Source of the DNA: an uncultured Pseudomonadota bacterium
GTDB lineage: Bacteria > Myxococcota_A > UBA796 > GCA-2862545
Direction of reading: 5' to 3'
Length of the DNA stretch: 64,000 bases
Assembly: GCA_913061235.1 (NCBI GenBank)
Contig: CAJXTB010000002.1
Coordinates: 310,001-374,000 of the forward strand
Position numbers and translations under genes: made by a program. Within the stretch, counting starts at the first letter, position 1; each line of letters starts with the position of its first letter. Under the pieces are notes generated by a model that was given only the letters and a program-made list of their open reading frames with translations, was not told where the DNA came from and did no database searches. Shown here piece after piece: positions 1 through 64,000 of the stretch.

Positions 1-41
1 GACAGCGGCAGCCTAGCCCGCAACGGGCAGGCATGACAGAT

Positions 42-1274
42 TCAGGTTTTGGAGGCGAGGCGCTCTAGGATTGCGTTCGCACGCTCCCGGAAGGGCGCAT
101 TCTTCTTGGACTTGTCCAGGTAGGCACCGGCAGCCAGACAGGCAGCCACCGTGTCCTCCTGGTCTTCCGCGACCTTGGCAAGGAAGTAGAACAGCGCGTG
201 CTGTGGGCGTCCCTTGGCTGTCAGGGCATCAAGACCCGAACGGGCTTGTTCGAGATCACCCGTGGCCCACGCCCACAATGCTCTGGCGCGGGGCACGGTG
301 GTGCCCTCCAGGCCTTCGGTGGGGTCCGGCATCTGCTCGGGTAGCTTCGGCAGGGACTCCGGGTCTTCCGTGAGCATGGCCAGGATTTCAGCCGGTGAGG
401 TCTCCCAGTAGGAGCGGCCTTCGGACTGAATCACCCGTCGCTTGTCGTCCGGCGAGCCGAGCGGTGGTGCGAAGACCAGTCGAGCCGCGTGTTTCCCCAG
501 CTTGCCGGGGGCCACCTTCAAGCGCTTGCCGTTGCGCGTTGCTTTGCTTGTGCGACCCATGGCGAGCCACGTTGGCGCGCTGGCGGCATCAGTTGTTGGC
601 AGTTCGAACACATCCAGATCGATGTCCCGGTACAGACCGGCCCATCCATCAATGGTCACACGCTGGTCCAATCTTTCGAGGGCCAGTTCGACGGCTTCGC
701 TGTGTTTGGGGGACAGGTGGCTGTAGTCGGGCAACATCTCTGTCAGCTCGGACCAGCCGATTTCACCCGTGATGTTGATCAGGTCCAACACAGCGTCGGG
801 CTGAATCTTCGGGTGCTTGAGCCACTCATCAACGCGCTCCGACAGGTCAGTGCGGTCGGCGGCTGAGTGTGACAAGGCCATGCGCCTAAGGGTAGCTGCT
901 GCGCCAGCCCGCACGCCGTTGCGCGGGTCGCGTAGAAAGCGCCCGATTCGGTCGAGCGCTTTGCCGTCCTTCACGGCCGACATCAGCATCAACAATCCCG
1001 CCGACAGGTCGGGGTTCGCTGAACTCACCCAAGCGAGGATCTGATGTTCGCGCTGGCGATCGATCCCACCGGCCAATCGTTCGCGGTGGACAATGTCCGA
1101 CGCTGCAGCCGCGGCATACAGGCGTACTGCCGCGCTTTTGCTCGTTGTGGCTTTGCCAACCAAGAGCTCCATGTCCGACCATGTGCCGCCGCGAGCGAGA
1201 TCGCGCGCACCTGCAGCTTGGTCCTTCACTTGCTTACTGGCTAGCGCCTCGTAAGGATCCGAGGTCTCGGGCAT
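42..1274 (-). CDS. HEAT/TPR-repeat protein, function unknown
   Basis: A 410-residue soluble protein with no signal peptide. The first half consists of alpha-helical pairs resembling HEAT repeats (for example around 'LRDPRNGVRAGAAATL'). The last 80 residues look TPR-like, with alternating small and aromatic residues. I chose the ATG at 1274 because a strong GGAGG lies 5 bases upstream; an in-frame extension beyond it has no ribosome site and a low-complexity translation. It is divergent from the lipoprotein gene at 1336, with about 60 bases between them. HEAT and TPR proteins usually act as protein-binding scaffolds, but no partner is visible here. No catalytic motif was seen. Confidence 0.75.
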   Translation of the reverse strand: MPETSDPYEALASKQVKDQAAGARDLARGGTWSDMELLVGKATTSKSAAVRLYAAAAASDIVHRERLAGGIDRQREHQILAWVSSANPDLSAGLLMLMSAVKDGKALDRIGRFLRDPRNGVRAGAAATLRRMALSHSAADRTDLSERVDEWLKHPKIQPDAVLDLINITGEIGWSELTEMLPDYSHLSPKHSEAVELALERLDQRVTIDGWAGLYRDIDLDVFELPTTDAASAPTWLAMGRTSKATRNGKRLKVAPGKLGKHAARLVFAPPLGSPDDKRRVIQSEGRSYWETSPAEILAMLTEDPESLPKLPEQMPDPTEGLEGTTVPRARALWAWATGDLEQARSGLDALTAKGRPQHALFYFLAKVAEDQEDTVAACLAAGAYLDKSKKNAPFRERANAILERLASKT

Positions 1275-1335
1275 CGCACCTCCACGCGGGCACGGTAACG
1301 TAGGCGGAGGCCGATTGACTCGGCAGGGAGATGAG

Positions 1336-2600
1336 ATGACACGTGCGATTTTGGTTGGGTTGTGCTTAATGAGCGGCTGCGGCAGCAATGAGATTGCCCA
1401 AGAGTTCGAGGCAGCGCGCATCCGCGCCACAACGGATCCGGGCCCAGCTCCGGAAGGATGGGCGCCGGATGGTGCACTTCATATGTCGCCCGCACTCGTG
1501 GATGACCTGATGAAAGTGGGCATAGAAACCTACGGAGCGATGGCTGGGCAAACCGAAGCCCGCGGTCCTCTCGGCGTGCGCGGTAGCGTGGACTACGACC
1601 TGTCGGTGCGTCGGCTGGACGTTTCTGGAACCACACGGTGCGAGCGATGCGTTGCGGTGACCACGCGTGTAGGCGGAGACGTCAACTACCAGTTCGGCCC
1701 CGTCCGCGGCACCACTCCGGTGACTGTGGATGTCGAGGTAGATGTACGGTTTGACGTCACACCCGGCTCAGATTCGAGCTTCGAAGTCTTCATGGTGACT
1801 CAGGAAGTGCGCGACGTTCAGGTCAGCGTGCGCAACCTCGGCGGCGGCATTCGCGGCGTCGTCGAAAAAGAGCTGTCTGCATTTGGGCAGGAGGCGTTGC
1901 TCTCGCGCATGCAACCCATCAGCATGGGAACTTTTGGCGGGGCAGACTTTCCGATCCGCGCGCTCGCTGTGGACGGAACGGAAGATGGCGGTGCGACGAT
2001 GCACTTCTTGACACGTTCACCAACACCGATGCCGGTTGGTCAGACCGTTCCGAAGCTGCGCGACGGCTGGCAGCTCGACGTCTCACAGAGCTCCCTGCTC
2101 GGTTTCGCTGCAAAGACGGCATTCGACCTCGGTGAACTGTCGCATGGCGTGGTCGTCGAGCCGACTGGACTTCGCATCACCACCGGGTCTTTTGAGATGG
2201 ACCTGCGCTTGTGGAAGCCCGGCGGAACAGGTTGGTGGCGCGACTACACGGTCAGTGGTGGGGTCGTCCTCGAAGGCGCTGAGATGCAGTTGTCCGCGCG
2301 ATCGGTTGAAGAGACGGGTCAGAGCCCAGGTGCGATTCTCGCTGACCCACTGGCTGCGGTTGGGGAGTCGTTCATCCTCAAGGCGATTCAAGATGGCGTC
2401 AATCAGTCGCTTCCCTTGGCACACACATCGGCCTCCAGCGGTTTTGTCGCGGATCTCGGTGTGCGGACGGTTGCGGCAGGTGGCGACATTCTGACCGTGC
2501 GTGGCAGTTTTGGGGTTCGCCGCGGTCTGCGAGATCTGAGCACCGATCCACAGCGCGTTGTCCCAGCTGGAACACGTGCTCCAACGGGAATGACGCGCCC

Positions 2601-2604
<4 letters not shown>
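1336..2604 (+). CDS. Predicted lipoprotein, unknown family
   Basis: A 422-residue protein starting with a very short lipoprotein signal, with lipobox 'LMSGC' and Cys at residue 15, so it is probably lipid-anchored in the envelope. The body is rich in beta strands, with alternating V/D/T stretches, and has a CxxC pair ('CERC') near residue 105. The start at 1336 is preferred over an upstream in-frame TTG because GGGAG sits 6 bases before it and the translation then begins with the signal peptide. Its stop overlaps the queA start by 4 bases (ATGA), so it is translationally coupled to queA although no role in tRNA modification is apparent. I do not recognise the family. Confidence 0.75.
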
Positions 2605-4734
<2,130 letters not shown>

Positions 4735-4839
4735 GAGAGGGGTGGCGACGTGTCAATGAGCGGTTAAGCCCCGCCGCCCTTCACCTAGCCGGGGTTGACC
4801 GCGGCCCAGCCGTGCTTTGTTCCCCCGTCCGAGGATGCC

Positions 4840-5172
4840 ATGCCACCGGTGACTACGACTGACCTACTCCTTACCCTAGACGCGCCTGCGGCTGGGGGTT
4901 CCACAATGATTCAGAACATCGTTCTGATGGTTGCGGCGTTAGGCATTGGCTACTTTTTCTTTGTCCGACCCGCTCAGCAAGAGGGCAAAGCGAAAGAAGC
5001 CCTCGCGTCGTCGCTGGTCGCTGGAGACAAGGTGGTCACCGCAAGTGGGATGCATGGCGTCATTGCGGAAGTGAAAGCGGAAACTGTCCTTGTGGCCGTT
5101 GGTGACAACAAGGTCCGAATTGAGTTTGAGAAGTCGTCCATCCTGAGTCGTAACGACTCAGCGACGGCGTAG
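4840..5172 (+). CDS. yajC: Sec translocase accessory subunit YajC
   Basis: A small inner-membrane subunit that associates with SecDF in the holotranslocon. The 110 residues contain one transmembrane segment ('MIQNIVLMVAALGIGYFFF') followed by the typical 'VRPAQQEGK' and 'GDKVVTASGMHGVIAEV' signatures. I selected the ATG at 4840 because GAGG lies 5 bases upstream; a longer in-frame start at 4795 has no ribosome site. The N-terminal 20 residues before the membrane segment are slightly longer than in E. coli. The next gene, secD, begins 9 bases after the stop, giving the classic yajC-secD-secF order. Confidence 0.93.
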   Translation: MPPVTTTDLLLTLDAPAAGGSTMIQNIVLMVAALGIGYFFFVRPAQQEGKAKEALASSLVAGDKVVTASGMHGVIAEVKAETVLVAVGDNKVRIEFEKSSILSRNDSATA

Positions 5173-5181
5173 GGAGCCCTC

Positions 5182-7551
5182 TTGGAAGGCGTCAACTGGT
5201 TTCGAATGAGCATTATCGGCCTGCTGTTTGCAGTGTCCGCGTACGTGCTGTTGCCCACTGTTTTACAGGTCGACCCCGACCGCGGAGAGGAGGTCGAGTC
5301 CGGCCCGATCGAAGTGGAGTACGCGGCCCCTGACCTCAACCTGGAGCTGATTGTCTCCGGGGATGCTGCGGCTGCAGCAGAGGTCATTGGGCGTCGTCTC
5401 GCGGAGTTGGATGTCCCGACGGACCGCGTTCGCGAGAGCGGCGGTCGTGTTCAGGTTGTCCTGACCCCGGGTAGCTCCCGCGCAGACGTTGAGAGCGCAC
5501 TGCAGTGGACCGGCAAGGTCGGCGTGCACCGCTTGGCAGATGTCGCGGCAGCCATGGGCTGGGGCGAACCTGTCGAAGTCGACGGCTCGCTGAGCCCGAC
5601 ACTCGCGGGTCCACTCGCCGCTGTTGGCGGAACGGTGGCCTCCCTTGAAGGCGCCAACATTCCCGGCACCGTGGTCAGCATCACGACTGTGGCTCCGGCG
5701 CTCGGTGAGGGCCAGTCCCTCCGTGCAGCGCTGGCCGCACCTCGCGACTCGGACGAGCCGTTGGTGTTGAGCATGGACGGTCTGGCATTTGGCTTCGGTC
5801 TAGGCCGCAGCGAAATCTCCATTCTGCCATTCAGCGACCAGGGCGAGCTTCCTGCCGTTCTTCGCAGCGGTGAGCTGCCAAGCAGCATCGAGTTTGTGGA
5901 GATTGAAGAGGTTGCCTCCCAGCAAGAGATGATCGACGACTTGGACGTCGCCGAGAACAACATCCCTGCTTGGTTGCTGGCCATCCTCCCCGACACCCGC
6001 ATGAACTTGGGTATCGACCTTCAGGGTGGTCTGGACCTCACACTTCAAGTGGAGCTGGACCAAGCGGTCCTGTCACAAGCGTCACGCGACTCGTCCTTCA
6101 TGGCCGACCGCGCAGCTGAAGATGGCATCACGCTCACTGAAGTCAGCGTTGACTCGGTCGACCCCATCATCAAGGTCCACACCGACGGCAGCCTGTCGGA
6201 CCTTCAGCGTTGGGTCGCCGCGAACATGCGCGACTACGCGTACTCCGAGACCAACGAAGGTGCTCACTCCTTCGAGATGACCACCACGCGCGTCCGTGAA
6301 GTACACGAACAGAGCGTTGACCAGGTGCTTGAGACGCTGCGCAAGCGCGTGGATGCAACCGGCGTCAAGGAACCGGCCATCGTCAAGAAGAGTGGCGGCC
6401 GCATCAGCGTCCAGCTGCCCGGTAAGGTCGACCTCGACTCTGCCATTGACGCCATCGGCACCACCGCCATCCTCGAGTTCAACCTCGTCGACCCCGACTA
6501 CGACCTGCGTGCCCTTCGCTTGGCCATCCTACAAGCGAAAGAGGCCCTTCCCGAAGACCAGTTCCAGCATGACCCCACGCTGAACACTTGGTTGTCTCGC
6601 AACGGCCACGTGCCGAACGGCCGCAAGGTCATGTTCAAGTACGACGCCAACGAAGACACCAACATCGTTGAGCGCGACTTTGGCGAGCCACTTCAGGTCA
6701 TGAGCGAAGTCATGCTGACGGGTGCGGACATCAATGATGCTCGCGTGTCCTTCGACCGCAACGGTACCCCGGTGGTCCAGTTGGACCTCAAGCCGCGTGG
6801 CGGACAAGTCTTCTGCACCGTGACCCGCGAAAATGTGGGTGAGCGCTTTGCCATCGCCTTGGACGGCGAGGTCAGCAGCGCACCTTCCATTAACGAGAGC
6901 ATCTGCGGCGGCTCCGCCCAGATCACCATGGGCAATGGCATGGACGCGATGGGAGAGGCCAACAACTTGGCCCTCGTTCTTCGCACCGGCTCGCTCGACG
7001 CACCGGTCAGCATCGGAGAAATCCGAAATGTTGGCTCGCTTCTGGGGCAGGACGCCATCCGCTCGGGCTCGATTGCCACCGTCATTGGTAGCGTCGTCGT
7101 CCTGTTGTTCATGGTTCTCTGGTACCGCAAGGCAGGCATCTTGGCGGACATCGCCTTGGTGCTCAACGTCCTGCTGGTCCTCGCTACTCTGGCCATGTTC
7201 GGCGCCACATTGACCCTTCCGGGCATTGCTGGAATCGCACTGACCATCGGTATGGCCGTGGACGCCAACATCATCATCTACGAGCGCATTCGTGAAGAAC
7301 TGGCTCTCGGCCAGCTCGCTCGAAAGGCGGTAGACGCTGGATTCGACAAGGGCCTTGTCGCCGTCGTCGACGCCAACATCACCACCGCTATCGCCGGTAT
7401 CGTCTTGTACAGCTACGGAACGGGGCCCATCAAGGGCTTCGCCGTCACTCTGCTCATTGGCATTGGCACCACCCTCATCACGGCGCTGTTCGTGACCCGT
7501 ACGTTCATGGAGCTCGCCTCGCGCAGCTCCACAGCACGGCTTCGGCTCTAA
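5182..7551 (+). CDS. secD: Protein translocase subunit SecD with extra P1-like domain
   Basis: An inner-membrane subunit that uses the proton gradient to pull exported proteins out of SecYEG on the periplasmic side. At 789 residues it is well above the common 500-620. Segment 1 is a membrane helix (about 9-27). The family signature 'LGIDLQGGLDL' appears only at about 276; in typical SecD it follows TM1 directly. Residues 66-245 between them look like a second copy of the P1 base and head (compare 66-118 with 382-434, and 152-245 with 510-620). The C-terminal membrane block carries the conserved 'GMAVDANIIIYERIREE'. The TTG start at 5182 has AGGGAG upstream; an internal ATG at 5206 would cut into TM1. 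Confidence 0.95.
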   Translation: MEGVNWFRMSIIGLLFAVSAYVLLPTVLQVDPDRGEEVESGPIEVEYAAPDLNLELIVSGDAAAAAEVIGRRLAELDVPTDRVRESGGRVQVVLTPGSSRADVESALQWTGKVGVHRLADVAAAMGWGEPVEVDGSLSPTLAGPLAAVGGTVASLEGANIPGTVVSITTVAPALGEGQSLRAALAAPRDSDEPLVLSMDGLAFGFGLGRSEISILPFSDQGELPAVLRSGELPSSIEFVEIEEVASQQEMIDDLDVAENNIPAWLLAILPDTRMNLGIDLQGGLDLTLQVELDQAVLSQASRDSSFMADRAAEDGITLTEVSVDSVDPIIKVHTDGSLSDLQRWVAANMRDYAYSETNEGAHSFEMTTTRVREVHEQSVDQVLETLRKRVDATGVKEPAIVKKSGGRISVQLPGKVDLDSAIDAIGTTAILEFNLVDPDYDLRALRLAILQAKEALPEDQFQHDPTLNTWLSRNGHVPNGRKVMFKYDANEDTNIVERDFGEPLQVMSEVMLTGADINDARVSFDRNGTPVVQLDLKPRGGQVFCTVTRENVGERFAIALDGEVSSAPSINESICGGSAQITMGNGMDAMGEANNLALVLRTGSLDAPVSIGEIRNVGSLLGQDAIRSGSIATVIGSVVVLLFMVLWYRKAGILADIALVLNVLLVLATLAMFGATLTLPGIAGIALTIGMAVDANIIIYERIREELALGQLARKAVDAGFDKGLVAVVDANITTAIAGIVLYSYGTGPIKGFAVTLLIGIGTTLITALFVTRTFMELASRSSTARLRL

Positions 7552-7563
7552 GGGACACGCATC

Positions 7564-8832
7564 ATGATTACGCGCATAAAAGACACCCTAGACAACTCGA
7601 ACATCAACTTTGTTGGTCTTCGGCACATCGCCGCCGTCCTGTCTGTCCTGATGGTTCTCGGCTCGTGGGGCTTGTTCTTCGCAGTCGGACCCAACTGGGG
7701 CATCGACTTTACGGGCGGCACCGAGCTGAAGCTAGGATTTGAGGACGATGTCACCATCTCCGATGTCCGCTCTGCCATCGCGTCCATCGGCCTGTCCGAC
7801 GACGCTGTTCAGCAGATCAGTGGTGGTCAGCTCAACGAGTTCGACATTCGCATTCAGAACGCCTCGTTCGGTGCGGACAAGATTCAGAGCGACATCGAGA
7901 GCCGCCTGGTCACCACCTTCGGTGAAGACTGGATTCAGGGCGAGCCTCGCTTTGACGCTCAAGTTGGCGCCCGTCTATCGGTCATCTACAACGGTGACCC
8001 TGTCACGCCACAGCAGGTCGCAGACGCCCTGACCGATCTGGACGGCGTTCAGGTCGAACCTGGGCGTGAGTTCAACGAAATCGTTGTGAAGATGCCAGGC
8101 TTGCCGCAGGTCATTCAGGCGACGATTGCTGAAGCCATGGGCGACCGCACCTTCGAAGTGCTGTCCATCGATGCTGTTGGGCCTAAGGTCGGTGGTGACT
8201 TGCGTACGCAAGGCATGCTGGCCATCTTGGCTACGCTGGCTCTCGTGCTCTTGTACGTCGGCTTCCGCTTCGACATCGCCTTCGCACCGGGTGCCATCCT
8301 CGCGCTGGTTCACGATGTGTCCATCACGATTGGCATCTTCGTCATCTTGCAGCGTGAAATCAACCTTCCGATGATTGGTGCCTTGCTGACCATCGTTGGC
8401 TACTCGCTCAACGATACCATCGTCATCTACGACCGTATTCGCGAGAACATGGACCGGTACGCCCGTACCGAGCTTCCTGAGCTCATCAATACGTCGATCA
8501 ATGAAACGTTGTCCCGTACGTTGGCCACCTCGGTGACCACGGGCTTGGCCATCATCGCGTTCATCTTCATGGGTGGCCCTGTCATCCAGAACTTCGCGTT
8601 GGCCATGCTCATCGGCATCATCTTCGGTACCTACTCGACCGTGTACGTTGCCAGCCCGACCATCTTGGCCATGCAGGACATTCGTCCATGGCTCAACAAG
8701 CTGGTCGCTGGAAACGCCGCAGTGGCTGCAGCGGAAGCTGCAGAGGCTGACGAAGACGAATCTGAACTGACGGAGAGCGAAAAGCGTCGCCGCGCACGCG
8801 CCGCTTTGGTCCGCGAGGGCGACGCCTCCTAA
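7564..8832 (+). CDS. secF: Protein translocase subunit SecF
   Basis: Partner of SecD in the proton-driven translocation motor. The 422 residues are longer than E. coli SecF (323). Visible are TM1 near residues 22-40, the signature 'GIDFTGGTELKL', a periplasmic P4 domain, and membrane helices containing 'YSLNDTIVIYDRIREN', the usual SecF motif with the functional Asp. The extra length is mainly a charged, Ala/Glu-rich cytoplasmic tail after about residue 385 that ends in basic residues. The start is 12 bases after the secD stop, with GGGA upstream. The order yajC-secD-secF is the conserved one. Confidence 0.96.
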   Translation: MITRIKDTLDNSNINFVGLRHIAAVLSVLMVLGSWGLFFAVGPNWGIDFTGGTELKLGFEDDVTISDVRSAIASIGLSDDAVQQISGGQLNEFDIRIQNASFGADKIQSDIESRLVTTFGEDWIQGEPRFDAQVGARLSVIYNGDPVTPQQVADALTDLDGVQVEPGREFNEIVVKMPGLPQVIQATIAEAMGDRTFEVLSIDAVGPKVGGDLRTQGMLAILATLALVLLYVGFRFDIAFAPGAILALVHDVSITIGIFVILQREINLPMIGALLTIVGYSLNDTIVIYDRIRENMDRYARTELPELINTSINETLSRTLATSVTTGLAIIAFIFMGGPVIQNFALAMLIGIIFGTYSTVYVASPTILAMQDIRPWLNKLVAGNAAVAAAEAAEADEDESELTESEKRRRARAALVREGDAS

Positions 8833-8854
8833 GCAGGGCGTAGGAATCGTGTTG

Positions 8855-8878
8855 GCGAGGTCCGGGTTGTGACCTCGT
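8855..8878 (+). terminator. Hairpin after secF, possible terminator
   Basis: A GCGAGGTC / GACCTCGT inverted repeat of 8 pairs (one G-U) with an 8-base loop lies just after the secF stop. The following sequence has no strong U-run, so intrinsic termination would be weak. Confidence 0.35.
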
Positions 8879-8897
8879 CTCACTACAGGGAGGGAAT

Positions 8898-9518
8898 GTG
8901 CTGACACTTCTGTCCACGATTGCACTAGCTGGAACCGTGTTTGTTAATGGCGTAGACGTCGGAGACATGCGCGGGCAAACCTTCGAAGATTGCACGGTTG
9001 TGTTTGATTCGTTGGGAGATTTGCACATCTCCGCTCCCGGGTACGACATCCAGGTTCAGTCGATTCCCGGCGTCAGTACACCGCCCGCGCCAGTCTACCC
9101 ACCGCCTGTGGCGACTACAGCCGCACCCGTTGTGTCCAATCCACCGCCCGCGCCTCAACCGCCCCATGTTCCTTCGGGTCACGGTGTTGCTGAAGGTCAG
9201 TGGTGGTTGGTGTCCGATGACAGCGGCAGTCAGGGACACACCGTTGATGTATTCGTCAATGGCGCTCTCGCGAGAACGGTGACCTCCGGTCAGGCTCAAG
9301 TGATCTTGGACCTGGGGCCCTTTTTAGCGCCTGGAGCCAACCGCGTGCACCTGCAGGCGCAGTCGACTGCTCCTGCTGGCGGTCCGCTGTATGTGTACTT
9401 GGGACGCGGCAGCAACGCCTCCGGAACGGTCATGATGGACAGTCCAGACATTCAGTTTGGTCTGGGCCCAAGCCGTAACGGTGAGACCTCCCGGGACTAC
9501 ACCCTTGAGGTCCCCTGA
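8898..9518 (+). CDS. Secreted protein with PEGA-like N-terminus and Pro-rich linker
   Basis: A 206-residue protein starting at GTG with AGGGAGGG upstream. The N-terminus is a short hydrophobic signal ('MLTLLSTIALAG') leading directly into 'TVFVNGVDVGDMRGQTF', which resembles the start of PEGA-type beta domains. A proline-rich linker (about residues 60-95) separates this from a second beta-rich domain containing a similar 'VDVFVNGAL' strand. The protein probably sits in the periplasm or outside the cell. It follows secF by 65 bases with a hairpin between, so it may be a separate unit. I do not recognise a named family and assign no function. Confidence 0.7.
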   Translation: MLTLLSTIALAGTVFVNGVDVGDMRGQTFEDCTVVFDSLGDLHISAPGYDIQVQSIPGVSTPPAPVYPPPVATTAAPVVSNPPPAPQPPHVPSGHGVAEGQWWLVSDDSGSQGHTVDVFVNGALARTVTSGQAQVILDLGPFLAPGANRVHLQAQSTAPAGGPLYVYLGRGSNASGTVMMDSPDIQFGLGPSRNGETSRDYTLEVP

Positions 9519-9641
9519 CGCGCGTCGTGCAGATGCGCTACTCTACGTGCCCGTGGTGACTCCCCGTCGTTCCGAGTCCTGGCTCGCACGGACCTTCCTC
9601 GTCTTCCCCTCAAATTGCCAAGCACCCACCCTGGGAGTTGC

Positions 9642-11012
9642 ATGAGCGCCGACCCGACCGCGAGTTCGACCGAATCCAAGACGTACGTCCTGGATACCAA
9701 TGTACTTTTGTACGACCCGAACGCTATCTTCGTGTTCGACGAGCATGATGTGTACATTCCCATCATTGTTGTTGAGGAGCTGGACCGCTTCAAGAAAGAC
9801 CTCAACGAGACGGGACGCAACGCACGAACCGTCTCTCGGTTGCTCGATGAATTGCGCTCAAAAGGGTCGCTGCAGACCGGTGTAGATCTGCCCGGTGGTG
9901 GCTGCGTCCGTGTGGACTTTACCCACCAGGAAGACCACGCACCGGTGATTGATTGGGGGCCGCAGAACGCAGACAATCGTATTCTGCAGACCGTCCTTCA
10001 CCTTCACAGGACCGGGAAGCGGGTCGCGCTCATCACGCGTGACACCAATATGCGACTCAAGTGCGACGCCTTGGGCGTTCCAGCTGAGGACTATGAGCAC
10101 TCACGCATCGACATTGATGAGCAGTACACCGGGGTCATCACCCGTGAGGTGCCCGCTGAGCTGATTGACGAGTGCTACCAGAACGGTGGGCTGCCGCTCG
10201 ATGAGCGCATTCCCTACACCCATGCCCAACAGTTCGTCATCTTGGTGGCCGAGGGTGAACCCGGCAAGTCCGTGATGATTCGTGCGGATGCGCGCAAGAA
10301 CAAGGCGCGCATTGTTGGCCGTCACAAAGAAGGCGTCTGGGGAATCTTCGCGCGAAACAAGGAGCAGCTGTTCGCCCTGGATCTGCTCTTGGATGACAAC
10401 ATCAAGCTGGTGACCCTCAACGGCGTGGCCGGTACCGGCAAGACCCTGTTGGCGCTGGCCTGCGGCCTCAAGCAAGCCGCGGATGACCGCACGTTCCGTA
10501 AGCTGCTGGTCAGTCGGCCAATCTTCCCGATGGGACGAGACATTGGCTTTTTGCCGGGAGACATCGAACAGAAGCTCAATCCGTGGATGAAGCCGATTTT
10601 CGACAACCTTGAGCTGTTGTTCAACACGGCTCACGACACCACGGCCAACAACCGCCCGCGCAACGGAGCTGGAGAGCCGCGCTACCAGGGCCTGCTGGAC
10701 CAGGGCATGCTTGAAGTGGAGCCGTTGACGTACATTCGCGGCCGAAGCATCCCGAATCAGTTCCTGATTGTGGACGAGGCCCAGAACCTCACCCCACACG
10801 AAGTCAAGACCGTCTTGACTCGCGCGGGTGAGGGAACAAAGGTCATTCTCACAGGCGACCCCTACCAGATCGACAATCCTTATGTCGATGCCCTATCCAA
10901 CGGATTGACCTACATTGTTGAGCGGTTCAAGGACTCCGACATTGCCGGTCATGTCACCCTACTCAAGGGAGAGCGTAGTGAGCTTGCTGAGCTTGCTGCG
11001 CAGCTGCTCTAA
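9642..11012 (+). CDS. phoH2: PIN-PhoH ATPase/ribonuclease
   Basis: A two-domain cytoplasmic protein of 456 residues. The N-terminal PIN nuclease domain (about 12-150) opens with 'YVLDTNVLLYDPN', containing the first metal-binding Asp, followed by further acidic positions ('VVEELDRFK', 'DNRILQ', 'LITRDTNMRLK'). The C-terminal PhoH ATPase domain (about 230-456) has a Walker A 'GVAGTGKTLLALA' and Walker B-like 'FLIVDEAQNLTP'. Characterised PhoH2 proteins of this architecture are RNA helicase/ribonucleases, so that role is inferred. The ATG at 9642 is preferred (GGGAG 6 bases upstream) over an in-frame TTG at 9615. It is followed two bases later by an rRNA methyltransferase gene, so both may act on RNA. 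Confidence 0.93.
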   Translation: MSADPTASSTESKTYVLDTNVLLYDPNAIFVFDEHDVYIPIIVVEELDRFKKDLNETGRNARTVSRLLDELRSKGSLQTGVDLPGGGCVRVDFTHQEDHAPVIDWGPQNADNRILQTVLHLHRTGKRVALITRDTNMRLKCDALGVPAEDYEHSRIDIDEQYTGVITREVPAELIDECYQNGGLPLDERIPYTHAQQFVILVAEGEPGKSVMIRADARKNKARIVGRHKEGVWGIFARNKEQLFALDLLLDDNIKLVTLNGVAGTGKTLLALACGLKQAADDRTFRKLLVSRPIFPMGRDIGFLPGDIEQKLNPWMKPIFDNLELLFNTAHDTTANNRPRNGAGEPRYQGLLDQGMLEVEPLTYIRGRSIPNQFLIVDEAQNLTPHEVKTVLTRAGEGTKVILTGDPYQIDNPYVDALSNGLTYIVERFKDSDIAGHVTLLKGERSELAELAAQLL

Positions 11013-11014
11013 CT

Positions 11015-11764
11015 ATGGCAAACGACCAACTCGAAGGGCGGAACCCCGTCATTGAAGCACTGTCGCGCAAGCGTCGGGCTGTGAAACGCATCTGGATGGA
11101 CCGGGGAGCGAAGGAAGACGACCGTATTCGCAAGCTGCTGAAGCTCGCGGAAGCGGAGGGCGTGCCTCTGGCCAAAGTCAGCCGGCACAAGCTCGATGAG
11201 ATGGCCGAAGGGCGTGTCCATCAGGGGGTCATCGCGCACGCTGAACCGCTGCCGACTCCCACCTCGGCAGAGATGGTGAGCGACGCCTTTGATGCCGAAG
11301 GGCATCCGTTCTTCATTCTCGCGGACCAGATTCAGTACGAGCACAATCTTGGGGCTATCTTGCGTTCGGCGCTGGGCTTTGGCGTGAGCGGGTTGATTCT
11401 CCCTACCCGTCGTGGCGCGAGTCTGACCCCCGTAGTTCAGCGTGTGGCCATGGGGGCTTCAGAGGCCGTGCCTGTCTGCAATGAAGGTCTATTCTCGGCC
11501 ATCAAGCACATGAAGAAGGCGGGAATCCCTGTTGTGGGAGCCGACATGAACGGCACGCCGCTGACCGAAGCTCGGTTGTCCGGCCCGCTTGCACTGGTGA
11601 TGGGCGGCGAAGGCCGCGGACTGTCCCCAACGTTGCGAAAGCACTGCGACCAGATCGTGAGTATTCCACTCGCAGGACAGCTTGAGAGCTTGAACGTGTC
11701 TGTCGCGGCTGCGTTGCTGATGTACGAGAAGCGTCGTCAAGACGGCTGGTTTGACGGCGAGTAA
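11015..11764 (+). CDS. rlmB: SpoU-family RNA 2'-O-methyltransferase (RlmB-like)
   Basis: A 249-residue member of the SPOUT/TrmH class. It has an N-terminal substrate-binding domain beginning 'LEGRNPVIEAL' and a C-terminal knotted methyltransferase domain with the three family motifs: 'HNLGAILRSALGFGV', 'LALVMGGEGRGLS' and 'VSIPLAGQLESLNVSVAAAL'. This pattern fits 23S rRNA Gm2251 methyltransferase RlmB, though closely related TrmH-type tRNA enzymes cannot be excluded. It starts two bases after the PIN-PhoH stop. The next gene, 12 bases away, is on the opposite strand. Confidence 0.9.
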   Translation: MANDQLEGRNPVIEALSRKRRAVKRIWMDRGAKEDDRIRKLLKLAEAEGVPLAKVSRHKLDEMAEGRVHQGVIAHAEPLPTPTSAEMVSDAFDAEGHPFFILADQIQYEHNLGAILRSALGFGVSGLILPTRRGASLTPVVQRVAMGASEAVPVCNEGLFSAIKHMKKAGIPVVGADMNGTPLTEARLSGPLALVMGGEGRGLSPTLRKHCDQIVSIPLAGQLESLNVSVAAALLMYEKRRQDGWFDGE

Positions 11765-11776
11765 GACGCGTCGGCT

Positions 11777-12097
11777 TCAGAGCTGACGAAGTTCCTTTCT
11801 GGCCCGCTTTAGCCCCTTCGCTAGCTTGCGGAGGCGGCGGCGCTTTGGCGTCTTCAGTGTGAAGACCTTCATGCAGCGTTCTACGCGTATGAGCACGTCT
11901 TCCATGTCCTCGAGCGCGGGTAGTGTGCCGTCGATCGTACGCATCTGGAGCTGTTCGAGAATCAGTCGAAGCTTCTTGAGTTCGCCAAGGGCTTTACGAC
12001 GACGACGCGACTTGCTGGCCGTGTGTGCGTGGGAGCGGCTCTTCGCCACCCGGCCAATGGTCTTGTCGATGCGTCGCGGGATTTCGAGGTCGTTCAC
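11777..12097 (-). CDS. Small basic helical protein, unknown
   Basis: A 106-residue protein starting with GTG three bases after the gshA stop, so it is probably translated by coupling. It is strongly basic with an Arg/Lys-rich segment at 25-36 ('SKSRRRRKALGELKKL') and another at the C-terminus (82-106). A central acidic helix lies around residues 60-75. The pattern suggests a helical nucleic-acid- or ribosome-binding protein, but I recognise no family. The antiparallel frame has no better gene, and the constant spacing to gshA supports it being real. Confidence 0.6.
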   Translation of the reverse strand: MNDLEIPRRIDKTIGRVAKSRSHAHTASKSRRRRKALGELKKLRLILEQLQMRTIDGTLPALEDMEDVLIRVERCMKVFTLKTPKRRRLRKLAKGLKRARKELRQL

Positions 12098-12100
12098 TAT

Positions 12101-13429
12101 CTAGACCGACTGTGGGTGGTAGGCGGCTTCGCGCAGGATGGTCTGTGGGGTTGGATCCTTGAGGAACGCTTCCAGCAAGTCCGCTGCAGGCGAGCGGCCG
12201 GAGTTGATCTGTGCGATGAGCGGCTGGAGAAGCGGAAGGTCTTCGGGGGCGCAACGCGAGATGCCACCGTACGAGACTTCCACCAACAACTCGGCCCACT
12301 TGGCGAGCGTCTTGTCGCCAACAGTACCCTGCAGACCGTCTTTGCATGCAGTCGCAAAGCGTTCCTCGCGGGTTCCGCATGCGCTCAGTTGTGCAGCGAC
12401 TTCGAGTGCGGCATCTGTGGCCTTGCGGCAGTAGAACAAGCCCTTGAAGAGGGCAACAAAGCCTGCGGAGAGCGCCAAGTTCACGCAGTCTGCGCCGCGA
12501 ACTTCAATCTGCCGCTTCACCCGGGCTTCCGGGAACACGGACGTCAAGTGCAGTTCCCAGTCCGGGTTCTTAGGGTAGATGCCGTCGATTCCGTTGTCCA
12601 TCCAGTCACGGAAAGAGCGTCCCTTGGCGTCTGCCCACTCGCCATTGATCTTGGTGAACATCATTGGGACGTCCAGCAAGTAGTCGAGCCAGCGCGCAAA
12701 GGTGAAGTTGTTGGCGGCATCCGGAAAACCGGTGCGGGCGGGGTCGGTCTGCGTCCAAACGTGTCCACGAAAGCTCATGTAGCCACTCGGCTTTCCATAG
12801 CGGATGGGTGAGTTTGCGAACAGGGCGGTGGTCAGCGGACCGAGCTTCATGGACAGAGCCATCTTGCGCGCGCAGTCGGCTTCATCGGAGAAGTCGAAGC
12901 TCGCCTGTACGGCACAGGTGCCCTTCATCATGTCGTGTGCCAACGCACCGGTTTTGCCCAGGTGGTCGCGCATGATCTTGTAGCGTCCCTTTGGCACCCA
13001 ATCGATCTGTTCCATTCTTGCGAACGGAGTGTACCCAAGAGCGACCGGGTGGATTGGCGCGTCTCCAATGACCTCGCTGAGCTCTTCCACGAAGGCCAGA
13101 GTCTCGGCCACAACTCCGTGGACACTGGCGTATGGCGCGCCTGCGAGCTCGAACTGCCCACCGGGTTCCAAGGTCACCGACGCGCTGTTCTTTTTCAACG
13201 CAATGATGTGTTCACCCTCGCGTGTGGGCTCCCATCCACGATGGGTCAGCTGCTCGAGCAGCCATGCCACGCCGTAGTCGCCGAAGTACGGCACCGGCAT
13301 GCCGTCAGGTCGGAGAAGGTGACGTTCATATTCTCCGCCAACAAGCCACTCTTCTGAGGGGTGTCCATAGGAGTGGTACTCCGCTAGGAGGGAGTCGCGA
13401 GTCAGACGTGCTTCGGTATTGGTAGACAT
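12101..13429 (-). CDS. gshA: Glutamate-cysteine ligase, plant/proteobacterial type
   Basis: Joins glutamate and cysteine with ATP, the first step to glutathione. The 442 residues fit the plant-type GCL family (GCS2 fold). Signatures are 'GGEYERHLL' near the N-terminus, 'VTLEPGGQFELAGAP' (glutamate/Mg site) and 'MMKGTCAVQASFDF'. I chose the ATG at 13429; the frame stays open 300 bases further upstream but that translation is low-complexity and overlaps the divergent thioredoxin gene. No gshB is visible in the window. EgtA of ergothioneine synthesis belongs to the same superfamily and remains an alternative. Confidence 0.88.
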   Translation of the reverse strand: MSTNTEARLTRDSLLAEYHSYGHPSEEWLVGGEYERHLLRPDGMPVPYFGDYGVAWLLEQLTHRGWEPTREGEHIIALKKNSASVTLEPGGQFELAGAPYASVHGVVAETLAFVEELSEVIGDAPIHPVALGYTPFARMEQIDWVPKGRYKIMRDHLGKTGALAHDMMKGTCAVQASFDFSDEADCARKMALSMKLGPLTTALFANSPIRYGKPSGYMSFRGHVWTQTDPARTGFPDAANNFTFARWLDYLLDVPMMFTKINGEWADAKGRSFRDWMDNGIDGIYPKNPDWELHLTSVFPEARVKRQIEVRGADCVNLALSAGFVALFKGLFYCRKATDAALEVAAQLSACGTREERFATACKDGLQGTVGDKTLAKWAELLVEVSYGGISRCAPEDLPLLQPLIAQINSGRSPAADLLEAFLKDPTPQTILREAAYHPQSV

Positions 13430-13514
13430 GCCGCCGTTTAGCCCACAGGACCGAAGAACGCGACAGCGGCGACATCTGGTGTTGGACGCTATGCTACTGC
13501 TTCTGGAGGCGTGC

Positions 13515-14111
13515 ATGCGTTGGATGATTGGTTTGACCTTGCTGCCAATGGGTTGCATTCCGAGCTTGACCTCGCCAGATTCGGAGACCGACACCACTCC
13601 GCAAGAATGGACTGCGCCAGAGAACGACTGGCCAATGGGAGTACCGCCACTTGGACTTGTCGCAGGTGGTTTCGAGACGGGTGAGGTTGTTCCTGATTTT
13701 CGTCTGACCGACCAGAAGGGCCAAGAAGTCTCCATGTGGCAATTTCACGGGGAGGTCGTTGCTCTAGACATCAGCACGATGTGGTGCAGCCCATGTCGTG
13801 AGCTGGCGGAGGGAGCGGAGGAGACGTGGGAGGAGTTCGAGGCGGACGGGTTCGTCTACCTGACGGTTCTGCCTGAAAATGTTGAGCGCGAGACACCCTC
13901 GCTCGAGGATCTGAATGCCTGGGGCGACACCTTTGGCATCAGTCAGCCCATCATTTCCGACCCCGAGCGTCTGTACAGTGGAGACGCCGTTCCGGGTGAG
14001 GCTTTCCCACAGGTCTACATCATTGGGCGTGACCTGGTCGTGCGTGAGCGGCTCTCGGTGCCGACAGACGGGAACCTCAGGGCCTCTCTCAACCGAGTGC
14101 TGGACGAGTAA
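13515..14111 (+). CDS. Thioredoxin-like lipoprotein (TlpA/AhpC-TSA type)
   Basis: A 198-residue envelope protein with a short lipoprotein signal and lipobox 'LLPMGC' (Cys 14). A thioredoxin fold follows: 'PDFRLTDQKGQEVSMWQF' opens the domain and the active site is 'WCSPC', a CxxC of the TlpA/ResA type. A cis-proline-like 'FPQVYII' comes near the end. It probably reduces or exchanges disulfides in periplasmic partners. The ATG at 13515 has GGAGG 6 bases upstream; the longer frame starting in the divergent promoter region is rejected. The next gene also encodes a lipoprotein, so the two may be co-transcribed. Confidence 0.88.
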   Translation: MRWMIGLTLLPMGCIPSLTSPDSETDTTPQEWTAPENDWPMGVPPLGLVAGGFETGEVVPDFRLTDQKGQEVSMWQFHGEVVALDISTMWCSPCRELAEGAEETWEEFEADGFVYLTVLPENVERETPSLEDLNAWGDTFGISQPIISDPERLYSGDAVPGEAFPQVYIIGRDLVVRERLSVPTDGNLRASLNRVLDE

Positions 14112-14196
14112 ATCCTCCTCTCTCAGTTTTTTGAGCGATTCGTTGAATGAACCGCCTGGCCATGCGTTCAATAGGCCCCGAAACGATGGAGAGAAC

Positions 14197-15243
14197 ATGA
14201 ACCGCATTGGAACACTTGGACTAATTGGCGCCCTGGGCCTGCTGACCACCGCTTGTGAGCTTGGTACCGCACCTATGAGCCATCAGAGCACCTTGGGTCA
14301 GATGACCCGCGGCATCGTTCTGCATGACGCTGACACTCCGTCGGACAGTGGCGCCCAAGTCGGCATGAGCGGCACCACCTGCGACTGGGACCCGGTCTAC
14401 GGCGGCATCGGCACCGACTACAACTACCCAGGTGAAGACGAGACGGTCGACGACGTCGCTGAGAACGACAATGGCGATGTCCAGGTTGTTGTCTCCACAG
14501 ACAAGACCGTACACATTCAAGAGTCAGGTGACACCTTGAATACCAGCAGCCGCGACTACGAAATCGACGGTGTACTCGTGGCCCAGAACTACGAGAACGG
14601 CGCAATCGTGCTGACTGAAGGCGACGGAAACGACTGCAGCTTGGTGACTGTTGGTACTGACAACGACACCACCTACGACCTAAAGGGTGACCGCCAGTGC
14701 CTCGGCGTGCACACCTTGGAGACGGACCCCACGTCGGGAAGCGCTTGGGTTGGCTCGGACGCTGGCCTGTTCAGCCTCGAGGGTGCCGAGATGGTCACCA
14801 TCAACGAAGAGCCTGCGAACATCGTGGCGTACGACCCCTACACCGACGCGCTATACACCGCTGAGCTGGGTGACTCGGTCGTTCGGGCCATCGAGCCCGA
14901 CGGAACCGTCCGTTGGGAAACTGATGTTGGTGCGAGCATCTTCTCGCTCGATGACGTCGGCGCTGAAGAGGCTGTCGCTGTCAGCGTGAACTACACCGAT
15001 GGAACGGGTACTGGAGCGGTCATCTTTGTCGATGGCAACACTGGCGAGATTCGCACCAACCAGCAGACCCTCACCCAGAACAACACAGTGGTGACCAGCC
15101 GCGACGGTAGCCAACTGTCGCTTGCTAACAGCGGCGGCGCCGAATTCTACGGCGTCAACCCTGGCCTGCAGGGAAGCGCTGGCAATGGCTGGGACGTCAA
15201 CTGGGGCGACTTCGGCGACGACATGGAATGGACCTTCGAATAG
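14197..15243 (+). CDS. Lipoprotein with propeller-like repeats
   Basis: A 348-residue lipoprotein with a clear signal and lipobox 'LLTTAC'. The mature part is acidic, Gly/Thr/Asn-rich and made of repeated beta blades, each with a 'G...TLE/ALY' type pattern. It looks like a WD40-, PQQ- or NHL-type beta propeller. It probably faces the periplasm or cell surface. GGAGA lies 6 bases before the ATG at 14197; the open frame further upstream lies over the thioredoxin gene in another frame and is not coding. Function is unknown, and no metal or cofactor motif stands out. Confidence 0.8.
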   Translation: MNRIGTLGLIGALGLLTTACELGTAPMSHQSTLGQMTRGIVLHDADTPSDSGAQVGMSGTTCDWDPVYGGIGTDYNYPGEDETVDDVAENDNGDVQVVVSTDKTVHIQESGDTLNTSSRDYEIDGVLVAQNYENGAIVLTEGDGNDCSLVTVGTDNDTTYDLKGDRQCLGVHTLETDPTSGSAWVGSDAGLFSLEGAEMVTINEEPANIVAYDPYTDALYTAELGDSVVRAIEPDGTVRWETDVGASIFSLDDVGAEEAVAVSVNYTDGTGTGAVIFVDGNTGEIRTNQQTLTQNNTVVTSRDGSQLSLANSGGAEFYGVNPGLQGSAGNGWDVNWGDFGDDMEWTFE

Positions 15244-15294
15244 GGCCTGAATCACGAGGGACGGTTGAACCGTCTCTAATCACGTCGTCTCTGC

Positions 15295-15325
15295 GGCGGC
15301 CACGGACAGCAGTCCAGTGGCCGCC
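15295..15325 (+). terminator. Strong hairpin after propeller lipoprotein gene
   Basis: A GGCGGCCAC / GTGGCCGCC perfect 9-bp inverted repeat is extended by GGAC/GTCC inside, with one bulged A. It lies 50 bases after the stop. It has no U-run, so it is probably an mRNA 3' stabiliser or a weak terminator. Confidence 0.45.
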
Positions 15326-15401
15326 TTGCTGCTTGTCCTCGACGCGGTCTCAACCGCCTAGGTGTCACGCCAGGGCCGAGTACTAGGACCGACGGAATTG
15401 G

Positions 15402-15432
15402 GGGATCGCTTTTGCGGTCCCTCTTTCTTTTT
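15402..15432 (+). terminator. Rho-independent terminator upstream of ECF sigma gene
   Basis: The stem GGGATCGC / GCGGTCCC (8 pairs, one G-U) with a TTTT loop is followed directly by TCTTTCTTTTT. This fits an intrinsic terminator reading on the plus strand. It lies 56 bases before the sigma-factor start, so it insulates that gene from upstream transcription or could serve as an attenuator. Confidence 0.7.
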
Positions 15433-15487
15433 GGTGAAGGGTCCGTGGTCTGTACACACATAGGGGGTGCAGACAGTTGGAGTACCC

Positions 15488-16081
15488 GTGGCCCTTTCCC
15501 CAGAAGAACTTAGCGCGCTGACCAGTGGCGACCCAATGGCGCTGGACCAGTTCTACCGCCAGCACGCTCGTAGGGTGCTGGGGTGGGCGATTCGTTTAGG
15601 CGGCCCTGCAGTGGACCCCGAAGACATTGCCCATGAAGTCTTCGCGATTGCTTTTCGAAAGATTAGCGGCTTTCGCGGCGAGGCACAGCCGTCAACCTGG
15701 CTGTTTGTGATCACTCGGAATGTCGTGTCGAACGCTCGTCGTCGTGCGGCAATTCGTCGGTTCGTCGGGCTGGAAAACGGCATGGATGAGCTTCCGTCAC
15801 CGCTGGAGGGTGTTGACGAAAACATGGAGCAGCGGCGTCGTCGAAGACAAGTGCAGTTGGCGCTTGAGAAGCTGAAGACAAGCCAGCGAGAAGTACTGGT
15901 GCTCATGGACCTAGAGGGGCGGACTGCGCCTGAAGCTGCGCTAATGCTGGGAGTGCCCGCGGGTACGGTCTACAGCCGGCTTCACTACGCACGTCGTGCC
16001 TTCAAGTCAGCGCTGCAGCGCAATGGGGTGACCTCATGGGACACCTCCGGAGCCGTAGCGGATGTTGGGGGTGCACGATGA
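15488..16081 (+). CDS. ECF RNA polymerase sigma factor
   Basis: A 197-residue sigma-70 family protein of the extracytoplasmic-function class. Region 2 is seen at about 20-85 ('DPEDIAHEVFAIAFRKISGF' type) and region 4 at about 125-180 ('LMLGVPAGTVYSRLHYARRA', the -35-binding helix-turn-helix). I prefer the GTG at 15488 because GGAG lies 6 bases upstream; an in-frame GTG at 15467 has its purine run too close. The stop overlaps the ATG of the FecR-like gene (ATGA). Sigma/anti-sigma pairs with this layout usually autoregulate, but I see no convincing ECF promoter in the 55 bases after the terminator. Confidence 0.93.
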   Translation: MALSPEELSALTSGDPMALDQFYRQHARRVLGWAIRLGGPAVDPEDIAHEVFAIAFRKISGFRGEAQPSTWLFVITRNVVSNARRRAAIRRFVGLENGMDELPSPLEGVDENMEQRRRRRQVQLALEKLKTSQREVLVLMDLEGRTAPEAALMLGVPAGTVYSRLHYARRAFKSALQRNGVTSWDTSGAVADVGGAR

Positions 16082-17421
16082 GTCGTTGGCCAGACTGGGT
16101 AGAGGATTCCATGCGCCCGCAGGACAGTGAAGTGGATGCACTGGGTGCGTTCGGTACAGCAGCACTCCAAGAGGCTGTGACGGATGCCACCGAGCCCTCT
16201 GACGCGGAATTGGAGCGTTTGTTGGCGCGTCGCCCGTGGACTGAGCCGGTGCGCACCTCGCGGCCGCTCGTTCTTGGTGGACTCGGCTTTGCCGCGGCGG
16301 CTTCAGCGTTGGCCCTAGTGATTGCAACGTCGGCACCGCAAGGGGGCGTGCAGCCTGTTGGGTACGGGCCGGTCGCTATGGACCTTCATATGGAGCAAGC
16401 GCTGGGTGCGCAGGTCGTAGAGCTTGGGCCGTCCATCGCAATGAGCGGCGATGCCACTGTTGTGTTGGACCAGGCCAATGAAGCGGGAACGACGTTGACG
16501 CTACTGGAGGGGCGTGCGCATTTTGATGTGGACCCCAACGGCGAGTGGCGCGACTTGGCTGTGGACGCTGATGGTGTGATTGTGCAGGTACACGGCACCG
16601 TATTTGACGTCATTCGTGACGGTGATGATGTCCGTGTTGAGGTGGAGCGCGGGCGTGTCTCGGTGACGTGGGACAGCCGTGAGGTCTTTGTGACCACTGG
16701 GCAATCCTGGGACCGCCCAACAACGGAGGTCGCCGCTGTGTGGACTCCGCCGTCTGATGAAGGCCTCTCTGTGGACCTTCCGAGTGTTCAGGCGCAGCCC
16801 GTCTCTAGCGGGCAACAAGCGCCGCCCGAGGGGGTTGCAGATGATTCCGTCGTCGATGCTGTTCCGATGGAGCTCGCAGAGGCGGTCGATGAAGGCATTG
16901 GGACGGACGAAGAACCGGTGTTCCGTGTCCGTGAGGGCAGCGCGGACCATGAGCTGGCTCAGGTTCTAGCGTTGCAGGCATCTGGCATTGGTGCCGCGGA
17001 TCTACTGGTGGAGACGGACCAAGTTCTGGGTCGCCATCGAGGCAGCGGTGTGGGGACGGAGCTGGAGTTGGTGCGCTTGCAGACACTCGCCCGTGTCGAC
17101 CCCAACCTTGCCGCTGTAGAAATGGCGGACTGGCTAGATGCGAATCCGGGCGCGTCTCGTGCGCCGTTGGTCCGGTTTGAGCGAGCGCGCGTGACTCATC
17201 GGGCGCTAGGCCGGTGTGCGAGCGCATTGCGGGACTACCGCGAGCTTGCCGACCGAGCCGACGACATTGGCGCGCGTGCTGCGGCTGGGGCGGGGTTGTG
17301 CGCTGCTGAGCTGGGACACAACAGCATTGCAGAACGCTACTTCGCTGACGCCCTTGAACGTGGAATCACGGGCACACTCCAGACAGAAGTCCAAGCGGCG
17401 CGTGCTGCACTGCGCGACTAG
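16078..17421 (+). CDS. FecR-domain protein, probable anti-sigma factor
   Basis: A 447-residue single-pass protein. The N-terminal 60 residues are cytoplasmic. One membrane helix follows at about 65-85 ('LVLGGLGFAAAASALALVIA'), then a FecR beta domain (about 100-220, ending 'VEVERGRVSV', 'GQSW') and a C-terminal helical part resembling TPRs (about 330-440). The start overlaps the sigma-factor stop. The topology fits an anti-sigma factor that senses a periplasmic signal and holds the ECF sigma. No FecA-like receptor or TonB system lies nearby, so the signal is unknown. The cytoplasmic N-terminus has no visible ZAS zinc motif. Confidence 0.85.
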   Translation: MSRWPDWVEDSMRPQDSEVDALGAFGTAALQEAVTDATEPSDAELERLLARRPWTEPVRTSRPLVLGGLGFAAAASALALVIATSAPQGGVQPVGYGPVAMDLHMEQALGAQVVELGPSIAMSGDATVVLDQANEAGTTLTLLEGRAHFDVDPNGEWRDLAVDADGVIVQVHGTVFDVIRDGDDVRVEVERGRVSVTWDSREVFVTTGQSWDRPTTEVAAVWTPPSDEGLSVDLPSVQAQPVSSGQQAPPEGVADDSVVDAVPMELAEAVDEGIGTDEEPVFRVREGSADHELAQVLALQASGIGAADLLVETDQVLGRHRGSGVGTELELVRLQTLARVDPNLAAVEMADWLDANPGASRAPLVRFERARVTHRALGRCASALRDYRELADRADDIGARAAAGAGLCAAELGHNSIAERYFADALERGITGTLQTEVQAARAALRD

Positions 17422-17422
17422 C

Positions 17423-17446
17423 TTGCCGGCCCATATGGGCTGGCAA
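17423..17446. terminator. Inverted repeat between convergent fecR-like gene and tkt
   Basis: TTGCCgGCCCAT / ATGGGCtGGCAA is a near-perfect palindrome starting a few bases after the FecR-like stop. A second stem, TCGCCGTC/GACGGCGA, lies at 17497-17514. Neither has a U-run. They could act in both directions between the two convergent genes. Confidence 0.4.
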
Positions 17447-17534
17447 AGCAGGTGCTTAGGGCGACGACGAGAGTAGATTAGCCTGGGACCGACTCCTCGC
17501 CGTCGAGACGGCGAAGTGATGCTGGGGCGCGCCC

Positions 17535-19490
17535 TTAGTCGCGTCCCAAGAAGTCGCGGACCGTTGCTGCGACCTGGGAGCCAGTGAATCCGAGCTTCTC
17601 TGCAATGGTCTCGGCCGGTGCCGAGAAGCCGAAGGTATCGATTCCTAGTGCCAGTCCAGTGGCACCGACGACTTGGTGCCAGCCCATTGTGGTTCCCGCT
17701 TCAAGACTGATGCGAGGGACTCCGACGGGAAAGATGGCGGCTCGGGCGGAACGCGGCAAGGCGAGGAAGCGTTCACGACACGGTAGTGACACGACGCGTG
17801 CCGCAATTCCGGTCCCTTGCAGGTGCTGACTCGCCTCGACCAAGGTTGCGACCTCAGAGCCGGTGCCGACGAGGACGATGTCCGCTTCACCGTCACAGTC
17901 ACTGACGATGTATCCGCCGTTGATAACAGCGTCTTCACAGTCCAGGGTGCCAGGGAGTACCGGCAGGCCCTGACGCGTCAGAACCAAGCACGTGGGGCCC
18001 GTTGTGTTGGCGAGTGCGGCCTTCCAGCTCGCAGCGGTCTCGCGTGCGTCCGCTGGTCGGTAGACCGTCACATTCGGGATGCAGCGCATGGCAAGAAGGT
18101 GTTCCACAGGCTGGTGCGTTGGGCCGTCTTCACCCAAGAACACCGAGTCATGAGTGTAGATGTAGATGACCTGCTGTCCCATGAGAGCAGCGAGGCGGAC
18201 GGCAGGGCGCTGGTAGTCATGGAATGCCAGGAAAGTGGCGCCATACGGCAGCAATCCGCCGTGCAGGGCCATACCGTTGCAGATTGCTCCCATGGCGTGT
18301 TCACGCACACCGAAGTGAATGACACGAGCACCAGCGAAGGTGTCTGGAGTCAGTGCCGTTCCACCCACTTTGGTTCCGTTGCTACCCGCCAAATCGGCTG
18401 AACCGCCAACGACCCAAGGTGCTGCGTCAACGATAGCGGTGAGGGCATGCTGTGACGCTTTCCGTGTAGCGAGGGACTCGCCGTTTTCGTAGCTGGGCCA
18501 CTCAGCGCCATCGAGTGCTGCGAGGGTGTCTCCAGCTAGCCACTGGCGGAACTGCTCGGCCTTCGGGCTTGCTGCGACCCGTGCTTCCCAAGCAGCGCGT
18601 GCCTCGGCACCCTTGTGCGCTCGAAAGGCTTCGGGCACGCCGTCCAAGACTTGGAAGGACTGCTCGGGGTCGAGTCCAATCTTGGCCTTGACTACCTTGA
18701 TTTCGTCGGCTCCGAGAGGGGCGCCGTGAGTCTTGGAGGTCCCTTCGATGGTCGAGCCCCAGCCAATGATGGTCCGGCAGATGACCAGGGTTGGACGCTC
18801 TGTCTCGGCTTGGGCCTGCTTCATGGCCTGTGCGAGAGCGTCAGCGTCGTGCCCGTCACAGGAAACAACGTGCCATCCAACGGCTTCGAAGCGTTTTTCC
18901 GTGTCTTCGGTGTAGGACAGGTCGGTGCTGCCGTCGATCGTGATGTGGTTGCTGTCGTACAAGTAGTTGAGGTTGCCGAGCTTTAGGTGCCCCGCAATGG
19001 ACGCGGCTTCCGCAGAGATACCCTCCATCAAGTCACCGTCGCTGACGATGCCCCACACCTTGTGGCTGCACAGCTCTTCTCCGAACGTTTCGCGCAAGTA
19101 GCGCTCGGCAAGTGCCATACCAACACCTGTGGCAAACCCTTGTCCGAGTGGCCCTGTCGTTGTCTCCACACCCACCGTGTGGCCGACTTCCGGGTGACCT
19201 GGGGTGTTGCTGCCCCACTGACGGAAGTCCCGGAGGTCGTCCAAGCTCATTGGGTAGCCGGCCAAGTGCAGCAGGCTGTAGAGCAGAGCGGAGCCGTGCC
19301 CAGGCGAGAGCACGAAGCGGTCACGGTCTGGCCAGCTTGGGTCCGTAGGGTCGTGCTTGAGGAATTGTGTCCACAAGACAGTCGCCATATCTGCGGTTCC
19401 CATGGGCATTCCCGGGTGGCCGGAGTTTGCAGCTTGGACCGCGTCCATCGCGAGTCCGCGGATAGTGTTGGCGCAGTTCGAATGGGACAT
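17535..19490 (-). CDS. tkt: Transketolase
   Basis: A thiamine-diphosphate enzyme of the pentose phosphate pathway that moves two-carbon units between sugar phosphates. The 651 residues match the family. Signatures: '[11 protein letters not shown]' at the N-terminus, 'GPLGQG', the ThDP/Mg motif '[10 protein letters not shown]' followed by '[10 protein letters not shown]', the pyrimidine-domain '[13 protein letters not shown]', and '[18 protein letters not shown]'. GGAG lies 7 bases before the ATG. The gene stands alone. Its divergent intergenic region with the receiver-PAS gene is 200 bases long and unusually AT-rich for this window. Confidence 0.97.
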
Positions 19491-19690
19491 GAGAGTACTC
19501 CAGAGACCGGGTGTGGCGGGCTTTGGTCGTACTTCAGGGGTCCCGCGACGGCAACGTCTGAGAGCGTTAAGACGAGACTAAAATGAGTATGGTAAAACTG
19601 TAGCTTTCACCTGCCTTATTTATGGGAGTTTGGTTTGTTGGTACCCTTGCTGACTTCTGTATGGAATATTATGGGCACTGGAGACGATGC
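19491..19690. other. AT-rich divergent intergenic region
   Basis: About 200 bases separate tkt from the receiver-PAS gene. The central part (about 19575-19675) is clearly richer in A and T than the rest of the window, so promoters for both genes are expected here. A TATTAT at 19667 looks like a -10 element but has no -35 at proper spacing and would leave too short a leader, so I assign no exact promoter. Confidence 0.4.
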
Positions 19691-20710
19691 ATGATGGAGC
19701 CGGCTGAACGCCGTGGCCAGGTCTTGGTAGTGGATGACGACGTCGTCGCACGCCAGATCTTGGTGGCAGCACTGAAGCGCGAAGGCTTTGTCTGCACAGA
19801 AGCGATCGACGGTGCTCAGGCTCTGCAGCAGCTCGATCAAGCGCTGCCGGACCTCGTCCTGTTGGATGCGACGCTGCCTCGGGTTTCCGGTCTCGAAGTT
19901 CTGCACACCATTCGACAACGGTTCGGTGCCCTCGACTTGCCGGTTGTCATGGTGCACGCTCAGGTCCAGTCTGACGACATCCTGGCCGCTTTGCACCTCG
20001 GCGCCAATGACTACATCGCAAAACCCATCGACTTCGGCCTGTTGAGCCGACGCGTCGGTACGCTCGTACGGCACCACGTCCTGGCCCGTGAGGCCATGGT
20101 GTTGAAGCGTCGACTTGCTCTGCTGGTTCAGAGTGAGGGGCTCTGTGTGAGCTTGCACGGCCCGGACGGCAGCTTCTTGAGGGCGTCGAAGGCGCTTGTC
20201 TCATTCTTGGGCCGGTCAGAGGATGAGCTACACGGATTGCGTATACACGAGCTGATGCACCCAGAAGATTCTGCGGGTCTGTCTCGTACAACCAAGGTTC
20301 TTCCAGACACCTATTCGTTGCTGGCCCGATTCAAGAGGCATCGTGTGTTCACGTGGTGTGAGGTCGAGCAGGCCGCTCTGCGGGACGGGATCAGTGGTGA
20401 TGTTCTGTACGTGCAAGCGATCTGGCGCAATCGTGAATCAAGCATGGGCCTTGTGTCTGAGCTGCCCGCACCCACACCGTCGACGAACCCGCGCTCCTTT
20501 GCGTTTACACCGGCGCCGACCCAACGGCGCTTGAGTGCCAAGACACGTGAGTTCGGTCCTCCGGTGGCGCAGGAGACCACTCCGATTCCATGGCCACGTG
20601 CTGGTGGTGAGCTGCCTGTACTCATTCCAGGTCTCACAGAAGCCGAGCAAGGCATGGCTCGGGCACAGCTCGCGGCGACGTCGTTGCCTCCGGGGTCGAC
20701 CCGCAGCTAG
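19691..20710 (+). CDS. Receiver-PAS response-regulator-like protein
   Basis: A 339-residue cytoplasmic protein. Residues 10-125 form a two-component receiver domain with the acidic pocket ('LVVDDDVVAR'), phospho-acceptor Asp in 'VLLDATLP' and conserved Lys in 'AKPIDFG'. Residues 150-260 resemble a PAS domain ('FLRASKALVSFLGRSEDEL', 'HPEDSAG'). The last 70 residues are Pro-rich and look disordered. There is no DNA-binding, GGDEF or kinase output domain. The ATG at 19691 has GGAGA 6 bases upstream; longer in-frame starts at 19622 and 19661 lack a site. No histidine kinase lies in the window, so the partner is unknown. Confidence 0.85.
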   Translation: MMEPAERRGQVLVVDDDVVARQILVAALKREGFVCTEAIDGAQALQQLDQALPDLVLLDATLPRVSGLEVLHTIRQRFGALDLPVVMVHAQVQSDDILAALHLGANDYIAKPIDFGLLSRRVGTLVRHHVLAREAMVLKRRLALLVQSEGLCVSLHGPDGSFLRASKALVSFLGRSEDELHGLRIHELMHPEDSAGLSRTTKVLPDTYSLLARFKRHRVFTWCEVEQAALRDGISGDVLYVQAIWRNRESSMGLVSELPAPTPSTNPRSFAFTPAPTQRRLSAKTREFGPPVAQETTPIPWPRAGGELPVLIPGLTEAEQGMARAQLAATSLPPGSTRS

Positions 20711-20719
20711 GGCTGTACG

Positions 20720-23281
20720 CTACTCGTCGTGGTCGCGACGCAGGCCACGAAACAAGCGCTGAAGCACTCCGCCAACCTCGACAAGGGGACCACCGTGTTC
20801 GTCGCACTTGTCGTCGGGTTCATGGCCGCGAGGAACGACCTCTCGGTAGGTGTTGGGGCAGGCGTTGCGAGCAATGCGTTCAGAATCTGCGCATACGCTC
20901 ACGGTAGTGACGGTTGCCGGCTGTGGAAAGGTTCCTCCAGTCATGCCGCTGCCGGCTACGAACCGCCCCCAGAGGGGGATGGCGGCGCGGCTTCCAGACA
21001 ATCCAATGCCTTCGCCGCGGTCCGTGCCGACCCAGACAGCCACAACAAGCTCGGGGGTAAAGCCTACGAACCATGCATCCCGGTAGGCGTCGGTAGTGCC
21101 CGTCTTTCCCGCGACGGAATTGCCGACATCGTAGCGGCGTACCCGTGCACCGGTGCCGTCGCTGACCACACCCTGGAGAATGCTGGTGGTGAGTGCGGCG
21201 CTGGCAGCGGAAAGTATGGGCGTGCGTTCGGCGTCGTAGTGAAGGATGGAGGTGCCGTCTGCGTCATCAACGTCGGTGACTAAAAGTGGCGCGACCTTGG
21301 TTCCTCCGCCCGGAAAGACCGTGTAGGCGCCGGCGATTTCAACCGTTGTCGCGGGGAAGGCCCCGAGTGAGGCGGATGGAAGCAAGGTTGCCTCCGACAA
21401 GCCCAGGGTGCGAAGCTGACGCTGCACGCCAGACATACCAACCATCTCCGCGACCTTCACGGCAGGGATGTTCCGACTGCCCTCTAGTGACCGGCGAAGC
21501 GTGATCTCACCCACGAATTGGTGGTCATAGTTGGACGGCGTCCAGGTTGCTCCGTCGACGCGTCGGGTGATGGGTTCGTCGAGAAGGACGGTGAGCGGCG
21601 TCAGGCTCGGGTCTGCATCGAAGGCTGACGCCACAATCAATGGCTTGACCGTAGAGCCGACTTGTCGCCATGCCTGGGTCGCTCGATTGAACGGACTCTC
21701 GTCGTAGTCGCGACTCCCCACCATGGCCATGATGGCACCGTCCGATACGCGCACCGCCACAAGAGCGGCTTGGGCCTGTGTGGCGTCGGGGTAGGCAGCA
21801 CGGACATCTGCTAGGCCTTGAACCACCGCCCGTTCTGCGTGTCGTTGTAAGGCAGGGTCGATGGTCGTTGTGACGTGGTAGCCACTCGCGATACCGCCAT
21901 CGAGGGCCTCTTCGAGCTGGTCGACTGCGGCGTCTACTGCCCAGGGCGCACGACGATTGGCGGCGGGAACGCTGCCACCGGTAACCATGGGGGTCGCTCG
22001 AATGGCGTCTGCTGCGGCTTGTTCGAGGTGCCCTTCAGCGACCATTCGTCCAAGGGCCAGGTCGCGTCGCTCGGTGGCGCGTTCGGGGTGGCGGTGCGGC
22101 GAGTAGGTGTTCGGGCTGGAGATAATGCCGGCGAGTGTTGCCGCTTGGCCAGCGTCTAGTGAGCTCGCAGACACGCCAAAGAACGCACGTGCTGCCTGTT
22201 CCACGCCGTGGACGGGAACCCCACCGACCTGTCCAAGGTAGACCTCTCCTAAGTACAGTTCCAACAGGGCATCTTTGCCTAGCGTGCGCTCCATCGCGGC
22301 TGCATAGAACGCCTCTTTGATCTTGCGCCGAGCCGTGCGTTCTTGTGTAAGGAACAGGTTCTTCGCGAGCTGCTGTGTCAACGTCGACCCGCCCTGCATA
22401 GGGCCTTGGCCGGTGAGGTCTGTGACGATGGCGCGTGTCACCCCCAAGATATCGATGCCTGGATGACTGCGGAAGCGGCTGTCTTCCATGGCCAGGACGG
22501 CAGGTTCAACCCACGGACTTAGGGTGCTCAACTCTACGGGGTTTCGATGGGCTTCCAGGTCCCCGATGACGGCGAGGGGAACGCGGCCTACCTGAAGCGG
22601 ACTGGGGCCGACGCCGTCGACGTGGTCGTCGTCAAAGGTGATGACGAGGCGCTCGCCCTCACGACTGCGCACGACGAAGGTCGCGGCACTGTCGTCGAAC
22701 TGTGCGGCACGAGGGGCATCTGCGACGCGTTCGAAGCCGGCAGCAAGTAAGTCGCTAGACAAGTCGCGAGCCGTGATCGGAAGCCCTGGAACAACCGCGT
22801 AGGGAGCCGACCAGACAACGCCGGGCTCGCTGACCACAGGGTTTGCGAGCCAATAGTTTACTTCGTCGACAGCGTTTCGATACTCGAAGACACACGCAGC
22901 GACGCCACCGAGCGCCAAGCCGAGTGCCACAACGCCAACTTCGGTCAGCGCTCTTCGCAGACGGGACTTCTGAGGCTGGGAGCTGCGCCGTTTTGATGCT
23001 GCTCGGTTGGTTGCGGTTCGGCTTGATTGGCGGGTCTTTTCAGCCTTCGGGTCGGGCTTCGTGCCACTGCGGGACCTCTTCTCCGGTGCCCTCTTCTTCG
23101 CCGGTGCCTTCTTCTTCGCCGGTGCCTTCTTCTTCGCCGGTGCCTTCTTCTTCGCCGGTGCTTTCTTCTTCGCCGGTGCTTTCTTCTTCGCCGGCGCCTT
23201 CTTCTTCGTAGGCGCTCTCGTCTTCGCAGCCTTCTTCTTTGCTGCTTTCTTCTTCGGCGTTGGCTTCTTCGTGTCTGCCAT
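20720..23281 (-). CDS. mrcB: Class A penicillin-binding protein, PBP1b-like, with Lys-rich repeats
   Basis: A bifunctional murein synthase of 853 residues. Residues 1-95 are cytoplasmic and extremely basic, built from repeated KKAPAK hexapeptides. A membrane helix lies near 107-130. A UB2H-like domain follows (around 150-225), which points to PBP1b rather than PBP1a. The glycosyltransferase domain has 'AMEDSRFRSHPGID' (catalytic Glu) and 'GGSTLTQQLAKNLFL'. The transpeptidase domain has SxxK as 'GSTVKPL', SxN as 'GSRNIP' and 'KTGTT'. The gene begins 3 bases after the WD40 gene stop, so the two form an operon. Confidence 0.94.
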   Translation of the reverse strand: MADTKKPTPKKKAAKKKAAKTRAPTKKKAPAKKKAPAKKKAPAKKKAPAKKKAPAKKKAPAKKRAPEKRSRSGTKPDPKAEKTRQSSRTATNRAASKRRSSQPQKSRLRRALTEVGVVALGLALGGVAACVFEYRNAVDEVNYWLANPVVSEPGVVWSAPYAVVPGLPITARDLSSDLLAAGFERVADAPRAAQFDDSAATFVVRSREGERLVITFDDDHVDGVGPSPLQVGRVPLAVIGDLEAHRNPVELSTLSPWVEPAVLAMEDSRFRSHPGIDILGVTRAIVTDLTGQGPMQGGSTLTQQLAKNLFLTQERTARRKIKEAFYAAAMERTLGKDALLELYLGEVYLGQVGGVPVHGVEQAARAFFGVSASSLDAGQAATLAGIISSPNTYSPHRHPERATERRDLALGRMVAEGHLEQAAADAIRATPMVTGGSVPAANRRAPWAVDAAVDQLEEALDGGIASGYHVTTTIDPALQRHAERAVVQGLADVRAAYPDATQAQAALVAVRVSDGAIMAMVGSRDYDESPFNRATQAWRQVGSTVKPLIVASAFDADPSLTPLTVLLDEPITRRVDGATWTPSNYDHQFVGEITLRRSLEGSRNIPAVKVAEMVGMSGVQRQLRTLGLSEATLLPSASLGAFPATTVEIAGAYTVFPGGGTKVAPLLVTDVDDADGTSILHYDAERTPILSAASAALTTSILQGVVSDGTGARVRRYDVGNSVAGKTGTTDAYRDAWFVGFTPELVVAVWVGTDRGEGIGLSGSRAAIPLWGRFVAGSGMTGGTFPQPATVTTVSVCADSERIARNACPNTYREVVPRGHEPDDKCDEHGGPLVEVGGVLQRLFRGLRRDHDE
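23083..23208 (-). repeat. 18-bp tandem repeat inside PBP gene
   Basis: Seven near-identical 18-base units (sense-strand content GAAGAAGAAGGCACCGGC, with few third-position changes) encode the KKAPAK repeats of the PBP N-terminus. More diverged copies flank both ends. Copy number is likely to vary between strains through slippage, always in frame because the unit is 18 bases. Confidence 0.9.
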
Positions 23282-23284
23282 GAA

Positions 23285-25123
23285 CTACAGCGGTGCGCCG
23301 TCGCTCGCGTCGATCACGCCCTTGGGACCATAGGTGACCCAGTGGAGCTCGGGAAGCGAGCGCAAGACCGAGACCTCGTTTCCGTACATGTCCATCTCCA
23401 AGATGGCTCCGCCGCGTGCTGGCTGCAGGATGGAACCCGTCTCAGGGTCGACCCAGGCGTAAGGCAGCAGGTTCGGGACCTCGCTGACCACATCGCCCTT
23501 CTCCAGGTCGACAAAGATCACAGTGGCGGTGCCCTGTTCTGGCTCCTGGAAGCGCACCGCCGCGTGGCGTCCGCCCGTAATGCCCCACAATCGGTCGACG
23601 GGAACGTTGAGGTCGAGAACGTCTTCGCCAATGGCTGGGCGTTCTTCGGTGACGCTTACGGACAAGTCGTACACGGAGAGTACGCCGTCTTCGTCCAGTA
23701 CCAGCATGTCTGGCCGGCGATTGACGAAGGAGACCAATGCGACGGGAACGTCGGATATGGGCTCGGGGGGCGGAATGGCATCTTCACCGGTTGCCGGATC
23801 GAGAACGCGAACATGGCCCTTGGGTGTGATGACACCGAGCCAGGTACCGCCACCGGACAGGGCGAACTGCTCGACCCAGCCGAGCTCAAAGACGTTGTTC
23901 CCCTTGAGTTCCCACCAGCGCAGGCCCCCTCGATCCAAGAGCGTTGCGACGACAGCGCCGCCGACCTCCATCTTGGGCGTATTGGCTGTGTCTCTGCCGG
24001 CTTCAAACAGGTGACGACCGCTCTTGACCTCAAATACTTGAAGGCCGGAGCCGTCATCTGGAAGCCCGCACAGCAGGCGTCCATCACGGTCGACCTTGAC
24101 CTCAACAAAGCGCTTGCGTGCTGGGAAGGGACGACGACGGCGTCCGCGTGTCCACACCGCCATCTTGTCACCGTGGGCGGCAATTCGGTGGTGGCCGTAC
24201 CCAGTGCAGCAGACGATGGGGGGGAGCGACGGCGTGCGACCGGGGCGGTGGAATCGTCCGTCTTCGCCGCCAATAGCGAGGCCTTCCCAGTCCCACATGC
24301 TGGCGACAGTCGGGTCTGGCGCCCCATGCTTGTCACTCGCCACGGGCTGTAGACCCGGAAGGCTGAATTGGTGGACCGAGCGCTGGGACACCGCGGCAAC
24401 ACGGTCACCGGCTGGATTGATGAGGATACTCAACAGGCCGCTGCTGCTGCGCGCACTGAAGGAGTTGGCGATGCGTCCCTCAGGCAGCTGAATGAGCGTG
24501 ACACCGCCACCGCCGAGTGCAACCACATGGTGAGAGTCCGGGGTGAACATGGCTTCCTGCACACCGCCCGGCACCAGCTCGAGGTCCAGCTGTTCATGGG
24601 TGAGCATGTCCAACAGTTTCACCTGGCCCAAGGTATCAATGACCAGAAGGTGATCGCCTCGGGCGTCAAACGCGATGGACTGCCCGGCGAAGCCCTGCCA
24701 ATTCACGATGCGCTGGTTGCGTTGGATGTCGTAGACACGAACGATGCCATCGGCTGATAGTGCCGCAACGACGGTTCCATCCGGGTGGAATGCAATGCCT
24801 CGCATGGCGCGAGCTTGGCCATCCGTACCGGCTTTTTCGTCTCGGAAGACTTCGGTGCCGTCCCAGGTCTTGAAGACGCTGAGCGTGCCGTTCTCGTCTC
24901 CGACGGCTGCGAGTGCGCCGCCCTTGGACATGGCAACGGCGTAGATAGCCGTCTCCATTGTGTAGATAAACGCCGGATTCCGCTCGTTCGGACGAGTGAT
25001 TGCGACGGTGCCCCAATCATCAGCGGTGATAGTCGCGCCGGAATGGGGGTCACACACCGCAGCCGAGATGGCGCCGGAGTGGGGTTCGGGACAGTATTGG
25101 TCGACAAGGCTCGGTGGATGCAT
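23285..25123 (-). CDS. WD40-type beta-propeller protein
   Basis: A 612-residue protein without a signal peptide. It contains many degenerate WD40-like blades, for example 'AMRGIAFHPDGTVVAALSADGIVRVYD' in part, and later 'GHVRVLDPATGE' and 'GVLSVYDLS'. It probably forms two propellers. The ATG at 25123 has no obvious ribosome site and may be a leaderless or weak start. The stop is 3 bases before the PBP1b-like gene, which suggests co-expression. A cytoplasmic scaffold for the cell-wall synthase is possible, but that is only inference from gene order. Confidence 0.8.
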   Translation of the reverse strand: MHPPSLVDQYCPEPHSGAISAAVCDPHSGATITADDWGTVAITRPNERNPAFIYTMETAIYAVAMSKGGALAAVGDENGTLSVFKTWDGTEVFRDEKAGTDGQARAMRGIAFHPDGTVVAALSADGIVRVYDIQRNQRIVNWQGFAGQSIAFDARGDHLLVIDTLGQVKLLDMLTHEQLDLELVPGGVQEAMFTPDSHHVVALGGGGVTLIQLPEGRIANSFSARSSSGLLSILINPAGDRVAAVSQRSVHQFSLPGLQPVASDKHGAPDPTVASMWDWEGLAIGGEDGRFHRPGRTPSLPPIVCCTGYGHHRIAAHGDKMAVWTRGRRRRPFPARKRFVEVKVDRDGRLLCGLPDDGSGLQVFEVKSGRHLFEAGRDTANTPKMEVGGAVVATLLDRGGLRWWELKGNNVFELGWVEQFALSGGGTWLGVITPKGHVRVLDPATGEDAIPPPEPISDVPVALVSFVNRRPDMLVLDEDGVLSVYDLSVSVTEERPAIGEDVLDLNVPVDRLWGITGGRHAAVRFQEPEQGTATVIFVDLEKGDVVSEVPNLLPYAWVDPETGSILQPARGGAILEMDMYGNEVSVLRSLPELHWVTYGPKGVIDASDGAPL

Positions 25124-25162
25124 GCAGCGCGATTAACCTACGCGCGAGCTAGGAGAGAGCAC

Positions 25163-26056
25163 GTGGCAGTTGTGGGTGTAGACATTGGTGGCAGTGGCGT
25201 GCGAGCCGCGGCCCTCTCAGACGGAAAGGTGTCGGATGTTCTCGAAGACATTGGCCCGCCAACAGGCTTGGATTCGCTGGTTGAGCGACTCTCGGTCATG
25301 ATTCCCCGTCTCGGTTCCTGTTCAGCCGTAGGCATAGGGGTTCCCGGATTCGTGCGTGACGGCTGTGTTCTCGGTTCACCGAACCTTCCATTTCTCGCGG
25401 GCGTCGACCTGAGAAGTGTGCTGCGCGAACGGCTTGGTTTGCCCATTGCCCTGCTGAATGACGCGAATGCCGCAGCCTACGGAGCTTGGGTCGCGAGCGC
25501 CGATCGATCCGATCTCTTGGTGCTGACTCTAGGTACAGGAGTGGGGGGTGGCATCATCTTGGATGGGCGACCGTTCGTTGGTGCGTCGGGAACTGCAGCT
25601 GAGGTCGGTCACATTCACATCGGTGGGGACATCCCGTGTGGGTGCGGCGCAGCTGGATGCCTAGAGACGTGGGTTGGTACGGTTGGACTGAAGCGTCAGG
25701 CGGAGAGATTGGGACACTCGATTGCCAATGTTCGTGAGCTCGTTCAACAGGCCGACGCCGGCGAGCTGTGGGCGCAGGCCCTGCTCCACGGCGCGGCGCG
25801 TGCGCTTGGCCAAGGACTGCGCACGTTGCTCAACACGCTTGGGGTTCAGCGGGTGCTCATTACGGGCGGTGTGGCCGGGGCCGAGGCATGGCTACGCCCC
25901 GGTGCTGAACAGGTACTCGCGCGCTACGGGATTCCGAGCAACACCGAGTTGGTACGTATGGAATGGCGTGCAAGTGCCGCTTCGTGGGCCATTGCAGGAG
26001 CCGCGGCCTATGCAGAGTCAGCCGGACGCGACCCGAGGACGTCATCGCCGGGCTAG
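25163..26056 (+). CDS. ROK-family sugar kinase (glucokinase-like)
   Basis: A 297-residue cytoplasmic kinase. It has the N-terminal phosphate-binding motif 'GVDIGGSGVRAA', a sugar-binding loop ending in 'LLNDANAAAYG' (catalytic Asp), the adenosine region 'LTLGTGVGGGII' and the ROK zinc signature 'CGCGAAGCLE' preceded by 'GHIHI'. These fit a glucokinase or other hexose kinase. No DNA-binding domain is attached, so it is not a ROK repressor. The GTG at 25163 has AGGAGAG upstream. The frame is open a further 370 bases upstream but that runs antisense through the WD40 gene. The GH57 gene follows 9 bases later. Confidence 0.92.
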   Translation: MAVVGVDIGGSGVRAAALSDGKVSDVLEDIGPPTGLDSLVERLSVMIPRLGSCSAVGIGVPGFVRDGCVLGSPNLPFLAGVDLRSVLRERLGLPIALLNDANAAAYGAWVASADRSDLLVLTLGTGVGGGIILDGRPFVGASGTAAEVGHIHIGGDIPCGCGAAGCLETWVGTVGLKRQAERLGHSIANVRELVQQADAGELWAQALLHGAARALGQGLRTLLNTLGVQRVLITGGVAGAEAWLRPGAEQVLARYGIPSNTELVRMEWRASAASWAIAGAAAYAESAGRDPRTSSPG

Positions 26057-26065
26057 ACTCCCCGC

Positions 26066-28141
26066 ATGTCTACTCCTCTCGACTTGGTTCTCTTGGTCCA
26101 CATGCATCTGCCAGCAGGGGGGACCGCTGCTGAGTGCGAGCGAGCGTGGTCCAACTGCTTTGAGCCCATGCTGGGCGCCATCCACCACACCCCAGGTGTT
26201 CGCATTGGGCTTGTGTTGTCAGGGGAGTTGGTGCCCGACCTGAGCGACCGGCATCCCGAAGGCCTGGACTGGATTCGGACCCTCGTTGACCGAGGCCAGA
26301 TCGAGCTGGTTGGCACTGCCATGTACGAGCCTGTGCTGTCGTCGATTCCGGAGGTCGATGCTGTCGGTCACTACGAGACCCACGCCACAATGCTTCGTAA
26401 GACCTTTGGCGGGCGTACCACGGGTGCCTGGCTGCCTCACAATGTGTGGGACCCCTCACTTCCACGGGTGTTCTCAGCGGCAGGCTTGCGCTGGGTCGCA
26501 GTTCCTGAGCGTCATTTGGAACGTGCGGGTCTGCCAAAGGGCCAGGTGAGCGGCATTCATCACACCGAGCGTGAAGGCAGTCCTGTTGCTATTTTGCCGG
26601 TAGATAGCCGGGTTCAAGACGTTGCGGCGGAGGTTCCCGTCAAACGCATCTTGGCTCATCTGCGGGGCCGGAAGCAGAAGGGGCACAAGCTTGTTGCGCT
26701 GGCATTGCGTGCAGAGCGGTTCGGTCTTCACCCTGGAAGTTCTCCACGCCGCGACCAGACGTGGTTTGCGACATTGCTCGCAGCGATTGCGCGGTCTGAC
26801 GCTCTCAATACGGTACTTCCGTCGCAAGCCGTCGATCTTGGCGGTCATGTTCGCTCAGTCTACTTACCGTCCACGTCTCCGGGCACTAACGATGCGCCGT
26901 GGGAGAGCCATCTTGTTCGCTATGACGCGGCCGATCGACTTCATAAGCGGGTTCTTCGGGTCAGCCGGCTGGTAGGCCGACTCGCTCGTCGGCTTGAGGA
27001 GTCCCGTGTTGACCGTCCCGACCCAGCCGTTGTTCTTCAGGCGCGGCGCTACTTGTACCGTGCCCAAGCGAGCGAGCCGTACTGGCACGATGCCCACGCC
27101 GGTGTCTACGACCCTCGGGTCCGCGGTCTGGCTTGGAAAGACGCCATACGTGCCGAGAACACCGTACTCAAGGCGCTCAAACAAGACCAACGAGCCGTGG
27201 TGGAGCATGTGGACGTAGACTGCGACGGCTCGGATGAACTGGTCCTGCGTTCTCGGGACTTGACGCTGGTCGTTGACCCGAACCGGGCGGGTGGCGCCAT
27301 TGAACTGTCCGACCATCGCAGTCATCGGAACTGGCTCGATACCTTCCAGCGCATTGAGGAGCCGTACCACGCGGCCATCATGGCCTCTGCCGAAAGCCCG
27401 AAAGACGTTCCGGTTCAGGTGGACACTCAGAGCGGGACTCCAGCAGAGGATGCGGACCGTGCGACTCTGCGCCATCTAAGCTCGATTTTGGGCTTCGATG
27501 CGGTTCCTCGAACGTCCTTCGTCGAGCACTTCCTCTCTGAGACGGACACCATTCGAACGGTCCGCTCCGGACAGCAGTCTGACGGTGCATTTCCGCTCAA
27601 AGTTCGCCCTTGGACAGTGGTTTCCGCCGACCGGGCAGGGGACGATACCCTAAGTGCTGCACTTGCTTGCGAGGCAACGCTGACCACTGAGGCTGGGCCT
27701 CGTCAAGTGCGCGCTACGAAGCGCTATACGCTGCGGCGCGACCTGACTGCGTTTCGCTACGAGCTTGAGAACACCGGTGAACACCCAGTCGTCACTAGAC
27801 TTGCTGTGTCCATGGACCTTGCAGTTTCGAGTGGAGCTGCGGCATGGTTAGAAGTAGACAATGAGCGTGTTCCATTGGAAGGAACACGTGATTGTGGGCA
27901 GGTGGAGTCGTTGCGTCTGGTCGACGGAGACCGTGTCGTCGAGTTGCGAACGTTGCAGCCTGCGCACCTATGGGTCTACCCCATTCAGACCGTTCATCGT
28001 CATCTTGGCGAATGGACAGATGCGCTTCAGGCGGTCTGTTTGATGTGGGTACATCGCGTGAACATTAGCAGCGGCGAACATGAGCGATTCGACGTGAAGC
28101 TTCGGGTTCTGCCCGGTACCGGCGTGATCCCGCAACCGTGA
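26066..28141 (+). CDS. GH57 4-alpha-glucanotransferase/amylase homologue lacking catalytic residues
   Basis: A 691-residue protein matching the architecture of GH57 4-alpha-glucanotransferases: a TIM-like barrel (1-310), a helical domain (about 290-400) and a beta-rich C-terminal domain (about 400-690). Family motifs are recognisable: 'LVHMHLPAGG' for region 1, 'GTAMYEPVLSSIPE' for region 2, 'WLPHNVWDP' for region 3, 'LRAERFGLHPG' for region 4. In the Thermococcus litoralis enzyme the nucleophile is Glu123 in 'WLTERVW' and the acid/base is Asp214 in 'DDGEKFG'. Here those positions read His125 and Leu/Arg. It follows a ROK kinase gene by 9 bases, so a link to glucan metabolism is plausible, perhaps binding rather than cleaving. 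Confidence 0.85.
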   Translation: MSTPLDLVLLVHMHLPAGGTAAECERAWSNCFEPMLGAIHHTPGVRIGLVLSGELVPDLSDRHPEGLDWIRTLVDRGQIELVGTAMYEPVLSSIPEVDAVGHYETHATMLRKTFGGRTTGAWLPHNVWDPSLPRVFSAAGLRWVAVPERHLERAGLPKGQVSGIHHTEREGSPVAILPVDSRVQDVAAEVPVKRILAHLRGRKQKGHKLVALALRAERFGLHPGSSPRRDQTWFATLLAAIARSDALNTVLPSQAVDLGGHVRSVYLPSTSPGTNDAPWESHLVRYDAADRLHKRVLRVSRLVGRLARRLEESRVDRPDPAVVLQARRYLYRAQASEPYWHDAHAGVYDPRVRGLAWKDAIRAENTVLKALKQDQRAVVEHVDVDCDGSDELVLRSRDLTLVVDPNRAGGAIELSDHRSHRNWLDTFQRIEEPYHAAIMASAESPKDVPVQVDTQSGTPAEDADRATLRHLSSILGFDAVPRTSFVEHFLSETDTIRTVRSGQQSDGAFPLKVRPWTVVSADRAGDDTLSAALACEATLTTEAGPRQVRATKRYTLRRDLTAFRYELENTGEHPVVTRLAVSMDLAVSSGAAAWLEVDNERVPLEGTRDCGQVESLRLVDGDRVVELRTLQPAHLWVYPIQTVHRHLGEWTDALQAVCLMWVHRVNISSGEHERFDVKLRVLPGTGVIPQP

Positions 28142-28248
28142 TAGGGCATTGGCCAACCGCGCACCCTGCGCAGGGGTTCCTGGACACGCCGGCTATAGGC
28201 TGATGCGACGCTCCGACCCCATCTTGAACTCATTACGTTGGACAAAAC

Positions 28249-28722
28249 ATGCAGCGAAACCCTGTTACTCCTAAGGGCTACATTGCCCTTCAGGCTGAAC
28301 TAAAGCGTCAGAAGAGCGTCGTCCGAATCGGCATCGTTCGGGATATCGAAGAAGCTCGCGCTCACGGCGATATCAGCGAAAATGCGGAATTCGAAGACGC
28401 CAAAGAGCGCCAGTCGATGTGTGAAGGTCGAATTGCCTTGCTCGAGAACCAGGTCGCAGCCGCCGAGGTCATCGACCCGTCGAAGATGAAGCAGCAGGAC
28501 CGCATCGTTTTTGGTGCCACTGTGGACCTTGAGAACGAGGCTGGTGACGCCCGCACGTACCAGATCATTGGCGAGACCGAGTTCGACATCGACAACGGCA
28601 AGATCAGCTGGAAGTCCCCGCTCGCACAGGCCCTTATTGGCAAGAACGATGGCGATGAGGTCGAAGTACCTGCGCCCGGAGGTCGGCAGGTCTGGGAGGT
28701 TGTTGGGGTTCGCTACATCTGA
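28249..28722 (+). CDS. greA: Transcription elongation factor GreA
   Basis: Rescues backtracked RNA polymerase by stimulating transcript cleavage. The 157 residues match the family. The coiled-coil tip carries 'EEARAHGDISENAEFEDAK', with the two acidic catalytic residues. The C-terminal FKBP-like domain has 'ISWKSPLAQALIGKNDGDEV'. The start 'MQRNPVTPKGYIALQAEL' is typical. It begins the operon; the next gene, a RecG-like paralogue, starts 14 bases after the stop with its own GGGAG. Confidence 0.96.
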   Translation: MQRNPVTPKGYIALQAELKRQKSVVRIGIVRDIEEARAHGDISENAEFEDAKERQSMCEGRIALLENQVAAAEVIDPSKMKQQDRIVFGATVDLENEAGDARTYQIIGETEFDIDNGKISWKSPLAQALIGKNDGDEVEVPAPGGRQVWEVVGVRYI

Positions 28723-28736
28723 GTGCGGGAGTTGCC

Positions 28737-31481
28737 ATGAGCAAGGATGCCGAGGGCGCCCAAGAGGTGCCTGAGATCCGCGCGGTCGCTCCAGCGGACG
28801 CCGATAAGCCCGCCGAAGAGGCGAGCAGTGAAGCTGATGTCGTTCCTGCGGACGTCCAGCCAGTACCAGTGGTAGTGGCAAAGAGGGCTCCGCAGCGGAG
28901 ACTACGACTCTATGAGGTAGAACGCGCGGTCTCGCCGCTGCGTCGCCTGTGTAGCTATGCGGCCCGCAGGCCGGATGACGTCCGATATATGGAAGCGACG
29001 GGGCTGCGCTGGGTCGACAAGTTGCTCACCCACCCGCTGCCAGACTCAGTTGCGCTCGACGCCGCCGAGCTTGGTCGCCAGCTTAGCGGCATCGATACTA
29101 CCGATGCAGACGAGCGAATCACTCGCATTGGTGAGCTGAATGCGCTGCTTGCTCGTATTGACGCCATGCTTGGACTTCCGCTCGACCGGTTGAAGTTTCG
29201 CCGGGCCTCCAAGCGCATTTTCCCGCGCAAACAGGTCGAACTTCCTCCGCCAGCACCACCGGCGGCCAAGGTCGAAGCAGCGGTCATTGACGACTCGGAG
29301 GATCTCTTTCTTGAGTCGGATGAGCCGCGGAGTGCCGCTCCCAAGCGTGACCATAGCTACCGTGTTGCGCATCCACCCCGGGAAACGAAGTCGGATGAAC
29401 CTTCGCTACCGAGTGGGCCTTGGTGGCTAGGAGAAGGCATCGGTAGCGTCACTCTCGACAAGCGCGGCTTCCCACCCGCTTGGGTCGAGTCGTTGGCCGG
29501 GGCAGACATTCGCACGTCAACAGACATCCTTCGCCTGCAGCCTTCGGGGTACGAAACCGTACGTCCGGTTCATGGCGCAGGAATGGATGTCCCGGTGGGA
29601 CGTGTCGCACTTGGCGGTCGCATCCGTCAGCGTTTCACATCGATTTCCCCAGATGGGTCTCGTCGCACGCGTGCCATCATCAAGGGGGCTGGCACTACCC
29701 AGCTAAAGTGGGACAATGAGCTGCCTTTCGGCCTTCTCAATCCCCTCAAGCCTGGCACCCGAGTCGTGGCCATTGGGGAACATTCACCGTCGGAAGAGGG
29801 GCCCCAGGTCCTGACCAGCGTAGAGCTGACAGCAGGCCTCACTCAGAAGCTTGCGGAGCTCCCGAAATACGACCTTGATGAAGTCGATGACCGAGTCGTT
29901 CGCGGTTCGTTCCGCATGGTTCGTGCGGACCTCGATGAACTACGTGACCCGCTTCCGGAAGCAGTGTGCAAGAAGCATCGTCTAGTCTCGGCATCAGAGG
30001 CCTACGAAGCGATTCACGGTGCGTCGAGTCAGCGGCGTGCTGGCTGGAAGCGTCTTGCTTTCGAAGAGGGCGTGTACGCGCAGTTGGGTCTTGCCTTAGG
30101 CGAGAGCAGCAAGAAGACAGCGCGCCGTGGAATTGCGCACCCGATACTGCACAGCCTTGCCACACGTCTCACTACGTGGCGGGATGTGAACGTAGATGAC
30201 GACCACCTCAATGCCTTTGAGGTCATCAAGCGTGACCTTCGCTCCAACCGGCCCATGCTTCGTGTATTGGCGGGGCGCCCTGGAGATGACCGCGACCGCG
30301 TCGCTCTGCTGACGGCGGTAACCGTTGCCGAATCCAAGGCGCAGGTGCTCTGGCTGATGCCTGAACCCGTCATGGCTGAAGCGCTGTTCACGTTGTTTGA
30401 ACCTATGCTTCGCGAACTGGGACTCGTGTCTCGTCTACTGGAGGACGCTCCCAGTCGTCCGGTTCGGGATGCCCTGCGTCGTGGCGAAGTTCACATCGTC
30501 TTCGGAACGCTGGAGTTGGCAAAAGCAGACCTTCAGATGCGTCGGCTTGGACTGGTCATTGCGCAAGAGTCTGTACCCGGAGAGACTGAGCGTGATGCGC
30601 TCGTCTCCGAAGGCACGGCGAGTCCAGATGTACTGATCGTTCCTACTCGAGCGATTGGAGCCGGGCATCTGCTCGGTCCGTACGCAGAGCACGCGATTAG
30701 CTGGATCAAGCCTGCCCGTTGGCCGCGGTTCCACACCATGTTGGTCCCAGCGTCGAAGCGCAATGCCGCCTACCAAGAGGTACTCGAGAGTATTCAGGCC
30801 GGAGCCCAGGCGATTATTGCCCTTCCAATGGGGAAGTCGGGCGACTTGCTGGAGCCGGAAGAGGCGGTTCGTGTTCGGACCACTCTAGAGACCCATCTGC
30901 CGGATGCTCGTATTCAGCTGTTCCACGGTGCGTTGTCGCGCGAAGAGCGCAATCGTCGGTACGAAGACTTCCAGCGGCGTCGGTTCGAGGTGCTTCTCGC
31001 AACCCATGCCGTAGAGTTTGGCGCAGACACGCCGGGTGCTACCGAGCTGATTGTGGAACAAGCCGACCGGATGCCACGCGAGCGCTTGAGCCGACTCATG
31101 CATCGCTTGGTTCATGTAGATAAACCCACAGTTCGCTTGATTCACGGTGACGACCCGGACCCTGCGGGTATGGAAGTCCTCCAGAAACTCAAGCGCGGTC
31201 GCATCGACGATGCACTGACTCCAGAGCCGTTTGAGACGAGTGAGCCCAAACTCATGTGGCTGGAGCCGAGTCGAGATGTCGACCTTCTGTTGGCTGCGCG
31301 GACCGTAGCGCTCGACACACTGAGTAAGGACCCAACACTTCAGCGCGGCAACGTGTCGGACATTGCGCGTGCAATGGCTCTGTGGTGGCCAGGTCTGTTC
31401 GACGCAGAGTGCCCTGTGGCTGTTGGCAAGTCGGACGCTGGCCCCAATCGTCGGCGTCGGCGTCGTCGCCGTCGCCGGTGA
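28737..31481 (+). CDS. RecG-like pseudohelicase (all ATPase motifs lost)
   Basis: A 914-residue protein whose layout follows RecG: acidic/Pro-rich N-terminus (1-60), helical region (60-165), linker, wedge/OB domain (about 235-365), then two helicase-like domains (about 490-820). Key motifs are replaced at aligned positions. RecG GDVGSGKT becomes 'GRPGDDRDR' (513-521), DEQH becomes 'AQES' (609-612), TATPIPR becomes 'VPTRAIG' (635-641), and QLRGRVGR becomes 'RLMHRLVH'. Structural strands such as 'VLLATHAVEFGADTPGATE' are kept. The frame is intact, so it is not a decayed gene. The C-terminus is ten consecutive Arg written with mixed codons. It probably binds branched DNA or RNA without unwinding; this is inference. 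Confidence 0.85.
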   Translation: MSKDAEGAQEVPEIRAVAPADADKPAEEASSEADVVPADVQPVPVVVAKRAPQRRLRLYEVERAVSPLRRLCSYAARRPDDVRYMEATGLRWVDKLLTHPLPDSVALDAAELGRQLSGIDTTDADERITRIGELNALLARIDAMLGLPLDRLKFRRASKRIFPRKQVELPPPAPPAAKVEAAVIDDSEDLFLESDEPRSAAPKRDHSYRVAHPPRETKSDEPSLPSGPWWLGEGIGSVTLDKRGFPPAWVESLAGADIRTSTDILRLQPSGYETVRPVHGAGMDVPVGRVALGGRIRQRFTSISPDGSRRTRAIIKGAGTTQLKWDNELPFGLLNPLKPGTRVVAIGEHSPSEEGPQVLTSVELTAGLTQKLAELPKYDLDEVDDRVVRGSFRMVRADLDELRDPLPEAVCKKHRLVSASEAYEAIHGASSQRRAGWKRLAFEEGVYAQLGLALGESSKKTARRGIAHPILHSLATRLTTWRDVNVDDDHLNAFEVIKRDLRSNRPMLRVLAGRPGDDRDRVALLTAVTVAESKAQVLWLMPEPVMAEALFTLFEPMLRELGLVSRLLEDAPSRPVRDALRRGEVHIVFGTLELAKADLQMRRLGLVIAQESVPGETERDALVSEGTASPDVLIVPTRAIGAGHLLGPYAEHAISWIKPARWPRFHTMLVPASKRNAAYQEVLESIQAGAQAIIALPMGKSGDLLEPEEAVRVRTTLETHLPDARIQLFHGALSREERNRRYEDFQRRRFEVLLATHAVEFGADTPGATELIVEQADRMPRERLSRLMHRLVHVDKPTVRLIHGDDPDPAGMEVLQKLKRGRIDDALTPEPFETSEPKLMWLEPSRDVDLLLAARTVALDTLSKDPTLQRGNVSDIARAMALWWPGLFDAECPVAVGKSDAGPNRRRRRRRRRR

Positions 31482-31855
31482 GACTTGTTGCGGAACGACC
31501 CTGCGTGGCGTCCCAGTGGGAGTCCGTTGGGCACCGACTGCGGGACGCTGACCGCTGGGTCCAGTGGTTGCCTGGCCTGCGCTCCGTCACGAAGGTGGAC
31601 GCATCGATCTGGATGACGTTTTCGGATGCTCAGGCCTCGCGATTTCGCGTGGAGTTCCAGCACAGCGAGCACGCATTCAAACTCCAGATGGTGGAGGGTA
31701 GCGTGCGGAGCTTGGAGGCGAGCTTGCGATGGAAAGCCGACCGCCTACGGCTCATCATCGACCTGGATTTGAACAGTCCGCTTCCAGGAGTGCTTGCGCG
31801 AGAGCTCGAAGAGGTCTACCCGGCGCGCTTACTCGCGGCGTTGCTCTCGGAGTAG
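31478..31855 (+). CDS. SRPBCC/START-like small protein
   Basis: A 125-residue protein starting at GTG that overlaps the pseudohelicase stop by 4 bases (GTGA), so translation is coupled. The pattern 'RWVQWLPGLRSVTKVD', several beta strands, and a final amphipathic helix after 'LDLNSPLPGVLARELEE' resemble SRPBCC (polyketide-cyclase/START-like) ligand-binding proteins. The C-terminal 40 bases overlap the end of the convergent hydrolase gene. Assignment to SRPBCC is by pattern only. No catalytic residue can be named. Confidence 0.65.
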   Translation: MRLVAERPCVASQWESVGHRLRDADRWVQWLPGLRSVTKVDASIWMTFSDAQASRFRVEFQHSEHAFKLQMVEGSVRSLEASLRWKADRLRLIIDLDLNSPLPGVLARELEEVYPARLLAALLSE

Positions 31856-32742
31856 TCAGCGCTCGTATCGCCTAGTTTTTCAGCGAGAAAACGGTCGATG
31901 CGCTGGTTGATAGTGTCCGGGTATTCAACGATGGCTGCGTGACTGCCTTCCGGCAGGATCACGAGCTCGGAATCGGGAATAAGGTCGTCCATCCGATGGC
32001 TTCGGTGGAGTGGGGTGAACAGGTCTTTCTCGCCTGCAAAGATGAGCGTGGGTACGTGCACGTCGCACAAGAAGTCCTCAAGGTCGTGCTCCGATAGGCA
32101 CTCCACCATGCGCAAGAAGACCGCAGGGTCCATCTCCACCAAGTGGTCCATGTACATCTGAATGTCACGGTTGGACGCGTAATAACGGTCCATGAGCCCG
32201 GTTCGCCGGCCGAAGGGAATGGCTACGGGAGAGGCATACAGAGGATGTAGCAACCACGAGCCGGAGCTCCCCGTCCACTTGGTCACCTTGGCAATGGTGT
32301 CGAAGATGGGTTTGCTCAATGGGCTGTCGAGGAATGTGTCCATGGGCCGCGCGAAGGTACCAAACATGGGGACCAAGGCTCGGACACGTTCGGGGTAGCG
32401 CTTGGTGAACTCCAAGATGACCTGAACCCCCATGGAGTGGCCCATGAGGATGGCGGGTTCGCTGATGCCGGCGTCTTCAAGGACCGCATGCATGTCCTCG
32501 GCAACCAGCTCCATGGAGAGGTCGGCGTTGAGCGGGTCATGAATTGGGCTCGACTGCCCATGGCCTCTGTAGTCCCACAGAATCACCGTGAAGCGGTGGC
32601 GAAAGTGGCGTGTGATGTACTTGAAGAAGAAGGTGCTCACGCCGACGCCATTGCAGCAGACAATGGGAGGGCCATTGCCCACCGCACGCCAATACAAGTC
32701 CGTTCCGTCAGCGGCTTGTGCGAATCCTGAAACGACGTCCAT
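31816..32742 (-). CDS. Alpha/beta-fold hydrolase
   Basis: A 308-residue soluble hydrolase. It has the oxyanion region 'VCCNGVGVSTFFFK', the strand 'VILWDYRGHGQSS', nucleophile elbow 'GHSMG' (Ser103), acidic residue in 'FAGEKDLFTP' and catalytic His in 'EGSHAAIVEYP'. The fold resembles esterases, haloperoxidases and epoxide hydrolases; the substrate cannot be told from the sequence. I prefer the ATG at 32742 over an in-frame TTG at 32763. The 3' end overlaps the convergent SRPBCC-like gene by 40 bases. Confidence 0.88.
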   Translation of the reverse strand: MDVVSGFAQAADGTDLYWRAVGNGPPIVCCNGVGVSTFFFKYITRHFRHRFTVILWDYRGHGQSSPIHDPLNADLSMELVAEDMHAVLEDAGISEPAILMGHSMGVQVILEFTKRYPERVRALVPMFGTFARPMDTFLDSPLSKPIFDTIAKVTKWTGSSGSWLLHPLYASPVAIPFGRRTGLMDRYYASNRDIQMYMDHLVEMDPAVFLRMVECLSEHDLEDFLCDVHVPTLIFAGEKDLFTPLHRSHRMDDLIPDSELVILPEGSHAAIVEYPDTINQRIDRFLAEKLGDTSADYSESNAASKRAG

Positions 32743-32761
32743 CAGTAGTCCCTTGTCCGCC

Positions 32762-32798
32762 AATCACAAAACGCCCCGAGGGCATACCTGCGGGGCGT
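32762..32798 (-). terminator. Rho-independent terminator of tRNA-Ala
   Basis: On the minus strand a perfect 8-bp stem ACGCCCCG / CGGGGCGT with a 12-base loop is followed by TTTTGTGATT. It starts 11 bases after the tRNA 3' end and is a textbook intrinsic terminator. Confidence 0.85.
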
Positions 32799-32808
32799 CT
32801 GTTCGAAA

Positions 32809-32884
32809 TGGTGGAGAATAGGGGATTTGAACCCCTGACCTTTGCAGTGCGAACGCAACGCTCTCCCAACTGAGCTAATCCCCC
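32809..32884 (-). tRNA. tRNA-Ala (anticodon CGC)
   Basis: A 76-base cloverleaf. The acceptor stem GGGGGAT/ATTCTCC includes the G3-U70 pair that identifies alanine tRNAs. The anticodon stem TTGCG/TGCAA carries the loop TTCGCAC, giving anticodon CGC for codon GCG. The T arm is AGGGG-TTCAAAT-CCCCT. The discriminator base is A and the CCA end is encoded. It lies downstream of the Hsp70 operon on the same strand, but has its own putative promoter and terminator. Confidence 0.97.
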
Positions 32885-32892
32885 GGTGAGTC

Positions 32893-32921
32893 GAGTAACG
32901 CCGTTCAACCCCGAGCGTCAA
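32893..32921 (-). promoter_or_regulatory. Putative promoter of tRNA-Ala
   Basis: On the minus strand TTGACG at 32921-32916 (5 of 6 to the -35 consensus) is followed after 17 bases by TTACTC at 32898-32893 as a weak -10. Transcription would start almost at the tRNA 5' end. The -10 match is poor. Confidence 0.4.
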
Positions 32922-32931
32922 GCAGCGGGAA

Positions 32932-33765
32932 CTAGTCTAGGCCCCGAGTGCGAAGGTCCTCTTCGCTCAGTCCTAGGTAGTGGCCGAGTTCGTGAAGCAC
33001 GGTGATGCGCAGCTCCTCCAACAAGCCCTCGCCATCGGCGGCAACGCGCTGCAGGTTCCGTCGGTACAGGGTGATTGCCGCAGGAAGTGCAGGCAAGGCG
33101 TCGCTCGGCCTGCGCTCGGACAGCGGAACCCCGGAGAAAAAGCCAAGCAGCTCGTGTGGCGCTGGCACCGGGTCAAAGTCGATGAGTGTCTGCCGTGATG
33201 GCACTTCTTCCAAGAAGAAATTCAGCTGCGGCAAGGTGCTCTGAATCAACGGATGCATGGTTTCAACCGCCATTTGGACCATTGACTCGACCATTGCATC
33301 GGTCAGGGGAACCGCCCACGGAAATGCGACGGGCATGAGGATGGAGGCGCGTCGGAAGTCGCGGTCAGCCCCCATGAAGTCTCCGCGTTGTTCCCGTACG
33401 AGACCACGCCACCACCAACCTTGCCCACCCTCAGGGTCCGACCGAATAGACCGTGTCGCTGCTGCCCCTGCCTCATCGAAGTCGAGGGCTTGAAATCGCA
33501 TGGCGGCCAGGCCAGCCCAGGCATCTGCATAGTCTGGGTCTTCCTCGATAACTGAGCGGTAGAGCACCTCGGCGCGCTTGTAATCGCCAAGAACTCGGTG
33601 GGCTTCAGCTACCAGAAAATGGCCGTCTACGTGGCCTGGCGACAGCGCGTCAATGCGGTCACACAGCTCGAATACCTGGACCATGTCGCCTGTTGAAAGG
33701 GCGTCCTCGGCAGCGTCGAGCAACGCATCAACGTTCGCCTGCTCTACGACAGATGGCGGACTCAT
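32932..33765 (-). CDS. TPR protein fused to zincin-like metallopeptidase
   Basis: A 277-residue protein with no signal peptide. Residues 8-150 hold about four TPRs ('AEVLYRSVIEEDPDYADAWA' type). Residues 165-277 match the small zincin family (PF06262-like, 'minimal' metallopeptidase), ending in HExxH as 'HELGHYLGLSEEDL' with His258 and His262 as zinc ligands. This family is usually a stand-alone protein of about 120-140 residues; here it is fused to TPRs. The start overlaps the stop of the J-like gene upstream (ATGA). It is the last gene of the Hsp70 operon. TPRs often dock on Hsp70 tails, so delivery of a chaperone-bound client to the peptidase is a reasonable hypothesis only. Confidence 0.83.
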   Translation of the reverse strand: MSPPSVVEQANVDALLDAAEDALSTGDMVQVFELCDRIDALSPGHVDGHFLVAEAHRVLGDYKRAEVLYRSVIEEDPDYADAWAGLAAMRFQALDFDEAGAAATRSIRSDPEGGQGWWWRGLVREQRGDFMGADRDFRRASILMPVAFPWAVPLTDAMVESMVQMAVETMHPLIQSTLPQLNFFLEEVPSRQTLIDFDPVPAPHELLGFFSGVPLSERRPSDALPALPAAITLYRRNLQRVAADGEGLLEELRITVLHELGHYLGLSEEDLRTRGLD

Positions 33766-34754
33766 GGGGTTGCGGAGCCGGAGAACACTCCTTGGCTGGC
33801 CAGAACCGCGAGAACAATGAGTGCAAGCACCCCCAGGCCAACCCCGATGTACAGCGGCGTGCGGGAGGTCTTTGGAGCGGGGCTAATCGCCTCGAACACC
33901 ACCGAGGCGCGTCCGTCTCTGTCTGTGACGATGTGAACGACAGCACTCTGAGGGGGATTTTTGACTTTGGACGGGTCAACGTGAACGCTGATGGTCTGTT
34001 CACGACGCGTTGGGTCCAAGATCTTTGGAGAGACCACGAGCCAGCCGGCGTCCGCAGAGACGCGAGCTGGAACGGGTGCCTTGCCCCGATGACGCACACG
34101 AATCTCGTGAACGACCGGTGAGTTGCCGAGCTCGATGTAGCGAATGGGCGCGCCGATGATTTCGAGTTGTGGCGCGACGGCCACGGCATCAAGGCCGAGT
34201 GTCTGACTCATGGTCAGCGACCCAGGAACGGGAGGTGGAGACCCTGGTCCGTGAGTTCGTGTTCGCACAGGTGGGGCAGTCGGCGCTTGGGTTGGATTGC
34301 TCTGTGGGACAAATGGACGCGTAGTGGTCTGATTTGCGGCAAGTCTGTCCAGTGTGTCGTCAAACGTGCTGTCCGAGATGCTGAGCTTGCGTGCCATGTC
34401 GCGCAGGTGGTTTCGCTGCTCGTCTGACAGAGAACTGCCGGCGAGCGCACCTTGAATGGCCATCTCCAAAATGGGGATCTGGCCAGCTTCATGCGACGCA
34501 ATGCTGGCCTGCATGTAGGCGTCGATATCTTCGAGGAGCGCTTCAAATGCGCCACTGTGTTTGATGAGAAACACGGCCTCGCGGCGGTACTTAGGATTGG
34601 CCTGCATGCCTTGCATCTTCTTTCGACGCGCGCGCAGAGATGCTCTGGCCTCAGTCGTTGTCGCACCGGGAGGGAGTCCCAAGTACGCGATGAGGTCGGC
34701 GTTGCCGGTAAGCTTGCCGAATTCGGCCGCTAATTCCAAGTGTCGAGGATCCAT
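33762..34754 (-). CDS. Tail-anchored protein with J-like, TerB-like and Ig-like regions
   Basis: A 330-residue protein that I do not recognise as a named family. Residues 19-78 resemble a J-domain ('AYLGLPPGATTTEARASL' to 'SGAFEALLED'), but the HPD tripeptide needed to stimulate Hsp70 is absent; 'MQANPKY' occupies that loop. Residues 92-138 form a helical pattern like TerB or EF-type repeats ('LSDEQRNHLRDMARKLSIS'). A Pro-rich linker (140-180) and a beta-rich, Ig/BACON-like domain (196-292, 'AGWLVVSPKILDP') follow. A membrane helix at about 301-320 leaves about 10 residues outside. It starts 59 bases after the second Hsp70 gene and overlaps the TPR-zincin start. Confidence 0.75.
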   Translation of the reverse strand: MDPRHLELAAEFGKLTGNADLIAYLGLPPGATTTEARASLRARRKKMQGMQANPKYRREAVFLIKHSGAFEALLEDIDAYMQASIASHEAGQIPILEMAIQGALAGSSLSDEQRNHLRDMARKLSISDSTFDDTLDRLAANQTTTRPFVPQSNPTQAPTAPPVRTRTHGPGSPPPVPGSLTMSQTLGLDAVAVAPQLEIIGAPIRYIELGNSPVVHEIRVRHRGKAPVPARVSADAGWLVVSPKILDPTRREQTISVHVDPSKVKNPPQSAVVHIVTDRDGRASVVFEAISPAPKTSRTPLYIGVGLGVLALIVLAVLASQGVFSGSATP

Positions 34755-34813
34755 CCACCACCGTTGTACAGCCCGGTATCCCCTCGGTCAATGCGGGGAC
34801 GACCTGTCTCGGA

Positions 34814-36574
34814 TTAGTCGACCGCAATCCTGCGAGTACGGTCGCGGGCCCGCTTGACGTCATCGGGTGACATACCCCCAAGGAAGCGGATTTGCGCAGC
34901 GCGGGACCTGCCCGTTTCGATGTCGATGACTCGTACGGACAAGATTTGGTCTACGCCATAGGCGTAGATGACCTCGATCGGAGTGCCACGCGGGCGGGGG
35001 GGAAGACCGGTGAGCTCGACCTTGCCAATGACGGCGACCTCGTCTCGTGTGGACCCGACTCCCTCGGTCACCTCTACACGCACTGCGGTCATGTTTTCGT
35101 ACGCATAAGCGAACCGTCCGCGCACCTCATGTGGAACTTGAGTGCCGTCTGGGATCAGCTCAACCACGCGTTCCTTGCGAGCCCGGTCCAGTACAATGAT
35201 TCCGAGAGGATGTGTTGTACAGTCCTCGATTGTTACCGGTGGCAGAATGCGGTTGTCGACCTTGAGGGCTTGCTGCGCGACATGGCCGCCGTAGGCCAAG
35301 CCGATTGCTGCAGGTGCAGGAGAACCGGCTGGACGGGGCGCAGGTTTGGGCGGCAGAGCCTTGGGGATGCGCGTAGCGGCCCCTGGCTGGGTCACGCCGT
35401 CGTCCTCGTCCTCTAGCTCATCCGGTGAGGGCCTTGAAACCGGCCTCTTGTGGCGGGCCTTGTCGACCATGGCCTTACGTCGCTGTTGCAGGGCCGGGTG
35501 GTTGGGCCGATGGCGGAACACACCGGCGAGACCGGCGCCCGTAGCCACGCATTCGTCAGGGTTCACGTTGGCCGCGGGGTCTCGTCCAGCCAGGCGCTTC
35601 AAGGCCTCGCGAATCATGGGCATGCGTGTGGACCCGCCGACCAGGAGAACGTCGTCTAGGTCGGACCACGCCCACTTGGCCTTTTCAAGGACCAGATTGG
35701 CGGTGTCTTCGCATTGCTGAACGAGGTCTTGGGACATCTCTTCGAACGCAACTCGCTTGACCGGAACAACCATTCGCTTGCCGCGGTAGTTCACCGGGAT
35801 GACTGCGCGTTCCTTCGTCGACAGGCTAATCTTGGCGTGCAGACAACGTTCGTACAGCTCTTGGTACGGTGCCGGGTCGTCTCTCGGGTCGAGGTCGTGC
35901 TTCATGACGAACTCCTCGGCCACGTAGTTCAACAGGCGGTCGTCCCAGTCCTTGCCACCGAGCTCCGCGTTGCCGTCAGAAGCGACGGTGGTCAAGCGCG
36001 TGCCGCGAATGTGCATACAGGTCACATCAAACGTTCCGCCGCCGAGGTCGAAGACCAACAGTTTGCGGTGCTCACCGATGTTGTCGAGGCCATAGGCAAT
36101 GGCTGCGGCAGTGGGCTCATTGATGATGGACAGGACGTTCAGGCCAGCGATTGCGCCCGCTTCCGCGGTGGCGCCGCGCTGTGCGCTGTTGAAGTAGGCA
36201 GGCACGGTGATGACCGCGTCCGTGATGGTCTTTCCGAGGAGCTGCTCGGCATCTTCTTTCAGCTTCTTGAGGATGAGTGCGCTGACTTCTTGGGGGGTGT
36301 AGGCCCGGTCCCAGAAGTCTAGGACAAAGTCCTCTTCACCCATGTTGCGCTTGATGAAGCGCACAACGTTTTCGGGGTCAATGACCACCATCTTTACGGC
36401 TTCGTCGCCAACAACGCAGCCTTCTTCTTCATAGAAGTGGACGACTGATGGGGTTGTAGCGAATCCTTCCGCATTGGGAATGATCTCCGCCTTGCCGTAG
36501 TGGTTGACATACGACATCGCCGAGAAGGTGGTGCCTAGGTCAATGCCAAGGACAATGCTCTCTTCGTCCGCCAT
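34814..36574 (-). CDS. Hsp70-family chaperone without lid domain
   Basis: A 586-residue DnaK relative. The nucleotide-binding domain (about 1-370) is complete: 'GIDLGTTFSAMSYVN', 'VITVPAYFNSAQRGA', 'INEPTAAAIAYGL', 'VFDLGGGTFDVT', 'LLVGGSTRMPMI'. A Pro-rich, acidic linker (about 375-435) replaces the short hydrophobic linker of DnaK. A beta-sandwich substrate domain follows ('THPLGIIVLDRARKERVVEL' onward) to about 560. The helical lid is missing; only a 25-residue basic tail remains. It lies 6 bases after grpE. Hsp70s without lids would be expected to exchange clients fast. It is not the housekeeping dnaK, which should have the lid and a nearby dnaJ. Confidence 0.92.
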   Translation of the reverse strand: MADEESIVLGIDLGTTFSAMSYVNHYGKAEIIPNAEGFATTPSVVHFYEEEGCVVGDEAVKMVVIDPENVVRFIKRNMGEEDFVLDFWDRAYTPQEVSALILKKLKEDAEQLLGKTITDAVITVPAYFNSAQRGATAEAGAIAGLNVLSIINEPTAAAIAYGLDNIGEHRKLLVFDLGGGTFDVTCMHIRGTRLTTVASDGNAELGGKDWDDRLLNYVAEEFVMKHDLDPRDDPAPYQELYERCLHAKISLSTKERAVIPVNYRGKRMVVPVKRVAFEEMSQDLVQQCEDTANLVLEKAKWAWSDLDDVLLVGGSTRMPMIREALKRLAGRDPAANVNPDECVATGAGLAGVFRHRPNHPALQQRRKAMVDKARHKRPVSRPSPDELEDEDDGVTQPGAATRIPKALPPKPAPRPAGSPAPAAIGLAYGGHVAQQALKVDNRILPPVTIEDCTTHPLGIIVLDRARKERVVELIPDGTQVPHEVRGRFAYAYENMTAVRVEVTEGVGSTRDEVAVIGKVELTGLPPRPRGTPIEVIYAYGVDQILSVRVIDIETGRSRAAQIRFLGGMSPDDVKRARDRTRRIAVD

Positions 36575-36580
36575 GGTGTG

Positions 36581-37096
36581 TCAGCCCCGCCCGCCGGAGT
36601 CCTTGTCACGGGCCCGGTAAATGACCACCTCTTCCGCACGCAAGGACCGTTCTCCACGTCGGAATCCACGCTTGAGAACTTGGGCAATCTTGTAGTCGCG
36701 CCGTTCGTCGTCGGTATTCTCGACCTTGACGGCCTTGTGAATCTGACGGTCGAAGGTGTCCGCTTCTTCCACTGGCAGGACATCCCGCCGGTACAAGACC
36801 TCAAGGAACTCGTCGATGAGGTACTGAAAGCTGTCAGCAATGACCTCAGGAGAAGCCTCTTGTCCAACAAGGCTCTCTTGGAACCAGCTCATGCTGTCAT
36901 AGAACAGGAGCAGGTCGAGCAAGAGGCTCTTCTGGGACTGAAAGATGAAGTCGTTCTTGTATTGCTTCAGCTCTGCATAGAGCGAGTCGAAGGCCTTCTC
37001 TTTGGTCTGGTCATTGGCCAAGCGGTCTTGCAAGGTCGCGCGCATCTCTGCGAGCTCTTGGCGCATGGCTGCCAGTTCGGTGGTCGAATCGGACAC
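36581..37096 (-). CDS. grpE: GrpE-family nucleotide exchange factor
   Basis: A 171-residue protein starting at GTG with AGGA upstream. An N-terminal coiled coil (5-60) leads into the GrpE helical pattern 'LKQYKNDFIFQSQKSLLLDLL' in part and 'LFYDSMSWF', followed by a beta-rich C-terminal head ('VLKRGFRRGERSLRAEEVVIY', cf. the GrpE 'GY...RVLRPA.V.V' ending). GrpE releases ADP from Hsp70. The gene sits between the two Hsp70 genes, with gaps of 9 and 6 bases. It is diverged from housekeeping GrpE and is probably dedicated to these Hsp70s. Confidence 0.82.
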   Translation of the reverse strand: MSDSTTELAAMRQELAEMRATLQDRLANDQTKEKAFDSLYAELKQYKNDFIFQSQKSLLLDLLLFYDSMSWFQESLVGQEASPEVIADSFQYLIDEFLEVLYRRDVLPVEEADTFDRQIHKAVKVENTDDERRDYKIAQVLKRGFRRGERSLRAEEVVIYRARDKDSGGRG

Positions 37097-37105
37097 GTCA
37101 GATTC

Positions 37106-39103
37106 CTACGAGGAGAGCTCGGTGGCGAGGTTGATGAACGTACCCTCGAGGTCCAAGGACTCACTACAAAAGTGGTAGTCGGTTGGACGGCTGGCGATTG
37201 ACTGCAAGAATTCAGGCTGCACCTGACCACCAACACCAACAGTGATGATGCGAGCGCCAGAAGTGCGTAGTCGGTGAATCTCAGCGAGCGTAGCGTCGGG
37301 GTCGTCGGGGTGGCCATCTGTCATGATGACGAAGACTCTCTGAATACCGGCCCGTGGACGGAGCAAGTCGCGAGAGTCACGCAGCCCGTTGGACATTGGC
37401 GTTGAACCAATGGGGGACAAGCGATCTATCGCGTCATGTAGGCGTGGAAGGTCGGCGGTGGGCGTACTCTTCACACCACCTGGGAACGCAACAATGGCGA
37501 CCTGGCGCTTCGGCTGGTCTAGAACCCGCTCCACGAAAGCGTGTGCGGCGGCCTTGGCGTCCTTGATGGTGCGCCCGTACATTGAGCCCGAGCAGTCGAC
37601 CACGAGGGCAACCTGCATGGGGGCACGGTTCTGGGCCAAGTCTTCTAGAGTCACCTGACCACCGGCCAAGCGATGCGGAAGGATCTGGCCTGTGGCTAGG
37701 TCCATGGCTTCGACTTCTACAATGCCGTTCGCATTGTAGCGGTAGGTCACCGACAGCTTGCTCTCGCCAGCGGGTCGTGCTGGGATGCCGTAGAACTCAA
37801 AGTGCCCAAGCACAGTGGCTTCTAGGGGATTGCTGGCCTCACCTTGAACCAGCCATAGGTCGATGGTCGTCTGGCCATCGTGGGTGGTGGTGTAGGTGTC
37901 CCGTGTCTTTTCGGCGGGAATCCGTGTATTTCGAGTGATGATCTTGCTGTTTGCCAGCGCTTCATCCTTGTACACCACCATGCCCAGCGCGTGACTGGTG
38001 ACATCATGAGTACGGATGTCGACGGGAGACTCTTCGCCGGCCAGTTCAGCGCTCTCGATGGCGGCCATGAGAGCGGCACCGAGGGCGATGGCCTCGTCTG
38101 GATTGATGTCCGCCGCAGGAGGTTTGCCAAAGCGTTGGGTGAGCATGTCGCGCACCATTGGCATGCGGGTCGAGCCACCAGCCAGCAGAACGACGTCGAC
38201 GTCTTCGGCGTCGACACCGCTCTCGCGCAGAACATCGTCTGTCAGATCACGGCAGCGGTCGATAAGGTCTGCGGTGAGTTCTTCGAACTTGTCCCGCGTG
38301 ACCCGCAGGCGCATGACCTTGCCTTCGTAGTCATGGAAAACGTTGACTGTTGGTCGGAGGGTCAGGCTCTGCTTGGCAGAGACAGCCTTTCGGCGCAGGT
38401 CGTGAAGGCTGGCCAAGTCTTCGCGTGGATCGAGGTCGTTCTTCTCGATGAATGCTTCGGCCACGTAGTCGATGATGCGGTCGTCGAAGTCTTTGCCACC
38501 CAACATCGGGTCGCCACTAGTAGCGATGACCTGGATGTCTTTGTCCTTGAGGTCAACGAGCGTGACGTCGAAGGTACCGCCGCCAAGGTCGAAGACCATG
38601 ACACGCATGTTCTTGCCGGCATTGTTCAGACCGTAGGCGAAGGCTGCAGCGGTCGGCTCATTGATGAGCTTGAGGACCTGCAAACCAGCCAGCTCACCCG
38701 CACGCAGGGTAGCGCGACGCTGAATGTCGTTGAAGTAGGCTGGAACGGTGATGACCGCCTGGGTCACCTCGTGACCGAGATGAATCTCGGCGGCTTCCTT
38801 CAACTTCAACAGAACGAAGCTTGATAGCTGCTCAGGGGTGTAGTCTTTTCCACGATACTTGAACGTGTAGTCAGTACTCCCCATGTGCCGCTTGATGAAC
38901 TGCACGACTTGTTCTGGGTAGGCCTCGGCAGACGCAAGTGCGTACGTGCCGACGTCAATGTCGTCTTCTTCGAACAGAATCACCGATGGGGTGATTCGGT
39001 CGCCTTCCGCATTTGGGAAGATCTCGGGAACGCCATGCCGATTCACAGTAGCGATGGCGGAGAAGGTGGTCCCAAGGTCGATCCCGACCGCACCGGTCGT
39101 CAT
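37106..39103 (-). CDS. Hsp70-von Willebrand factor A fusion protein
   Basis: A 665-residue chimera. Residues 1-365 are an intact Hsp70 nucleotide-binding domain ('GIDLGTTFSAIATVN', 'VFDLGGGTFDVTLVDL', 'LLAGGSTRMPMV'). Residues 366-480 are the substrate-binding beta sandwich ('ALGMVVYKDEALANSKIITR' onward). In place of the helical lid, residues 494-665 form a VWA domain with a complete metal-ion site: 'DCSGSM' (Asp503, Ser505, Ser507), Thr568 in 'GSTPMSNGL', Asp596 in 'MTDGHPDD'. The ATG at 39103 is preferred; the frame stays open about 200 bases further but gives low-complexity sequence. It is the first gene of the operon. VWA domains bind protein partners through a metal ion, so this may be a client or adaptor site. 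Confidence 0.93.
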   Translation of the reverse strand: MTTGAVGIDLGTTFSAIATVNRHGVPEIFPNAEGDRITPSVILFEEDDIDVGTYALASAEAYPEQVVQFIKRHMGSTDYTFKYRGKDYTPEQLSSFVLLKLKEAAEIHLGHEVTQAVITVPAYFNDIQRRATLRAGELAGLQVLKLINEPTAAAFAYGLNNAGKNMRVMVFDLGGGTFDVTLVDLKDKDIQVIATSGDPMLGGKDFDDRIIDYVAEAFIEKNDLDPREDLASLHDLRRKAVSAKQSLTLRPTVNVFHDYEGKVMRLRVTRDKFEELTADLIDRCRDLTDDVLRESGVDAEDVDVVLLAGGSTRMPMVRDMLTQRFGKPPAADINPDEAIALGAALMAAIESAELAGEESPVDIRTHDVTSHALGMVVYKDEALANSKIITRNTRIPAEKTRDTYTTTHDGQTTIDLWLVQGEASNPLEATVLGHFEFYGIPARPAGESKLSVTYRYNANGIVEVEAMDLATGQILPHRLAGGQVTLEDLAQNRAPMQVALVVDCSGSMYGRTIKDAKAAAHAFVERVLDQPKRQVAIVAFPGGVKSTPTADLPRLHDAIDRLSPIGSTPMSNGLRDSRDLLRPRAGIQRVFVIMTDGHPDDPDATLAEIHRLRTSGARIITVGVGGQVQPEFLQSIASRPTDYHFCSESLDLEGTFINLATELSS

Positions 39104-39130
39104 GTGGGCGTTTCTCCATACGGGAGTGAG

Positions 39131-39145
39131 GACGGGAAGCCCGTC
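39131..39145 (-). promoter_or_regulatory. Hairpin in 5'UTR of Hsp70-VWA operon
   Basis: A perfect 6-bp inverted repeat GACGGG / CCCGTC with a 3-base loop lies between the predicted promoter and the start codon. It does not match CIRCE (TTAGCACTC-N9-GAGTGCTAA). It could be a small operator or mRNA structure. Confidence 0.4.
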
Positions 39146-39157
39146 AGAGGTCGGCGG

Positions 39158-39186
39158 AGTATAGCGGAGCGGCTCCCACGGTCCAA
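39158..39186 (-). promoter_or_regulatory. Sigma-70-like promoter of Hsp70-VWA operon
   Basis: On the minus strand TTGGAC (39186-39181) and TATACT (39163-39158) are separated by 17 bases, with 4 and 5 of 6 consensus bases respectively. The 5'UTR would be about 48 bases. The -35 touches the start codon of the divergent maf gene. It is not a heat-shock sigma-32 promoter. Confidence 0.6.
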
Positions 39187-39776
39187 TGAGGCGCCCCTTG
39201 CGAACACTTCTTCTGGCTTCGACCTCGCCGTGGCGGCGGCAAATGCTGCGTGCTGCAGGCGTGCAAGCGACCGGTGTAGCGCCCGGCGTTACCGAGGAAA
39301 CCACCGTCGTTGACCCGATTGCACGGGCGATTGAACTGGCTCAGCGCAAAGCACATGCTGTGTTCTCAACCCATACCGACGCTCTCGTCATCGGTGCGGA
39401 TCAAGTGGTGACGGACGGCGTGAGTATTTGGGGCAAGCCGCGTGGAGACATTGATCACTTGGCGCGACTGAAGGACATGCGCGGGGCGTCGCATCAGTTG
39501 GTGACGGGTTGGTGTGTCGTGTCAGGCGATGGAGAGCACACCGGTCACGCGACAACCACCATGCATGTGCGTGCTGACCTTACGGACGAGGAGCTTCGTA
39601 CCTATGTGGCATCTGGCGAAGGCAGTGGTTGTGCGGGTGGCTACGCCGCGGAGGCACAGGGCGGTTTCTTGTTCGAGCGTGTGGATGGCGATTGGAACAA
39701 CGTGATTGGTCTGCCGCTCTTCCAGCTGTTGACGGTGTTGCGCGCGCACGGTTGGCGCTACACTGGTGCGGTATGA
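39186..39776 (+). CDS. maf: Maf-like nucleotide pyrophosphatase
   Basis: A 196-residue member of the Maf/YhdE family, which hydrolyses non-canonical or normal NTPs to NMP and PPi. Motifs are 'LLLASTSPWRRQML' (substrate loop), 'ALVIGADQVV' (catalytic Asp region), 'GKPRG' and the late 'GSGCAGGYAAEAQGGFLFER'. The family's more common 'SSPRR' reads 'TSPWRR' here. The start is close to the divergent Hsp70 operon promoter. The stop overlaps the UDG gene (ATGA). Both products act on aberrant nucleotides, so a nucleotide-sanitation/repair operon is plausible. Confidence 0.9.
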   Translation: MRRPLRTLLLASTSPWRRQMLRAAGVQATGVAPGVTEETTVVDPIARAIELAQRKAHAVFSTHTDALVIGADQVVTDGVSIWGKPRGDIDHLARLKDMRGASHQLVTGWCVVSGDGEHTGHATTTMHVRADLTDEELRTYVASGEGSGCAGGYAAEAQGGFLFERVDGDWNNVIGLPLFQLLTVLRAHGWRYTGAV

Positions 39777-40543
39777 ACGACCCACGCAATGATCTCGCGG
39801 ACCTGTTGGCAGACGTATTGGCGCTTGCCCAGGACAGCGGACTTCGCGGTGTGGACTACGAAGGCCCAAGTGAACCTATGCCGGTACCCTTGGCGATTCA
39901 GCCGGCCCACTCGGGAGCTTGGTCCTCCCTGGCGAGCAAGGCACGGGACAGCGCTGAGGTCGCATCTGCGGTTGGCGCTGCGGGTCTTCGAGCGACACGC
40001 GAAGACCTCGGAGAGTGCCGGCGGTGCCGTTTGTGTACGGACCGCAACACCTTGGTCTTTGGCGTTGGCAACGCCACGGCTGACCTCATGATCATTGGGC
40101 ATGCACCGAGTCGGCAAGAGGACATGCGTGGAGAGCCGTTCGTGGCAGAACCCGGTGACATGCTGGACAAGATGCTCGCCCACGTCATCGGTCTGCCGCG
40201 CGAGTCGGTCTACATCACCACGACCGTCAAGTGCCGGCCCTCCAACGACCGGGGCCCTTCGCTTGATGAAGTACGTGCCTGCCATCCCTACTTGCAACGT
40301 CAGATCAAGGCCGTGGAGCCCAAGGTCATCTTGGTCATGGGAGAGTTGGCCTTTCAGATATTGTTCCGCACGGGAGAGAGCCTGGCAGAGAACCGCGGTA
40401 AGTGGCGCAACTACGGTGGGATTCCGGTCATGCCGTCCTTCCACCCGTCGCACTTGTTGACGCATGCCGCGGACAAGAAACCGGCGTTTGTCGACCTGAA
40501 AGCAGTGAAGGCACGCTACGATGAGCTGGGCGGCCAGCGTTAA
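39773..40543 (+). CDS. Family 4-like Fe-S uracil-DNA glycosylase
   Basis: A 256-residue DNA repair glycosylase. Four cysteines expected to hold the [4Fe-4S] cluster are present: Cys82 and Cys85 in 'CRRCRLC', Cys154 in 'KCRPSND', Cys170 in 'ACHPYL'. The DNA-binding end has 'PVMPSFHPSHLL'. Motif A, usually GEAPG in family 4, reads 'GHAPS' (109-113) and the next 'FVGxAG' reads 'FVAEPG'. The protein therefore sits between family 4 and family 5 patterns. An N-terminal 75-residue extension is low in complexity, as in many bacterial homologues. It overlaps maf by 4 bases. Confidence 0.88.
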   Translation: MNDPRNDLADLLADVLALAQDSGLRGVDYEGPSEPMPVPLAIQPAHSGAWSSLASKARDSAEVASAVGAAGLRATREDLGECRRCRLCTDRNTLVFGVGNATADLMIIGHAPSRQEDMRGEPFVAEPGDMLDKMLAHVIGLPRESVYITTTVKCRPSNDRGPSLDEVRACHPYLQRQIKAVEPKVILVMGELAFQILFRTGESLAENRGKWRNYGGIPVMPSFHPSHLLTHAADKKPAFVDLKAVKARYDELGGQR

Positions 40544-40592
40544 GCATCGGCCCGTCAGATTGTCGTGTGTCGAGAAATCAGAGGTCAGAGCG

Positions 40593-40609
40593 GGCCAGGC
40601 AAGCTGGCC
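40593..40609. terminator. Small hairpin between convergent UDG and mlaF genes
   Basis: GGCCAG / CTGGCC with a 5-base loop lies about 50 bases after the UDG stop. It has no U-run. The signal is weak. Confidence 0.25.
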
Positions 40610-40692
40610 AGCGTGTTCACGTCGCGTCGCTAGAGCCTCGTTTGAACGTCCTGCGCTCATCTGCGGGCAATGCAGGCGTCGCAAGACGTCTG

Positions 40693-40713
40693 TTCTGACT
40701 TCTGACTTCTGAC
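40693..40713. repeat. Three tandem TTCTGAC heptamers
   Basis: TTCTGAC occurs three times head to tail in the convergent gap downstream of mlaF. Short tandem copies of this kind can arise by slippage. No function is evident. Confidence 0.6.
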
Positions 40714-40721
40714 CTCAAGAA

Positions 40722-41483
40722 CTACAGCGGTTTCAGCGCGTCCAAGTCGACGTTCCGACGAAGAAAGGAACGAACGAACGGGTTTTCACTGCGGATGAAT
40801 GACTGTGTTGGACTGTGTTCGATGAGCTTGCCACCGTTGAGCATCACAATGTGGTCTGCGATGTTCACACAGCTGACGATGTCGTGGGTGATGACAATGA
40901 AGGTGATGCCGAGCTGGCGCTTCATCTTGCCGATTAGCTCGTCGATGGTGTCCGAGGTGAGCGGATCTAAGCCACTATTGGGCTCATCAAACAGAATGAT
41001 CTCGGGTTCTAGGACAATGGCCCGCGCCAAGCCCACTCGCTTGCGTTGTCCACCGGAGAGTGCCGATGTGGGCCGGTCGTACACTCCAGGTAGCTCAACC
41101 AACTCCATCATTTCTTCGGCTTTCTCGCGCCGCTGCTTTTCGTTCAGTTTGGTGTGGTAGCGAAGGGGAAAGGCCACGTTCTCTCCAGCCGTCATGCTGT
41201 CGAACAACGCGCCGTCCTGAAAGAGCATGCCGAAGCGTCGGCGAACCTCGTACTTCCGCTTCTCATTGGCGGTGGCCATGTCTACGTCGCCCACCCAGAC
41301 CTGCCCTTCGTCCGGCTCCAGCAGTCCAACAATGTGCTTGATGAGAACCGATTTTCCGGTTCCGCTGGGACCAATGATGGCCGTGGTCTCGCCGGTTGGA
41401 ATGTCGAAGGACACACCGTCAAGCACGACAAGGCTGCCGAAGCTCTTGTGTAGGTTGACCAGGCGGATGATGGGATCAGCCAT
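40722..41483 (-). CDS. mlaF: ABC transporter ATPase, MlaF-type
   Basis: The ATPase of a phospholipid (Mla/MCE) transporter, 253 residues. It has Walker A 'GPSGTGKSVLIKHI', Q-loop 'MLFQDGALFDSM', signature 'LSGGQRKRVGLARA', Walker B 'IILFDEPNSGLDP' and H-loop 'ITHD'. The 'FQDGALFDSMTAGENVAFPL' stretch is typical of MlaF. Its start overlaps the end of the MlaE-type permease gene by 8 bases. The full transporter is encoded around it: two permeases on this strand and an MCE protein on the other. Confidence 0.95.
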   Translation of the reverse strand: MADPIIRLVNLHKSFGSLVVLDGVSFDIPTGETTAIIGPSGTGKSVLIKHIVGLLEPDEGQVWVGDVDMATANEKRKYEVRRRFGMLFQDGALFDSMTAGENVAFPLRYHTKLNEKQRREKAEEMMELVELPGVYDRPTSALSGGQRKRVGLARAIVLEPEIILFDEPNSGLDPLTSDTIDELIGKMKRQLGITFIVITHDIVSCVNIADHIVMLNGGKLIEHSPTQSFIRSENPFVRSFLRRNVDLDALKPL

Positions 41484-42213
41484 ACAGCAGCTCCGACAGC
41501 ACGTAGTTCAGACTTGAGCAGAGCACGGCGCTGACCACTACGCTTGCATTGGTTGCCGCACCCACGCCTGTTGCGCCGGGTGAGCTGTAAAACCCGTAGA
41601 AGCACGACACCATGCAGATGATGGCGCCGAATGCGATGGACTTCACGCTGGTAAAGACGAAGTCCATCATCGACATGGTCTGCTGGATGTGGCTCAAGAA
41701 CTCGTCGCCGTTGAGACCCAGTTGGAAGACGGACACACTGTAGCTGGAGAGCAGCAGGGTGAAGACGCTGATGATGGTTAGGGCAGGAAGCACGAGCAAG
41801 ATGCCTGCGAACCGTGGGGTCACCAGGTACCAATAGGGATTGACGGCCATGACCTCTAGGGCGTCGATCTGCTCCTGAATGCGCATGACGGCAATCTGCG
41901 ACGCCATCTCTGTTCCCGCTTTCGCCGCCACCATTGCCGCTACCATGATGGGGGCCATCTCACGGACACCGGCGAGTGCGACGAACATGCCGACCAAGCT
42001 CTGTCCACCAAGCGGTTTGAAGGCGTTGTAGCCTTGAAGTGCCAGGTTGGTCCCAACGAACGTGCTGATGATGACGAGGATGGGGAGCGAGCGAATGCCA
42101 ATTTCGTAGGCGGCTTGAAGGCTAGCAGCCACAGGAGGACGGTGGGTGAGCGTCGCACGGGTGACTGCTACACAGAACAGTGCGAATTGCCCGATGGTGA
42201 CAAACATCCTCAT
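41476..42213 (-). CDS. mlaE: MlaE-type permease, copy A
   Basis: An inner-membrane permease of 245 residues. The MlaE signature 'FVALAGVREMAPIMVAAMVAAKAGTEMAS' is seen in part, along with the coupling-helix region 'MRIQEQIDALEVMAVNP' and the C-terminal 'GATGVGAATNASVVVS'. The ATG at 42213 overlaps the stop of the second permease gene (ATGA); a second ATG two codons later is possible. The open frame extending further upstream runs inside the neighbouring permease gene and is not coding. Confidence 0.92.
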   Translation of the reverse strand: MRMFVTIGQFALFCVAVTRATLTHRPPVAASLQAAYEIGIRSLPILVIISTFVGTNLALQGYNAFKPLGGQSLVGMFVALAGVREMAPIMVAAMVAAKAGTEMASQIAVMRIQEQIDALEVMAVNPYWYLVTPRFAGILLVLPALTIISVFTLLLSSYSVSVFQLGLNGDEFLSHIQQTMSMMDFVFTSVKSIAFGAIICMVSCFYGFYSSPGATGVGAATNASVVVSAVLCSSLNYVLSELLYG

Positions 42214-42956
42214 CCGATGGCTCCAAACAGGGCGGATGTGAGGAAGTAGTTCACAACGATGAAGGTCGTGATGCCGACGACTACGGTCGCGTTGACCGCC
42301 CGTCCCACACCGGCTGCGCCACCGGTGGTGTAGTAGCCTTGGTAGCAGGCAATCAGGCCAATCAGTAGGCCGAAGATTGTTGCTTTGAAGGCACCGCCTA
42401 TGATGTCGGACGGTGCGGTCAGCTCCCACAGGTTCGCCCAGTAGATTCCTGCAGGCTCGCCTTTGACGTACACGGCCACCACGAATCCGCCGCAGATACC
42501 AGACAAGGACCCCACCAAGTTCAGGATGGGGGCAGCGATGAGTGTAGCGATGACCCGGGGAACCACGTGCACCCGAATGGCATCAATTCCCATGACGACG
42601 GTGGCATCGATCTCTTCGCGAATCCGCATCGCACCAAGCTCTGCGGCAAACGCGCTCCCGCCTTGGGCGGCGACCAGGACGCTCGCAAGAACCGGTGAGA
42701 GCTCTCTGAACACTGCGACCGACACCAGGGAGGACAACAGCCGCTGTGCGCCGAACAGGTTGAAGATCTGAAGCCCCTGCAGCGCCATGACCATGCCGAA
42801 TGGAAACACAACCGCGATGACAGGCAAGAAACACCGAACGGTAACGGTCCAGGTATGACGCGCAGCTTCGGAGATTTCCCACGGAGGAGTAGCCATACGC
42901 CACAACACTTGTGCGGCGAACACGCCGAACCGTCCAAGCTGGGCAAGCGCAGTCAT
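42210..42956 (-). CDS. MlaE-type permease, copy B
   Basis: A 248-residue MlaE paralogue, only partly similar to copy A. It has 'VAVFRELSPVLASVLVAAQGG' in part, 'MRIREEIDATVVMGID' and 'GAAGVGRAVNATVVVG'. The second position of the 'EMAP' motif differs ('ELSP'). Two adjacent, diverged permeases are unlike the single MlaE of E. coli and resemble the YrbEA/YrbEB pairs of actinobacterial Mce loci, so a heterodimer is likely. It begins 38 bases from the divergent MCE-side operon, so the two halves share a promoter region. Confidence 0.92.
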   Translation of the reverse strand: MTALAQLGRFGVFAAQVLWRMATPPWEISEAARHTWTVTVRCFLPVIAVVFPFGMVMALQGLQIFNLFGAQRLLSSLVSVAVFRELSPVLASVLVAAQGGSAFAAELGAMRIREEIDATVVMGIDAIRVHVVPRVIATLIAAPILNLVGSLSGICGGFVVAVYVKGEPAGIYWANLWELTAPSDIIGGAFKATIFGLLIGLIACYQGYYTTGGAAGVGRAVNATVVVGITTFIVVNYFLTSALFGAIG

Positions 42957-42994
42957 TGCTCGCCGTGGTAACCCAACGTCATCGGAGTGTGGCT

Positions 42995-43399
42995 GTGGCG
43001 AAGAAGACCAAGCAGGACGAACCGGCTGAAGCGGACGAAAATTCGACGGAGGAATCGCCTGAAGAGGCGGAACCTACGGAGGTACATGACGAGCATGAGG
43101 CGTCCGAAGAGCATGAAGACGAAGAAGGCGGCGGCCGGTTTTCGCGCTTTACCCGTCGCTTGATGGAGCCAGGTGATGGTCGCAAGGTGCTCTCCGCCAT
43201 GTGGGAGACGAGTGACCGGGCCAAGACCGAGGCCGTGCGCATGGTGGCGCGAGAGGTCCGAAGCTACCTAGACGCCCTCGAACTCAAGGAGGACATGCTC
43301 GACCTTGTTCGCAGCCACTCCTTGGAAATCAACGCAAGTCTGCGTCTGAAGCCGTTGCCGCCAGAGTCAGAAGGTGACGGCGACGACGAGTCACGATAG
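42995..43399 (+). CDS. Acidic/helical protein of the MCE locus, unknown
   Basis: A 134-residue protein starting at GTG with GGAG 7 bases upstream. Residues 1-55 are very acidic and look disordered. Residues 60-115 are a charged helical region ('DRAKTEAVRMVAREVRSYLD') that could form a coiled coil. There is no signal or membrane helix. It begins the divergent half of the lipid transporter locus, 9 bases before the MCE gene. A cytoplasmic accessory to the transporter is possible. The family is not recognised. Confidence 0.65.
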   Translation: MAKKTKQDEPAEADENSTEESPEEAEPTEVHDEHEASEEHEDEEGGGRFSRFTRRLMEPGDGRKVLSAMWETSDRAKTEAVRMVAREVRSYLDALELKEDMLDLVRSHSLEINASLRLKPLPPESEGDGDDESR

Positions 43400-43408
43400 C
43401 CAGCGCCC

Positions 43409-44365
43409 GTGGCTCGCTCTCGCAAATATGAACTCGGTGTTGGACTGCTGCTCGTTGGAGCGGCGGCGGTGCTGGGCGTAATGGCGCTGCAGGTCGGCGC
43501 CTTGTCCGGCTTCGGCGACTCTGTGGACGTTGAGACGCGGTTCACCGATGCTGGCGGACTTCAGTCTGGTGCGAGTGTCGCTGTGGCAGGTGTCCAGATT
43601 GGCACCGTCACCTCGTTGGCCATTGACTTCGATCGCGCGGTCGTCGGCATGTCCATCGATCCCGGTGCTGGCATTCGCCATGACGCGACCGCTCAAGTTC
43701 GCGCCCGGAGCGTGCTGGGCGAAAAGTACGTCGAGATCGTTCCGCACAGCCGAGACGGTCGCATGCTGGCAGACGGCGACATCCTTCAACCGGGACCCGA
43801 GCAGACCGAGATCGACGAGCTGGTCTCGAGCATGGGACCCCTGGTCGAAGCCATCGATCCGGTCGTGTTTCAGCGAGTGATTGGCAGCCTGGCATTGGCC
43901 CTTGAAGATGACCCCGAGCGCTTGACTCGGATGCTCTCCAACGCCGACACCTTGCTGGCAAACGGTGCTGAAGCGAGCCGCGAGCTTCCCGCTCTCATGT
44001 CGGAGGGCCGTGCAACGTTGGGCTCACTCCGTGGAACCTTGGGGCGTGCTGACCGCGCTGTCGCCAAGTTGGACGCTCTGCTTGTTGACGCAGACGCAGT
44101 GCTCGCGGACGTCGGTTCCGCAACGGACGGACTTCCGGCCTTGGCGGACGAAGCCACGCTGACGCTTCAAGAAGCGCGCTCGCTCGTCACTAGCTTCTCA
44201 ACGACCAAGAGCGCGGTCGACGAGTTCTTGGCCGGGCTCGAGGGCTTCGATAAGTGGGAGATTCGCCGGTTGCTGCGCGAAGAGGGAATCTTGGTTCGTC
44301 TGCGCTCGCGCGAGGTTGTGGAAGAAGACAACGAGCCGTACCGTCGTCGTGGCTCGGTCGAGTAG
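43409..44365 (+). CDS. mlaD: MCE-domain protein, MlaD-like
   Basis: A substrate-binding component of the lipid transporter, 318 residues, starting at GTG. One membrane helix ('LGVGLLLVGAAAVLGVMAL') anchors it in the inner membrane. The MCE domain (about 38-120) is seen in 'VDVETRFTDAGGLQSGASVAVAGVQIGTV' in part and 'VRARSVLGEKYVEI'. A long helical region (about 130-290) with repeated 'LL...ADAVLADV' would form the needle or barrel of the periplasmic hexamer. It is longer than E. coli MlaD (183). It is coded opposite to the ATPase and permeases but adjacent to them. Confidence 0.92.
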   Translation: MARSRKYELGVGLLLVGAAAVLGVMALQVGALSGFGDSVDVETRFTDAGGLQSGASVAVAGVQIGTVTSLAIDFDRAVVGMSIDPGAGIRHDATAQVRARSVLGEKYVEIVPHSRDGRMLADGDILQPGPEQTEIDELVSSMGPLVEAIDPVVFQRVIGSLALALEDDPERLTRMLSNADTLLANGAEASRELPALMSEGRATLGSLRGTLGRADRAVAKLDALLVDADAVLADVGSATDGLPALADEATLTLQEARSLVTSFSTTKSAVDEFLAGLEGFDKWEIRRLLREEGILVRLRSREVVEEDNEPYRRRGSVE

Positions 44366-44399
44366 GGCGGATTAGGCCGGGCGCCTGATGGAGTTCCGC

Positions 44400-44678
44400 A
44401 TGCGCATTGTCTTGTCCCTGGTTGCCCTTCTGCTCGCTGTCCCCGCGTTCGCGCAAGAGGTTGGCGAAACTGCGGTCATGGCCGAGACCACTCGTGGCGA
44501 CCGCTTCCCGGACGCGGATGTCTCTGGTGCGAACTTTGTAGAAGGTCAGGAAGTGACGGTGTTGTTCGTGATGGGCGATCGGATTCGCGTGCGTCGCGGT
44601 GACCAATACGGTTGGATTACCAAGGCAAACGTTGTGTCGACCGTGGATGCCCCGCCAGTTGAAGACGCCGCCGAATAG
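44400..44678 (+). CDS. Small secreted SH3-like protein
   Basis: A 92-residue protein with a clear signal peptide ('IVLSLVALLLAVPAFAQ', cleaved after 'AFA'). The mature part is beta-rich ('GQEVTVLFVMGDRIRVRRGDQ' in part, 'YGWITKANV'), the pattern of an SH3b domain. The ATG at 44400 has GGAG 6 bases upstream; the ATG at 44388 has none. It lies 34 bases after mlaD. A peptidoglycan- or protein-binding role is possible, not shown. Confidence 0.75.
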   Translation: MRIVLSLVALLLAVPAFAQEVGETAVMAETTRGDRFPDADVSGANFVEGQEVTVLFVMGDRIRVRRGDQYGWITKANVVSTVDAPPVEDAAE

Positions 44679-44764
44679 TGGATGTGCTCCGAGCGCTGTA
44701 GGGGGCGCCGTCGTTTGCTTGGCGCGCCATTAGCGGTCTCGTGCTCTAGTTTCGAGCGTTGCTA

Positions 44765-45679
44765 TCAGCCGAACAGTGACTGCTGCTCAACCATCGCAGC
44801 GCGGTCCTGTGTCGTGCGCTTGATCCGGGGGCTCTTTGCCTCTGCCGGCGTCGACCAGGGCACGGTGAGACGGCGTGGTGCGATAGCCTCCCGCTTCTTG
44901 CCAATGCCAATCGTGACGTCGCTCATGCCCGCACGGTCTCGCGCCGCTTCAGCAGCCCGGAGTGCCTTTTCTGGCGAGTTGTTGTCGTCCGAAAGGTGCC
45001 CCAAGATCACATGCTTGAGTCGGCCGGCGGACAGCGCGTCCGTCAGCATATCGCTCGCGACACGGTTGCTTAGGTGGCCAAGGCGTCCATGGATACGTTC
45101 TTTGAGCTGCCACGGATAGGCGCCGTCGCGCAGCATCTCTTCGTCATGATTGAACTCCACAACGGCGATGTCCAAGGATGCGAGCTGCTTGGTGACCAGG
45201 TGCGTGCGACTCCCTAGGTCTGTGACCACGCCGACCCGAGCCGAGCCAATCTGAATGGCGTAGGCGACTGGATCTGGGGTGTCATGGGGGACGGAAAAGG
45301 GTTCGATTCGCCAGTCTCCGATGGCGAATGCTTGCCCCGCATGTACTCGCTGGCGATTGGTTGGCACCACCTTGCGGTTCAGCCCGTTTCGCGTGCCCAG
45401 CGTCATATGAAACGGGATGTGTTGACCCGTTTTTCTGTGCAGGCTTCTGTCCAAGACGGCTGCTGCGCCGACGTGATCGGAGTGCTCATGCGTAATGAGC
45501 ACAGCATCAATGGGGGCCCCCTCCAAGCCCACCGCGGCCATTCGGGCGTGGATTTGCTTGGTGGAGAGACCGCAGTCAATGAGCAGGCCTTGGTGACCAT
45601 CTCCGATGTACGTCGTGTTTCCGCTGCTACCCGAACCGAGCACGGCAACGGTGATGTCGTGGTGAAACAGTGTGCTCAT
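44765..45679 (-). CDS. Metallo-beta-lactamase fold hydrolase, WalJ/YycJ-like
   Basis: A 304-residue cytoplasmic hydrolase with the zinc motif 'THEHSDHVGAA' (HxHxDH) and the N-terminal 'VAVLGSGSSGNTTYIGDG', the signature of the YycJ/WalJ group. 'SVPHDTPDPVAY' and 'LGHLSDDNNSPEKAL' supply further metal ligands. YycJ proteins are linked to nucleic-acid 5' exonuclease and cell-division phenotypes in Firmicutes. No ribosome site precedes the ATG at 45679. The last residues 'QQSLFG' resemble a clamp-binding peptide (QxxLF), which would suit a DNA-processing enzyme, but this is inference. Confidence 0.85.
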   Translation of the reverse strand: MSTLFHHDITVAVLGSGSSGNTTYIGDGHQGLLIDCGLSTKQIHARMAAVGLEGAPIDAVLITHEHSDHVGAAAVLDRSLHRKTGQHIPFHMTLGTRNGLNRKVVPTNRQRVHAGQAFAIGDWRIEPFSVPHDTPDPVAYAIQIGSARVGVVTDLGSRTHLVTKQLASLDIAVVEFNHDEEMLRDGAYPWQLKERIHGRLGHLSNRVASDMLTDALSAGRLKHVILGHLSDDNNSPEKALRAAEAARDRAGMSDVTIGIGKKREAIAPRRLTVPWSTPAEAKSPRIKRTTQDRAAMVEQQSLFG

Positions 45680-45806
45680 GTGGGGGAGAGCCTGTCGCTG
45701 GAAGGAGGCGGGGAGTCTGGGCGGGATGCGCTGGTGCGCGGCGTTACAGTAGCCCGGCAACGCGGTCAATCAATGAGATTTCCGACTGCGGATAGGGAGG
45801 ATAGGC

Positions 45807-46889
45807 ATGAAGCGACGCGTCGGAATCTGCACCGGAGGTGGTGACGCACCAGGGTTGAACGCCGTGATTCGCGCGTTTGTTCGCGACGCAGTGCAGCAGC
45901 GCGGATGGGAAGTTGTTGGCATTGCGGACTCGTTCAATGGGCTCTTGGAACAACCGCACCGGCTCATCCCCCTCAATCCCAATGCAACCCGTGGATTGGT
46001 GAGGCGTGGCGGAACCATTTTGGGAACGACAAACCGGGGCAACCCGTTTTCCTACACGCGTGCGAACGGCGAAAAGGTGGATGTTGCGCCAGAGCTAGCC
46101 AAGGCGGTCAAAGAAGAGCGGCTGGAAGGCCTGGTGTGCATCGGTGGTGACGGTACGCAAGCGATTGCGCTGCAACTAATGCGCGAGGTTGGCATACCTG
46201 TTGTGGGAGTACCCAAGACCATCGACAACGACCTGTCAGCTACTGACTACACCTTCGGCTTCCAGACCGCCGTCGACATTGCGACAGATGCCCTGGACCG
46301 TCTTCAGACAACGGCCGAGTCGCATGATCGCGTGTTGTTCTTGGAAGTCATGGGTCGGGACGCCGGTCACATTGCACTTGAGGCCGGTCTTGCCGGTGGT
46401 GCCGACATTATCCTGGTCCCCGAGATTCCGTACGACGTTGAGCGGGTAGCCGCGTGCATCCGCGACCGAGCCGAGCGGGGGCGCCGTTTTTCGGTGGTCA
46501 TCTGTGCGGAGGGGGCACTTCCTGTCGACCTTGCGAAGGGCAAGTCGATGGAAGAGCGGTGGGAGTTACTGCGAGACGGTGGTGGTGCCGCAAACATTGC
46601 CATGAGTAGCTTGAGGGGACGTATCCAAGCAGAGATGCGCACCTGTGTACTCGGGCATATTCAGCGCGGAGGGGCGCCTTGTGCGTTTGACCGTGTGCTG
46701 GCTACCCGATTCGGAGTCGCTGCTAGCCGGCTTGTCGATGAAGGACGCTGGGGAGAAATGGTGCGACTGCGCAACGGTGTTGTTGATGGCGTGCCCATTG
46801 AAGAGGCAATTGCGACCTACAAATTCGTAGATCCCAACGGGCAGCTGGTCTCCACCGCTCGCGCAATTGGCGTGGAGTTTGGCGGATGA
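45807..46889 (+). CDS. pfkA: 6-phosphofructokinase
   Basis: A glycolytic enzyme of 360 residues with AGGGAGG upstream. It has 'GICTGGGDAPGLNAVIRA', 'VCIGGDGTQ', 'PKTIDNDLSATDYTFG' and 'LGHIQRGGAPCAFDRVLA'. The residue matching E. coli Gly104 is Gly, which favours ATP, while that matching Gly124 is Lys (in 'PKTIDND'), usual in PPi-dependent enzymes. This Gly/Lys pair is known from some ATP-using actinobacterial PFKs. The stop overlaps the folE start (ATGA). Confidence 0.95.
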   Translation: MKRRVGICTGGGDAPGLNAVIRAFVRDAVQQRGWEVVGIADSFNGLLEQPHRLIPLNPNATRGLVRRGGTILGTTNRGNPFSYTRANGEKVDVAPELAKAVKEERLEGLVCIGGDGTQAIALQLMREVGIPVVGVPKTIDNDLSATDYTFGFQTAVDIATDALDRLQTTAESHDRVLFLEVMGRDAGHIALEAGLAGGADIILVPEIPYDVERVAACIRDRAERGRRFSVVICAEGALPVDLAKGKSMEERWELLRDGGGAANIAMSSLRGRIQAEMRTCVLGHIQRGGAPCAFDRVLATRFGVAASRLVDEGRWGEMVRLRNGVVDGVPIEEAIATYKFVDPNGQLVSTARAIGVEFGG

Positions 46890-47395
46890 CACCAGAGGAC
46901 CACCTACGCGCTGCACTGGCCGGGCTTGGGTTCCAAGACGACCCCGAGACAGCGCAGACGCCCGAGCGGATGGCCCAGTTTCTGCGGGAGTTCGCTCCAG
47001 GCAAGCCGCCAGAGCTGTCGACCTTCCCTGTGACAAGCAGTGGGGCGGTGGTCCTGCGAGACCTTCCGTTCTACGCGCTGTGTGCGCACCATCTACTACC
47101 GTTCTTTGGCACCGCGACCATTGGCTACATGCCTTCGGACCGTGTGGGAGGCTTCAGCGGCATCGCGCGCCTTCTTCAATACCGAAGCCGTGGACCGCAG
47201 CTTCAGGAGCGCATGGCCGAGCAGTTGGCCGACGACATGGTTGCTTCCATGGGGGCTACGGGCGTGGTCGTCAAGTTGTCTGCGCGGCAGCTGTGCATGG
47301 AAATGCGTGGTGCGTGTACGCCTGGAACGGTCGATGTGTTTGCTGAACGCGGTGACCCGACGCCAATCTACAAGGCCCTCAACCCTGGAGCCTAG
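46886..47395 (+). CDS. folE: GTP cyclohydrolase I (short)
   Basis: Converts GTP to 7,8-dihydroneopterin triphosphate. The 169 residues are shorter than usual (180-220) because the N-terminal helices are reduced. Zinc ligands are present: Cys66 and His69 in 'CAHHLLPFFG' and Cys137 in 'QLCMEMRG'. The usual EHLCM reads RQLCM. It is translationally coupled to pfkA, and the radical SAM gene follows 2 bases later. A role in folate, or in a dedicated pterin pathway with the next two genes, is possible. No folB, folK or folP is visible here. Confidence 0.9.
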   Translation: MTPEDHLRAALAGLGFQDDPETAQTPERMAQFLREFAPGKPPELSTFPVTSSGAVVLRDLPFYALCAHHLLPFFGTATIGYMPSDRVGGFSGIARLLQYRSRGPQLQERMAEQLADDMVASMGATGVVVKLSARQLCMEMRGACTPGTVDVFAERGDPTPIYKALNPGA

Positions 47396-47397
47396 CG

Positions 47398-48261
47398 GTG
47401 GGTGAAGACACTCCCTTAGAGCTTCCGTTCCTGTACCTGGACACCCTATGGCTCCAAGTCACAGGAACGGTGTGCAACATCGCGTGTTTGCACTGTTTCA
47501 TCACCTGTGGGCCGAAGAACCACACCCACACCATGATGAGCACGTCGTCTGTTGAAGAGGCCCTGGATACCGGTGTCTCAGAGGGCATGCGGCATGTCTG
47601 GTTTACCGGCGGCGAGCCCTTCTTGCACCCCGACATTCTACAGCTCATCGACATGGCACTCGACCGCGGTGCGCTGGGTATTCTGACCAATGGAATGCTC
47701 ATTGATGATGCGCTGGCCGCACAGCTAGGCGAGCGCTTCCGGACGGCGAAGTACAACTTTGAAATTCGTGTGTCTCTGGACGGCGCCACGCTTGAGGAGA
47801 ACGACAACGTTCGGGGCCGCGGCGTGTTCGACAAGGCGTGTGAAGGCATTCGTCTGTTGGCAGCGCACGGCTTGGAGCCCATTCTTGCAGTCACGACTCT
47901 GGACGACTCACAGGTCACGCAGGAGCGCTTTGCAGCGTTGCTACGAAGTCTAGGGGTCACTCGACCTAGGGTGAAGTGGATTCCACCGTTTCGCATTGGG
48001 CGCGAGGAGCGGCGAGGACGTGGCTATGAGGCCTGGGAGACACTGACCGCGCATGACCTGAAGGAGCCAGAAGCTGCGCTCAAGCTGCAGTGTGGCACGT
48101 CGCGCACGGTGACGTCGCAGGGAGTGTTCCCGTGTCCCATCCTGATCAATGAGCCCGGTCGGCTCATGGGTGGGACCTTGGCGGACACTCTGGACAGCAA
48201 CCGGGTTGACCATCAAGCCTGCCATACCTGCTGGGTCGAGGGCTTCTCATGCAGCACGTGA
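47398..48261 (+). CDS. Radical SAM enzyme with extra C-terminal cysteines
   Basis: A 287-residue protein starting at GTG. The radical SAM cluster motif CxxxCxxC reads 'CNIACLHC', followed by 'FITCGPKN'. 'VWFTGGEPFLHPDI' is the GGE SAM-binding motif. The C-terminal third has at least five more cysteines ('LQCGTS', 'FPCPIL', 'ACHTCWVEGFSC'), arranged like a SPASM/twitch domain holding a second cluster. Such enzymes often modify peptides or small molecules; the substrate is unknown. Its end overlaps the phosphoesterase gene by 13 bases. Confidence 0.87.
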   Translation: MGEDTPLELPFLYLDTLWLQVTGTVCNIACLHCFITCGPKNHTHTMMSTSSVEEALDTGVSEGMRHVWFTGGEPFLHPDILQLIDMALDRGALGILTNGMLIDDALAAQLGERFRTAKYNFEIRVSLDGATLEENDNVRGRGVFDKACEGIRLLAAHGLEPILAVTTLDDSQVTQERFAALLRSLGVTRPRVKWIPPFRIGREERRGRGYEAWETLTAHDLKEPEAALKLQCGTSRTVTSQGVFPCPILINEPGRLMGGTLADTLDSNRVDHQACHTCWVEGFSCST

Positions 48262-49058
48262 TTGACCCAACGCCGTACAAGAAGGTGGCCCTGTTTGGCG
48301 GCACCTACAACAACTGGTCGGCTCTTGAGCACACCGTTGCAGACGCCCTAAGGCGCGGTGCCGAGGCAATCTGGTTCTTGGGCGATGCCGGTGGGTTTGG
48401 GCCGTTGCCGAACCGTACCGTCGACCTACTGCGGTCCCTTCCGGTTCGGTCGATTCAAGGCAACTACGACGACAGTGTCGGCAATAGCAAAGAAGACTGT
48501 GCCTGCGGCTACACCGACCCGCGCGACAATCACTTTGCCCAGATTAGCTACGACTACACCCTGGCAAACACCAGTACAGACCACCGTACATGGCTCGCAG
48601 CACTCCCGGCTCAGGCACGCATTCAGGTGGGCGCCCACCGCGTCTTGCTGTGCCATGGCTCACCGCGTCAGGTGAATGAGTTCCTGTGGGAGAGCACCAC
48701 ACCGCTGGGGTTTGTGGAGTGGCTGTGCAAGACCGAGAAGACGGACCTGATTGCGTGTACACACACGGGCATTCACTGGGAACGTCGTCTTGAAGACGGG
48801 CGCGGCATCATCAACGTCGGCGCCATTGGTCGTCCGGCAAATGATGGCACGCAGAACGTGTGGTACGCGATGCTCGAAGACGCCGGCGACCGAGTCAGGA
48901 GCACCTTTATTCCGGTCGCCTACGACGTCACTCAGATGTCCGATGACATGCGACGCGAAGGGCTGCCGGAAGAGTTCATCGAGACGCTGAACACCGGCTG
49001 GTGGACGACCTGCCTGGAAGTCCTTCCTGGCAGAGAGAGAATGCGCGGTCAGCACTAG
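48249..49058 (+). CDS. Metallophosphoesterase-fold protein with altered motif I
   Basis: A 269-residue calcineurin-like phosphoesterase relative. Motifs kept are 'FLGDAGGFGP' (GDxxG), 'IQGNYDDSVG' (GNH/YD), 'LLCHGSP' and 'CTHTGIHWER' (cf. GHTH). The first motif, normally SDxHGN, reads 'FGGTYNN', so the first Asp and His metal ligands are missing. A Cys-pair insert lies at 'EDCACGY'. Activity with one metal, or a non-hydrolytic role, must be considered. The 13-base overlap with the radical SAM gene suggests a fixed partnership. Confidence 0.83.
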   Translation: MQHVIDPTPYKKVALFGGTYNNWSALEHTVADALRRGAEAIWFLGDAGGFGPLPNRTVDLLRSLPVRSIQGNYDDSVGNSKEDCACGYTDPRDNHFAQISYDYTLANTSTDHRTWLAALPAQARIQVGAHRVLLCHGSPRQVNEFLWESTTPLGFVEWLCKTEKTDLIACTHTGIHWERRLEDGRGIINVGAIGRPANDGTQNVWYAMLEDAGDRVRSTFIPVAYDVTQMSDDMRREGLPEEFIETLNTGWWTTCLEVLPGRERMRGQH

Positions 49059-49083
49059 CGGGCAGAGCTTTCGGGCAGAGCTT
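49059..49083. repeat. 12-bp direct repeat
   Basis: CGGGCAGAGCTT occurs twice with one base between, just after the phosphoesterase stop, in the gap between convergent genes. It is possibly a replication-slippage scar. Confidence 0.5.
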
Positions 49084-49122
49084 GCGCCGACAAGACCTCT
49101 GTCGTACCCGACTCCAGCCCGT

Positions 49123-51162
49123 CTAGCGGCCCAGATCCCGGTCCAAGGCGGCCTTTGCATCTGTATGCAGTGCCTGAACCTCGACATTGTCCGGCAACAA
49201 GCGTGCGGCGGGAGCGATGGTGCGTACCGCTTCGGCGGTTCGACCTACTTCGAGGAACCACTTGGTCAGCTCATAGCGAACAGCCAAGTTCCACCGGTCC
49301 AGGGACAGAGCTTCCTTGAGCCGGTCAATGGCTTCATCTGGACGGCCTAGTTCCCACAGAACGGTCGCCTGTGTGCTGTGAGCCGTTGGGTTTCCGGGCA
49401 TCTGATGGAGGGCCCACGAGGCATCGATGAGGGCTTCGTCGAAGCGTCCGTCCATCATCAGCATCTCAGCGCGGATGAGCATCAGCTCGGCGTGGTCCGG
49501 GTAGAGCATCAGGTACTCATTCGCGGCTTCTGTTGCGGAGACGACGTCGTCCATCGCATACAGGGAGCGCACGATTCCGGCCATAGCCTCCGGGCTGGCT
49601 GGCTGCAGTTCTAGGCCGGTCATGAACCAATCGTTCGCGTCTGCCAAGCGTCCGACGGACATGGCGAGGTCACCGAGCTGCAAGGCCACGGTGCTGCTCG
49701 GAGAGCGCAGGAACAGGTCGGTGTATTGCTCCATTGCTTCGAGTGGACGACCGCGCGCTCGGGTTAGCTGGGCGCGCAACTGGTCCACACCGTAGGTGCC
49801 GGGCATCTCAGCCTCAAGGCGCACGATGAGCCGCTCTGCTTCCTGTAAACGGCGTTGGCCCATGGCTTGGCGCGCTCGCCAGGTCAGAGGAATGATGTCG
49901 ATGACCTCGCGGGGGTCGACGGTTCCGGCCTCTGCCGTCCGGTCTCCGCCCACGTAGCCAAGGGCTGCGAGCGCCTCCATGTCCTGTGAGTCGAGCGTTG
50001 CTTCGGGGGCAATGACTTCGTCCAGCGTGGCGCGCAACAGTCCGAGCTGTAGGGCCTCTGCGCTGGTGTCTCGGGTCTCGTCGGTTGTGTACAAGACCTG
50101 GTCACCAACGGCGTCGTACCAGCGTCCGTAGCCGCCTTCCATGTACCGACCTGCGTCGTTGGTGTAGGAGAACAGCGGGGCCAAGCCCAAGTTGAACTGT
50201 CCAGTGAGGGCTTCGCTGTACAGAAGCTCCGAGCCACCGTCGAACAGGTCGTGCCCCTGAAGTTCGTCGTCCAGCTCAAGACCGGTCAGGCGAAGAATGG
50301 TCGGGGCGATGTCCACGTGGCCCACGGCATCGTCAATGACTGCACCTTCAGGAACGCCGGTTCCCCGCATTAGCAGGGGCACATGCATGGTGCCATCATG
50401 CAGAAGGAAGCCGTGCGTTTGCTCGCCACCGTCTCCTAGACCTTCGCCGTGGTCGGCGGTAATGATCACGATGCTGTCGGGGTGTTCTGCGTCCCACCAC
50501 TCAAGAAAACGGCCGACTTGCTGGCTCGCGTAGGCAATCTCGCCATCGTACGGGCGGCCAGTCAGGCGGACATCCCAAGGGCTGGGCGGGTCATACGGCC
50601 AGTGAGCGTCGAACAAGTGCAGCCACACGAACTTGCTGCCTTCCATCTCTGGCAACAGAGTGAGCGCGTCATCTACCACGTCTCCGGCACGTCTTTCATC
50701 GCGCCAGTCGAGCTGTGTGGGCAGGTCGTTCAGCGGGTCGTGGTACAGGTCAAAGCCCTGAGCAAAGCCCCAACGTGCCTGAGTTGGGAAGGCCGACGTA
50801 AAGGCCGCTGTGTGGTAGCCGGCATCTTGGAAACGCTCGGCTAAGGTGACTTGATCTTCACCCAGGATGAAGTCGCCATTGTCCCGCACGCCATGGGAGG
50901 GCGGGGACTTGCCGGTGAAGATTGTTGAGTGCGACGGGATGGTCAGCGGGCAGGTGCTGTAGGCCCGGTTGAACACTGTACCGTCGGCGGCAAAGCGGTC
51001 ATAGGTTGGCGTAATCGCGCCAATGTATCCGTAGGGTCCAAGGCGGTCCGCGCGGGTGGTATCCAGGGTGATGATGAGCACACTGGGCCCTTCTTGAGCG
51101 GCTGGCGTGGTCTCGCAAGACGACATCAGGGCCAACACAGCAATAGAGCAGACGGTGCGCAT
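49123..51162 (-). CDS. Sulfatase-fold TPR lipoprotein
   Basis: A 679-residue lipoprotein (lipobox 'LMSSC', Cys16). Residues 25-410 are an alkaline-phosphatase/sulfatase fold: 'IITLDTTRADRLGPYGY', 'TIPSHSTIFTG', 'HLFDAHWPYDPP', 'TADHGEGLGD'. The formylglycine motif CxPSR is not present; Thr74 stands where the Cys should be ('TIPSH'). Residues 430-670 contain several TPRs. This group is widespread in deltaproteobacteria and may be phosphodiesterases or phosphoethanolamine-type hydrolases; the substrate is unknown. A symporter gene lies 61 bases upstream on the same strand. Confidence 0.88.
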   Translation of the reverse strand: MRTVCSIAVLALMSSCETTPAAQEGPSVLIITLDTTRADRLGPYGYIGAITPTYDRFAADGTVFNRAYSTCPLTIPSHSTIFTGKSPPSHGVRDNGDFILGEDQVTLAERFQDAGYHTAAFTSAFPTQARWGFAQGFDLYHDPLNDLPTQLDWRDERRAGDVVDDALTLLPEMEGSKFVWLHLFDAHWPYDPPSPWDVRLTGRPYDGEIAYASQQVGRFLEWWDAEHPDSIVIITADHGEGLGDGGEQTHGFLLHDGTMHVPLLMRGTGVPEGAVIDDAVGHVDIAPTILRLTGLELDDELQGHDLFDGGSELLYSEALTGQFNLGLAPLFSYTNDAGRYMEGGYGRWYDAVGDQVLYTTDETRDTSAEALQLGLLRATLDEVIAPEATLDSQDMEALAALGYVGGDRTAEAGTVDPREVIDIIPLTWRARQAMGQRRLQEAERLIVRLEAEMPGTYGVDQLRAQLTRARGRPLEAMEQYTDLFLRSPSSTVALQLGDLAMSVGRLADANDWFMTGLELQPASPEAMAGIVRSLYAMDDVVSATEAANEYLMLYPDHAELMLIRAEMLMMDGRFDEALIDASWALHQMPGNPTAHSTQATVLWELGRPDEAIDRLKEALSLDRWNLAVRYELTKWFLEVGRTAEAVRTIAPAARLLPDNVEVQALHTDAKAALDRDLGR

Positions 51163-51222
51163 GCAACTTCCTTGGGACTAGCTCCCATTGGTACCGCTCT
51201 GTGACGCGCTCCGCAACGGACT

Positions 51223-52635
51223 TCAGCCGATGAGCGGGGCACCTGTGCGTGCATAGAAGTCATCGCTGTGACCTGACGGGTCGGGAAGGGCGAGGCTGAA
51301 CACTACGCCAATGACCACAGATGCTGGGACCGCACCAACGGCCCACCACCACTCGTACAGTGGAAGCGTCCACCAGCACGTGACTGCGCCAACGAAGCCG
51401 CTGATTGTCGCTGCCCAAGCGCCCGCTTTGGAGGCACCTCGCCAGTACAAGCCACCCATCAAGCCGAACAGCAGTGCGGCGATGGGGATGTTCGCCAGGA
51501 TCATGTTTCCAAGAATGCCATCGGGCATCAGGTTCGAGGCGACCCAGCTCACCATCGCCAGAATGACCATGAAACCGCGGGACGTTTTGAGGGTGGTGAT
51601 GGGGACGAAGTCGGTGACCGCCATGGCCACCCAGGTGTTCCAGATAGAGCTCATTGTGGTGATCACAATGCCCAAGAGCACTGCGAAGCCCAGGCCGCGC
51701 AGGCCACTCGGTGCCCACGTGATGAGGGCTTGAGGTAGGGCACTCTCTGCGTTCGGTAGTGGTGGTAGGGCCATGCGAACACTGATCGCAATGAGGCTCG
51801 CAGCCACATACAGCCCGGCGACGACCACCGAAGACAGGGCCACCGCAGAGAATGCTGTGCGTTCGTCTTTGGCCGCGAACATCCGCTGTCCGTACCAAGG
51901 CGAGGCAATGTAGGTGAACGTGGTCAGCAGAACTAGGGCGACAATGAACTGTGTGGGCATCACGTCTTCGCCCGGCGGAAGCTCCGCCATTAGCTGTGTC
52001 AGTGCCACCGTCCCGCCTGTCGATGACCAAGCTACCCACGCGAATGCGGGAAGAAGGACGACGGTGAGAGCAAAGGCTGCCAGGTCCGAAGCGACGACCG
52101 CTACCAACCCGCCGCCAAGGGTCACCACTAGGACAAGAGCGACAAGAACTGCGCTTGTCACCCAGGGACTCAGAGGCATGCCAATCCAGCCGGAGAGAAC
52201 GGGAGCGAATACGACCTCGGCCGACCGCACATAGGTAGCAACGAAGCCGAGCATCGCGACCAAGAAGCACGCGCTCGCTAGCCGCTGCAGTCCTGGACCG
52301 AATCGGGCCCCGTACAGCTCGGCCACACTTGTAGCGTTGAGTCGCTTGTACCGTCGGGACACTGTGAGGGCGTACACCATCAGTCCGACCAAGAAGACCA
52401 TTGGCAAGGCCAGTGCGCGTGGGCCAACGGTGTAGGCAGCCGCGCTAAAGGCCAGCATGGTGGCGGTGTTCAACTCGGTCATGACCAGAGTGCCCAGCAG
52501 GGACCAAAACCCCAGGTTGCGTCCGGCCACCAGCCAGTCGCCAGAGGTCTTCACCCGACGCGCCGCTCTCAGTCCCACGCCGACCAATCCAGCCAGAACC
52601 CCGACGAATACTACGCTGTCTAGGGTCGTGAGCAC
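51223..52635 (-). CDS. Sodium:solute symporter (SSS family)
   Basis: A 470-residue integral membrane protein with about 13 helices. It has SSS signatures 'SGDWLVAGRNLGFWSLLGT' and 'NATSVAELYGARFG', and later 'SSIWNTWVAMAVTDFV'. It would import an organic solute with sodium. The GTG start at 52635 has GGAGGAG upstream. The solute cannot be deduced. It is likely co-transcribed with the sulfatase-like lipoprotein gene downstream. Confidence 0.9.
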   Translation of the reverse strand: MLTTLDSVVFVGVLAGLVGVGLRAARRVKTSGDWLVAGRNLGFWSLLGTLVMTELNTATMLAFSAAAYTVGPRALALPMVFLVGLMVYALTVSRRYKRLNATSVAELYGARFGPGLQRLASACFLVAMLGFVATYVRSAEVVFAPVLSGWIGMPLSPWVTSAVLVALVLVVTLGGGLVAVVASDLAAFALTVVLLPAFAWVAWSSTGGTVALTQLMAELPPGEDVMPTQFIVALVLLTTFTYIASPWYGQRMFAAKDERTAFSAVALSSVVVAGLYVAASLIAISVRMALPPLPNAESALPQALITWAPSGLRGLGFAVLLGIVITTMSSIWNTWVAMAVTDFVPITTLKTSRGFMVILAMVSWVASNLMPDGILGNMILANIPIAALLFGLMGGLYWRGASKAGAWAATISGFVGAVTCWWTLPLYEWWWAVGAVPASVVIGVVFSLALPDPSGHSDDFYARTGAPLIG

Positions 52636-52744
52636 GTGGGCTCCTCCACGCAGTCTATCTGCGTTGGAAGGCCGTATTGCGGTCCTGACGCTTGGTTACC
52701 TCGTGATGCATTCAACACGGATACCGCTCAAGCGGAGGTGCCTA

Positions 52745-53029
52745 ATGGCCCAAGCAACGTTCAATGGAACTGTGATTGCCAGCTCGGATTCGACTGTTGT
52801 GGTGGAAGGAAACCACTACTTTCCCGCGGACTCTTTGGATATGCAGTACTTCACGCCAACCGACCACACCACGGTCTGCGGGTGGAAGGGTACGTCGAAC
52901 TACTACACGGTGACCGTAGACGGGAAGTCGAGCGAGAATGCCGCTTGGTACTACAAGTCGCCAAAGAGTGCGGCGGCTGAAATTACCGGACACGTCGCCT
53001 TTTGGCGTGGCGTTACGGTTCAGCCGTAG
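52745..53029 (+). CDS. DUF427-family protein
   Basis: A 94-residue protein matching the DUF427 pattern: 'FNGTVIASSDSTVVVEGNHYF' in part, 'TVCGWKGTSNYYTV' and a final 'AAEITGHVAFWRGV'. The fold is a small beta barrel and the function is unknown. GGAGGT lies 4 bases upstream of the ATG at 52745; longer starts run through the divergent symporter gene. The 3' end overlaps the convergent gene by 17 bases. Confidence 0.88.
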   Translation: MAQATFNGTVIASSDSTVVVEGNHYFPADSLDMQYFTPTDHTTVCGWKGTSNYYTVTVDGKSSENAAWYYKSPKSAAAEITGHVAFWRGVTVQP

Positions 53030-53543
53030 TCACAGCAGGCTCAACAGCCCACCACCATGCCGGCCGCTCGGCGAAACTGTAGGCCCATCCTTCTCTGGCG
53101 ACCGCAACAGGCCGAGCGTCTGTGCGCTCCCCAGAGACCGCTTCGATGTCTTGAGCGCTCACAACGTCGATCTCGTAGTCGCTGAGGTAGGTGAACAGTC
53201 CACGGTTTGAGCCACGAATGCGCGCGTGGAGTTCAACGCGGTGAAGACCCGGTGTGACTTCGCCTTCCCACGACCCCATGCCGGTGTGCACGACCTCGCC
53301 GTTGACCCGAATCTCGGAGCTGACGATGTTGTAGCGTTCGCCCAAGCTATCGGAAGGTTGAATGCGTAGAACGCCTGGCTGGGTGTCCTCATCATGCACA
53401 ATGGAGTGAAGAACGTCGAGCTCTGCTCGTGATGCACTGATTCGTTCTTTCAGCGCGTCCAGTTGTTCCCAAGGGAGGTCGTCGACAGGTACGGCGATGC
53501 CTTCTTCCGATGCGAGCGCCGTACAAATGAGCCACAACAGCAT
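53013..53543 (-). CDS. Secreted protein, unknown
   Basis: A 176-residue protein with a short signal peptide ('LLWLICTALAS'). A coiled helix (about 25-50) precedes a beta-rich domain with 'SEIRVNGEVVHTGMG' and 'PGLHRVELHARIRGSNRGLFTYL'. Similar 'GxHxVxVxxxxRGxGxGxFxYL' patterns occur in myxococcal envelope proteins of unknown function. It is probably periplasmic. It follows the barrel-like gene by 52 bases on the same strand. Confidence 0.7.
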   Translation of the reverse strand: MLLWLICTALASEEGIAVPVDDLPWEQLDALKERISASRAELDVLHSIVHDEDTQPGVLRIQPSDSLGERYNIVSSEIRVNGEVVHTGMGSWEGEVTPGLHRVELHARIRGSNRGLFTYLSDYEIDVVSAQDIEAVSGERTDARPVAVAREGWAYSFAERPAWWWAVEPAVTTAEP

Positions 53544-53595
53544 GACCTGCCCTCCACTGGTGTCATCGGTCCGACAGCAGTGGGAGTTCAGCCCA

Positions 53596-54627
53596 TCATT
53601 GCGCGATTCGGATGCCGGCTTGAAGTGAGGCGCTGGCCCGGGAACTGCCTTGAATACCCGCGTACACCTTCAGCGGAAAGATGTTGACCTGCACGCCGCC
53701 GAATCCGCGAATGGCCAAGGGTTCGGCCTCTCCACGGGTCACATTGGTGATGGTTCCGGTGCCAATCGCCTCGGGGCCACTGTTCGTCTCCACATTGATC
53801 GGGCCGGTGATGGAGCCGTCGCCTGAGGTCTCGGCCATGTTGAGGTCCAGGCCAGCACCCGCGAACAGGGTGATGACGCTCACGCGGATGTTGGATGACA
53901 GCTCGAATGGAATACTATCGGCGTTGGAGGTCAATACGTACCGGCCTGTGGCGTCCCAGGTCAGGTCGTCGCCGCCTGTGAATGGCGTGTTCCCGGTGAA
54001 GTCGAGGCGGTAGGTGGCGTGCTCGTAGCCGGTGGTGACGTCTAGGCCGCCCCAGTCCCAAATCCCAGATTCACCTTTGCCAATGACCTTGATAGTGACA
54101 TGTCCGCCGTAGTTCGTCATGAATCCGCGGAACCCACGATTTGCAGCCGGTGACTTGAAGCTCATGCCGTGCACGGAGACGGTGAAGCGGTCCCACAGAG
54201 CCATGTCATCGTCGGAGGCGGTTCCGGCGAGAAGCCCGAGATTGACTCCGACCATCGCACTCGTCTGCGCAGAGAATCCGCCTTCAGGCAGACTCTGTGG
54301 GTCTCGGTCCAGGACCAGACCATTGGCGTTAGCGCCGGTCCCGAGGGACACGCCGAATACAAACTTGGACGGGTTGCTTGCGTAGTCCACGCCCAAGCCC
54401 TTGCCAGCAATGGCCGCGGCTTCCGCCATGGACACCATGAACCGCTCTGGGTCTGCCAGCTGCAGCGCGTCGGTGAGGGTCTGGCTGAGTTCTTGCTCAG
54501 CAGCCGTAGGGTCCACGCCGAACATCTGGGCTCGGGCGTCGTCTACCTGAAAGTCGACAGTCGTCTGAGCGGTGGCAACCGTGGGAATGGACGCGAGCAG
54601 TGAACAGAACAATGGGAATGGGCGCAT
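53596..54627 (-). CDS. Putative outer-membrane beta-barrel protein
   Basis: A 343-residue exported protein with a signal peptide ending 'IPTVATAQT'. The mature part has an acidic N-terminal region (to about 65) and then alternating beta strands with aromatic girdles ('ATYRLDFTGNTPF', 'TGRYVLTSNADSIPFELSS'), ending in 'ASASLQAGIRIAQ'. This suggests an outer-membrane barrel; the terminal residue is not the usual Phe. GGAGAG lies upstream of the ATG at 54627. It follows prc by 27 bases, so the protease and barrel may be co-expressed. Confidence 0.7.
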   Translation of the reverse strand: MRPFPLFCSLLASIPTVATAQTTVDFQVDDARAQMFGVDPTAAEQELSQTLTDALQLADPERFMVSMAEAAAIAGKGLGVDYASNPSKFVFGVSLGTGANANGLVLDRDPQSLPEGGFSAQTSAMVGVNLGLLAGTASDDDMALWDRFTVSVHGMSFKSPAANRGFRGFMTNYGGHVTIKVIGKGESGIWDWGGLDVTTGYEHATYRLDFTGNTPFTGGDDLTWDATGRYVLTSNADSIPFELSSNIRVSVITLFAGAGLDLNMAETSGDGSITGPINVETNSGPEAIGTGTITNVTRGEAEPLAIRGFGGVQVNIFPLKVYAGIQGSSRASASLQAGIRIAQ

Positions 54628-54654
54628 GAACTCTCCATGCGCCCATCTTGGCAT

Positions 54655-56799
54655 CTACGGAAGGTCGCTGCTGGGCCCGCGGTGCATTTCTGTCGTGCCA
54701 GCGGTGCTGCGAAGGCCTGAGCGTTGTGACGGGGTGCTTGCAGTCTCGCCCTCGACGGGTGTCTTGGACTGCTCGAGCCAATCAGCAACGATCTGTAGGG
54801 TTTCGTCGCGAACCGGGTCAATACGCTCTTCTTCGCAATCTTCAGCGTCTTCGGCACAGGTCTCGATGCCTAGGGTCACCTTGCGTGCAGCTTCACGTTC
54901 TTCGGCTTCGGTCAGGTCGCGCTGGCGTGTCTCGAGGTTCAGAGACAGTGGCTGTCCTTCACGCTCGTTGCGACGCGTCATGTCCTCGGCCATGAATCCG
55001 AACGCGGGGCTCGTGGCCACCCGGCCGGCACTCGCGGAGCCAAGAGCCGCGATGTCGGCGCTGAGTGTGTACTCGTTGCGCAGTGCGACAGGCTCGATCT
55101 CGTCGTACTCCAAGGCGTAGTCGAGGTCAGACTCCAAGACGTCCAGGCCGTCAGACGAAGAGGGCAAGACAATGTGTGGGCGCACGCCACGGTTCTGCGT
55201 ACTGCCACCATTGACCCGGTAGAATTTCTGTGTGGTGTACTTGACCGCACCGCCAACCGCTTCCGCATCCTCGCCATTCAGCATGCGGCTGCGACCGAGG
55301 AAGCGTCCGAGGTCGAACACGTTCTGAACGGTTCCCTTGCCGTGAGTGGTGCTCGCGCCAATGACCAACCCGCGGTTGTAGTCTTGGATAGCCGCGGCAA
55401 AAATCTCACTCGCCGAGGCGCTGTAGACGCTGGTCATCACGGTGAGTGGACCGTCCCAGGCAGCGCCACGGTCGCTGTCTCGTAGAACCTCGACTTCGCC
55501 CTGTGCATCACGTGTCTGAACAACAGGTCCACGGTCGATGAACAGGCCGGTGAGGTTGACGGACTCATCCAAGCTGCCGCCACCGTTCTGACGAAGGTCA
55601 ATCGCGACGGCGTCGATCTCTGGACCGAGCTCAGACAGGATGCGTCGCACGTCCACCGAAGCGCTTCGGTGGTTCGGGTCCGAGGGCTCTGTGCTCCAGT
55701 CAACATAGAAGGAAGGCACGTCAATGACGGCGACCTGCCATGAGTTGCCTTCGCGGATGACTTCATGGACTTCCACGGTTGCCGCAGCGCGCTCAAGCTG
55801 GACCTTGTCCCGAATGAGCTCGACGACCTTGGTGGACGCGGGGTCCACGGAAGATGCCGGCCAGATGGTCAAGCGGACTGTGGTGCCTTTCTCGCCGCGA
55901 ATGAGGCGGACAACATCGTCAATGCGCTCGCCAACCACGTCAACGAACTCGCCAGTGCTACCTTGGGCGACGGACAGAATCCGGTCGTCAGCACTCAACT
56001 GCTCCGACAGCTCAGCCGGTCCACCAGCGATGGTGTTGACGATCTTGGTGTAGTCGCCATCGGTCTGAAGCTGTGCGCCAATGCCTTCGACGCTATCGGA
56101 CATGTCAATGCCGAAGTTGTCGTGGGTTGCCGGGGCAAACCATGTGCTGTGCGGGTCGAATGTGGAGGTGAGCGAGCCCAAGTACAGCTCAACAATATCG
56201 ATAGGCGGCAGGGTCTCGACATCCCGACGCCGCCGCTCGTAGCGCTTCTTGATCAGCTCAATCGCTTCCTCTTTGGTCTTACCGCCCAGCACCGAGCGCA
56301 GTACCTGTTCGCGGAGCAAGGCCGACCACAGGACGTCTTGTTCTGAGGCATCTGAGGCATACGGGGCTTCTTCCCGGTCTAGCTGGACGAAGTCGCTGGT
56401 GGACAGGTCGACGTCGCCTGCGAGGAATGCGTCGGCGAATGTGAGCCGTTCCTCAAGGCGCTGGCGGTAGCGCGCGTGAATGTCGTAGGCCGGACTTAGG
56501 TCGCGGCTCGCGAGGGCGTCATCCAATGTTGTGCGCCACTTGGCGAACTCGTCGACGTCTGACTGAGTGAAATACAAGCGGTCGTAGTCGAGACGGCGCA
56601 TGTACTGCCCGAGCCATTGCTCGGAGGTGGCGTCATCGATCTGATGGGGCGCGTAGTGGTAGGCCTCCATCATGCCGCCGACAGACTGGGCAACCACACC
56701 GAGACGTTCGGATTCCCCTTCGTCATCGGGTCCTGCAGCTGCTGGGAAAGAGCAGGACAAACTCATTGCAATCATGGGCAACAGGAGCGAGATGCGCAT
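54655..56799 (-). CDS. prc: Tail-specific protease, S41 family
   Basis: A periplasmic processing protease of 714 residues with a lipoprotein-like signal ('IAMSLSCSFPAAAG'). The N-terminal helical domain (about 30-195) resembles Prc ('RRLDYDRLYFTQSDVDEF'). A PDZ domain lies at about 205-300 ('GIGAQLQTDGDYTKIVNTIAGGPA' in part). The S41 core has 'DLRQNGGGSLDES', the catalytic Ser in 'VYSASASEIFAAA' and Lys in 'THGKGTVQN'. A C-terminal Prc-specific region follows. GGAGG lies 7 bases before the ATG at 56799. It trims lipoproteins and regulates murein hydrolases in E. coli. Confidence 0.95.
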   Translation of the reverse strand: MRISLLLPMIAMSLSCSFPAAAGPDDEGESERLGVVAQSVGGMMEAYHYAPHQIDDATSEQWLGQYMRRLDYDRLYFTQSDVDEFAKWRTTLDDALASRDLSPAYDIHARYRQRLEERLTFADAFLAGDVDLSTSDFVQLDREEAPYASDASEQDVLWSALLREQVLRSVLGGKTKEEAIELIKKRYERRRRDVETLPPIDIVELYLGSLTSTFDPHSTWFAPATHDNFGIDMSDSVEGIGAQLQTDGDYTKIVNTIAGGPAELSEQLSADDRILSVAQGSTGEFVDVVGERIDDVVRLIRGEKGTTVRLTIWPASSVDPASTKVVELIRDKVQLERAAATVEVHEVIREGNSWQVAVIDVPSFYVDWSTEPSDPNHRSASVDVRRILSELGPEIDAVAIDLRQNGGGSLDESVNLTGLFIDRGPVVQTRDAQGEVEVLRDSDRGAAWDGPLTVMTSVYSASASEIFAAAIQDYNRGLVIGASTTHGKGTVQNVFDLGRFLGRSRMLNGEDAEAVGGAVKYTTQKFYRVNGGSTQNRGVRPHIVLPSSSDGLDVLESDLDYALEYDEIEPVALRNEYTLSADIAALGSASAGRVATSPAFGFMAEDMTRRNEREGQPLSLNLETRQRDLTEAEEREAARKVTLGIETCAEDAEDCEEERIDPVRDETLQIVADWLEQSKTPVEGETASTPSQRSGLRSTAGTTEMHRGPSSDLP

Positions 56800-56913
56800 C
56801 CGGAATCCTCCAGTGGGTAGTAGACCGTAGTCCAAGGCACTTGCCTCTGCTTGTCGTGGCTTGTCGTAGGGCGTCGGTTGTGGTTCGGAATGTCTCACGG
56901 CATCTTGAACGGC

Positions 56914-57363
56914 ATGCGATGTCTTTCCTTACTGCTGGCGCTCACATTCCTTGCTGGATGTGGCACCCAACATGAAGCCGTGGTCGGTGTGATTGTTCCC
57001 GTTGCGGTCCAAGAACAGTACAACCGTGACACACCCGGCGAGCTGATTCTGGCTGTTGAGACCGACGGAAACTTCGCTCAACAGCTGGTTCTCGGTGTGC
57101 TCTGTGACGCATCCGATGAGCCGCGAACGGCTGTGTGGACGCTGACTGGATCGGGCTGCGCGACACAAGCGGATCTGACGGCGTGGGTTCAGGACGCAGA
57201 TCCCGATTCGACCTGTGACGGTGGGCCGAACAACACACTGACCGTGGGCGCGGAGCCTGCCGATGACGCATGGACTGCGAGTGCTGTGTTGTTTGAGGGC
57301 AACACGCGGGGCTGTTTGGACGGCGACGAGACCCTTAGTCTGACGCTCGCGCCACCCGAGTAG
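56914..57363 (+). CDS. Small lipoprotein, unknown
   Basis: A 149-residue lipoprotein with lipobox 'FLAGC'. The mature part is acidic and beta-rich with five further cysteines (for example 'GVLCDAS', 'GSGCATQ', 'STCDGGP', 'RGCLDG'), likely forming disulfides. Start at 56914 is chosen from the signal peptide; no clear ribosome site is visible and an ATG at 56890 is possible. It is divergent from prc and converges on the lipoprotein gene at 57370, 6 bases away. The family is not recognised. Confidence 0.7.
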   Translation: MRCLSLLLALTFLAGCGTQHEAVVGVIVPVAVQEQYNRDTPGELILAVETDGNFAQQLVLGVLCDASDEPRTAVWTLTGSGCATQADLTAWVQDADPDSTCDGGPNNTLTVGAEPADDAWTASAVLFEGNTRGCLDGDETLSLTLAPPE

Positions 57364-57369
57364 CCTTGG

Positions 57370-57870
57370 CTACGGGGTGAACCCGATGGCTACGTCGCGG
57401 ACGGTGAAGTCGTTGATGACCAACAGCTCACCGGTCTCGTCGTCTAGGACGGCGACGGAGATCAGCTGTAGGTCCAGGCGTGCGAAGTCATCGACGTTGA
57501 CGTTCGGACGGATGTCGACAACAGCGGTACCTGAGATGGCCACGTACCGTGAGGTCACGATCGGTTCGGGGCCGTCGGCGCACAGGGTCGACGACAGGTC
57601 CGTGCCGGTGCGCACGTCCAGCCGCAACAGGTCTTGCGGCTCCAGACGCAGTGTCACCGGAGCTCCTCCGGCATCAATGGCGTCTTGCAGTAGCCCCGGC
57701 TCTTCAAAGCGAAGGGCAATGTCGTCGTTGGCGCTGGTGAGGTAGACCTCAACGTCTCTGCATCCACCGGCAATGGTAAACGCGCGCTCGAAATCACCCG
57801 CTAGGGGGCCACCGGTGTCGGTGCACCCGACGGAAGCGAAGGTGCAGATGAGAAGGACGGCGGGGCGCAT
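57370..57870 (-). CDS. Small lipoprotein, unknown
   Basis: A 166-residue lipoprotein with lipobox 'ASVGC' and a beta-rich mature part. The ATG at 57870 overlaps the stop of the upstream Cys-rich lipoprotein by one base (TGATG), so translation is coupled. It is the last of three lipoprotein genes in a row on this strand. Its sequence is unrelated to the Cys-rich pair. I do not recognise the family. Confidence 0.72.
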   Translation of the reverse strand: MRPAVLLICTFASVGCTDTGGPLAGDFERAFTIAGGCRDVEVYLTSANDDIALRFEEPGLLQDAIDAGGAPVTLRLEPQDLLRLDVRTGTDLSSTLCADGPEPIVTSRYVAISGTAVVDIRPNVNVDDFARLDLQLISVAVLDDETGELLVINDFTVRDVAIGFTP

Positions 57871-58139
57871 CAGCGGACCACTCCGCCGGCGCAGGCCGGC
57901 CACTCAGCATTGCCGGGGTGACACATCCGTCCGCCGCTCGTCCAGCAATCCACTACGATTGGCACGCCGTCGCCAATGCCATGAGGGTCGGTGCAGGTGG
58001 CACCCACCGGGAAGCAGACGTTCCGTCCATCGGCAACGACCTGGCAAAGCTCATCACCACCAGTGGGAACAGGCTCGGCGCCGGGCGTGGTCTTTCCACA
58101 GCCGGTGAGCGCCAAACCCAACAGGACCCAGCGAATCAC
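57870..58139 (-). CDS. Cys-rich lipoprotein, tandem copy 2
   Basis: An 89-residue lipoprotein (lipobox 'LALTGC') starting at GTG that overlaps the stop of copy 1 (GTGA). The mature part has six cysteines at spacings equal to copy 1 and shares 'DPHGIGDGVP', 'VDCW' and 'WPACAGG' with it. The two are clear duplicates that have diverged mainly near the signal peptide. Three disulfides are probable. Function is unknown. Confidence 0.75.
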   Translation of the reverse strand: MIRWVLLGLALTGCGKTTPGAEPVPTGGDELCQVVADGRNVCFPVGATCTDPHGIGDGVPIVVDCWTSGGRMCHPGNAEWPACAGGVVR

Positions 58140-58432
58140 TCTTGTTCCCAGCCGCCGGCACAAGCAGGCCAGACGTCCAAGCCCGTGTGACACGCGCGCC
58201 CATTGCCTCCCCAACAGTCGACCTCAACCGGCACGCCATCGCCAATGCCGTGGGGGTCGTAGCAGACGTGGCCTTCGGGGAAGCAGATGACGCGGCCATC
58301 GAAGATCTCGAGGCATTCAGCAACTTCAGCTTCGGTGTCTGGCTCGAAGGTGTCCACGGTGCCGGTTGGCGTAGTGGGGTCACAGCCGAGAAGGGCGACA
58401 AACGCAGCGAGGGGAAGTGCAAGGCGCAACAT
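58136..58432 (-). CDS. Cys-rich lipoprotein, tandem copy 1
   Basis: A 98-residue lipoprotein (lipobox 'ALLGC') with GGAG 7 bases before the ATG at 58432. After an acidic Thr/Pro linker the compact domain carries six cysteines with 'DGRVICFPEGHVC', 'DPHGIGDGVP', 'VDCW' and 'WPACAGG'. It is the first of three coupled lipoprotein genes. The His-Gly-Ile-Gly-Asp core is identical in both copies and may be the functional site. The family is unknown to me. Confidence 0.75.
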   Translation of the reverse strand: MLRLALPLAAFVALLGCDPTTPTGTVDTFEPDTEAEVAECLEIFDGRVICFPEGHVCYDPHGIGDGVPVEVDCWGGNGRACHTGLDVWPACAGGWEQE

Positions 58433-58511
58433 TGGAAACTCCGTAATGTAGGCGTGTTGATAATGTGTTGCCACCGCTTGTCACGCATGTGCGATTTACG
58501 ACGCTTCTTCC

Positions 58512-58892
58512 TTACGAGTCACCTTCAAACTCGTCATACTCACTGTACTTCAGCGCCTTTCCACGCACACGCTCCACCGGGTACTTCTGCTCCGCACGGT
58601 CCATCTTGTCGTGGAACGCCGCGGCCAGGTCAATGCCTGCGCGGTCACAGAGGTTCAACAGGCACATCAGCACGTCAGCGGCTTCGTCTGCGACCTTGGG
58701 TTCGCGCTCGGCAACGCGGGGTTGTGGGCCGTCATCGTCACACCACAGGTACAGCTCCAACAGCTCGCTTGCCTCTACGGACAGCGCCATTGCCAGGTTG
58801 CGTGGGCTGTGGAACTGGGCCCAGTCACGGGCTTCTGAGAAGGCCCGAACACGTGCCGTGAGGTCATCAAGAGTGGGGGAATCGGCACTCAT
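58512..58892 (-). CDS. MazG-like nucleotide pyrophosphohydrolase (dCTPase type)
   Basis: A 126-residue enzyme of the all-alpha NTP pyrophosphatase superfamily, RS21-C6 group. It has 'DWAQFHSPRNLAMALSVEASEL' in part, with the paired Glu metal ligands in 'EASELLEL', and 'DEAADVLMCLLNL', the EExxD-type second site. It probably hydrolyses a modified or excess dNTP. The ATG at 58892 overlaps the stop of the Tim44-like gene (ATGA); the open frame further upstream is not coding. Confidence 0.9.
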   Translation of the reverse strand: MSADSPTLDDLTARVRAFSEARDWAQFHSPRNLAMALSVEASELLELYLWCDDDGPQPRVAEREPKVADEAADVLMCLLNLCDRAGIDLAAAFHDKMDRAEQKYPVERVRGKALKYSEYDEFEGDS

Positions 58893-60397
58893 CCTTGGTA
58901 GACCTCTGGCTGATCGATGCGCGACAGCACCCAGTCGAAACGACCCGACACAATGCGGGACTCGCAGTACCCACAGATGCCTGCTGCATTGATACGGTCG
59001 AGCGCTGCACCACACGAGGGGCAGCTCGACACATCGTGAGCGCTGCTGCCGCTTCCTTGAGCGCGCAGGAAGGTCCAGTACTCGCTGAAGCGACGCCGGA
59101 TCCGGTCATTCCCGCCTACAACAGTGCCGTCATCTCGTTCTGTCCAGTCTCGGGCGCTTGCCCAGACGCGAACGGTGATGGCGTCGTACCAGGCGTCCTG
59201 GGACACCTTCACCACGTCTGTCCGTTCAATGTCCAAGTCAGCGATGCGATTGTGCAGCCCGTTCTTTTCGTACGACTCCACCTGAAAGCGCAGCGTGTTG
59301 TAGAGCGGATCGGTCACAAAGGGACGGGCCTTGGACCAGTCCCCGGCGGACCAAGCTGCCTGCAGCTCGGTGAAGATGCCCTTGCTGCGGTCCAGGAAAG
59401 CCTGCTGGTTGAAGTCCGCATGACGTCCGGTGAAGGCGCGGTAGCGGGTGCCTAATGCGGGATCGACAACGGAGGGCACCAAGGCTCCTGGCTCATCTCC
59501 GCCACCAAAACGACTGACGCGCGGCGGCACAATGGCCCGGCTGACGTCAATACGTACGCCCGTTGCCTGCCATTGAAGCTGGCCTGCGGTGATGGGGGTA
59601 TGGCAGTAGACGCAGGCTCCGGCGGAGTCCGTCTCGATGGCCGACCCACAAGAAGGGCAGCCCAGTCGCATGGTCTGTTCCGGTGCCAACGAGGTCGCCG
59701 TGGCGTCGCGCTCGAAGCTCCAGAGCTCCTCAAAGTAGGTGGGCTGGTCTCTTCCGTCTCGCGTCTCGATACGCGAGCCCAACAGGGTGACGGCCAAGTG
59801 TTGGCGGCCTCCGGACTGTCGGACTGAGCCCAGGCGAACGCCCGCATGGACAACGTCGGAGAAGGAAGCGACTCGCTTGTAGGCCTTGGCGACGGCATTG
59901 CGTCCAGACTCGGACACGAACGGTGCAAGAGCGTCCCAGCTACCTGTGGAGTGTGCGTTGAGCGCGCGACGATGGATGAGCTGAACGAACTCAAACAGGA
60001 CGGGCTCGGAGAACCCGGTGTCGCGTTCGAGAAGGTCTTGCTCAGCGCGGGAGCGGCCTGTTGTGGCGCTGCGTTGTGGAGCGTTGTCTGCGCGCCTCAG
60101 TGAGCTGCGTAGACGGTGCACCTGACGGGCTTGGTCTCGATTGTTCCACCAGAAGCGGACCGCAACGAAGATAAGCAGCGCTGCGAGCAACGGGAAGCCA
60201 ATCTGGGGGTACTCGATGCACAGCCGGATGATCAGGTAGATGATCACGCCAAGACCGTCGCCATCACCTCCACCGCCTCCGCTGAAGGTACCGCCTCCGC
60301 CGCCAGTCGAGAATCCTTGCCCGCCACCAACGCGAGCGTCGGCGTCGAAAACCACAAGGGCAATCAGGATTACTGCGAACCACTTCATGTACTTCAT
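58889..60397 (-). CDS. Membrane protein with two Tim44-like domains and two zinc ribbons
   Basis: A 502-residue protein with an N-terminal signal or membrane helix, a Gly-rich stretch (22-48), and a hydrophobic segment at about 50-80. Two alpha/beta domains of Tim44 type follow, at about 115-245 and 325-455. Each is followed by a CPxC...CxYC zinc ribbon ('CPSCGSAIE'/'CVYC' and 'CPSCGAALD'/'CGYC'). The two halves look like an internal duplication. Tim44-like domains bind lipids and proteins at membranes. Start and stop overlap the TPM and MazG genes by 4 bases each. Confidence 0.85.
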   Translation of the reverse strand: MKYMKWFAVILIALVVFDADARVGGGQGFSTGGGGGTFSGGGGGDGDGLGVIIYLIIRLCIEYPQIGFPLLAALLIFVAVRFWWNNRDQARQVHRLRSSLRRADNAPQRSATTGRSRAEQDLLERDTGFSEPVLFEFVQLIHRRALNAHSTGSWDALAPFVSESGRNAVAKAYKRVASFSDVVHAGVRLGSVRQSGGRQHLAVTLLGSRIETRDGRDQPTYFEELWSFERDATATSLAPEQTMRLGCPSCGSAIETDSAGACVYCHTPITAGQLQWQATGVRIDVSRAIVPPRVSRFGGGDEPGALVPSVVDPALGTRYRAFTGRHADFNQQAFLDRSKGIFTELQAAWSAGDWSKARPFVTDPLYNTLRFQVESYEKNGLHNRIADLDIERTDVVKVSQDAWYDAITVRVWASARDWTERDDGTVVGGNDRIRRRFSEYWTFLRAQGSGSSAHDVSSCPSCGAALDRINAAGICGYCESRIVSGRFDWVLSRIDQPEVYQG

Positions 60398-61002
60398 GAG
60401 CGGATCCTCGGTGCGTCGTCCAGCTCGATCCGGTTGTGATGCTCCGTTGGTGGCACGTACTTACCAAGCACCCGACCCAAGGCTTTGAGGCTGGCGACCA
60501 AGTCCTCCACACTGTGAGCTGTCAGCCCTTTTGTTGCAGCCCGCCACTCGCCAACGGGGACCAGTCCCTCAATCCCCACATCCGGAATGGCTACGACGCG
60601 TCCCTCTAGAGCGCTCACGTACACCAAGACACCGGAGCGTTGCGGCGTGGCATGCACGGCTTCGGTCACGAACTCAGCGAGGGCGCATTGGCGCACAACT
60701 CTGCGCTTGCGATGTGCCGGGACCAGCCAGCGCAATGCCAGCCGGGTGCGGCCGAGCAGGTAGCCAAAGACGACGCCAATCAGCACGTCCACCGGAACCA
60801 TACCTGGCGGTACGTGAATGTCGACGAACAGCACCACGAGCAATGCCACCAGGCCGCAGAGCATGCCAAGGACCAAGCTGACGTCGCGGTAGGCGCCGGA
60901 ACGCATTGCGGCGACGATGACCAGTTCAGCGTCTGTGGACTGTTCGATGTCGCCGACAGCGGCCTCGATGGCGTCTGAGAAGTGTTGGTTGGTGTGAAGC
61001 AT
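60394..61002 (-). CDS. TPM-domain membrane protein
   Basis: A 202-residue protein whose N-terminal 35 residues ('HFSDAIEAAVGDIEQSTDAELVIV' pattern) and C-terminal part ('GVLVYVSALEGRVVAIPDVGI') match the TPM domain. Two membrane helices (about 42-60 and 70-88) interrupt the domain. Related TPM proteins repair or assemble photosystem II in plants, but in bacteria the role is unknown. It overlaps the Tim44-like gene by 4 bases and lies 3 bases after the acetyltransferase gene. Confidence 0.85.
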   Translation of the reverse strand: MLHTNQHFSDAIEAAVGDIEQSTDAELVIVAAMRSGAYRDVSLVLGMLCGLVALLVVLFVDIHVPPGMVPVDVLIGVVFGYLLGRTRLALRWLVPAHRKRRVVRQCALAEFVTEAVHATPQRSGVLVYVSALEGRVVAIPDVGIEGLVPVGEWRAATKGLTAHSVEDLVASLKALGRVLGKYVPPTEHHNRIELDDAPRIRS

Positions 61003-61005
61003 GGC

Positions 61006-61812
61006 CTACAGGGTGATGAGACGGAAGGGCGCGTGGGGTTGAAAGCCCACCCGTTCGTACGCACGAACTGCAGGAGTATTGGCTTCGTTTACATGAAGGG
61101 TGACTCGAGGGTACTCGGTCAGTAGGTGCCGGACCATGGCGAACATGCCTTGTGTTGCAATCCCTTTCCCGCGTTGCTCTGCAGGAACATAGGTCCCGCC
61201 AACCTGACATCCGTAGCGGTTTGACGTGCCAACGTTCAGCTGAAACACGAGGTCTCCATCACGCTCGATCACCCAGGTGCTGCCGCGACCAATACGGTCG
61301 CGGATCACCCGATCATGAAGCCCGGGTTCTTCGATCCGGGGGTCACGTCCGAGGTCCTCGGCTTCCATCTCACCACTGAATCGCGACACGGTGGGCCAAT
61401 CGGCTGCAACAGCTCGGCGAAAGCCGGGAACGGGTGGGGAGACGGTCGGCGTATCAATGGCGTAAAGTCGCTGATCATAGCGACGGCGTGGCGCTACTTC
61501 GCCTTGGGTCCACCCATCCCAGAGCGCATCACTGGCTTCGCGCGGGCCCACCATCATGCTCGCCCGGTAACGGCCGCGAAAATACTGTCCGATCCGGTGT
61601 GCATGGCTGGATTGGGGTGCGAACGGGACCACAAGACGCCCTGGAATCACAAGGGCGCAGGCCTCGACCTCGTGACCCATCACGCCCACCCATGTGGCAG
61701 CCCCCAATCCGTGGGAGTCGAGAAACCCGAGCAAGAACAGGTTTATCGTGGGTTCAGTCTGCAGCAGGCGCCGGAGTGAAGCCTCGTGGGTCTTGCTGAG
61801 TTGCACGATCAT
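61006..61812 (-). CDS. GNAT-family acetyltransferase
   Basis: A 268-residue protein with a C-terminal GNAT domain (about 130-265). The acetyl-CoA loop is 'VPAEQRGKGIATQGMFAMV' and the last strand is 'VNEANTPAVRAYERVGFQ'. The N-terminal half is a second, degenerate GNAT-like or substrate domain ('INLFLLGFLDSHG'), as in FR47/MddA-like two-domain enzymes. The ATG at 61812 has no ribosome site. The substrate is unknown. It is the first gene before TPM-Tim44-MazG. Confidence 0.88.
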   Translation of the reverse strand: MIVQLSKTHEASLRRLLQTEPTINLFLLGFLDSHGLGAATWVGVMGHEVEACALVIPGRLVVPFAPQSSHAHRIGQYFRGRYRASMMVGPREASDALWDGWTQGEVAPRRRYDQRLYAIDTPTVSPPVPGFRRAVAADWPTVSRFSGEMEAEDLGRDPRIEEPGLHDRVIRDRIGRGSTWVIERDGDLVFQLNVGTSNRYGCQVGGTYVPAEQRGKGIATQGMFAMVRHLLTEYPRVTLHVNEANTPAVRAYERVGFQPHAPFRLITL

Positions 61813-61885
61813 GACGCGTGTAGCCAAGTGTTGGGGAGCCAGAGCCGGCCAGCGCGGATACGGCGCGCCGCTTCGAGAGGCAAGC

Positions 61886-62482
61886 ATGACCGAGCCAACC
61901 CCAAAAGCCCAGTCCGTCACCAAAGACGGCGACCCGGTGTCGTTCACACCACCCACCCTGTACTACCCAGAGATTGCTCCGGGCGGTGCCACCCGACTCG
62001 TGGTCTCAGCACCCTTGGGCACCCTTCAAAAGGTACACAAGGCCCTGATCCACGCCTTTCAGCCGCCGCTTCAGGTGCTGTATCGGCAGGTCGTGAATCG
62101 CCGGGACCCTAAGCCGCAAGGCGAGCCCTCTCGTGACTTTGTGGGATTGGGCCTTGAGGCGGACGAAGTCGTCGAAGCTCTCGACAAAGCGGACGTCCTG
62201 TTCCATCAAGATGCGCGGGCTGAACTCTGGATTCGCGATGAGGCCAACGCACGGTTGGTCTTGGACTGCGACGGACTCTTGTTCGTCTACCCAGATGATG
62301 TAGCCGCACGTGAGGCCATTGCCTCAGTCGGTGTTCCTTTGGATCGTAAGCCGACTATCGCAAACTGCGACTACGTAAAACACAACTTCTTGGCCGACGC
62401 TGACGTTTTGGAAGACGGGTTTATTGAGGGCTTGCACTTGAGCGAAATGGCGCCGCAGAAGCGCACAGAAACCAAGTATTGA
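61886..62482 (+). CDS. Conserved-looking soluble protein, unknown
   Basis: A 198-residue protein without signal or membrane helices, with GAGAGG 5 bases before the ATG. It has an alpha/beta pattern: 'ATRLVVSAPLGTLQKVHKAL' in part, 'FHQDARAELWIRDEANARLVL' in part, then an acidic helix. It is divergent from the acetyltransferase with 73 bases between. The next gene starts 37 bases after its stop. No family or motif is recognised. Confidence 0.65.
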   Translation: MTEPTPKAQSVTKDGDPVSFTPPTLYYPEIAPGGATRLVVSAPLGTLQKVHKALIHAFQPPLQVLYRQVVNRRDPKPQGEPSRDFVGLGLEADEVVEALDKADVLFHQDARAELWIRDEANARLVLDCDGLLFVYPDDVAAREAIASVGVPLDRKPTIANCDYVKHNFLADADVLEDGFIEGLHLSEMAPQKRTETKY

Positions 62483-62519
62483 ACAGGCGAAAGAGGTATG
62501 GTGGGGCCGGGGAGTCTCT

Positions 62520-64000
62520 ATGGTCACCGCACTCATCGTCTTTTTAGCGTCCGTTGCTACTGCTCAGGTCCCATCGGACGTGATGCTTGTGGCCGGCGAC
62601 CCGGACTCTGTGAGCGGCTACTTGGATACTGGAGCGGCATGGGTCAGTACACCGTGGCTCAACGGAACCGGCCCCGCTTTGGCGTCGTTTACGGACATCA
62701 TCGTGGACTCGGCGGATGACAGCTATGCCAGCTTCTCTGGTTCGCTCGACGTGTGGCACTACGACACCGCAACGACCGCTTGGGTTTCGGTAGCCACGAT
62801 TCCAGGCTTGGTCGCCACCCACAGCATCGTGAGCGTGGAGAAGATCTGGGATGACCACCTCATGGTCGTCGAAGCCACGTCGCGAAAGGTGTACGAGGTG
62901 GACCCTGTTCTTGGGACCGTCTCCACGTTGGCCACATTGAGCACCGTCAATGGCGCTGCCGACACCATTACCAACTACCAGTTGATCGGCGTAAACGGTC
63001 ACGCGACGGTCGGTAGTGTCAGCACCTTTTCCCTCGTTGAGTTCAACTTCGCGACGGACATCGAGACCGTGCTGCACACCCTGCCAGGTGTCCCCACAGC
63101 ACTGCACAACTTCAAGAGGCCACGGCGCCAGCGGTTCATCGCGATTGAAGGTAGTCCGAACGACACTTTGTACGCCTACGAAGACTCGACAGTGCTGTGG
63201 TCATCGGTCTTGTCTGGGAACGTAGTCGACCTTGACCAGGCTTGGGATGGGGCGCTGTGGGGCTTGTACGACGACGGCACTGTCTGGCGTATTGATGGCC
63301 TCGATGGCGGTGAAGTAGGGGCTACGGCGCTCATTGCATCGGGACTGCCTGCCAATGCATCAACGCTGTTCTCTGGAGCGCTCACTGGAACGGACGCATG
63401 TCGGGACAATCCACATCGCTTCGTCGCGGCTGCGTGTGGCTGCGACTACGTGGAGATCGACATTGCACCCTCTGGGCTCGCATGTCGGCACTGGACGGCG
63501 AGCATCGGTACCGGCGTGACATTCGCAGGTGGCGTGACGGTCGAGTCTGGAGCTACCATCGGGGACAGTGTGACGTTCGGAACTGGCGTCCTGGTCGCGT
63601 CCAATGCAAGCGTCGGAAACAACGCAACTCTGGGAGACGACGTCATTGTCAGCCGCTCCTCCGTGCTTGGCGCGAGCGTGGTCCTCGGAGATGACGTCAT
63701 TCTCGGACGGGAGAGTGAGGTCACCGCGGGTACCGTTGAGGCCTCTGGGGTGCTCGGGGCTGGCAGTCGGTTCGACGCCGGAACGCTCGGCAACGGGGCG
63801 ATTCTTGGACCCGCCGTTCAGCTTGATGGCACCTGGCTTGTGGGCACATCGGGCACCGGGAGCCTGCCAGTGTTCGGCCGGGAAGTTCATCTGCTTGGCG
63901 GCGGTACAGTAGAGCGCGGTGTGGTGGTTGGACCTGGGGTGACGTCGACCGGTACGCTGTCATTGCAAGCGGGTAGTCGAGTTCGAAAGGATGTTGCGTT
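62520..64000 (+). CDS. Secreted propeller plus hexapeptide-repeat protein (3' end outside window)
   Basis: An open reading frame of at least 493 codons that runs off the window without a stop. GGGGAG lies before the ATG at 62520, and a signal peptide follows ('MVTALIVFLASVATAQ'). Residues 20-300 have propeller-like beta blades with acidic turns and aromatic strands ('DGALWGLYDDGTVWRIDGL'). After a Cys-containing spacer ('AACGCDYVEI'), residues from about 325 consist of short repeats of the [VI]-G-x-x-[VA]-x type ('ESGATIGDSVTFGTGV'). These match left-handed beta-helix hexapeptide repeats, normally found in cytoplasmic acyltransferases. Likely a surface or matrix protein. Confidence 0.85.
   Translation, partial: MVTALIVFLASVATAQVPSDVMLVAGDPDSVSGYLDTGAAWVSTPWLNGTGPALASFTDIIVDSADDSYASFSGSLDVWHYDTATTAWVSVATIPGLVATHSIVSVEKIWDDHLMVVEATSRKVYEVDPVLGTVSTLATLSTVNGAADTITNYQLIGVNGHATVGSVSTFSLVEFNFATDIETVLHTLPGVPTALHNFKRPRRQRFIAIEGSPNDTLYAYEDSTVLWSSVLSGNVVDLDQAWDGALWGLYDDGTVWRIDGLDGGEVGATALIASGLPANASTLFSGALTGTDACRDNPHRFVAAACGCDYVEIDIAPSGLACRHWTASIGTGVTFAGGVTVESGATIGDSVTFGTGVLVASNASVGNNATLGDDVIVSRSSVLGASVVLGDDVILGRESEVTAGTVEASGVLGAGSRFDAGTLGNGAILGPAVQLDGTWLVGTSGTGSLPVFGREVHLLGGGTVERGVVVGPGVTSTGTLSLQAGSRVRKDVA

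Follow-up and report, generated by a model that had tools for sequence, protein, structure and literature searches.

The window, a stretch of 64,000 nucleotides, contains a secD gene in the usual operon order, queA-tgt-yajC-secD-secF (Table 1). The open reading frame at 5182-7551 is a genuine SecD, as the sequence-only reading of this DNA had stated: the curated NCBIfam model TIGR01129 matches residues 276-776 with 417 bits against a cut-off of 244.4. In the relatives of this gene, a start codon (GTG or TTG) stands at the matching place and is followed by VEGxYWFRL. The LGxDLxGG motif of SecD is present as LGIDLQGG at residues 276-283, the displaced position that had already been noticed; Pfam Sec_GG scored 16.5 on this protein, below its cut-off of 20.3. 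The canonical P1 domain is recognised by Pfam in both of its parts (SecD_1st, PF21760, at residues 379-437, E 1e-17; P1 head, PF22599, at residues 499-607, E 7.7e-31), and VIA matched residues 282-617 to 3aqo with a Z of 17.6. In the membrane part, a comparison of motifs equates D694, which lies within GMAVDANIIIYER, with D519 of E. coli SecD, the proton-path aspartate in TM4.

Table 1. Features of the yajC-secD-secF region, with positions in the window and residue numbers of SecD; P1' denotes the extra P1-like domain.
Feature	Residues	Positions	Strand	Basis
yajC		4795..5172	+	PF02699, E 1.7e-20
secD, TTG start	789 aa	5182..7551	+	ORF; TIGR01129; same start in relatives
TM1	2-27	5185..5262	+	Helix predicted, pLDDT 77-90; conserved, with VLLPT, in relatives
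P1' (extra P1-like domain)	47-240	5320..5901	+	Profile match, AF2 model, Foldseek, VIA
P1' base subdomain, beta-alpha-beta-beta-alpha-beta	53-117	5338..5532	+	Secondary structure, conservation, register
P1' reduced head: strands, short helix, LRSGELPSSI closing segment	166-238	5677..5895	+	Secondary structure, profile match
Acidic, probably flexible linker	241-262	5902..5967	+	pLDDT and composition
PAWLLAILPDTRMNLGIDLQGG segment, start of canonical SecD P1	263-283	5968..6030	+	62% mean identity within family
Canonical P1	276-622	6007..7047	+	Pfam; VIA match to 3aqo
TM2-TM6, including D694	623-782	7048..7527	+	Pfam PF02355; motif comparison
secF	422 aa	7564..8832	+	PF02355, E 1.1e-64; Sec_GG, E 3.4e-7

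The neighbouring SecF has a P4 region (from GxDFTGG to VGPxVG) of 160 aa, where E. coli and Bdellovibrionota have 86-87. Throughout the host's order this region measures about 159 aa, other Myxococcota have about 163, and it reads like two ferredoxin-like units.

The extension between TM1 and the canonical P1

Between TM1 and the PxWLxxLLPxxxxxLGxDLQGG segment (PAWLLAILPDTRMNLGIDLQGG in the host), the host SecD contains about 215 extra residues, which the sequence-only reading had taken for a duplicate of P1 because of parallel stretches in the two regions. These stretches do exist, 4-5 residues away from where they had been numbered (RRLAELDVP begins at 71 and LRKRVDATGV at 386), but within the single protein their similarity is marginal. 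With BLASTP, the extension matched the P1 of the same protein at 39% over 33 aa of the base part (E 0.004) and with an E of 14 in the head part, and Smith-Waterman comparison against shuffles gave z 1.2 (p 0.09). For the majority of family members taken singly, self-alignment gave no significant result, and single-sequence self-comparison by these two programs was set aside as insufficient proof of a repeat.

The similarity became firm with the relatives. HHalign comparison of a 17-member family alignment with P1 profiles gave the base part a score of 21.5, against a mean of 11.5 and a maximum of 19.3 in 300 column shuffles, and the head part one of 19.9, against a shuffle maximum of 18.4; the probabilities that HHalign attached to these scores were low (1.5-2%), since their calibration is meant for database searches, and it was the shuffle control that made the scores readable. 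The base and head matches came in the right order and in the register that had been proposed from the host sequence. At the level of the family, the similarity between the extension and P1 is well beyond chance. We also built a profile from 13 extension sequences, without any P1 sequence, and searched it with hmmsearch against 177,635 PDB sequences. Its best match was D. radiodurans SecDF (E 8.7e-6), where positions 21-201 of the extension correspond collinearly to 72-258 of the chain, spanning base and head together; P1 of T. thermophilus SecDF came next (E 0.004). In the alignment of the 13 relatives, R72-L73 of the extension are invariant, and they are aligned to R389-V390 of the true P1; R389 occurs in every sequence of the SecD alignment. 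Neither PF21760 and PF22599 nor PF13721 (SecD-TM1) matched the extension at E up to 10, and the curated Pfam and NCBIfam models were silent on the extension alone, except for TIGR01129 at an E of 0.055 over the base part.

A VIA search with the full model was uninformative on this region, as RND transporters filled the matches, and the extension was therefore modelled alone. The resulting AF2 model, built with 13 sequences, has a pLDDT of 83.6 and a pTM of 0.76, and its predicted topology starts with beta-alpha-beta-beta-alpha-beta; five or six strands follow, and after them come a short helix and the last strand. The seven best Foldseek matches of this model in the PDB are all SecDF (E 1.3e-7 to 1.7e-3), and the match that follows is a ferredoxin-like domain with an E of 0.0096 and about 60 residues covered. 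VIA aligned 166 residues of the model to residues 41-262 of 3aqo_C, an isolated P1, with a Z of 10.3 at 3.5 Å, and the non-SecDF chains among the matches listed were aligned over just 65-78 residues or so. Structure prediction thus gave a P1 fold in place of the unrelated fold that the sequence-only reading had named as the outcome contrary to it. Since the predicted fold matches P1 of SecDF over its full length, residues 47-240 or so constitute a complete but reduced P1; with both a base and a head in this region, the host SecD has two P1-related units in its TM1-TM2 loop. Taken together, the models and profiles show ahead of the normal P1 a second, reduced P1-like domain that is homologous to it and that we call P1', with a predicted ferredoxin-like base and a shortened head that is closed by the final strand of the base.

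P1' is similar to P1 of known SecDFs (T. thermophilus 3aqo/3aqp/5yhf; D. radiodurans 5xan; PF21760 + PF22599) in having a ferredoxin-like base followed by a strand-rich head, in its closing base strand and in the conserved Arg of the RL/RV motif, besides the significant profile and fold matches. It differs from them in several respects. The head is shortened and lacks the main helix: in both AF2 models, full-length and extension alone, nothing in P1' corresponds to the P1-head helix 538-550. The curated models do not recognise it. It is attached to TM1 and a linker, rather than to TM1 and TM2, and it is a second unit beside a normal P1. The linker has seven acidic and no basic residues, and its residues 242-257 have a pLDDT below 50 in the full-length AF2 model; this model was built with 20 sequences only and has a pTM of 0.58, so that the mutual arrangement of P1' and P1 is not readable from it.

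Distribution and descent of P1'

The extension was traced throughout the host's GTDB family, a family of Myxococcota-like, uncultured bacteria. P1' is present in all 17 complete SecDs of this family and also on fragments at contig ends in two more of its genomes, that is, in 19 of the 21 family genomes and in every SecD found there; the remaining two genomes are incomplete, and no SecD was found in them. An assembly or ORF artefact is ruled out by the 17 independent genomes, which belong to 14 genera. The length from TM1 to the GG motif varies within the family from 229 to 273 aa. Sister families of the same order, with about 40 genomes, did not show the extension, the matches beginning at residue 226 or later; the SecDs of these families are of the ordinary proteobacterial type, with open frames mostly of about 570-610 aa. 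Among 379 genomes of the phylum, strong matches occurred only in the host's family, although the profile is weak and may miss diverged cases. With the same weak profile, 294 genomes from the phylum of a Planctomycetota record yielded one 271-aa ORF that matches over the base only, and no SecD.

Inserts also occur at the same site of SecD elsewhere. In another family of the order, one SecD (L148, G029:C136:3000-5600) has an insert of about 75 aa that reads beta-alpha-beta-beta-alpha-beta, possibly a base without a head. The SecDs of two genomes from another family of the class (L137 and L138) carry about 145 aa of a different sequence there. The N-terminal region of E. coli SecD (PF13721, SecD-TM1) likewise has an insert of about 75 aa, from TM1 to PRWLAAI..LGLDLRGG; it is far smaller than P1', has no head and gave no match to the extension or P1 profiles. 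Therefore, the site accepts inserts, and that of the host's family is P1-like.

Within the family, mean pairwise identity is 28% in the base and 20% in the head of P1', compared with 64% and 57% in the base and head of the canonical P1 and 70% in TM2-6. These identities indicate that P1' evolves much faster than the true P1. In the tree, the extension forms one clade (support 100/99), and its sister pairs match those of the P1 part in the same proteins, so it entered SecD once and was inherited with the gene.

As to its source, P1' may derive, by fusion, from P1-like lipoproteins that these genomes encode as free-standing proteins rather than from SecD's own P1, a serious possibility to which we nevertheless give a little less than even weight. 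The extension profile matches such lipoproteins over nearly their full length (L122, E 3.6e-4; L123, E 6e-4). In the tree they are nearer to the extension than SecD P1 is, and the SecD P1s form a clade (100/100) that leaves the extension outside. However, the branches are long, which makes all of these placements uncertain; a p-AU of 0.12 does not reject a clade that joins the extension to the P1 of the same family, and grouping the extension with all SecD P1s gives an even slightly higher likelihood. The lipoproteins (L002, L008, L122 and L123) resemble P1' in combining a base half and a P1 head, in their case in one secreted module. Unlike P1', they are not part of a SecD, have no TM2-6 and, in those whose whole sequence was read, retain the head segment lost from P1'. 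Of the proposed duplication, then, the P1-like domain at residues 47-240 or so stands, and descent from the neighbouring P1 does not stand as worded, the tree not pairing the two. Nor do they look like equivalent units, considering the missing main helix of the extra head in the model and its much faster evolution. We would accordingly replace "duplicated" and "two P1 units" by a more cautious wording: a reduced, second P1-like domain, which may have come from duplication or fusion.

Possible roles of P1' beside the canonical motor

In known SecDF, the P1 head holds the substrate pocket and is thought to pull by a rigid-body movement driven by protons or cations; it also contacts PpiD (PMC11470409). 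The periplasmic domains of SecDF contact BAM (PMC7695460), and in E. coli partners such as PpiD/YfgM or BAM are touched by the periplasmic domains of SecD/SecDF (PMC11470409, PMC7695460).

The host's family retains a normal P1, the RND membrane part with its proton-path Asp, YajC and SecF. Because this canonical motor is intact and conserved, and P1' is fast-changing with a reduced head, we infer an accessory surface rather than a second driven gripper, and it seems fairly probable to us that P1' is an accessory, P1-like module of reduced form, added to a SecD motor that is otherwise normal. In this scheme, proton-driven pulling would fall to the normal P1 and the membrane domain, as it does in other SecDs, and P1' would be attached to the root of P1 as a module in the periplasm. 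Its most likely contribution would be a further surface close to the SecY exit that the emerging polypeptide, or partners such as PpiD/YfgM or BAM, could contact.

P1' might instead be a spacer or a tolerated insert, that is, a P1-like domain whose single entry into the loop did no harm and which has been kept only for its bulk or for height above the membrane. Its very fast sequence evolution and variable length would fit this idea, as would the unrelated or smaller inserts by which other families of the class and E. coli show that the site is tolerant. We regard it as improbable, since one would expect some of the lineages to have lost an insert that was neutral, yet P1' has persisted in every SecD found across the 14 genera with its P1 fold kept and with R72-L73 invariant.

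Still less probable is a motor with two hands, in which P1' would be a second substrate gripper that alternates or works in series with P1, in line with the changed grip on substrates that the sequence-only reading had put forward and that would be hypothetical here. P1' does have both P1 subdomains and sits in the same periplasmic loop, and it is the head that holds the substrate pocket in known SecDF. But the head of P1' is the part without the main helix in the model, and its mean identity in the family is only 20%. Moreover, P1' is joined through a low-confidence linker and not to two TM helices, so how it would couple directly to the proton cycle is hard to see. P1' is unlikely to be another gripper driven on a par with P1. 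To the same low degree we would credit a tandem-P1 motor in which P1' is active in pulling, or in passing the polypeptide from P1 to a partner; such a two-step ratchet is unknown in any SecDF. Finally, an independent ferredoxin-like domain with extra strands, resembling P1 by common topology, is very hard to uphold: base-like folds are common, with many ferredoxin-like VIA matches near Z 6-8, and no Pfam model matches the extension, but the profile search, which uses no structure, ranks P1 of SecDF first over both subdomains, and among the Foldseek and VIA matches listed only SecDF aligns over the full length.

The mechanism of P1, the mobile element that is believed to draw proteins out of SecY, is still debated. 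A SecD with a second P1-like domain is a real variant of this known machine, and the largely open-access literature that was searched gave no account of a P1 in duplicate or in tandem. Bacteria that retain the first P1 and have gained another P1-like unit offer a natural test of roles of P1 beyond that of a driven gripper. P1 is also seen here as a separable module, which occurs in free-standing and inserted forms.

Among the free-standing forms, two ORFs of 240-260 aa (L002 1501-2088, G000:C10:49457-50044; L008 1501-1998, G000:C14:19289-19786) read as secreted proteins or lipoproteins that combine a P1 base half with a P1 head, and similar ones are found in several genomes of the order. A different arrangement is seen at L124/L184 (G014:C404), where a 550-aa membrane protein that is not a SecD has a C-terminal P1-like domain (PF22599, E 8.3e-20).

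Follow-up and report, generated by a model that had tools for sequence, protein, structure and literature searches.

A GH57 4-alpha-glucanotransferase-like protein without catalytic residues and its links to bacterial glycogen gene clusters

The window, i.e. the whole stretch of 64,000 nucleotides that was analysed, encodes a GH57 protein with the fold of a glucanotransferase in which both catalytic residues are replaced. Its relatives with lost catalytic residues form a single clade (termed here the dead clade, as opposed to relatives with intact catalytic residues), with a conserved gene order, purifying selection and co-occurrence with a GH77 enzyme, all of which are read directly from the sequences. 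We consider it probable that catalysis was lost from a GH57 glucanotransferase in a lineage where GH77 carries out the same job, the protein being kept as a non-catalytic accessory of glycogen metabolism. The order of these events and the accessory function are what we infer, the role in glycogen metabolism because of the gene order and the co-occurrence; binding of a glucan or of a partner by the protein is a guess.

Fold and catalytic sites of the window protein

The features of the gene are as follows.

26066..28141, + strand: GH57 4-alpha-glucanotransferase-like protein, apparently non-catalytic, 691 residues (open reading frame, Pfam, phmmer, AlphaFold model)
26162..26836, + strand: (beta/alpha)7 barrel domain, PF03065 match, residues 33-257 (Pfam)
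26438..26440, + strand: His125 codon (cac), in the place of the nucleophile Glu123 of TLGT (phmmer alignment)
26705..26710, + strand: Leu214 (ttg) and Arg215 (cgt) codons, in the places of Asp213 and the acid/base Asp214 of TLGT (phmmer alignment)
26900..27160, + strand: middle helical domain, PF09094, residues 279-365 (Pfam)
27212..28063, + strand: C-terminal beta-sandwich, PF09095, residues 383-666, galactose-mutarotase-like fold (Pfam and fold match)

The reading frame is uninterrupted by stops, and its product belongs to GH57 by both sequence and fold, with PF03065 scoring 64.7 bits against a cut-off of 21.2 and the list of fold matches for the modelled protein being headed by GH57 structures (incomplete TIM barrel). 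PF09094 and PF09095 also lie above cut-off (E-values: Glyco_hydro_57, 1.1e-17; AmyA-A_glucT_m, 7.1e-11; AmyA-gluTrfs_C, 5.7e-29), giving the succession of barrel, middle and C-terminal domains that is characteristic of TLGT, the Thermococcus litoralis GH57 4-alpha-glucanotransferase (PDB 1k1w/1k1x/1k1y). In a phmmer search of the PDB, TLGT (1k1w) was the sole significant match (2.6e-47), no other having an E-value below 0.2. An AlphaFold model built from a 51-row alignment (mean pLDDT 90.8, pTM 0.91) reproduces the whole TLGT fold, matching 1k1x with a Z score of 40.9 and 1.8 A across 597 residues (Foldseek E 2.9e-53). A Pfam search at E-values up to 1 found no BE_C domain (PF09210), the mark of the GH57 branching enzymes, in the protein.

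The nucleophile of TLGT is Glu123 and its acid/base is Asp214 (available text of PMC5347038). In the phmmer alignment, WLTE(123)RVW of TLGT stands opposite WLPH(125)NVW, and HD(213)D(214)GEKFG opposite AL(214)R(215)AERFG, such that the GH57 catalytic pair, a Glu on beta4 and an Asp on beta7, is replaced by His125 and Arg215. The sequence-only reading, which had both catalytic residues replaced and gave the second site as 'Leu/Arg', is thus borne out, Leu214 being in the place of Asp213 and Arg215 in that of Asp214. Compared with TLGT, the equivalents of Asp213, Arg124, Lys217 and Trp221 are replaced along with both catalytic carboxylates, whereas His12, His14, Glu80, Trp122, Glu217, Trp340 and His341 are retained. 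Neighbouring motif residues were likewise correctly said to remain, i.e. Trp, Leu, Trp and Pro flanking the first site together with Glu, Phe and Gly beyond the second, and these residues anchor the alignment at both sites.

With an identity to TLGT of only ~25%, misalignment might in principle hide other acidic residues at the catalytic positions. The sequence-only reading held this to be unlikely, and we regard it as exceedingly improbable, because the anchors match on both sides of each site, the fold match extends over the whole protein, the modelled strands beta4 and beta7 end at residues 122 and 215, where the catalytic residues are expected, and the same picture emerges when intact relatives are included in multiple alignments.

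Proteins of this kind have already been described. The available text of a 2018 study (3 Biotech 2018, PMC6037648) designates 63 bacterial GH57 sequences lacking one or both catalytic residues as '4-alpha-glucanotransferase-like (4AGT-like) proteins', a description that fits the window protein, which is bacterial, nearest to 4-alpha-glucanotransferases within GH57, and without the catalytic residues. In that available text the analysis of these proteins is deferred, and gene context, a GH77 link and a myxobacterial clade are not discussed. Searches of the open-licence PMC literature found neither GH57 together with pseudoenzyme nor any account of what 4AGT-like proteins do, where their genes lie or how they relate to GH77, and the available part of PMC11046441 holds nothing on this group. 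A myxobacterial GH57 protein of Sandaracinus amylolyticus, AKF06951, which its authors aligned to 1K1W, differs from the window protein in that both catalytic residues are conserved (available text of PMC5010890). What is new here is therefore the genomic context rather than the kind of protein.

Catalytic positions and constraint across relatives

Relatives were collected by an alignment scan, a scan of the genome collection with the single protein as query having given no match. Among 57 relatives, 33 belong to the dead clade and the other 24 all keep both Glu and Asp. Within the dead clade neither residue is present in 24 members, Asp only in seven and Glu only in two, and no member has both. 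The nucleophile column holds Tyr (13), Phe (4), Leu (4), His (3), Trp (3), Glu (2), Cys (2), Val (1) and a gap (1), a variety that is hard to reconcile with a new catalytic residue there; the acid/base column holds Arg, Pro, Ala, Ser, Gln, Asp and others, and Gly and deletion also occur at the catalytic positions among relatives. The pattern extends to the 50 genomes with the dead form in our sample of relatives, a set from which G072 and G077 were excluded as intact and G021 because its match was weak and partial: 45 of the 50 were readable at both columns (all except G032, G048, G055, G069 and G070), and not one of these kept both residues.

The distribution of other conserved residues is informative with respect to what the dead clade may do. 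The equivalents of TLGT Trp221, Lys217, Arg124, His13 and Trp357 are invariant in the intact enzymes and lost in most members of the dead clade, which, for much of the clade, speaks against glucan binding in the old sugar cleft. Conservation that is peculiar to the dead clade and not shared by the intact enzymes is seen at eight positions (Asp129, Arg169, Arg291, Arg305, Leu306, Pro445, Arg549 and Arg570 in window numbering, although the window protein itself has Thr at 570), and a search for a new interface should begin with them. For residues invariant in intact enzymes, loss was no commoner inside conserved motifs than outside (Fisher p 0.67), and a specific loss of active-site motifs was accordingly rejected.

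These observations bear on the suggestion of the sequence-only reading that the protein is either a pseudoenzyme or an enzyme of altered mechanism. An enzyme of the latter type would employ other cleft residues or act on another substrate. Of the 33 dead-clade members, 32 retain the equivalent of TLGT Glu79 and one has Asp in its place, the barrel fold is intact in the model, and a GH13 amylase with His as its third catalytic residue is active, albeit with its nucleophile and acid/base kept (available text of PMC5347038). We nevertheless consider an altered mechanism quite unlikely, since both catalytic positions vary freely, with Phe, Leu, Val, Ala, Gly and deletion among their states, and the eight clade-specific positions, comprising one Asp, five Arg, Leu and Pro, offer no obvious new acid pair. 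A pseudoenzyme is the better reading.

In a quick tree of the 57 rows, which is unrooted and in which the rows differ in composition, a single branch parts the 33 dead from the 24 intact sequences (SH-aLRT 100). The direction from intact to dead is taken from the intact motif being common to several phyla and TLGT. The window protein groups with that of L033 (49% identity) in a six-member group. Three MAG records titled Klebsiella pneumoniae (L046 and L094) or Bifidobacterium breve (L067) carry the clade's gene and a glycogen cluster; they sit inside the clade in the tree, and their titles are probably mislabelled.

Loss of catalysis has apparently been accompanied by continued selection on the protein. 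By a Nei-Gojobori script, dN/dS was 0.04-0.21 in nine close dead pairs and 0.07-0.23 in seven intact pairs (the pair of the window and L033 being saturated), showing that the close dead-form pairs evolve under purifying selection. For pairs with a C-terminal identity of 0.15-0.35, barrel identity was 0.27-0.29 in dead pairs compared with 0.42-0.46 in intact pairs, the pairs being non-independent, and at a higher C-terminal identity of 0.45-0.6 the gap shrinks (0.61 versus 0.64). A lower barrel identity in dead pairs is what would be expected if catalytic constraint had gone from the barrel while the fold stayed.

A decaying relic, functionless and carried along in an operon, would also have lost its catalytic residues, and some observations point this way. 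In the window's own family the gene is present in six of 21 genomes and absent from 15; the homologue in G048 (L127:5512-7646) consists of two shorter frames, the split being either a genuine lesion or an error of assembly, and very diverged copies occur in G023 and G044. The absences and the split frame imply that the gene is dispensable in places. That it is a relic we think unlikely, however, given full-length frames under purifying selection across many genera, the confident whole-fold model for the window copy, and retention of the gene in genomes where it stands apart from the rest of the cluster (e.g. the window genome, G011 and G020).

Gene neighbourhood

Two further features of the window adjoin the gene.

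25163..26056, + strand: ROK-family sugar kinase, 297 residues, GTG start, GGAGAG 5 bases upstream (Pfam ROK, 2.1e-46)
23285..25123, - strand: WD40-type beta-propeller protein, divergently transcribed, a neighbour shared by several relatives (Pfam)

The kinase, whose start was assigned as GTG 25163 by reading, ends at 26056, 9 bases before the GH57-like start; it has as its best PDB match the glucokinase 2qm1 (2.1e-32) and is probably a glucokinase. Further along the minus strand, 20720-23281 encodes a penicillin-binding protein (Transgly and Transpeptidase), the N terminus of which carries a long repeat rich in Lys, Ala and Pro.

The wider context was compared across 32 loci (31 from a contig scan plus the window), of which several are close relatives and some lie on contigs that end early. 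A GH57 branching enzyme lies immediately 3', on the same strand, in 22 of the 32; L059 has one 3.8 kb downstream, in which Pfam identifies PF03065 and BE_C. A GalT-like gene and GlgA come after the branching enzyme in several loci. Two loci of family f11, L132 and L133, have the order GH57, intact glucanotransferase, GH57 branching enzyme, GlgA, and L119 and L126 have the identical order with a dead glucanotransferase, implying that, within one phylum, the dead gene stands where another glycogen cluster has a working glucanotransferase. The intact enzymes of L038, L041 and L092 adjoin the branching enzyme, GalT-like plus GlgA, or GlgA, and most other intact loci have none of these glycogen neighbours in the flanking DNA covered.

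The GalT-like protein of the cluster (L035:9077-9997, L033:3699-4664 and L041:8503-9480) is above the Pfam cut-off in L033 and L041, weak and below it in L035, and without a Pfam match in L059. The best PDB match of the L035 copy by phmmer is 1z84 (1.7e-24), which we take to be an ADP-glucose phosphorylase, and by analogy the protein may act on ADP-glucose and not on UDP-galactose.

The sequence-only reading had the GH57 protein coupled to the ROK kinase. The kinase truly adjoins the gene, but a specific coupling is not supported: the window kinase matched the window alone among the 32 loci and only L131 (from G020, same family) among 30 further regions, and the conserved neighbours are glycogen genes. 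A conserved ROK unit was therefore rejected. Where the window has the kinase, between the WD40-type and GH57-like genes, L034, L035, L037 and others have another GH57 gene.

In seven of the 32 loci (the window, L034, L035, L036, L037, L047 and L075), and also in L116, L119, L122, L124, L126, L130 and L131, the WD40-type gene is head-to-head either with the GH57-like gene itself or with a preceding GH57 gene, an arrangement seen also where the branching enzyme is not adjacent. This, and the position of the kinase between the WD40-type and GH57-like genes in the window and L131, would suit a sensor or regulator: on binding maltodextrin or glycogen, the dead protein would signal the state of that glucan to another protein, for example the WD40 protein or the adjoining kinase. 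We hold such a role to be rather doubtful, since a Pfam search found no DNA-binding or signalling domain in the GH57-like protein, the WD40 gene was not seen in 25 of the 32 loci, and the kinase is so placed in two loci only.

An assignment as ROK of the head-to-head neighbour in L045, L048, L051, L063 and L067 was withdrawn, the L051 copy having neither Pfam (E up to 1) nor PDB phmmer support. That copy (L051:8617-9996, - strand) is a 460-residue protein, has kin so placed in five loci, matched nothing in Pfam or the PDB, and bears a motif that we take to resemble that of actin-type ATPases.

In the window genome the glycogen cluster is dispersed, with the branching enzyme and GlgA on other contigs. 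Its one other GH57 gene is a branching enzyme with BE_C on contig C4, the catalytic motifs of which we read as presumably intact. The genome also has a full GH77 gene on contig C21 (3.4e-134), GlgA on contig C11 and a phosphorylase match; the frame beside the GH77 gene (L104) encodes what we take to be a phosphoglucose isomerase.

GH77 and the proposed history of the clade

GH77 is present in 48 of the 50 dead-form genomes, the exceptions being G032 and G059 (88% and 79% complete), and in 32 of 41 genomes with neither form. It is present in neither of the two intact-form genomes in the sample of relatives and in three of 34 further intact-form genomes from the contig collection, i.e. L041, L092 and L096, the intact call for L096 being based on the nucleophile only. 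Overall the contrast is 48/50 for the dead form versus 3/36 for the intact form (Fisher p 6e-18), but the switch between the dead and intact states occurs once in the tree, so that the comparison amounts to one evolutionary contrast and not fifty. It fits displacement of the GH57 reaction by GH77 without proving it, as shared ancestry alone could produce it. The homologous intact glucanotransferases of Nitrospinota, Zixiibacteriota and family f11 (L017, L026, L041 and others) differ from the dead clade both in keeping Glu and Asp and in that most of their genomes are without GH77. The branching enzyme is found in 39 of 50 dead-form genomes and 13 of 41 with neither form, a comparison to which the same caution on kinship applies; a strict dependence on it was rejected, as it is missing from 11 of the 50 and so is not an obligate partner.

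We propose that the ancestor in this bacterial class (probably Myxococcota) had an intact enzyme inside a glycogen gene cluster comprising a GH57 protein, the glucanotransferase, a GH57 branching enzyme, GlgA and in many cases a GalT-like gene. The lineage would rely on the unrelated GH77 glucanotransferase for the chemistry, and the GH57 protein would have lost its nucleophile, its acid/base, or both, with selection keeping the folded protein as a non-catalytic accessory of glycogen metabolism. The likeliest mode of action would be binding of a glucan or of a partner enzyme, for example the branching enzyme or glycogen synthase. In the window genome the cluster would then have been broken up, leaving the ROK glucokinase in the slot held by another GH57 gene in relatives.

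The overall results place the little-studied 4AGT-like pseudoenzymes in a genomic context, assign them an ancestral slot in an operon and offer a plausible explanation for the loss of catalysis, i.e. the presence of GH77, which catalyses the same reaction, and this context makes their function testable. A more far-reaching proposal, which we advance tentatively, is that the whole class uses the inactivated glucanotransferase as a dedicated non-catalytic factor for glycogen assembly, made beside the branching enzyme and glycogen synthase following takeover by GH77. Were this so, bacteria would possess a glycogen scaffold that descends from an enzyme without being catalytic itself, comparable in principle to the scaffold proteins that bind glycogen and starch in animals and plants.

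Follow-up and report, generated by a model that had tools for sequence, protein, structure and literature searches.

The purpose of RecG is debated, and has been sought in the remodelling of forks, Holliday junctions or R-loops, or in limiting over-replication. The window, that is, the whole stretch of 64,000 nucleotides that we analysed, carries a RecG-like gene in which most of the helicase motifs can no longer be recognized, and thus raises the question of what such a protein is and whether it is kept for a function other than catalysis. As the earlier note had read from the letters, the 914-codon frame is intact and encodes the RecG wedge and both helicase-like domains, and profile, PDB and Foldseek matches agree on this point. 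In profile searches, the protein reached 163 bits against TIGR00643, compared to a curated cut-off of 659 bits, and residues about 244–804 matched the NCBIfam RecG models with E-values from 2e-60 to 1e-47. The best match among solved structures was T. maritima RecG (1gm5, PDB E-value 9e-41). An AlphaFold2 model, computed with 12 relatives as input (pTM 0.64), showed an N-terminal helical bundle, an OB-like wedge and two RecA-like domains, and a Foldseek search with this model returned 1gm5 as the best hit by E-value (1.4e-30), at a low global TM-score of 0.31–0.37. The homology thus covers the wedge and helicase-like domains 1 and 2 (HD1 and HD2) across the full length, though the score stays below the curated cut-off. 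A misalignment with Mfd or another helicase, which the earlier note would have suspected if a canonical RecG were lacking, is ruled out: the canonical RecG is indeed absent, yet the wedge is matched, the Mfd models cover the motor part alone, and Mfd is separately present in the genome. Judged from its sequence, the window gene is a divergent RecG by descent that lacks the catalytic hallmarks of this enzyme. The features of the locus are collected in the table. A short frame at 31382–31855 (+) begins within the 3' end of recG and runs on downstream; it has a weak NF047583 match (E 0.013), and its real start probably lies after the recG stop.

Table. Features of the greA-recG locus, in window positions
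Feature	Position	Strand	Remark
greA	28249..28722	+	14 bp upstream of the RecG frame; ancestral recG neighbour
Predicted RecG pseudohelicase, the genome's sole RecG	28737..31481	+	Single open frame, 914 aa; RecG profile matches
N-terminal helical bundle, residues 55–150	28899..29186	+	AlphaFold2 helices 58–145
Wedge domain with OB-like beta barrel, residues 245–460	29469..30116	+	Asp at the position of E. coli F97
Helicase-like domain 1, residues 461–660	30117..30716	+	Profile and structure matches, AlphaFold2
Former motif I (Walker A)	30273..30299	+	Reads GRPGDDRDR; canonical GDVGSGKT replaced by GRPGDDRD
Former motif II (Walker B)	30558..30587	+	Reads IAQESVPGET; canonical DEQH replaced by QESV
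Former motif III	30633..30665	+	Reads LIVPTRAIGAG; canonical TATPIPR replaced by PTRAIGA
Helicase-like domain 2, residues 661–800	30717..31136	+	Pfam Helicase_C 1.1e-7, AlphaFold2
Motif V, partly retained	30996..31040	+	Reads LATHAVEFGADTPGA
Former motif VI	31089..31121	+	Reads SRLMHRLVHVD; one of three Arg retained
Trp884	31386..31388	+	Aligns with E. coli W683, part of the RecG focus-localisation element
Ten-arginine C-terminal tail	31449..31478	+	Basic run in all complete C-termini of the order

The gene had initially been taken for a paralogue, and a canonical recG was to be sought elsewhere in the genome. Our profile search found no second or canonical RecG, neither in the own genome nor in any genome of the family or order; the sole stronger TIGR00643 match of the own genome is Mfd, which has intact motifs (L001). 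All 48 order genomes with a match, distributed over six families, carry one such RecG gene each, usually plus Mfd. Moreover, wherever the contig of an order locus reaches far enough, recG is immediately preceded by greA. The latter gene also adjoins the intact-motif RecG of other members of the class (G052, G053, G054, G056) as well as a motif-less RecG in genome G038; outside the class, the pair was seen in 4 of 20 loci. Given that no other RecG exists and that the greA-recG locus is ancestral, the window gene is the in-place orthologue and the sole RecG, an assignment on which position and tree agree, and the term paralogue has to be dropped. The proximity of greA had also been read as a hint at transcription-replication conflict. 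Since the pair is common to the intact-motif RecGs of sister orders, and therefore predates the loss of catalysis, the greA link says nothing about a new role. In each of the 19 genomes tested, PriA and RuvB occurred once and scored over the curated cut-off; these bacteria thus have other enzymes that act on forks and junctions.

According to the earlier note, every helicase motif had been destroyed. This holds for motifs I, II and III, but the window protein retains R790 of motif VI, the motif II glutamate E611, and G762, D764 and P766 of motif V. The GKT of motif I and the DExH of motif II are missing, the arginines corresponding to R433 of motif III and R587 of motif VI are lost, with one of the three motif VI arginines still aligned, and the TRG translocation motif (RGPGE...GTRQTG) is deleted, its glutamine being lost order-wide. 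In E. coli numbering, equivalents of D397 and R433 occur in none of the order members, and T303 in none of f2–f6 and in one member of f1, where f1 denotes the family of the window and f2–f6 the other five families of the order. Of 107 positions that are near-invariant in 24 canonical RecGs, 45 are lost in f2–f6, including T303, D397, R433, D558, R584, R587 and Q640. These alignments document the loss of the catalytic residues across the order, and we predict that the window protein does not use ATP to unwind forks or Holliday junctions. A still active ATPase with unusual motifs is hardly credible. The atypical motifs are conserved in f2–f6, which would be expected of an altered active site, but the Walker B Asp, the GKT Thr, the motif III Arg, the last motif VI Arg and the TRG glutamine have been lost jointly, and we know of no case in which the conserved f2–f6 replacements serve as catalytic substitutes. 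A nucleotide-gated switch, in which ATP is bound but not hydrolysed and the bound nucleotide sets the conformation, would fit most f2–f6 members, in which GxxGxGK persists (23 of 27 have the Lys) and DE is replaced by an EE or EQ pair; we nevertheless regard it as very improbable, as the P-loop lysine is gone from the window protein (GRPGDDRD) and from about half of its family. In some members of this family (L038, L040 and L052, from G001, G003 and G015), the P-loop is wholly erased, reading for example GSTDAGVDD or APSETQQMQ.

When did the motor disappear? In the RecG tree, the order (f1–f6) is monophyletic with a support of 100. Its sister, likewise with a support of 100, is f7, represented by G038 from another order of the class; next to this clade stand f8 and f9, whose RecGs are intact. 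The own branch of the window protein is long (1.04). The RecG of G038, which has no catalytic motifs either, is encoded by a frame of 1559 aa adjoining greA (L078, 6467–11143, minus strand). It does not end in an Arg tail, and the genome, which is 94% complete, gave no separate Mfd match at E 1e-20. The distribution is best explained by RecG having become a pseudohelicase in an ancestor of the whole order, perhaps already in one shared with f7, and being passed on vertically. A single loss of catalysis before the split of f7 is the simplest reading of the tree, but an independent loss in f7 is possible too, this family being represented by one long branch whose substitutions differ. Throughout the phylum survey, RecG was canonical, with scores of up to 702 bits, or else could not be detected. 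The latter applies to families f13, f15, f17, f21, f23, f28 and others, whose genomes, at least 90% complete, gave Mfd alone. RecG has thus been lost outright repeatedly in this phylum, and its motor has proved dispensable on more than one occasion. A metagenome-assembled contig titled Klebsiella pneumoniae (L100) carries the RecG of the order, at the same locus as G017; its label is clearly wrong.

The repeated absence of RecG from families such as f13, f15, f17 and f23 would be compatible with slow decay, a scenario in which RecG is dispensable, catalysis is lost first and the remainder drifts towards loss. The acceleration of the motor in f1 points in the same direction: relative to Mfd, the motor divergence in this family is 2.03 and 2.21, about 40% above canonical RecG (1.46/1.53). 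The f1 wedge and N-terminal bundle, however, diverge no faster than in canonical RecG, and the f2–f6 motors, at 1.43/1.36, are as slow as those of the active enzyme. Not one of the 48 order genomes with a match has an internal stop in the gene. Using simple pairwise NG86 estimates for unsaturated f1 and f2 pairs, we obtained dN/dS values of 0.08–0.22 for the whole gene and 0.02–0.15 for the motor domains, the latter comprising 0.02 in the f1 pair G003/G015 and 0.04–0.15 in the f2 pairs. In f2–f6, the lost residues have been exchanged for a different, equally conserved set. Order-wide replacements include, in E. coli numbers, T326 to D (91%), H422 to D (96%), Q577 to R (98%) and V557 to P (91%), and R464, R499, R675 and Y679 (window numbering) are conserved across the order as well; residues 543, 631, 748, 749 and 783 of the window protein are also among the order-specific ones. 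These substitution patterns demonstrate, for the clade and not for the window branch alone, that purifying selection keeps the frame and fold of a putatively non-catalytic protein. Together with the universal Arg tail described below, they make slow decay very improbable, and at the level of the order the dN/dS values largely refute it. The gene is thus probably a pseudohelicase, being of helicase descent, lacking the catalytic residues and, clade-wide, retaining its frame under selection. The earlier suggestion of selection for a non-enzymatic role is well supported for the clade by the intact frames, the low dN/dS and the new residues fixed at lost sites, and the proposed check of orthologues for frameshifts and relaxed selection gave the same answer, its dN/dS values coming from f1 and f2 pairs and not from the window gene itself.

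The protein ends in the ten arginines already pointed out in the earlier note. All 43 order members whose C-terminus is complete end, or very nearly end, in a run of basic residues, and 41 of these have at least seven Arg or Lys among the last ten residues; at the same loci, this criterion is matched by four other frames among about 1,900–1,980 of at least 150 aa. Every intact-motif RecG examined lacks such a tail, as does the RecG of G038. The tail codons are mixed (CGN, AGR and AAR), with exchange of Arg and Lys, which argues that selection acts at the protein level and against an artefact of repetitive DNA. That such tails are a general habit of the genome is unsupported: a DNA pattern search of the own genome gave 22 matches compared to 16 in a reversed control, and by eye, two matches besides recG consist of seven Arg followed by a stop, neither of which terminates an open frame of at least 60 aa. 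According to the alignments, the clade that lost catalysis is also the one that acquired the poly-Arg C-terminus. Its occurrence in all 43 complete members supports a functional tail, which might add nucleic-acid binding. Arg tails bind both DNA and RNA, and the gene could encode a transcription-coupled partner that, jointly with GreA, binds to RNA polymerase or R-loops, fork processing having been abandoned; greA is only 14 bp away and Mfd is the nearest other homologue. We consider this unlikely, as the greA-recG pairing was in place before catalysis was lost and is common to intact-motif RecGs, and profile searches of the window protein found no RNA polymerase-interacting domain of the Mfd type. 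Upstream of the tail, the C-terminal Trp is present in all 17 f1 sequences that reach it, and Trp or Phe stands there in 19 of 24 f2–f6 sequences. In E. coli RecG, the corresponding W683 helps to form replication foci (PMC4027168).

Contacts besides the active site have also changed. The wedge aromatic that stacks on and faces the fork (E. coli F97) is replaced, by Asp in the window protein. The arginines of the pocket for the SSB tail (SSB-Ct), described for RecG in PMC10164576 (E. coli R467, R474 and R614), are not conserved in the order. R474 and R614 vary in sister RecGs with intact motifs too, so the pocket is no strict criterion here. Taken together, the loss of F97 and the unconserved pocket argue against the canonical modes of fork opening and SSB docking, and a scaffold tethered to SSB via the known pocket was rejected because the pocket is not conserved. 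These losses, the faster f1 motor and the long window branch count against a scaffold role. We still consider it probable that RecG of this order is a selected pseudohelicase, kept as an ATP-independent nucleic-acid scaffold. More tentatively, and with somewhat less than even confidence, we propose that its motor has been replaced by an ATP-independent, Arg-tailed reader of DNA (forks, junctions) or of R-loops. It is equally tentative that, with the tail gained alongside the loss of catalysis, fork rescue in these bacteria would combine a passive RecG scaffold with RuvAB, PriA and Mfd. In such a mechanism, the protein would bind nucleic acid without ATP, its body being formed by the wedge and the N-terminal bundle; the retained C-terminal Trp element could localise it to replication sites, and the Arg tail may add tight binding to the phosphate backbone. 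Branched or stalled DNA would then be marked or stabilised for PriA, RuvAB and Mfd, with no remodelling by RecG itself. Fork binding by the window protein is, in this scheme, an inference. A lineage that keeps RecG under strong selection without its motor separates the binding role from the motor role, and the order supplies natural separation-of-function variants of RecG over six families.

How does this protein relate to known systems? With RecG of E. coli and T. maritima (1gm5), it shares the fold, the domain order of N-terminal bundle, wedge, HD1, HD2 and C-terminal region, and the C-terminal Trp element, and within the class its locus marks it as an orthologue; it differs in lacking the catalytic residues, the TRG glutamine, wedge F97 and a conserved SSB-Ct pocket, and in having gained the poly-Arg tail. 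Mfd, the second nearest homologue, contains a RecG-like motor module, whereas the window protein matches no Mfd-specific domain and coexists with a separate, intact-motif Mfd. In the searchable literature we found no RecG pseudohelicase, the sole comparable fork-rescue case being PriA of Deinococcus. As described in PMC4504706, Deinococcus radiodurans PriA has no ATPase, yet binds fork DNA and DnaB; it is likewise an SF2 helicase of fork rescue whose Walker A and B motifs disappeared throughout a clade while its gene was retained. PriA belongs to another helicase family, and its retained binding to DNA and DnaB contrasts with that of the RecG version, which is predicted from sequence; the poly-Arg tail is a feature of the RecG version, no mention of one having been found for PriA. 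By analogy, we propose that the window protein may work like the D. radiodurans PriA pseudohelicase.
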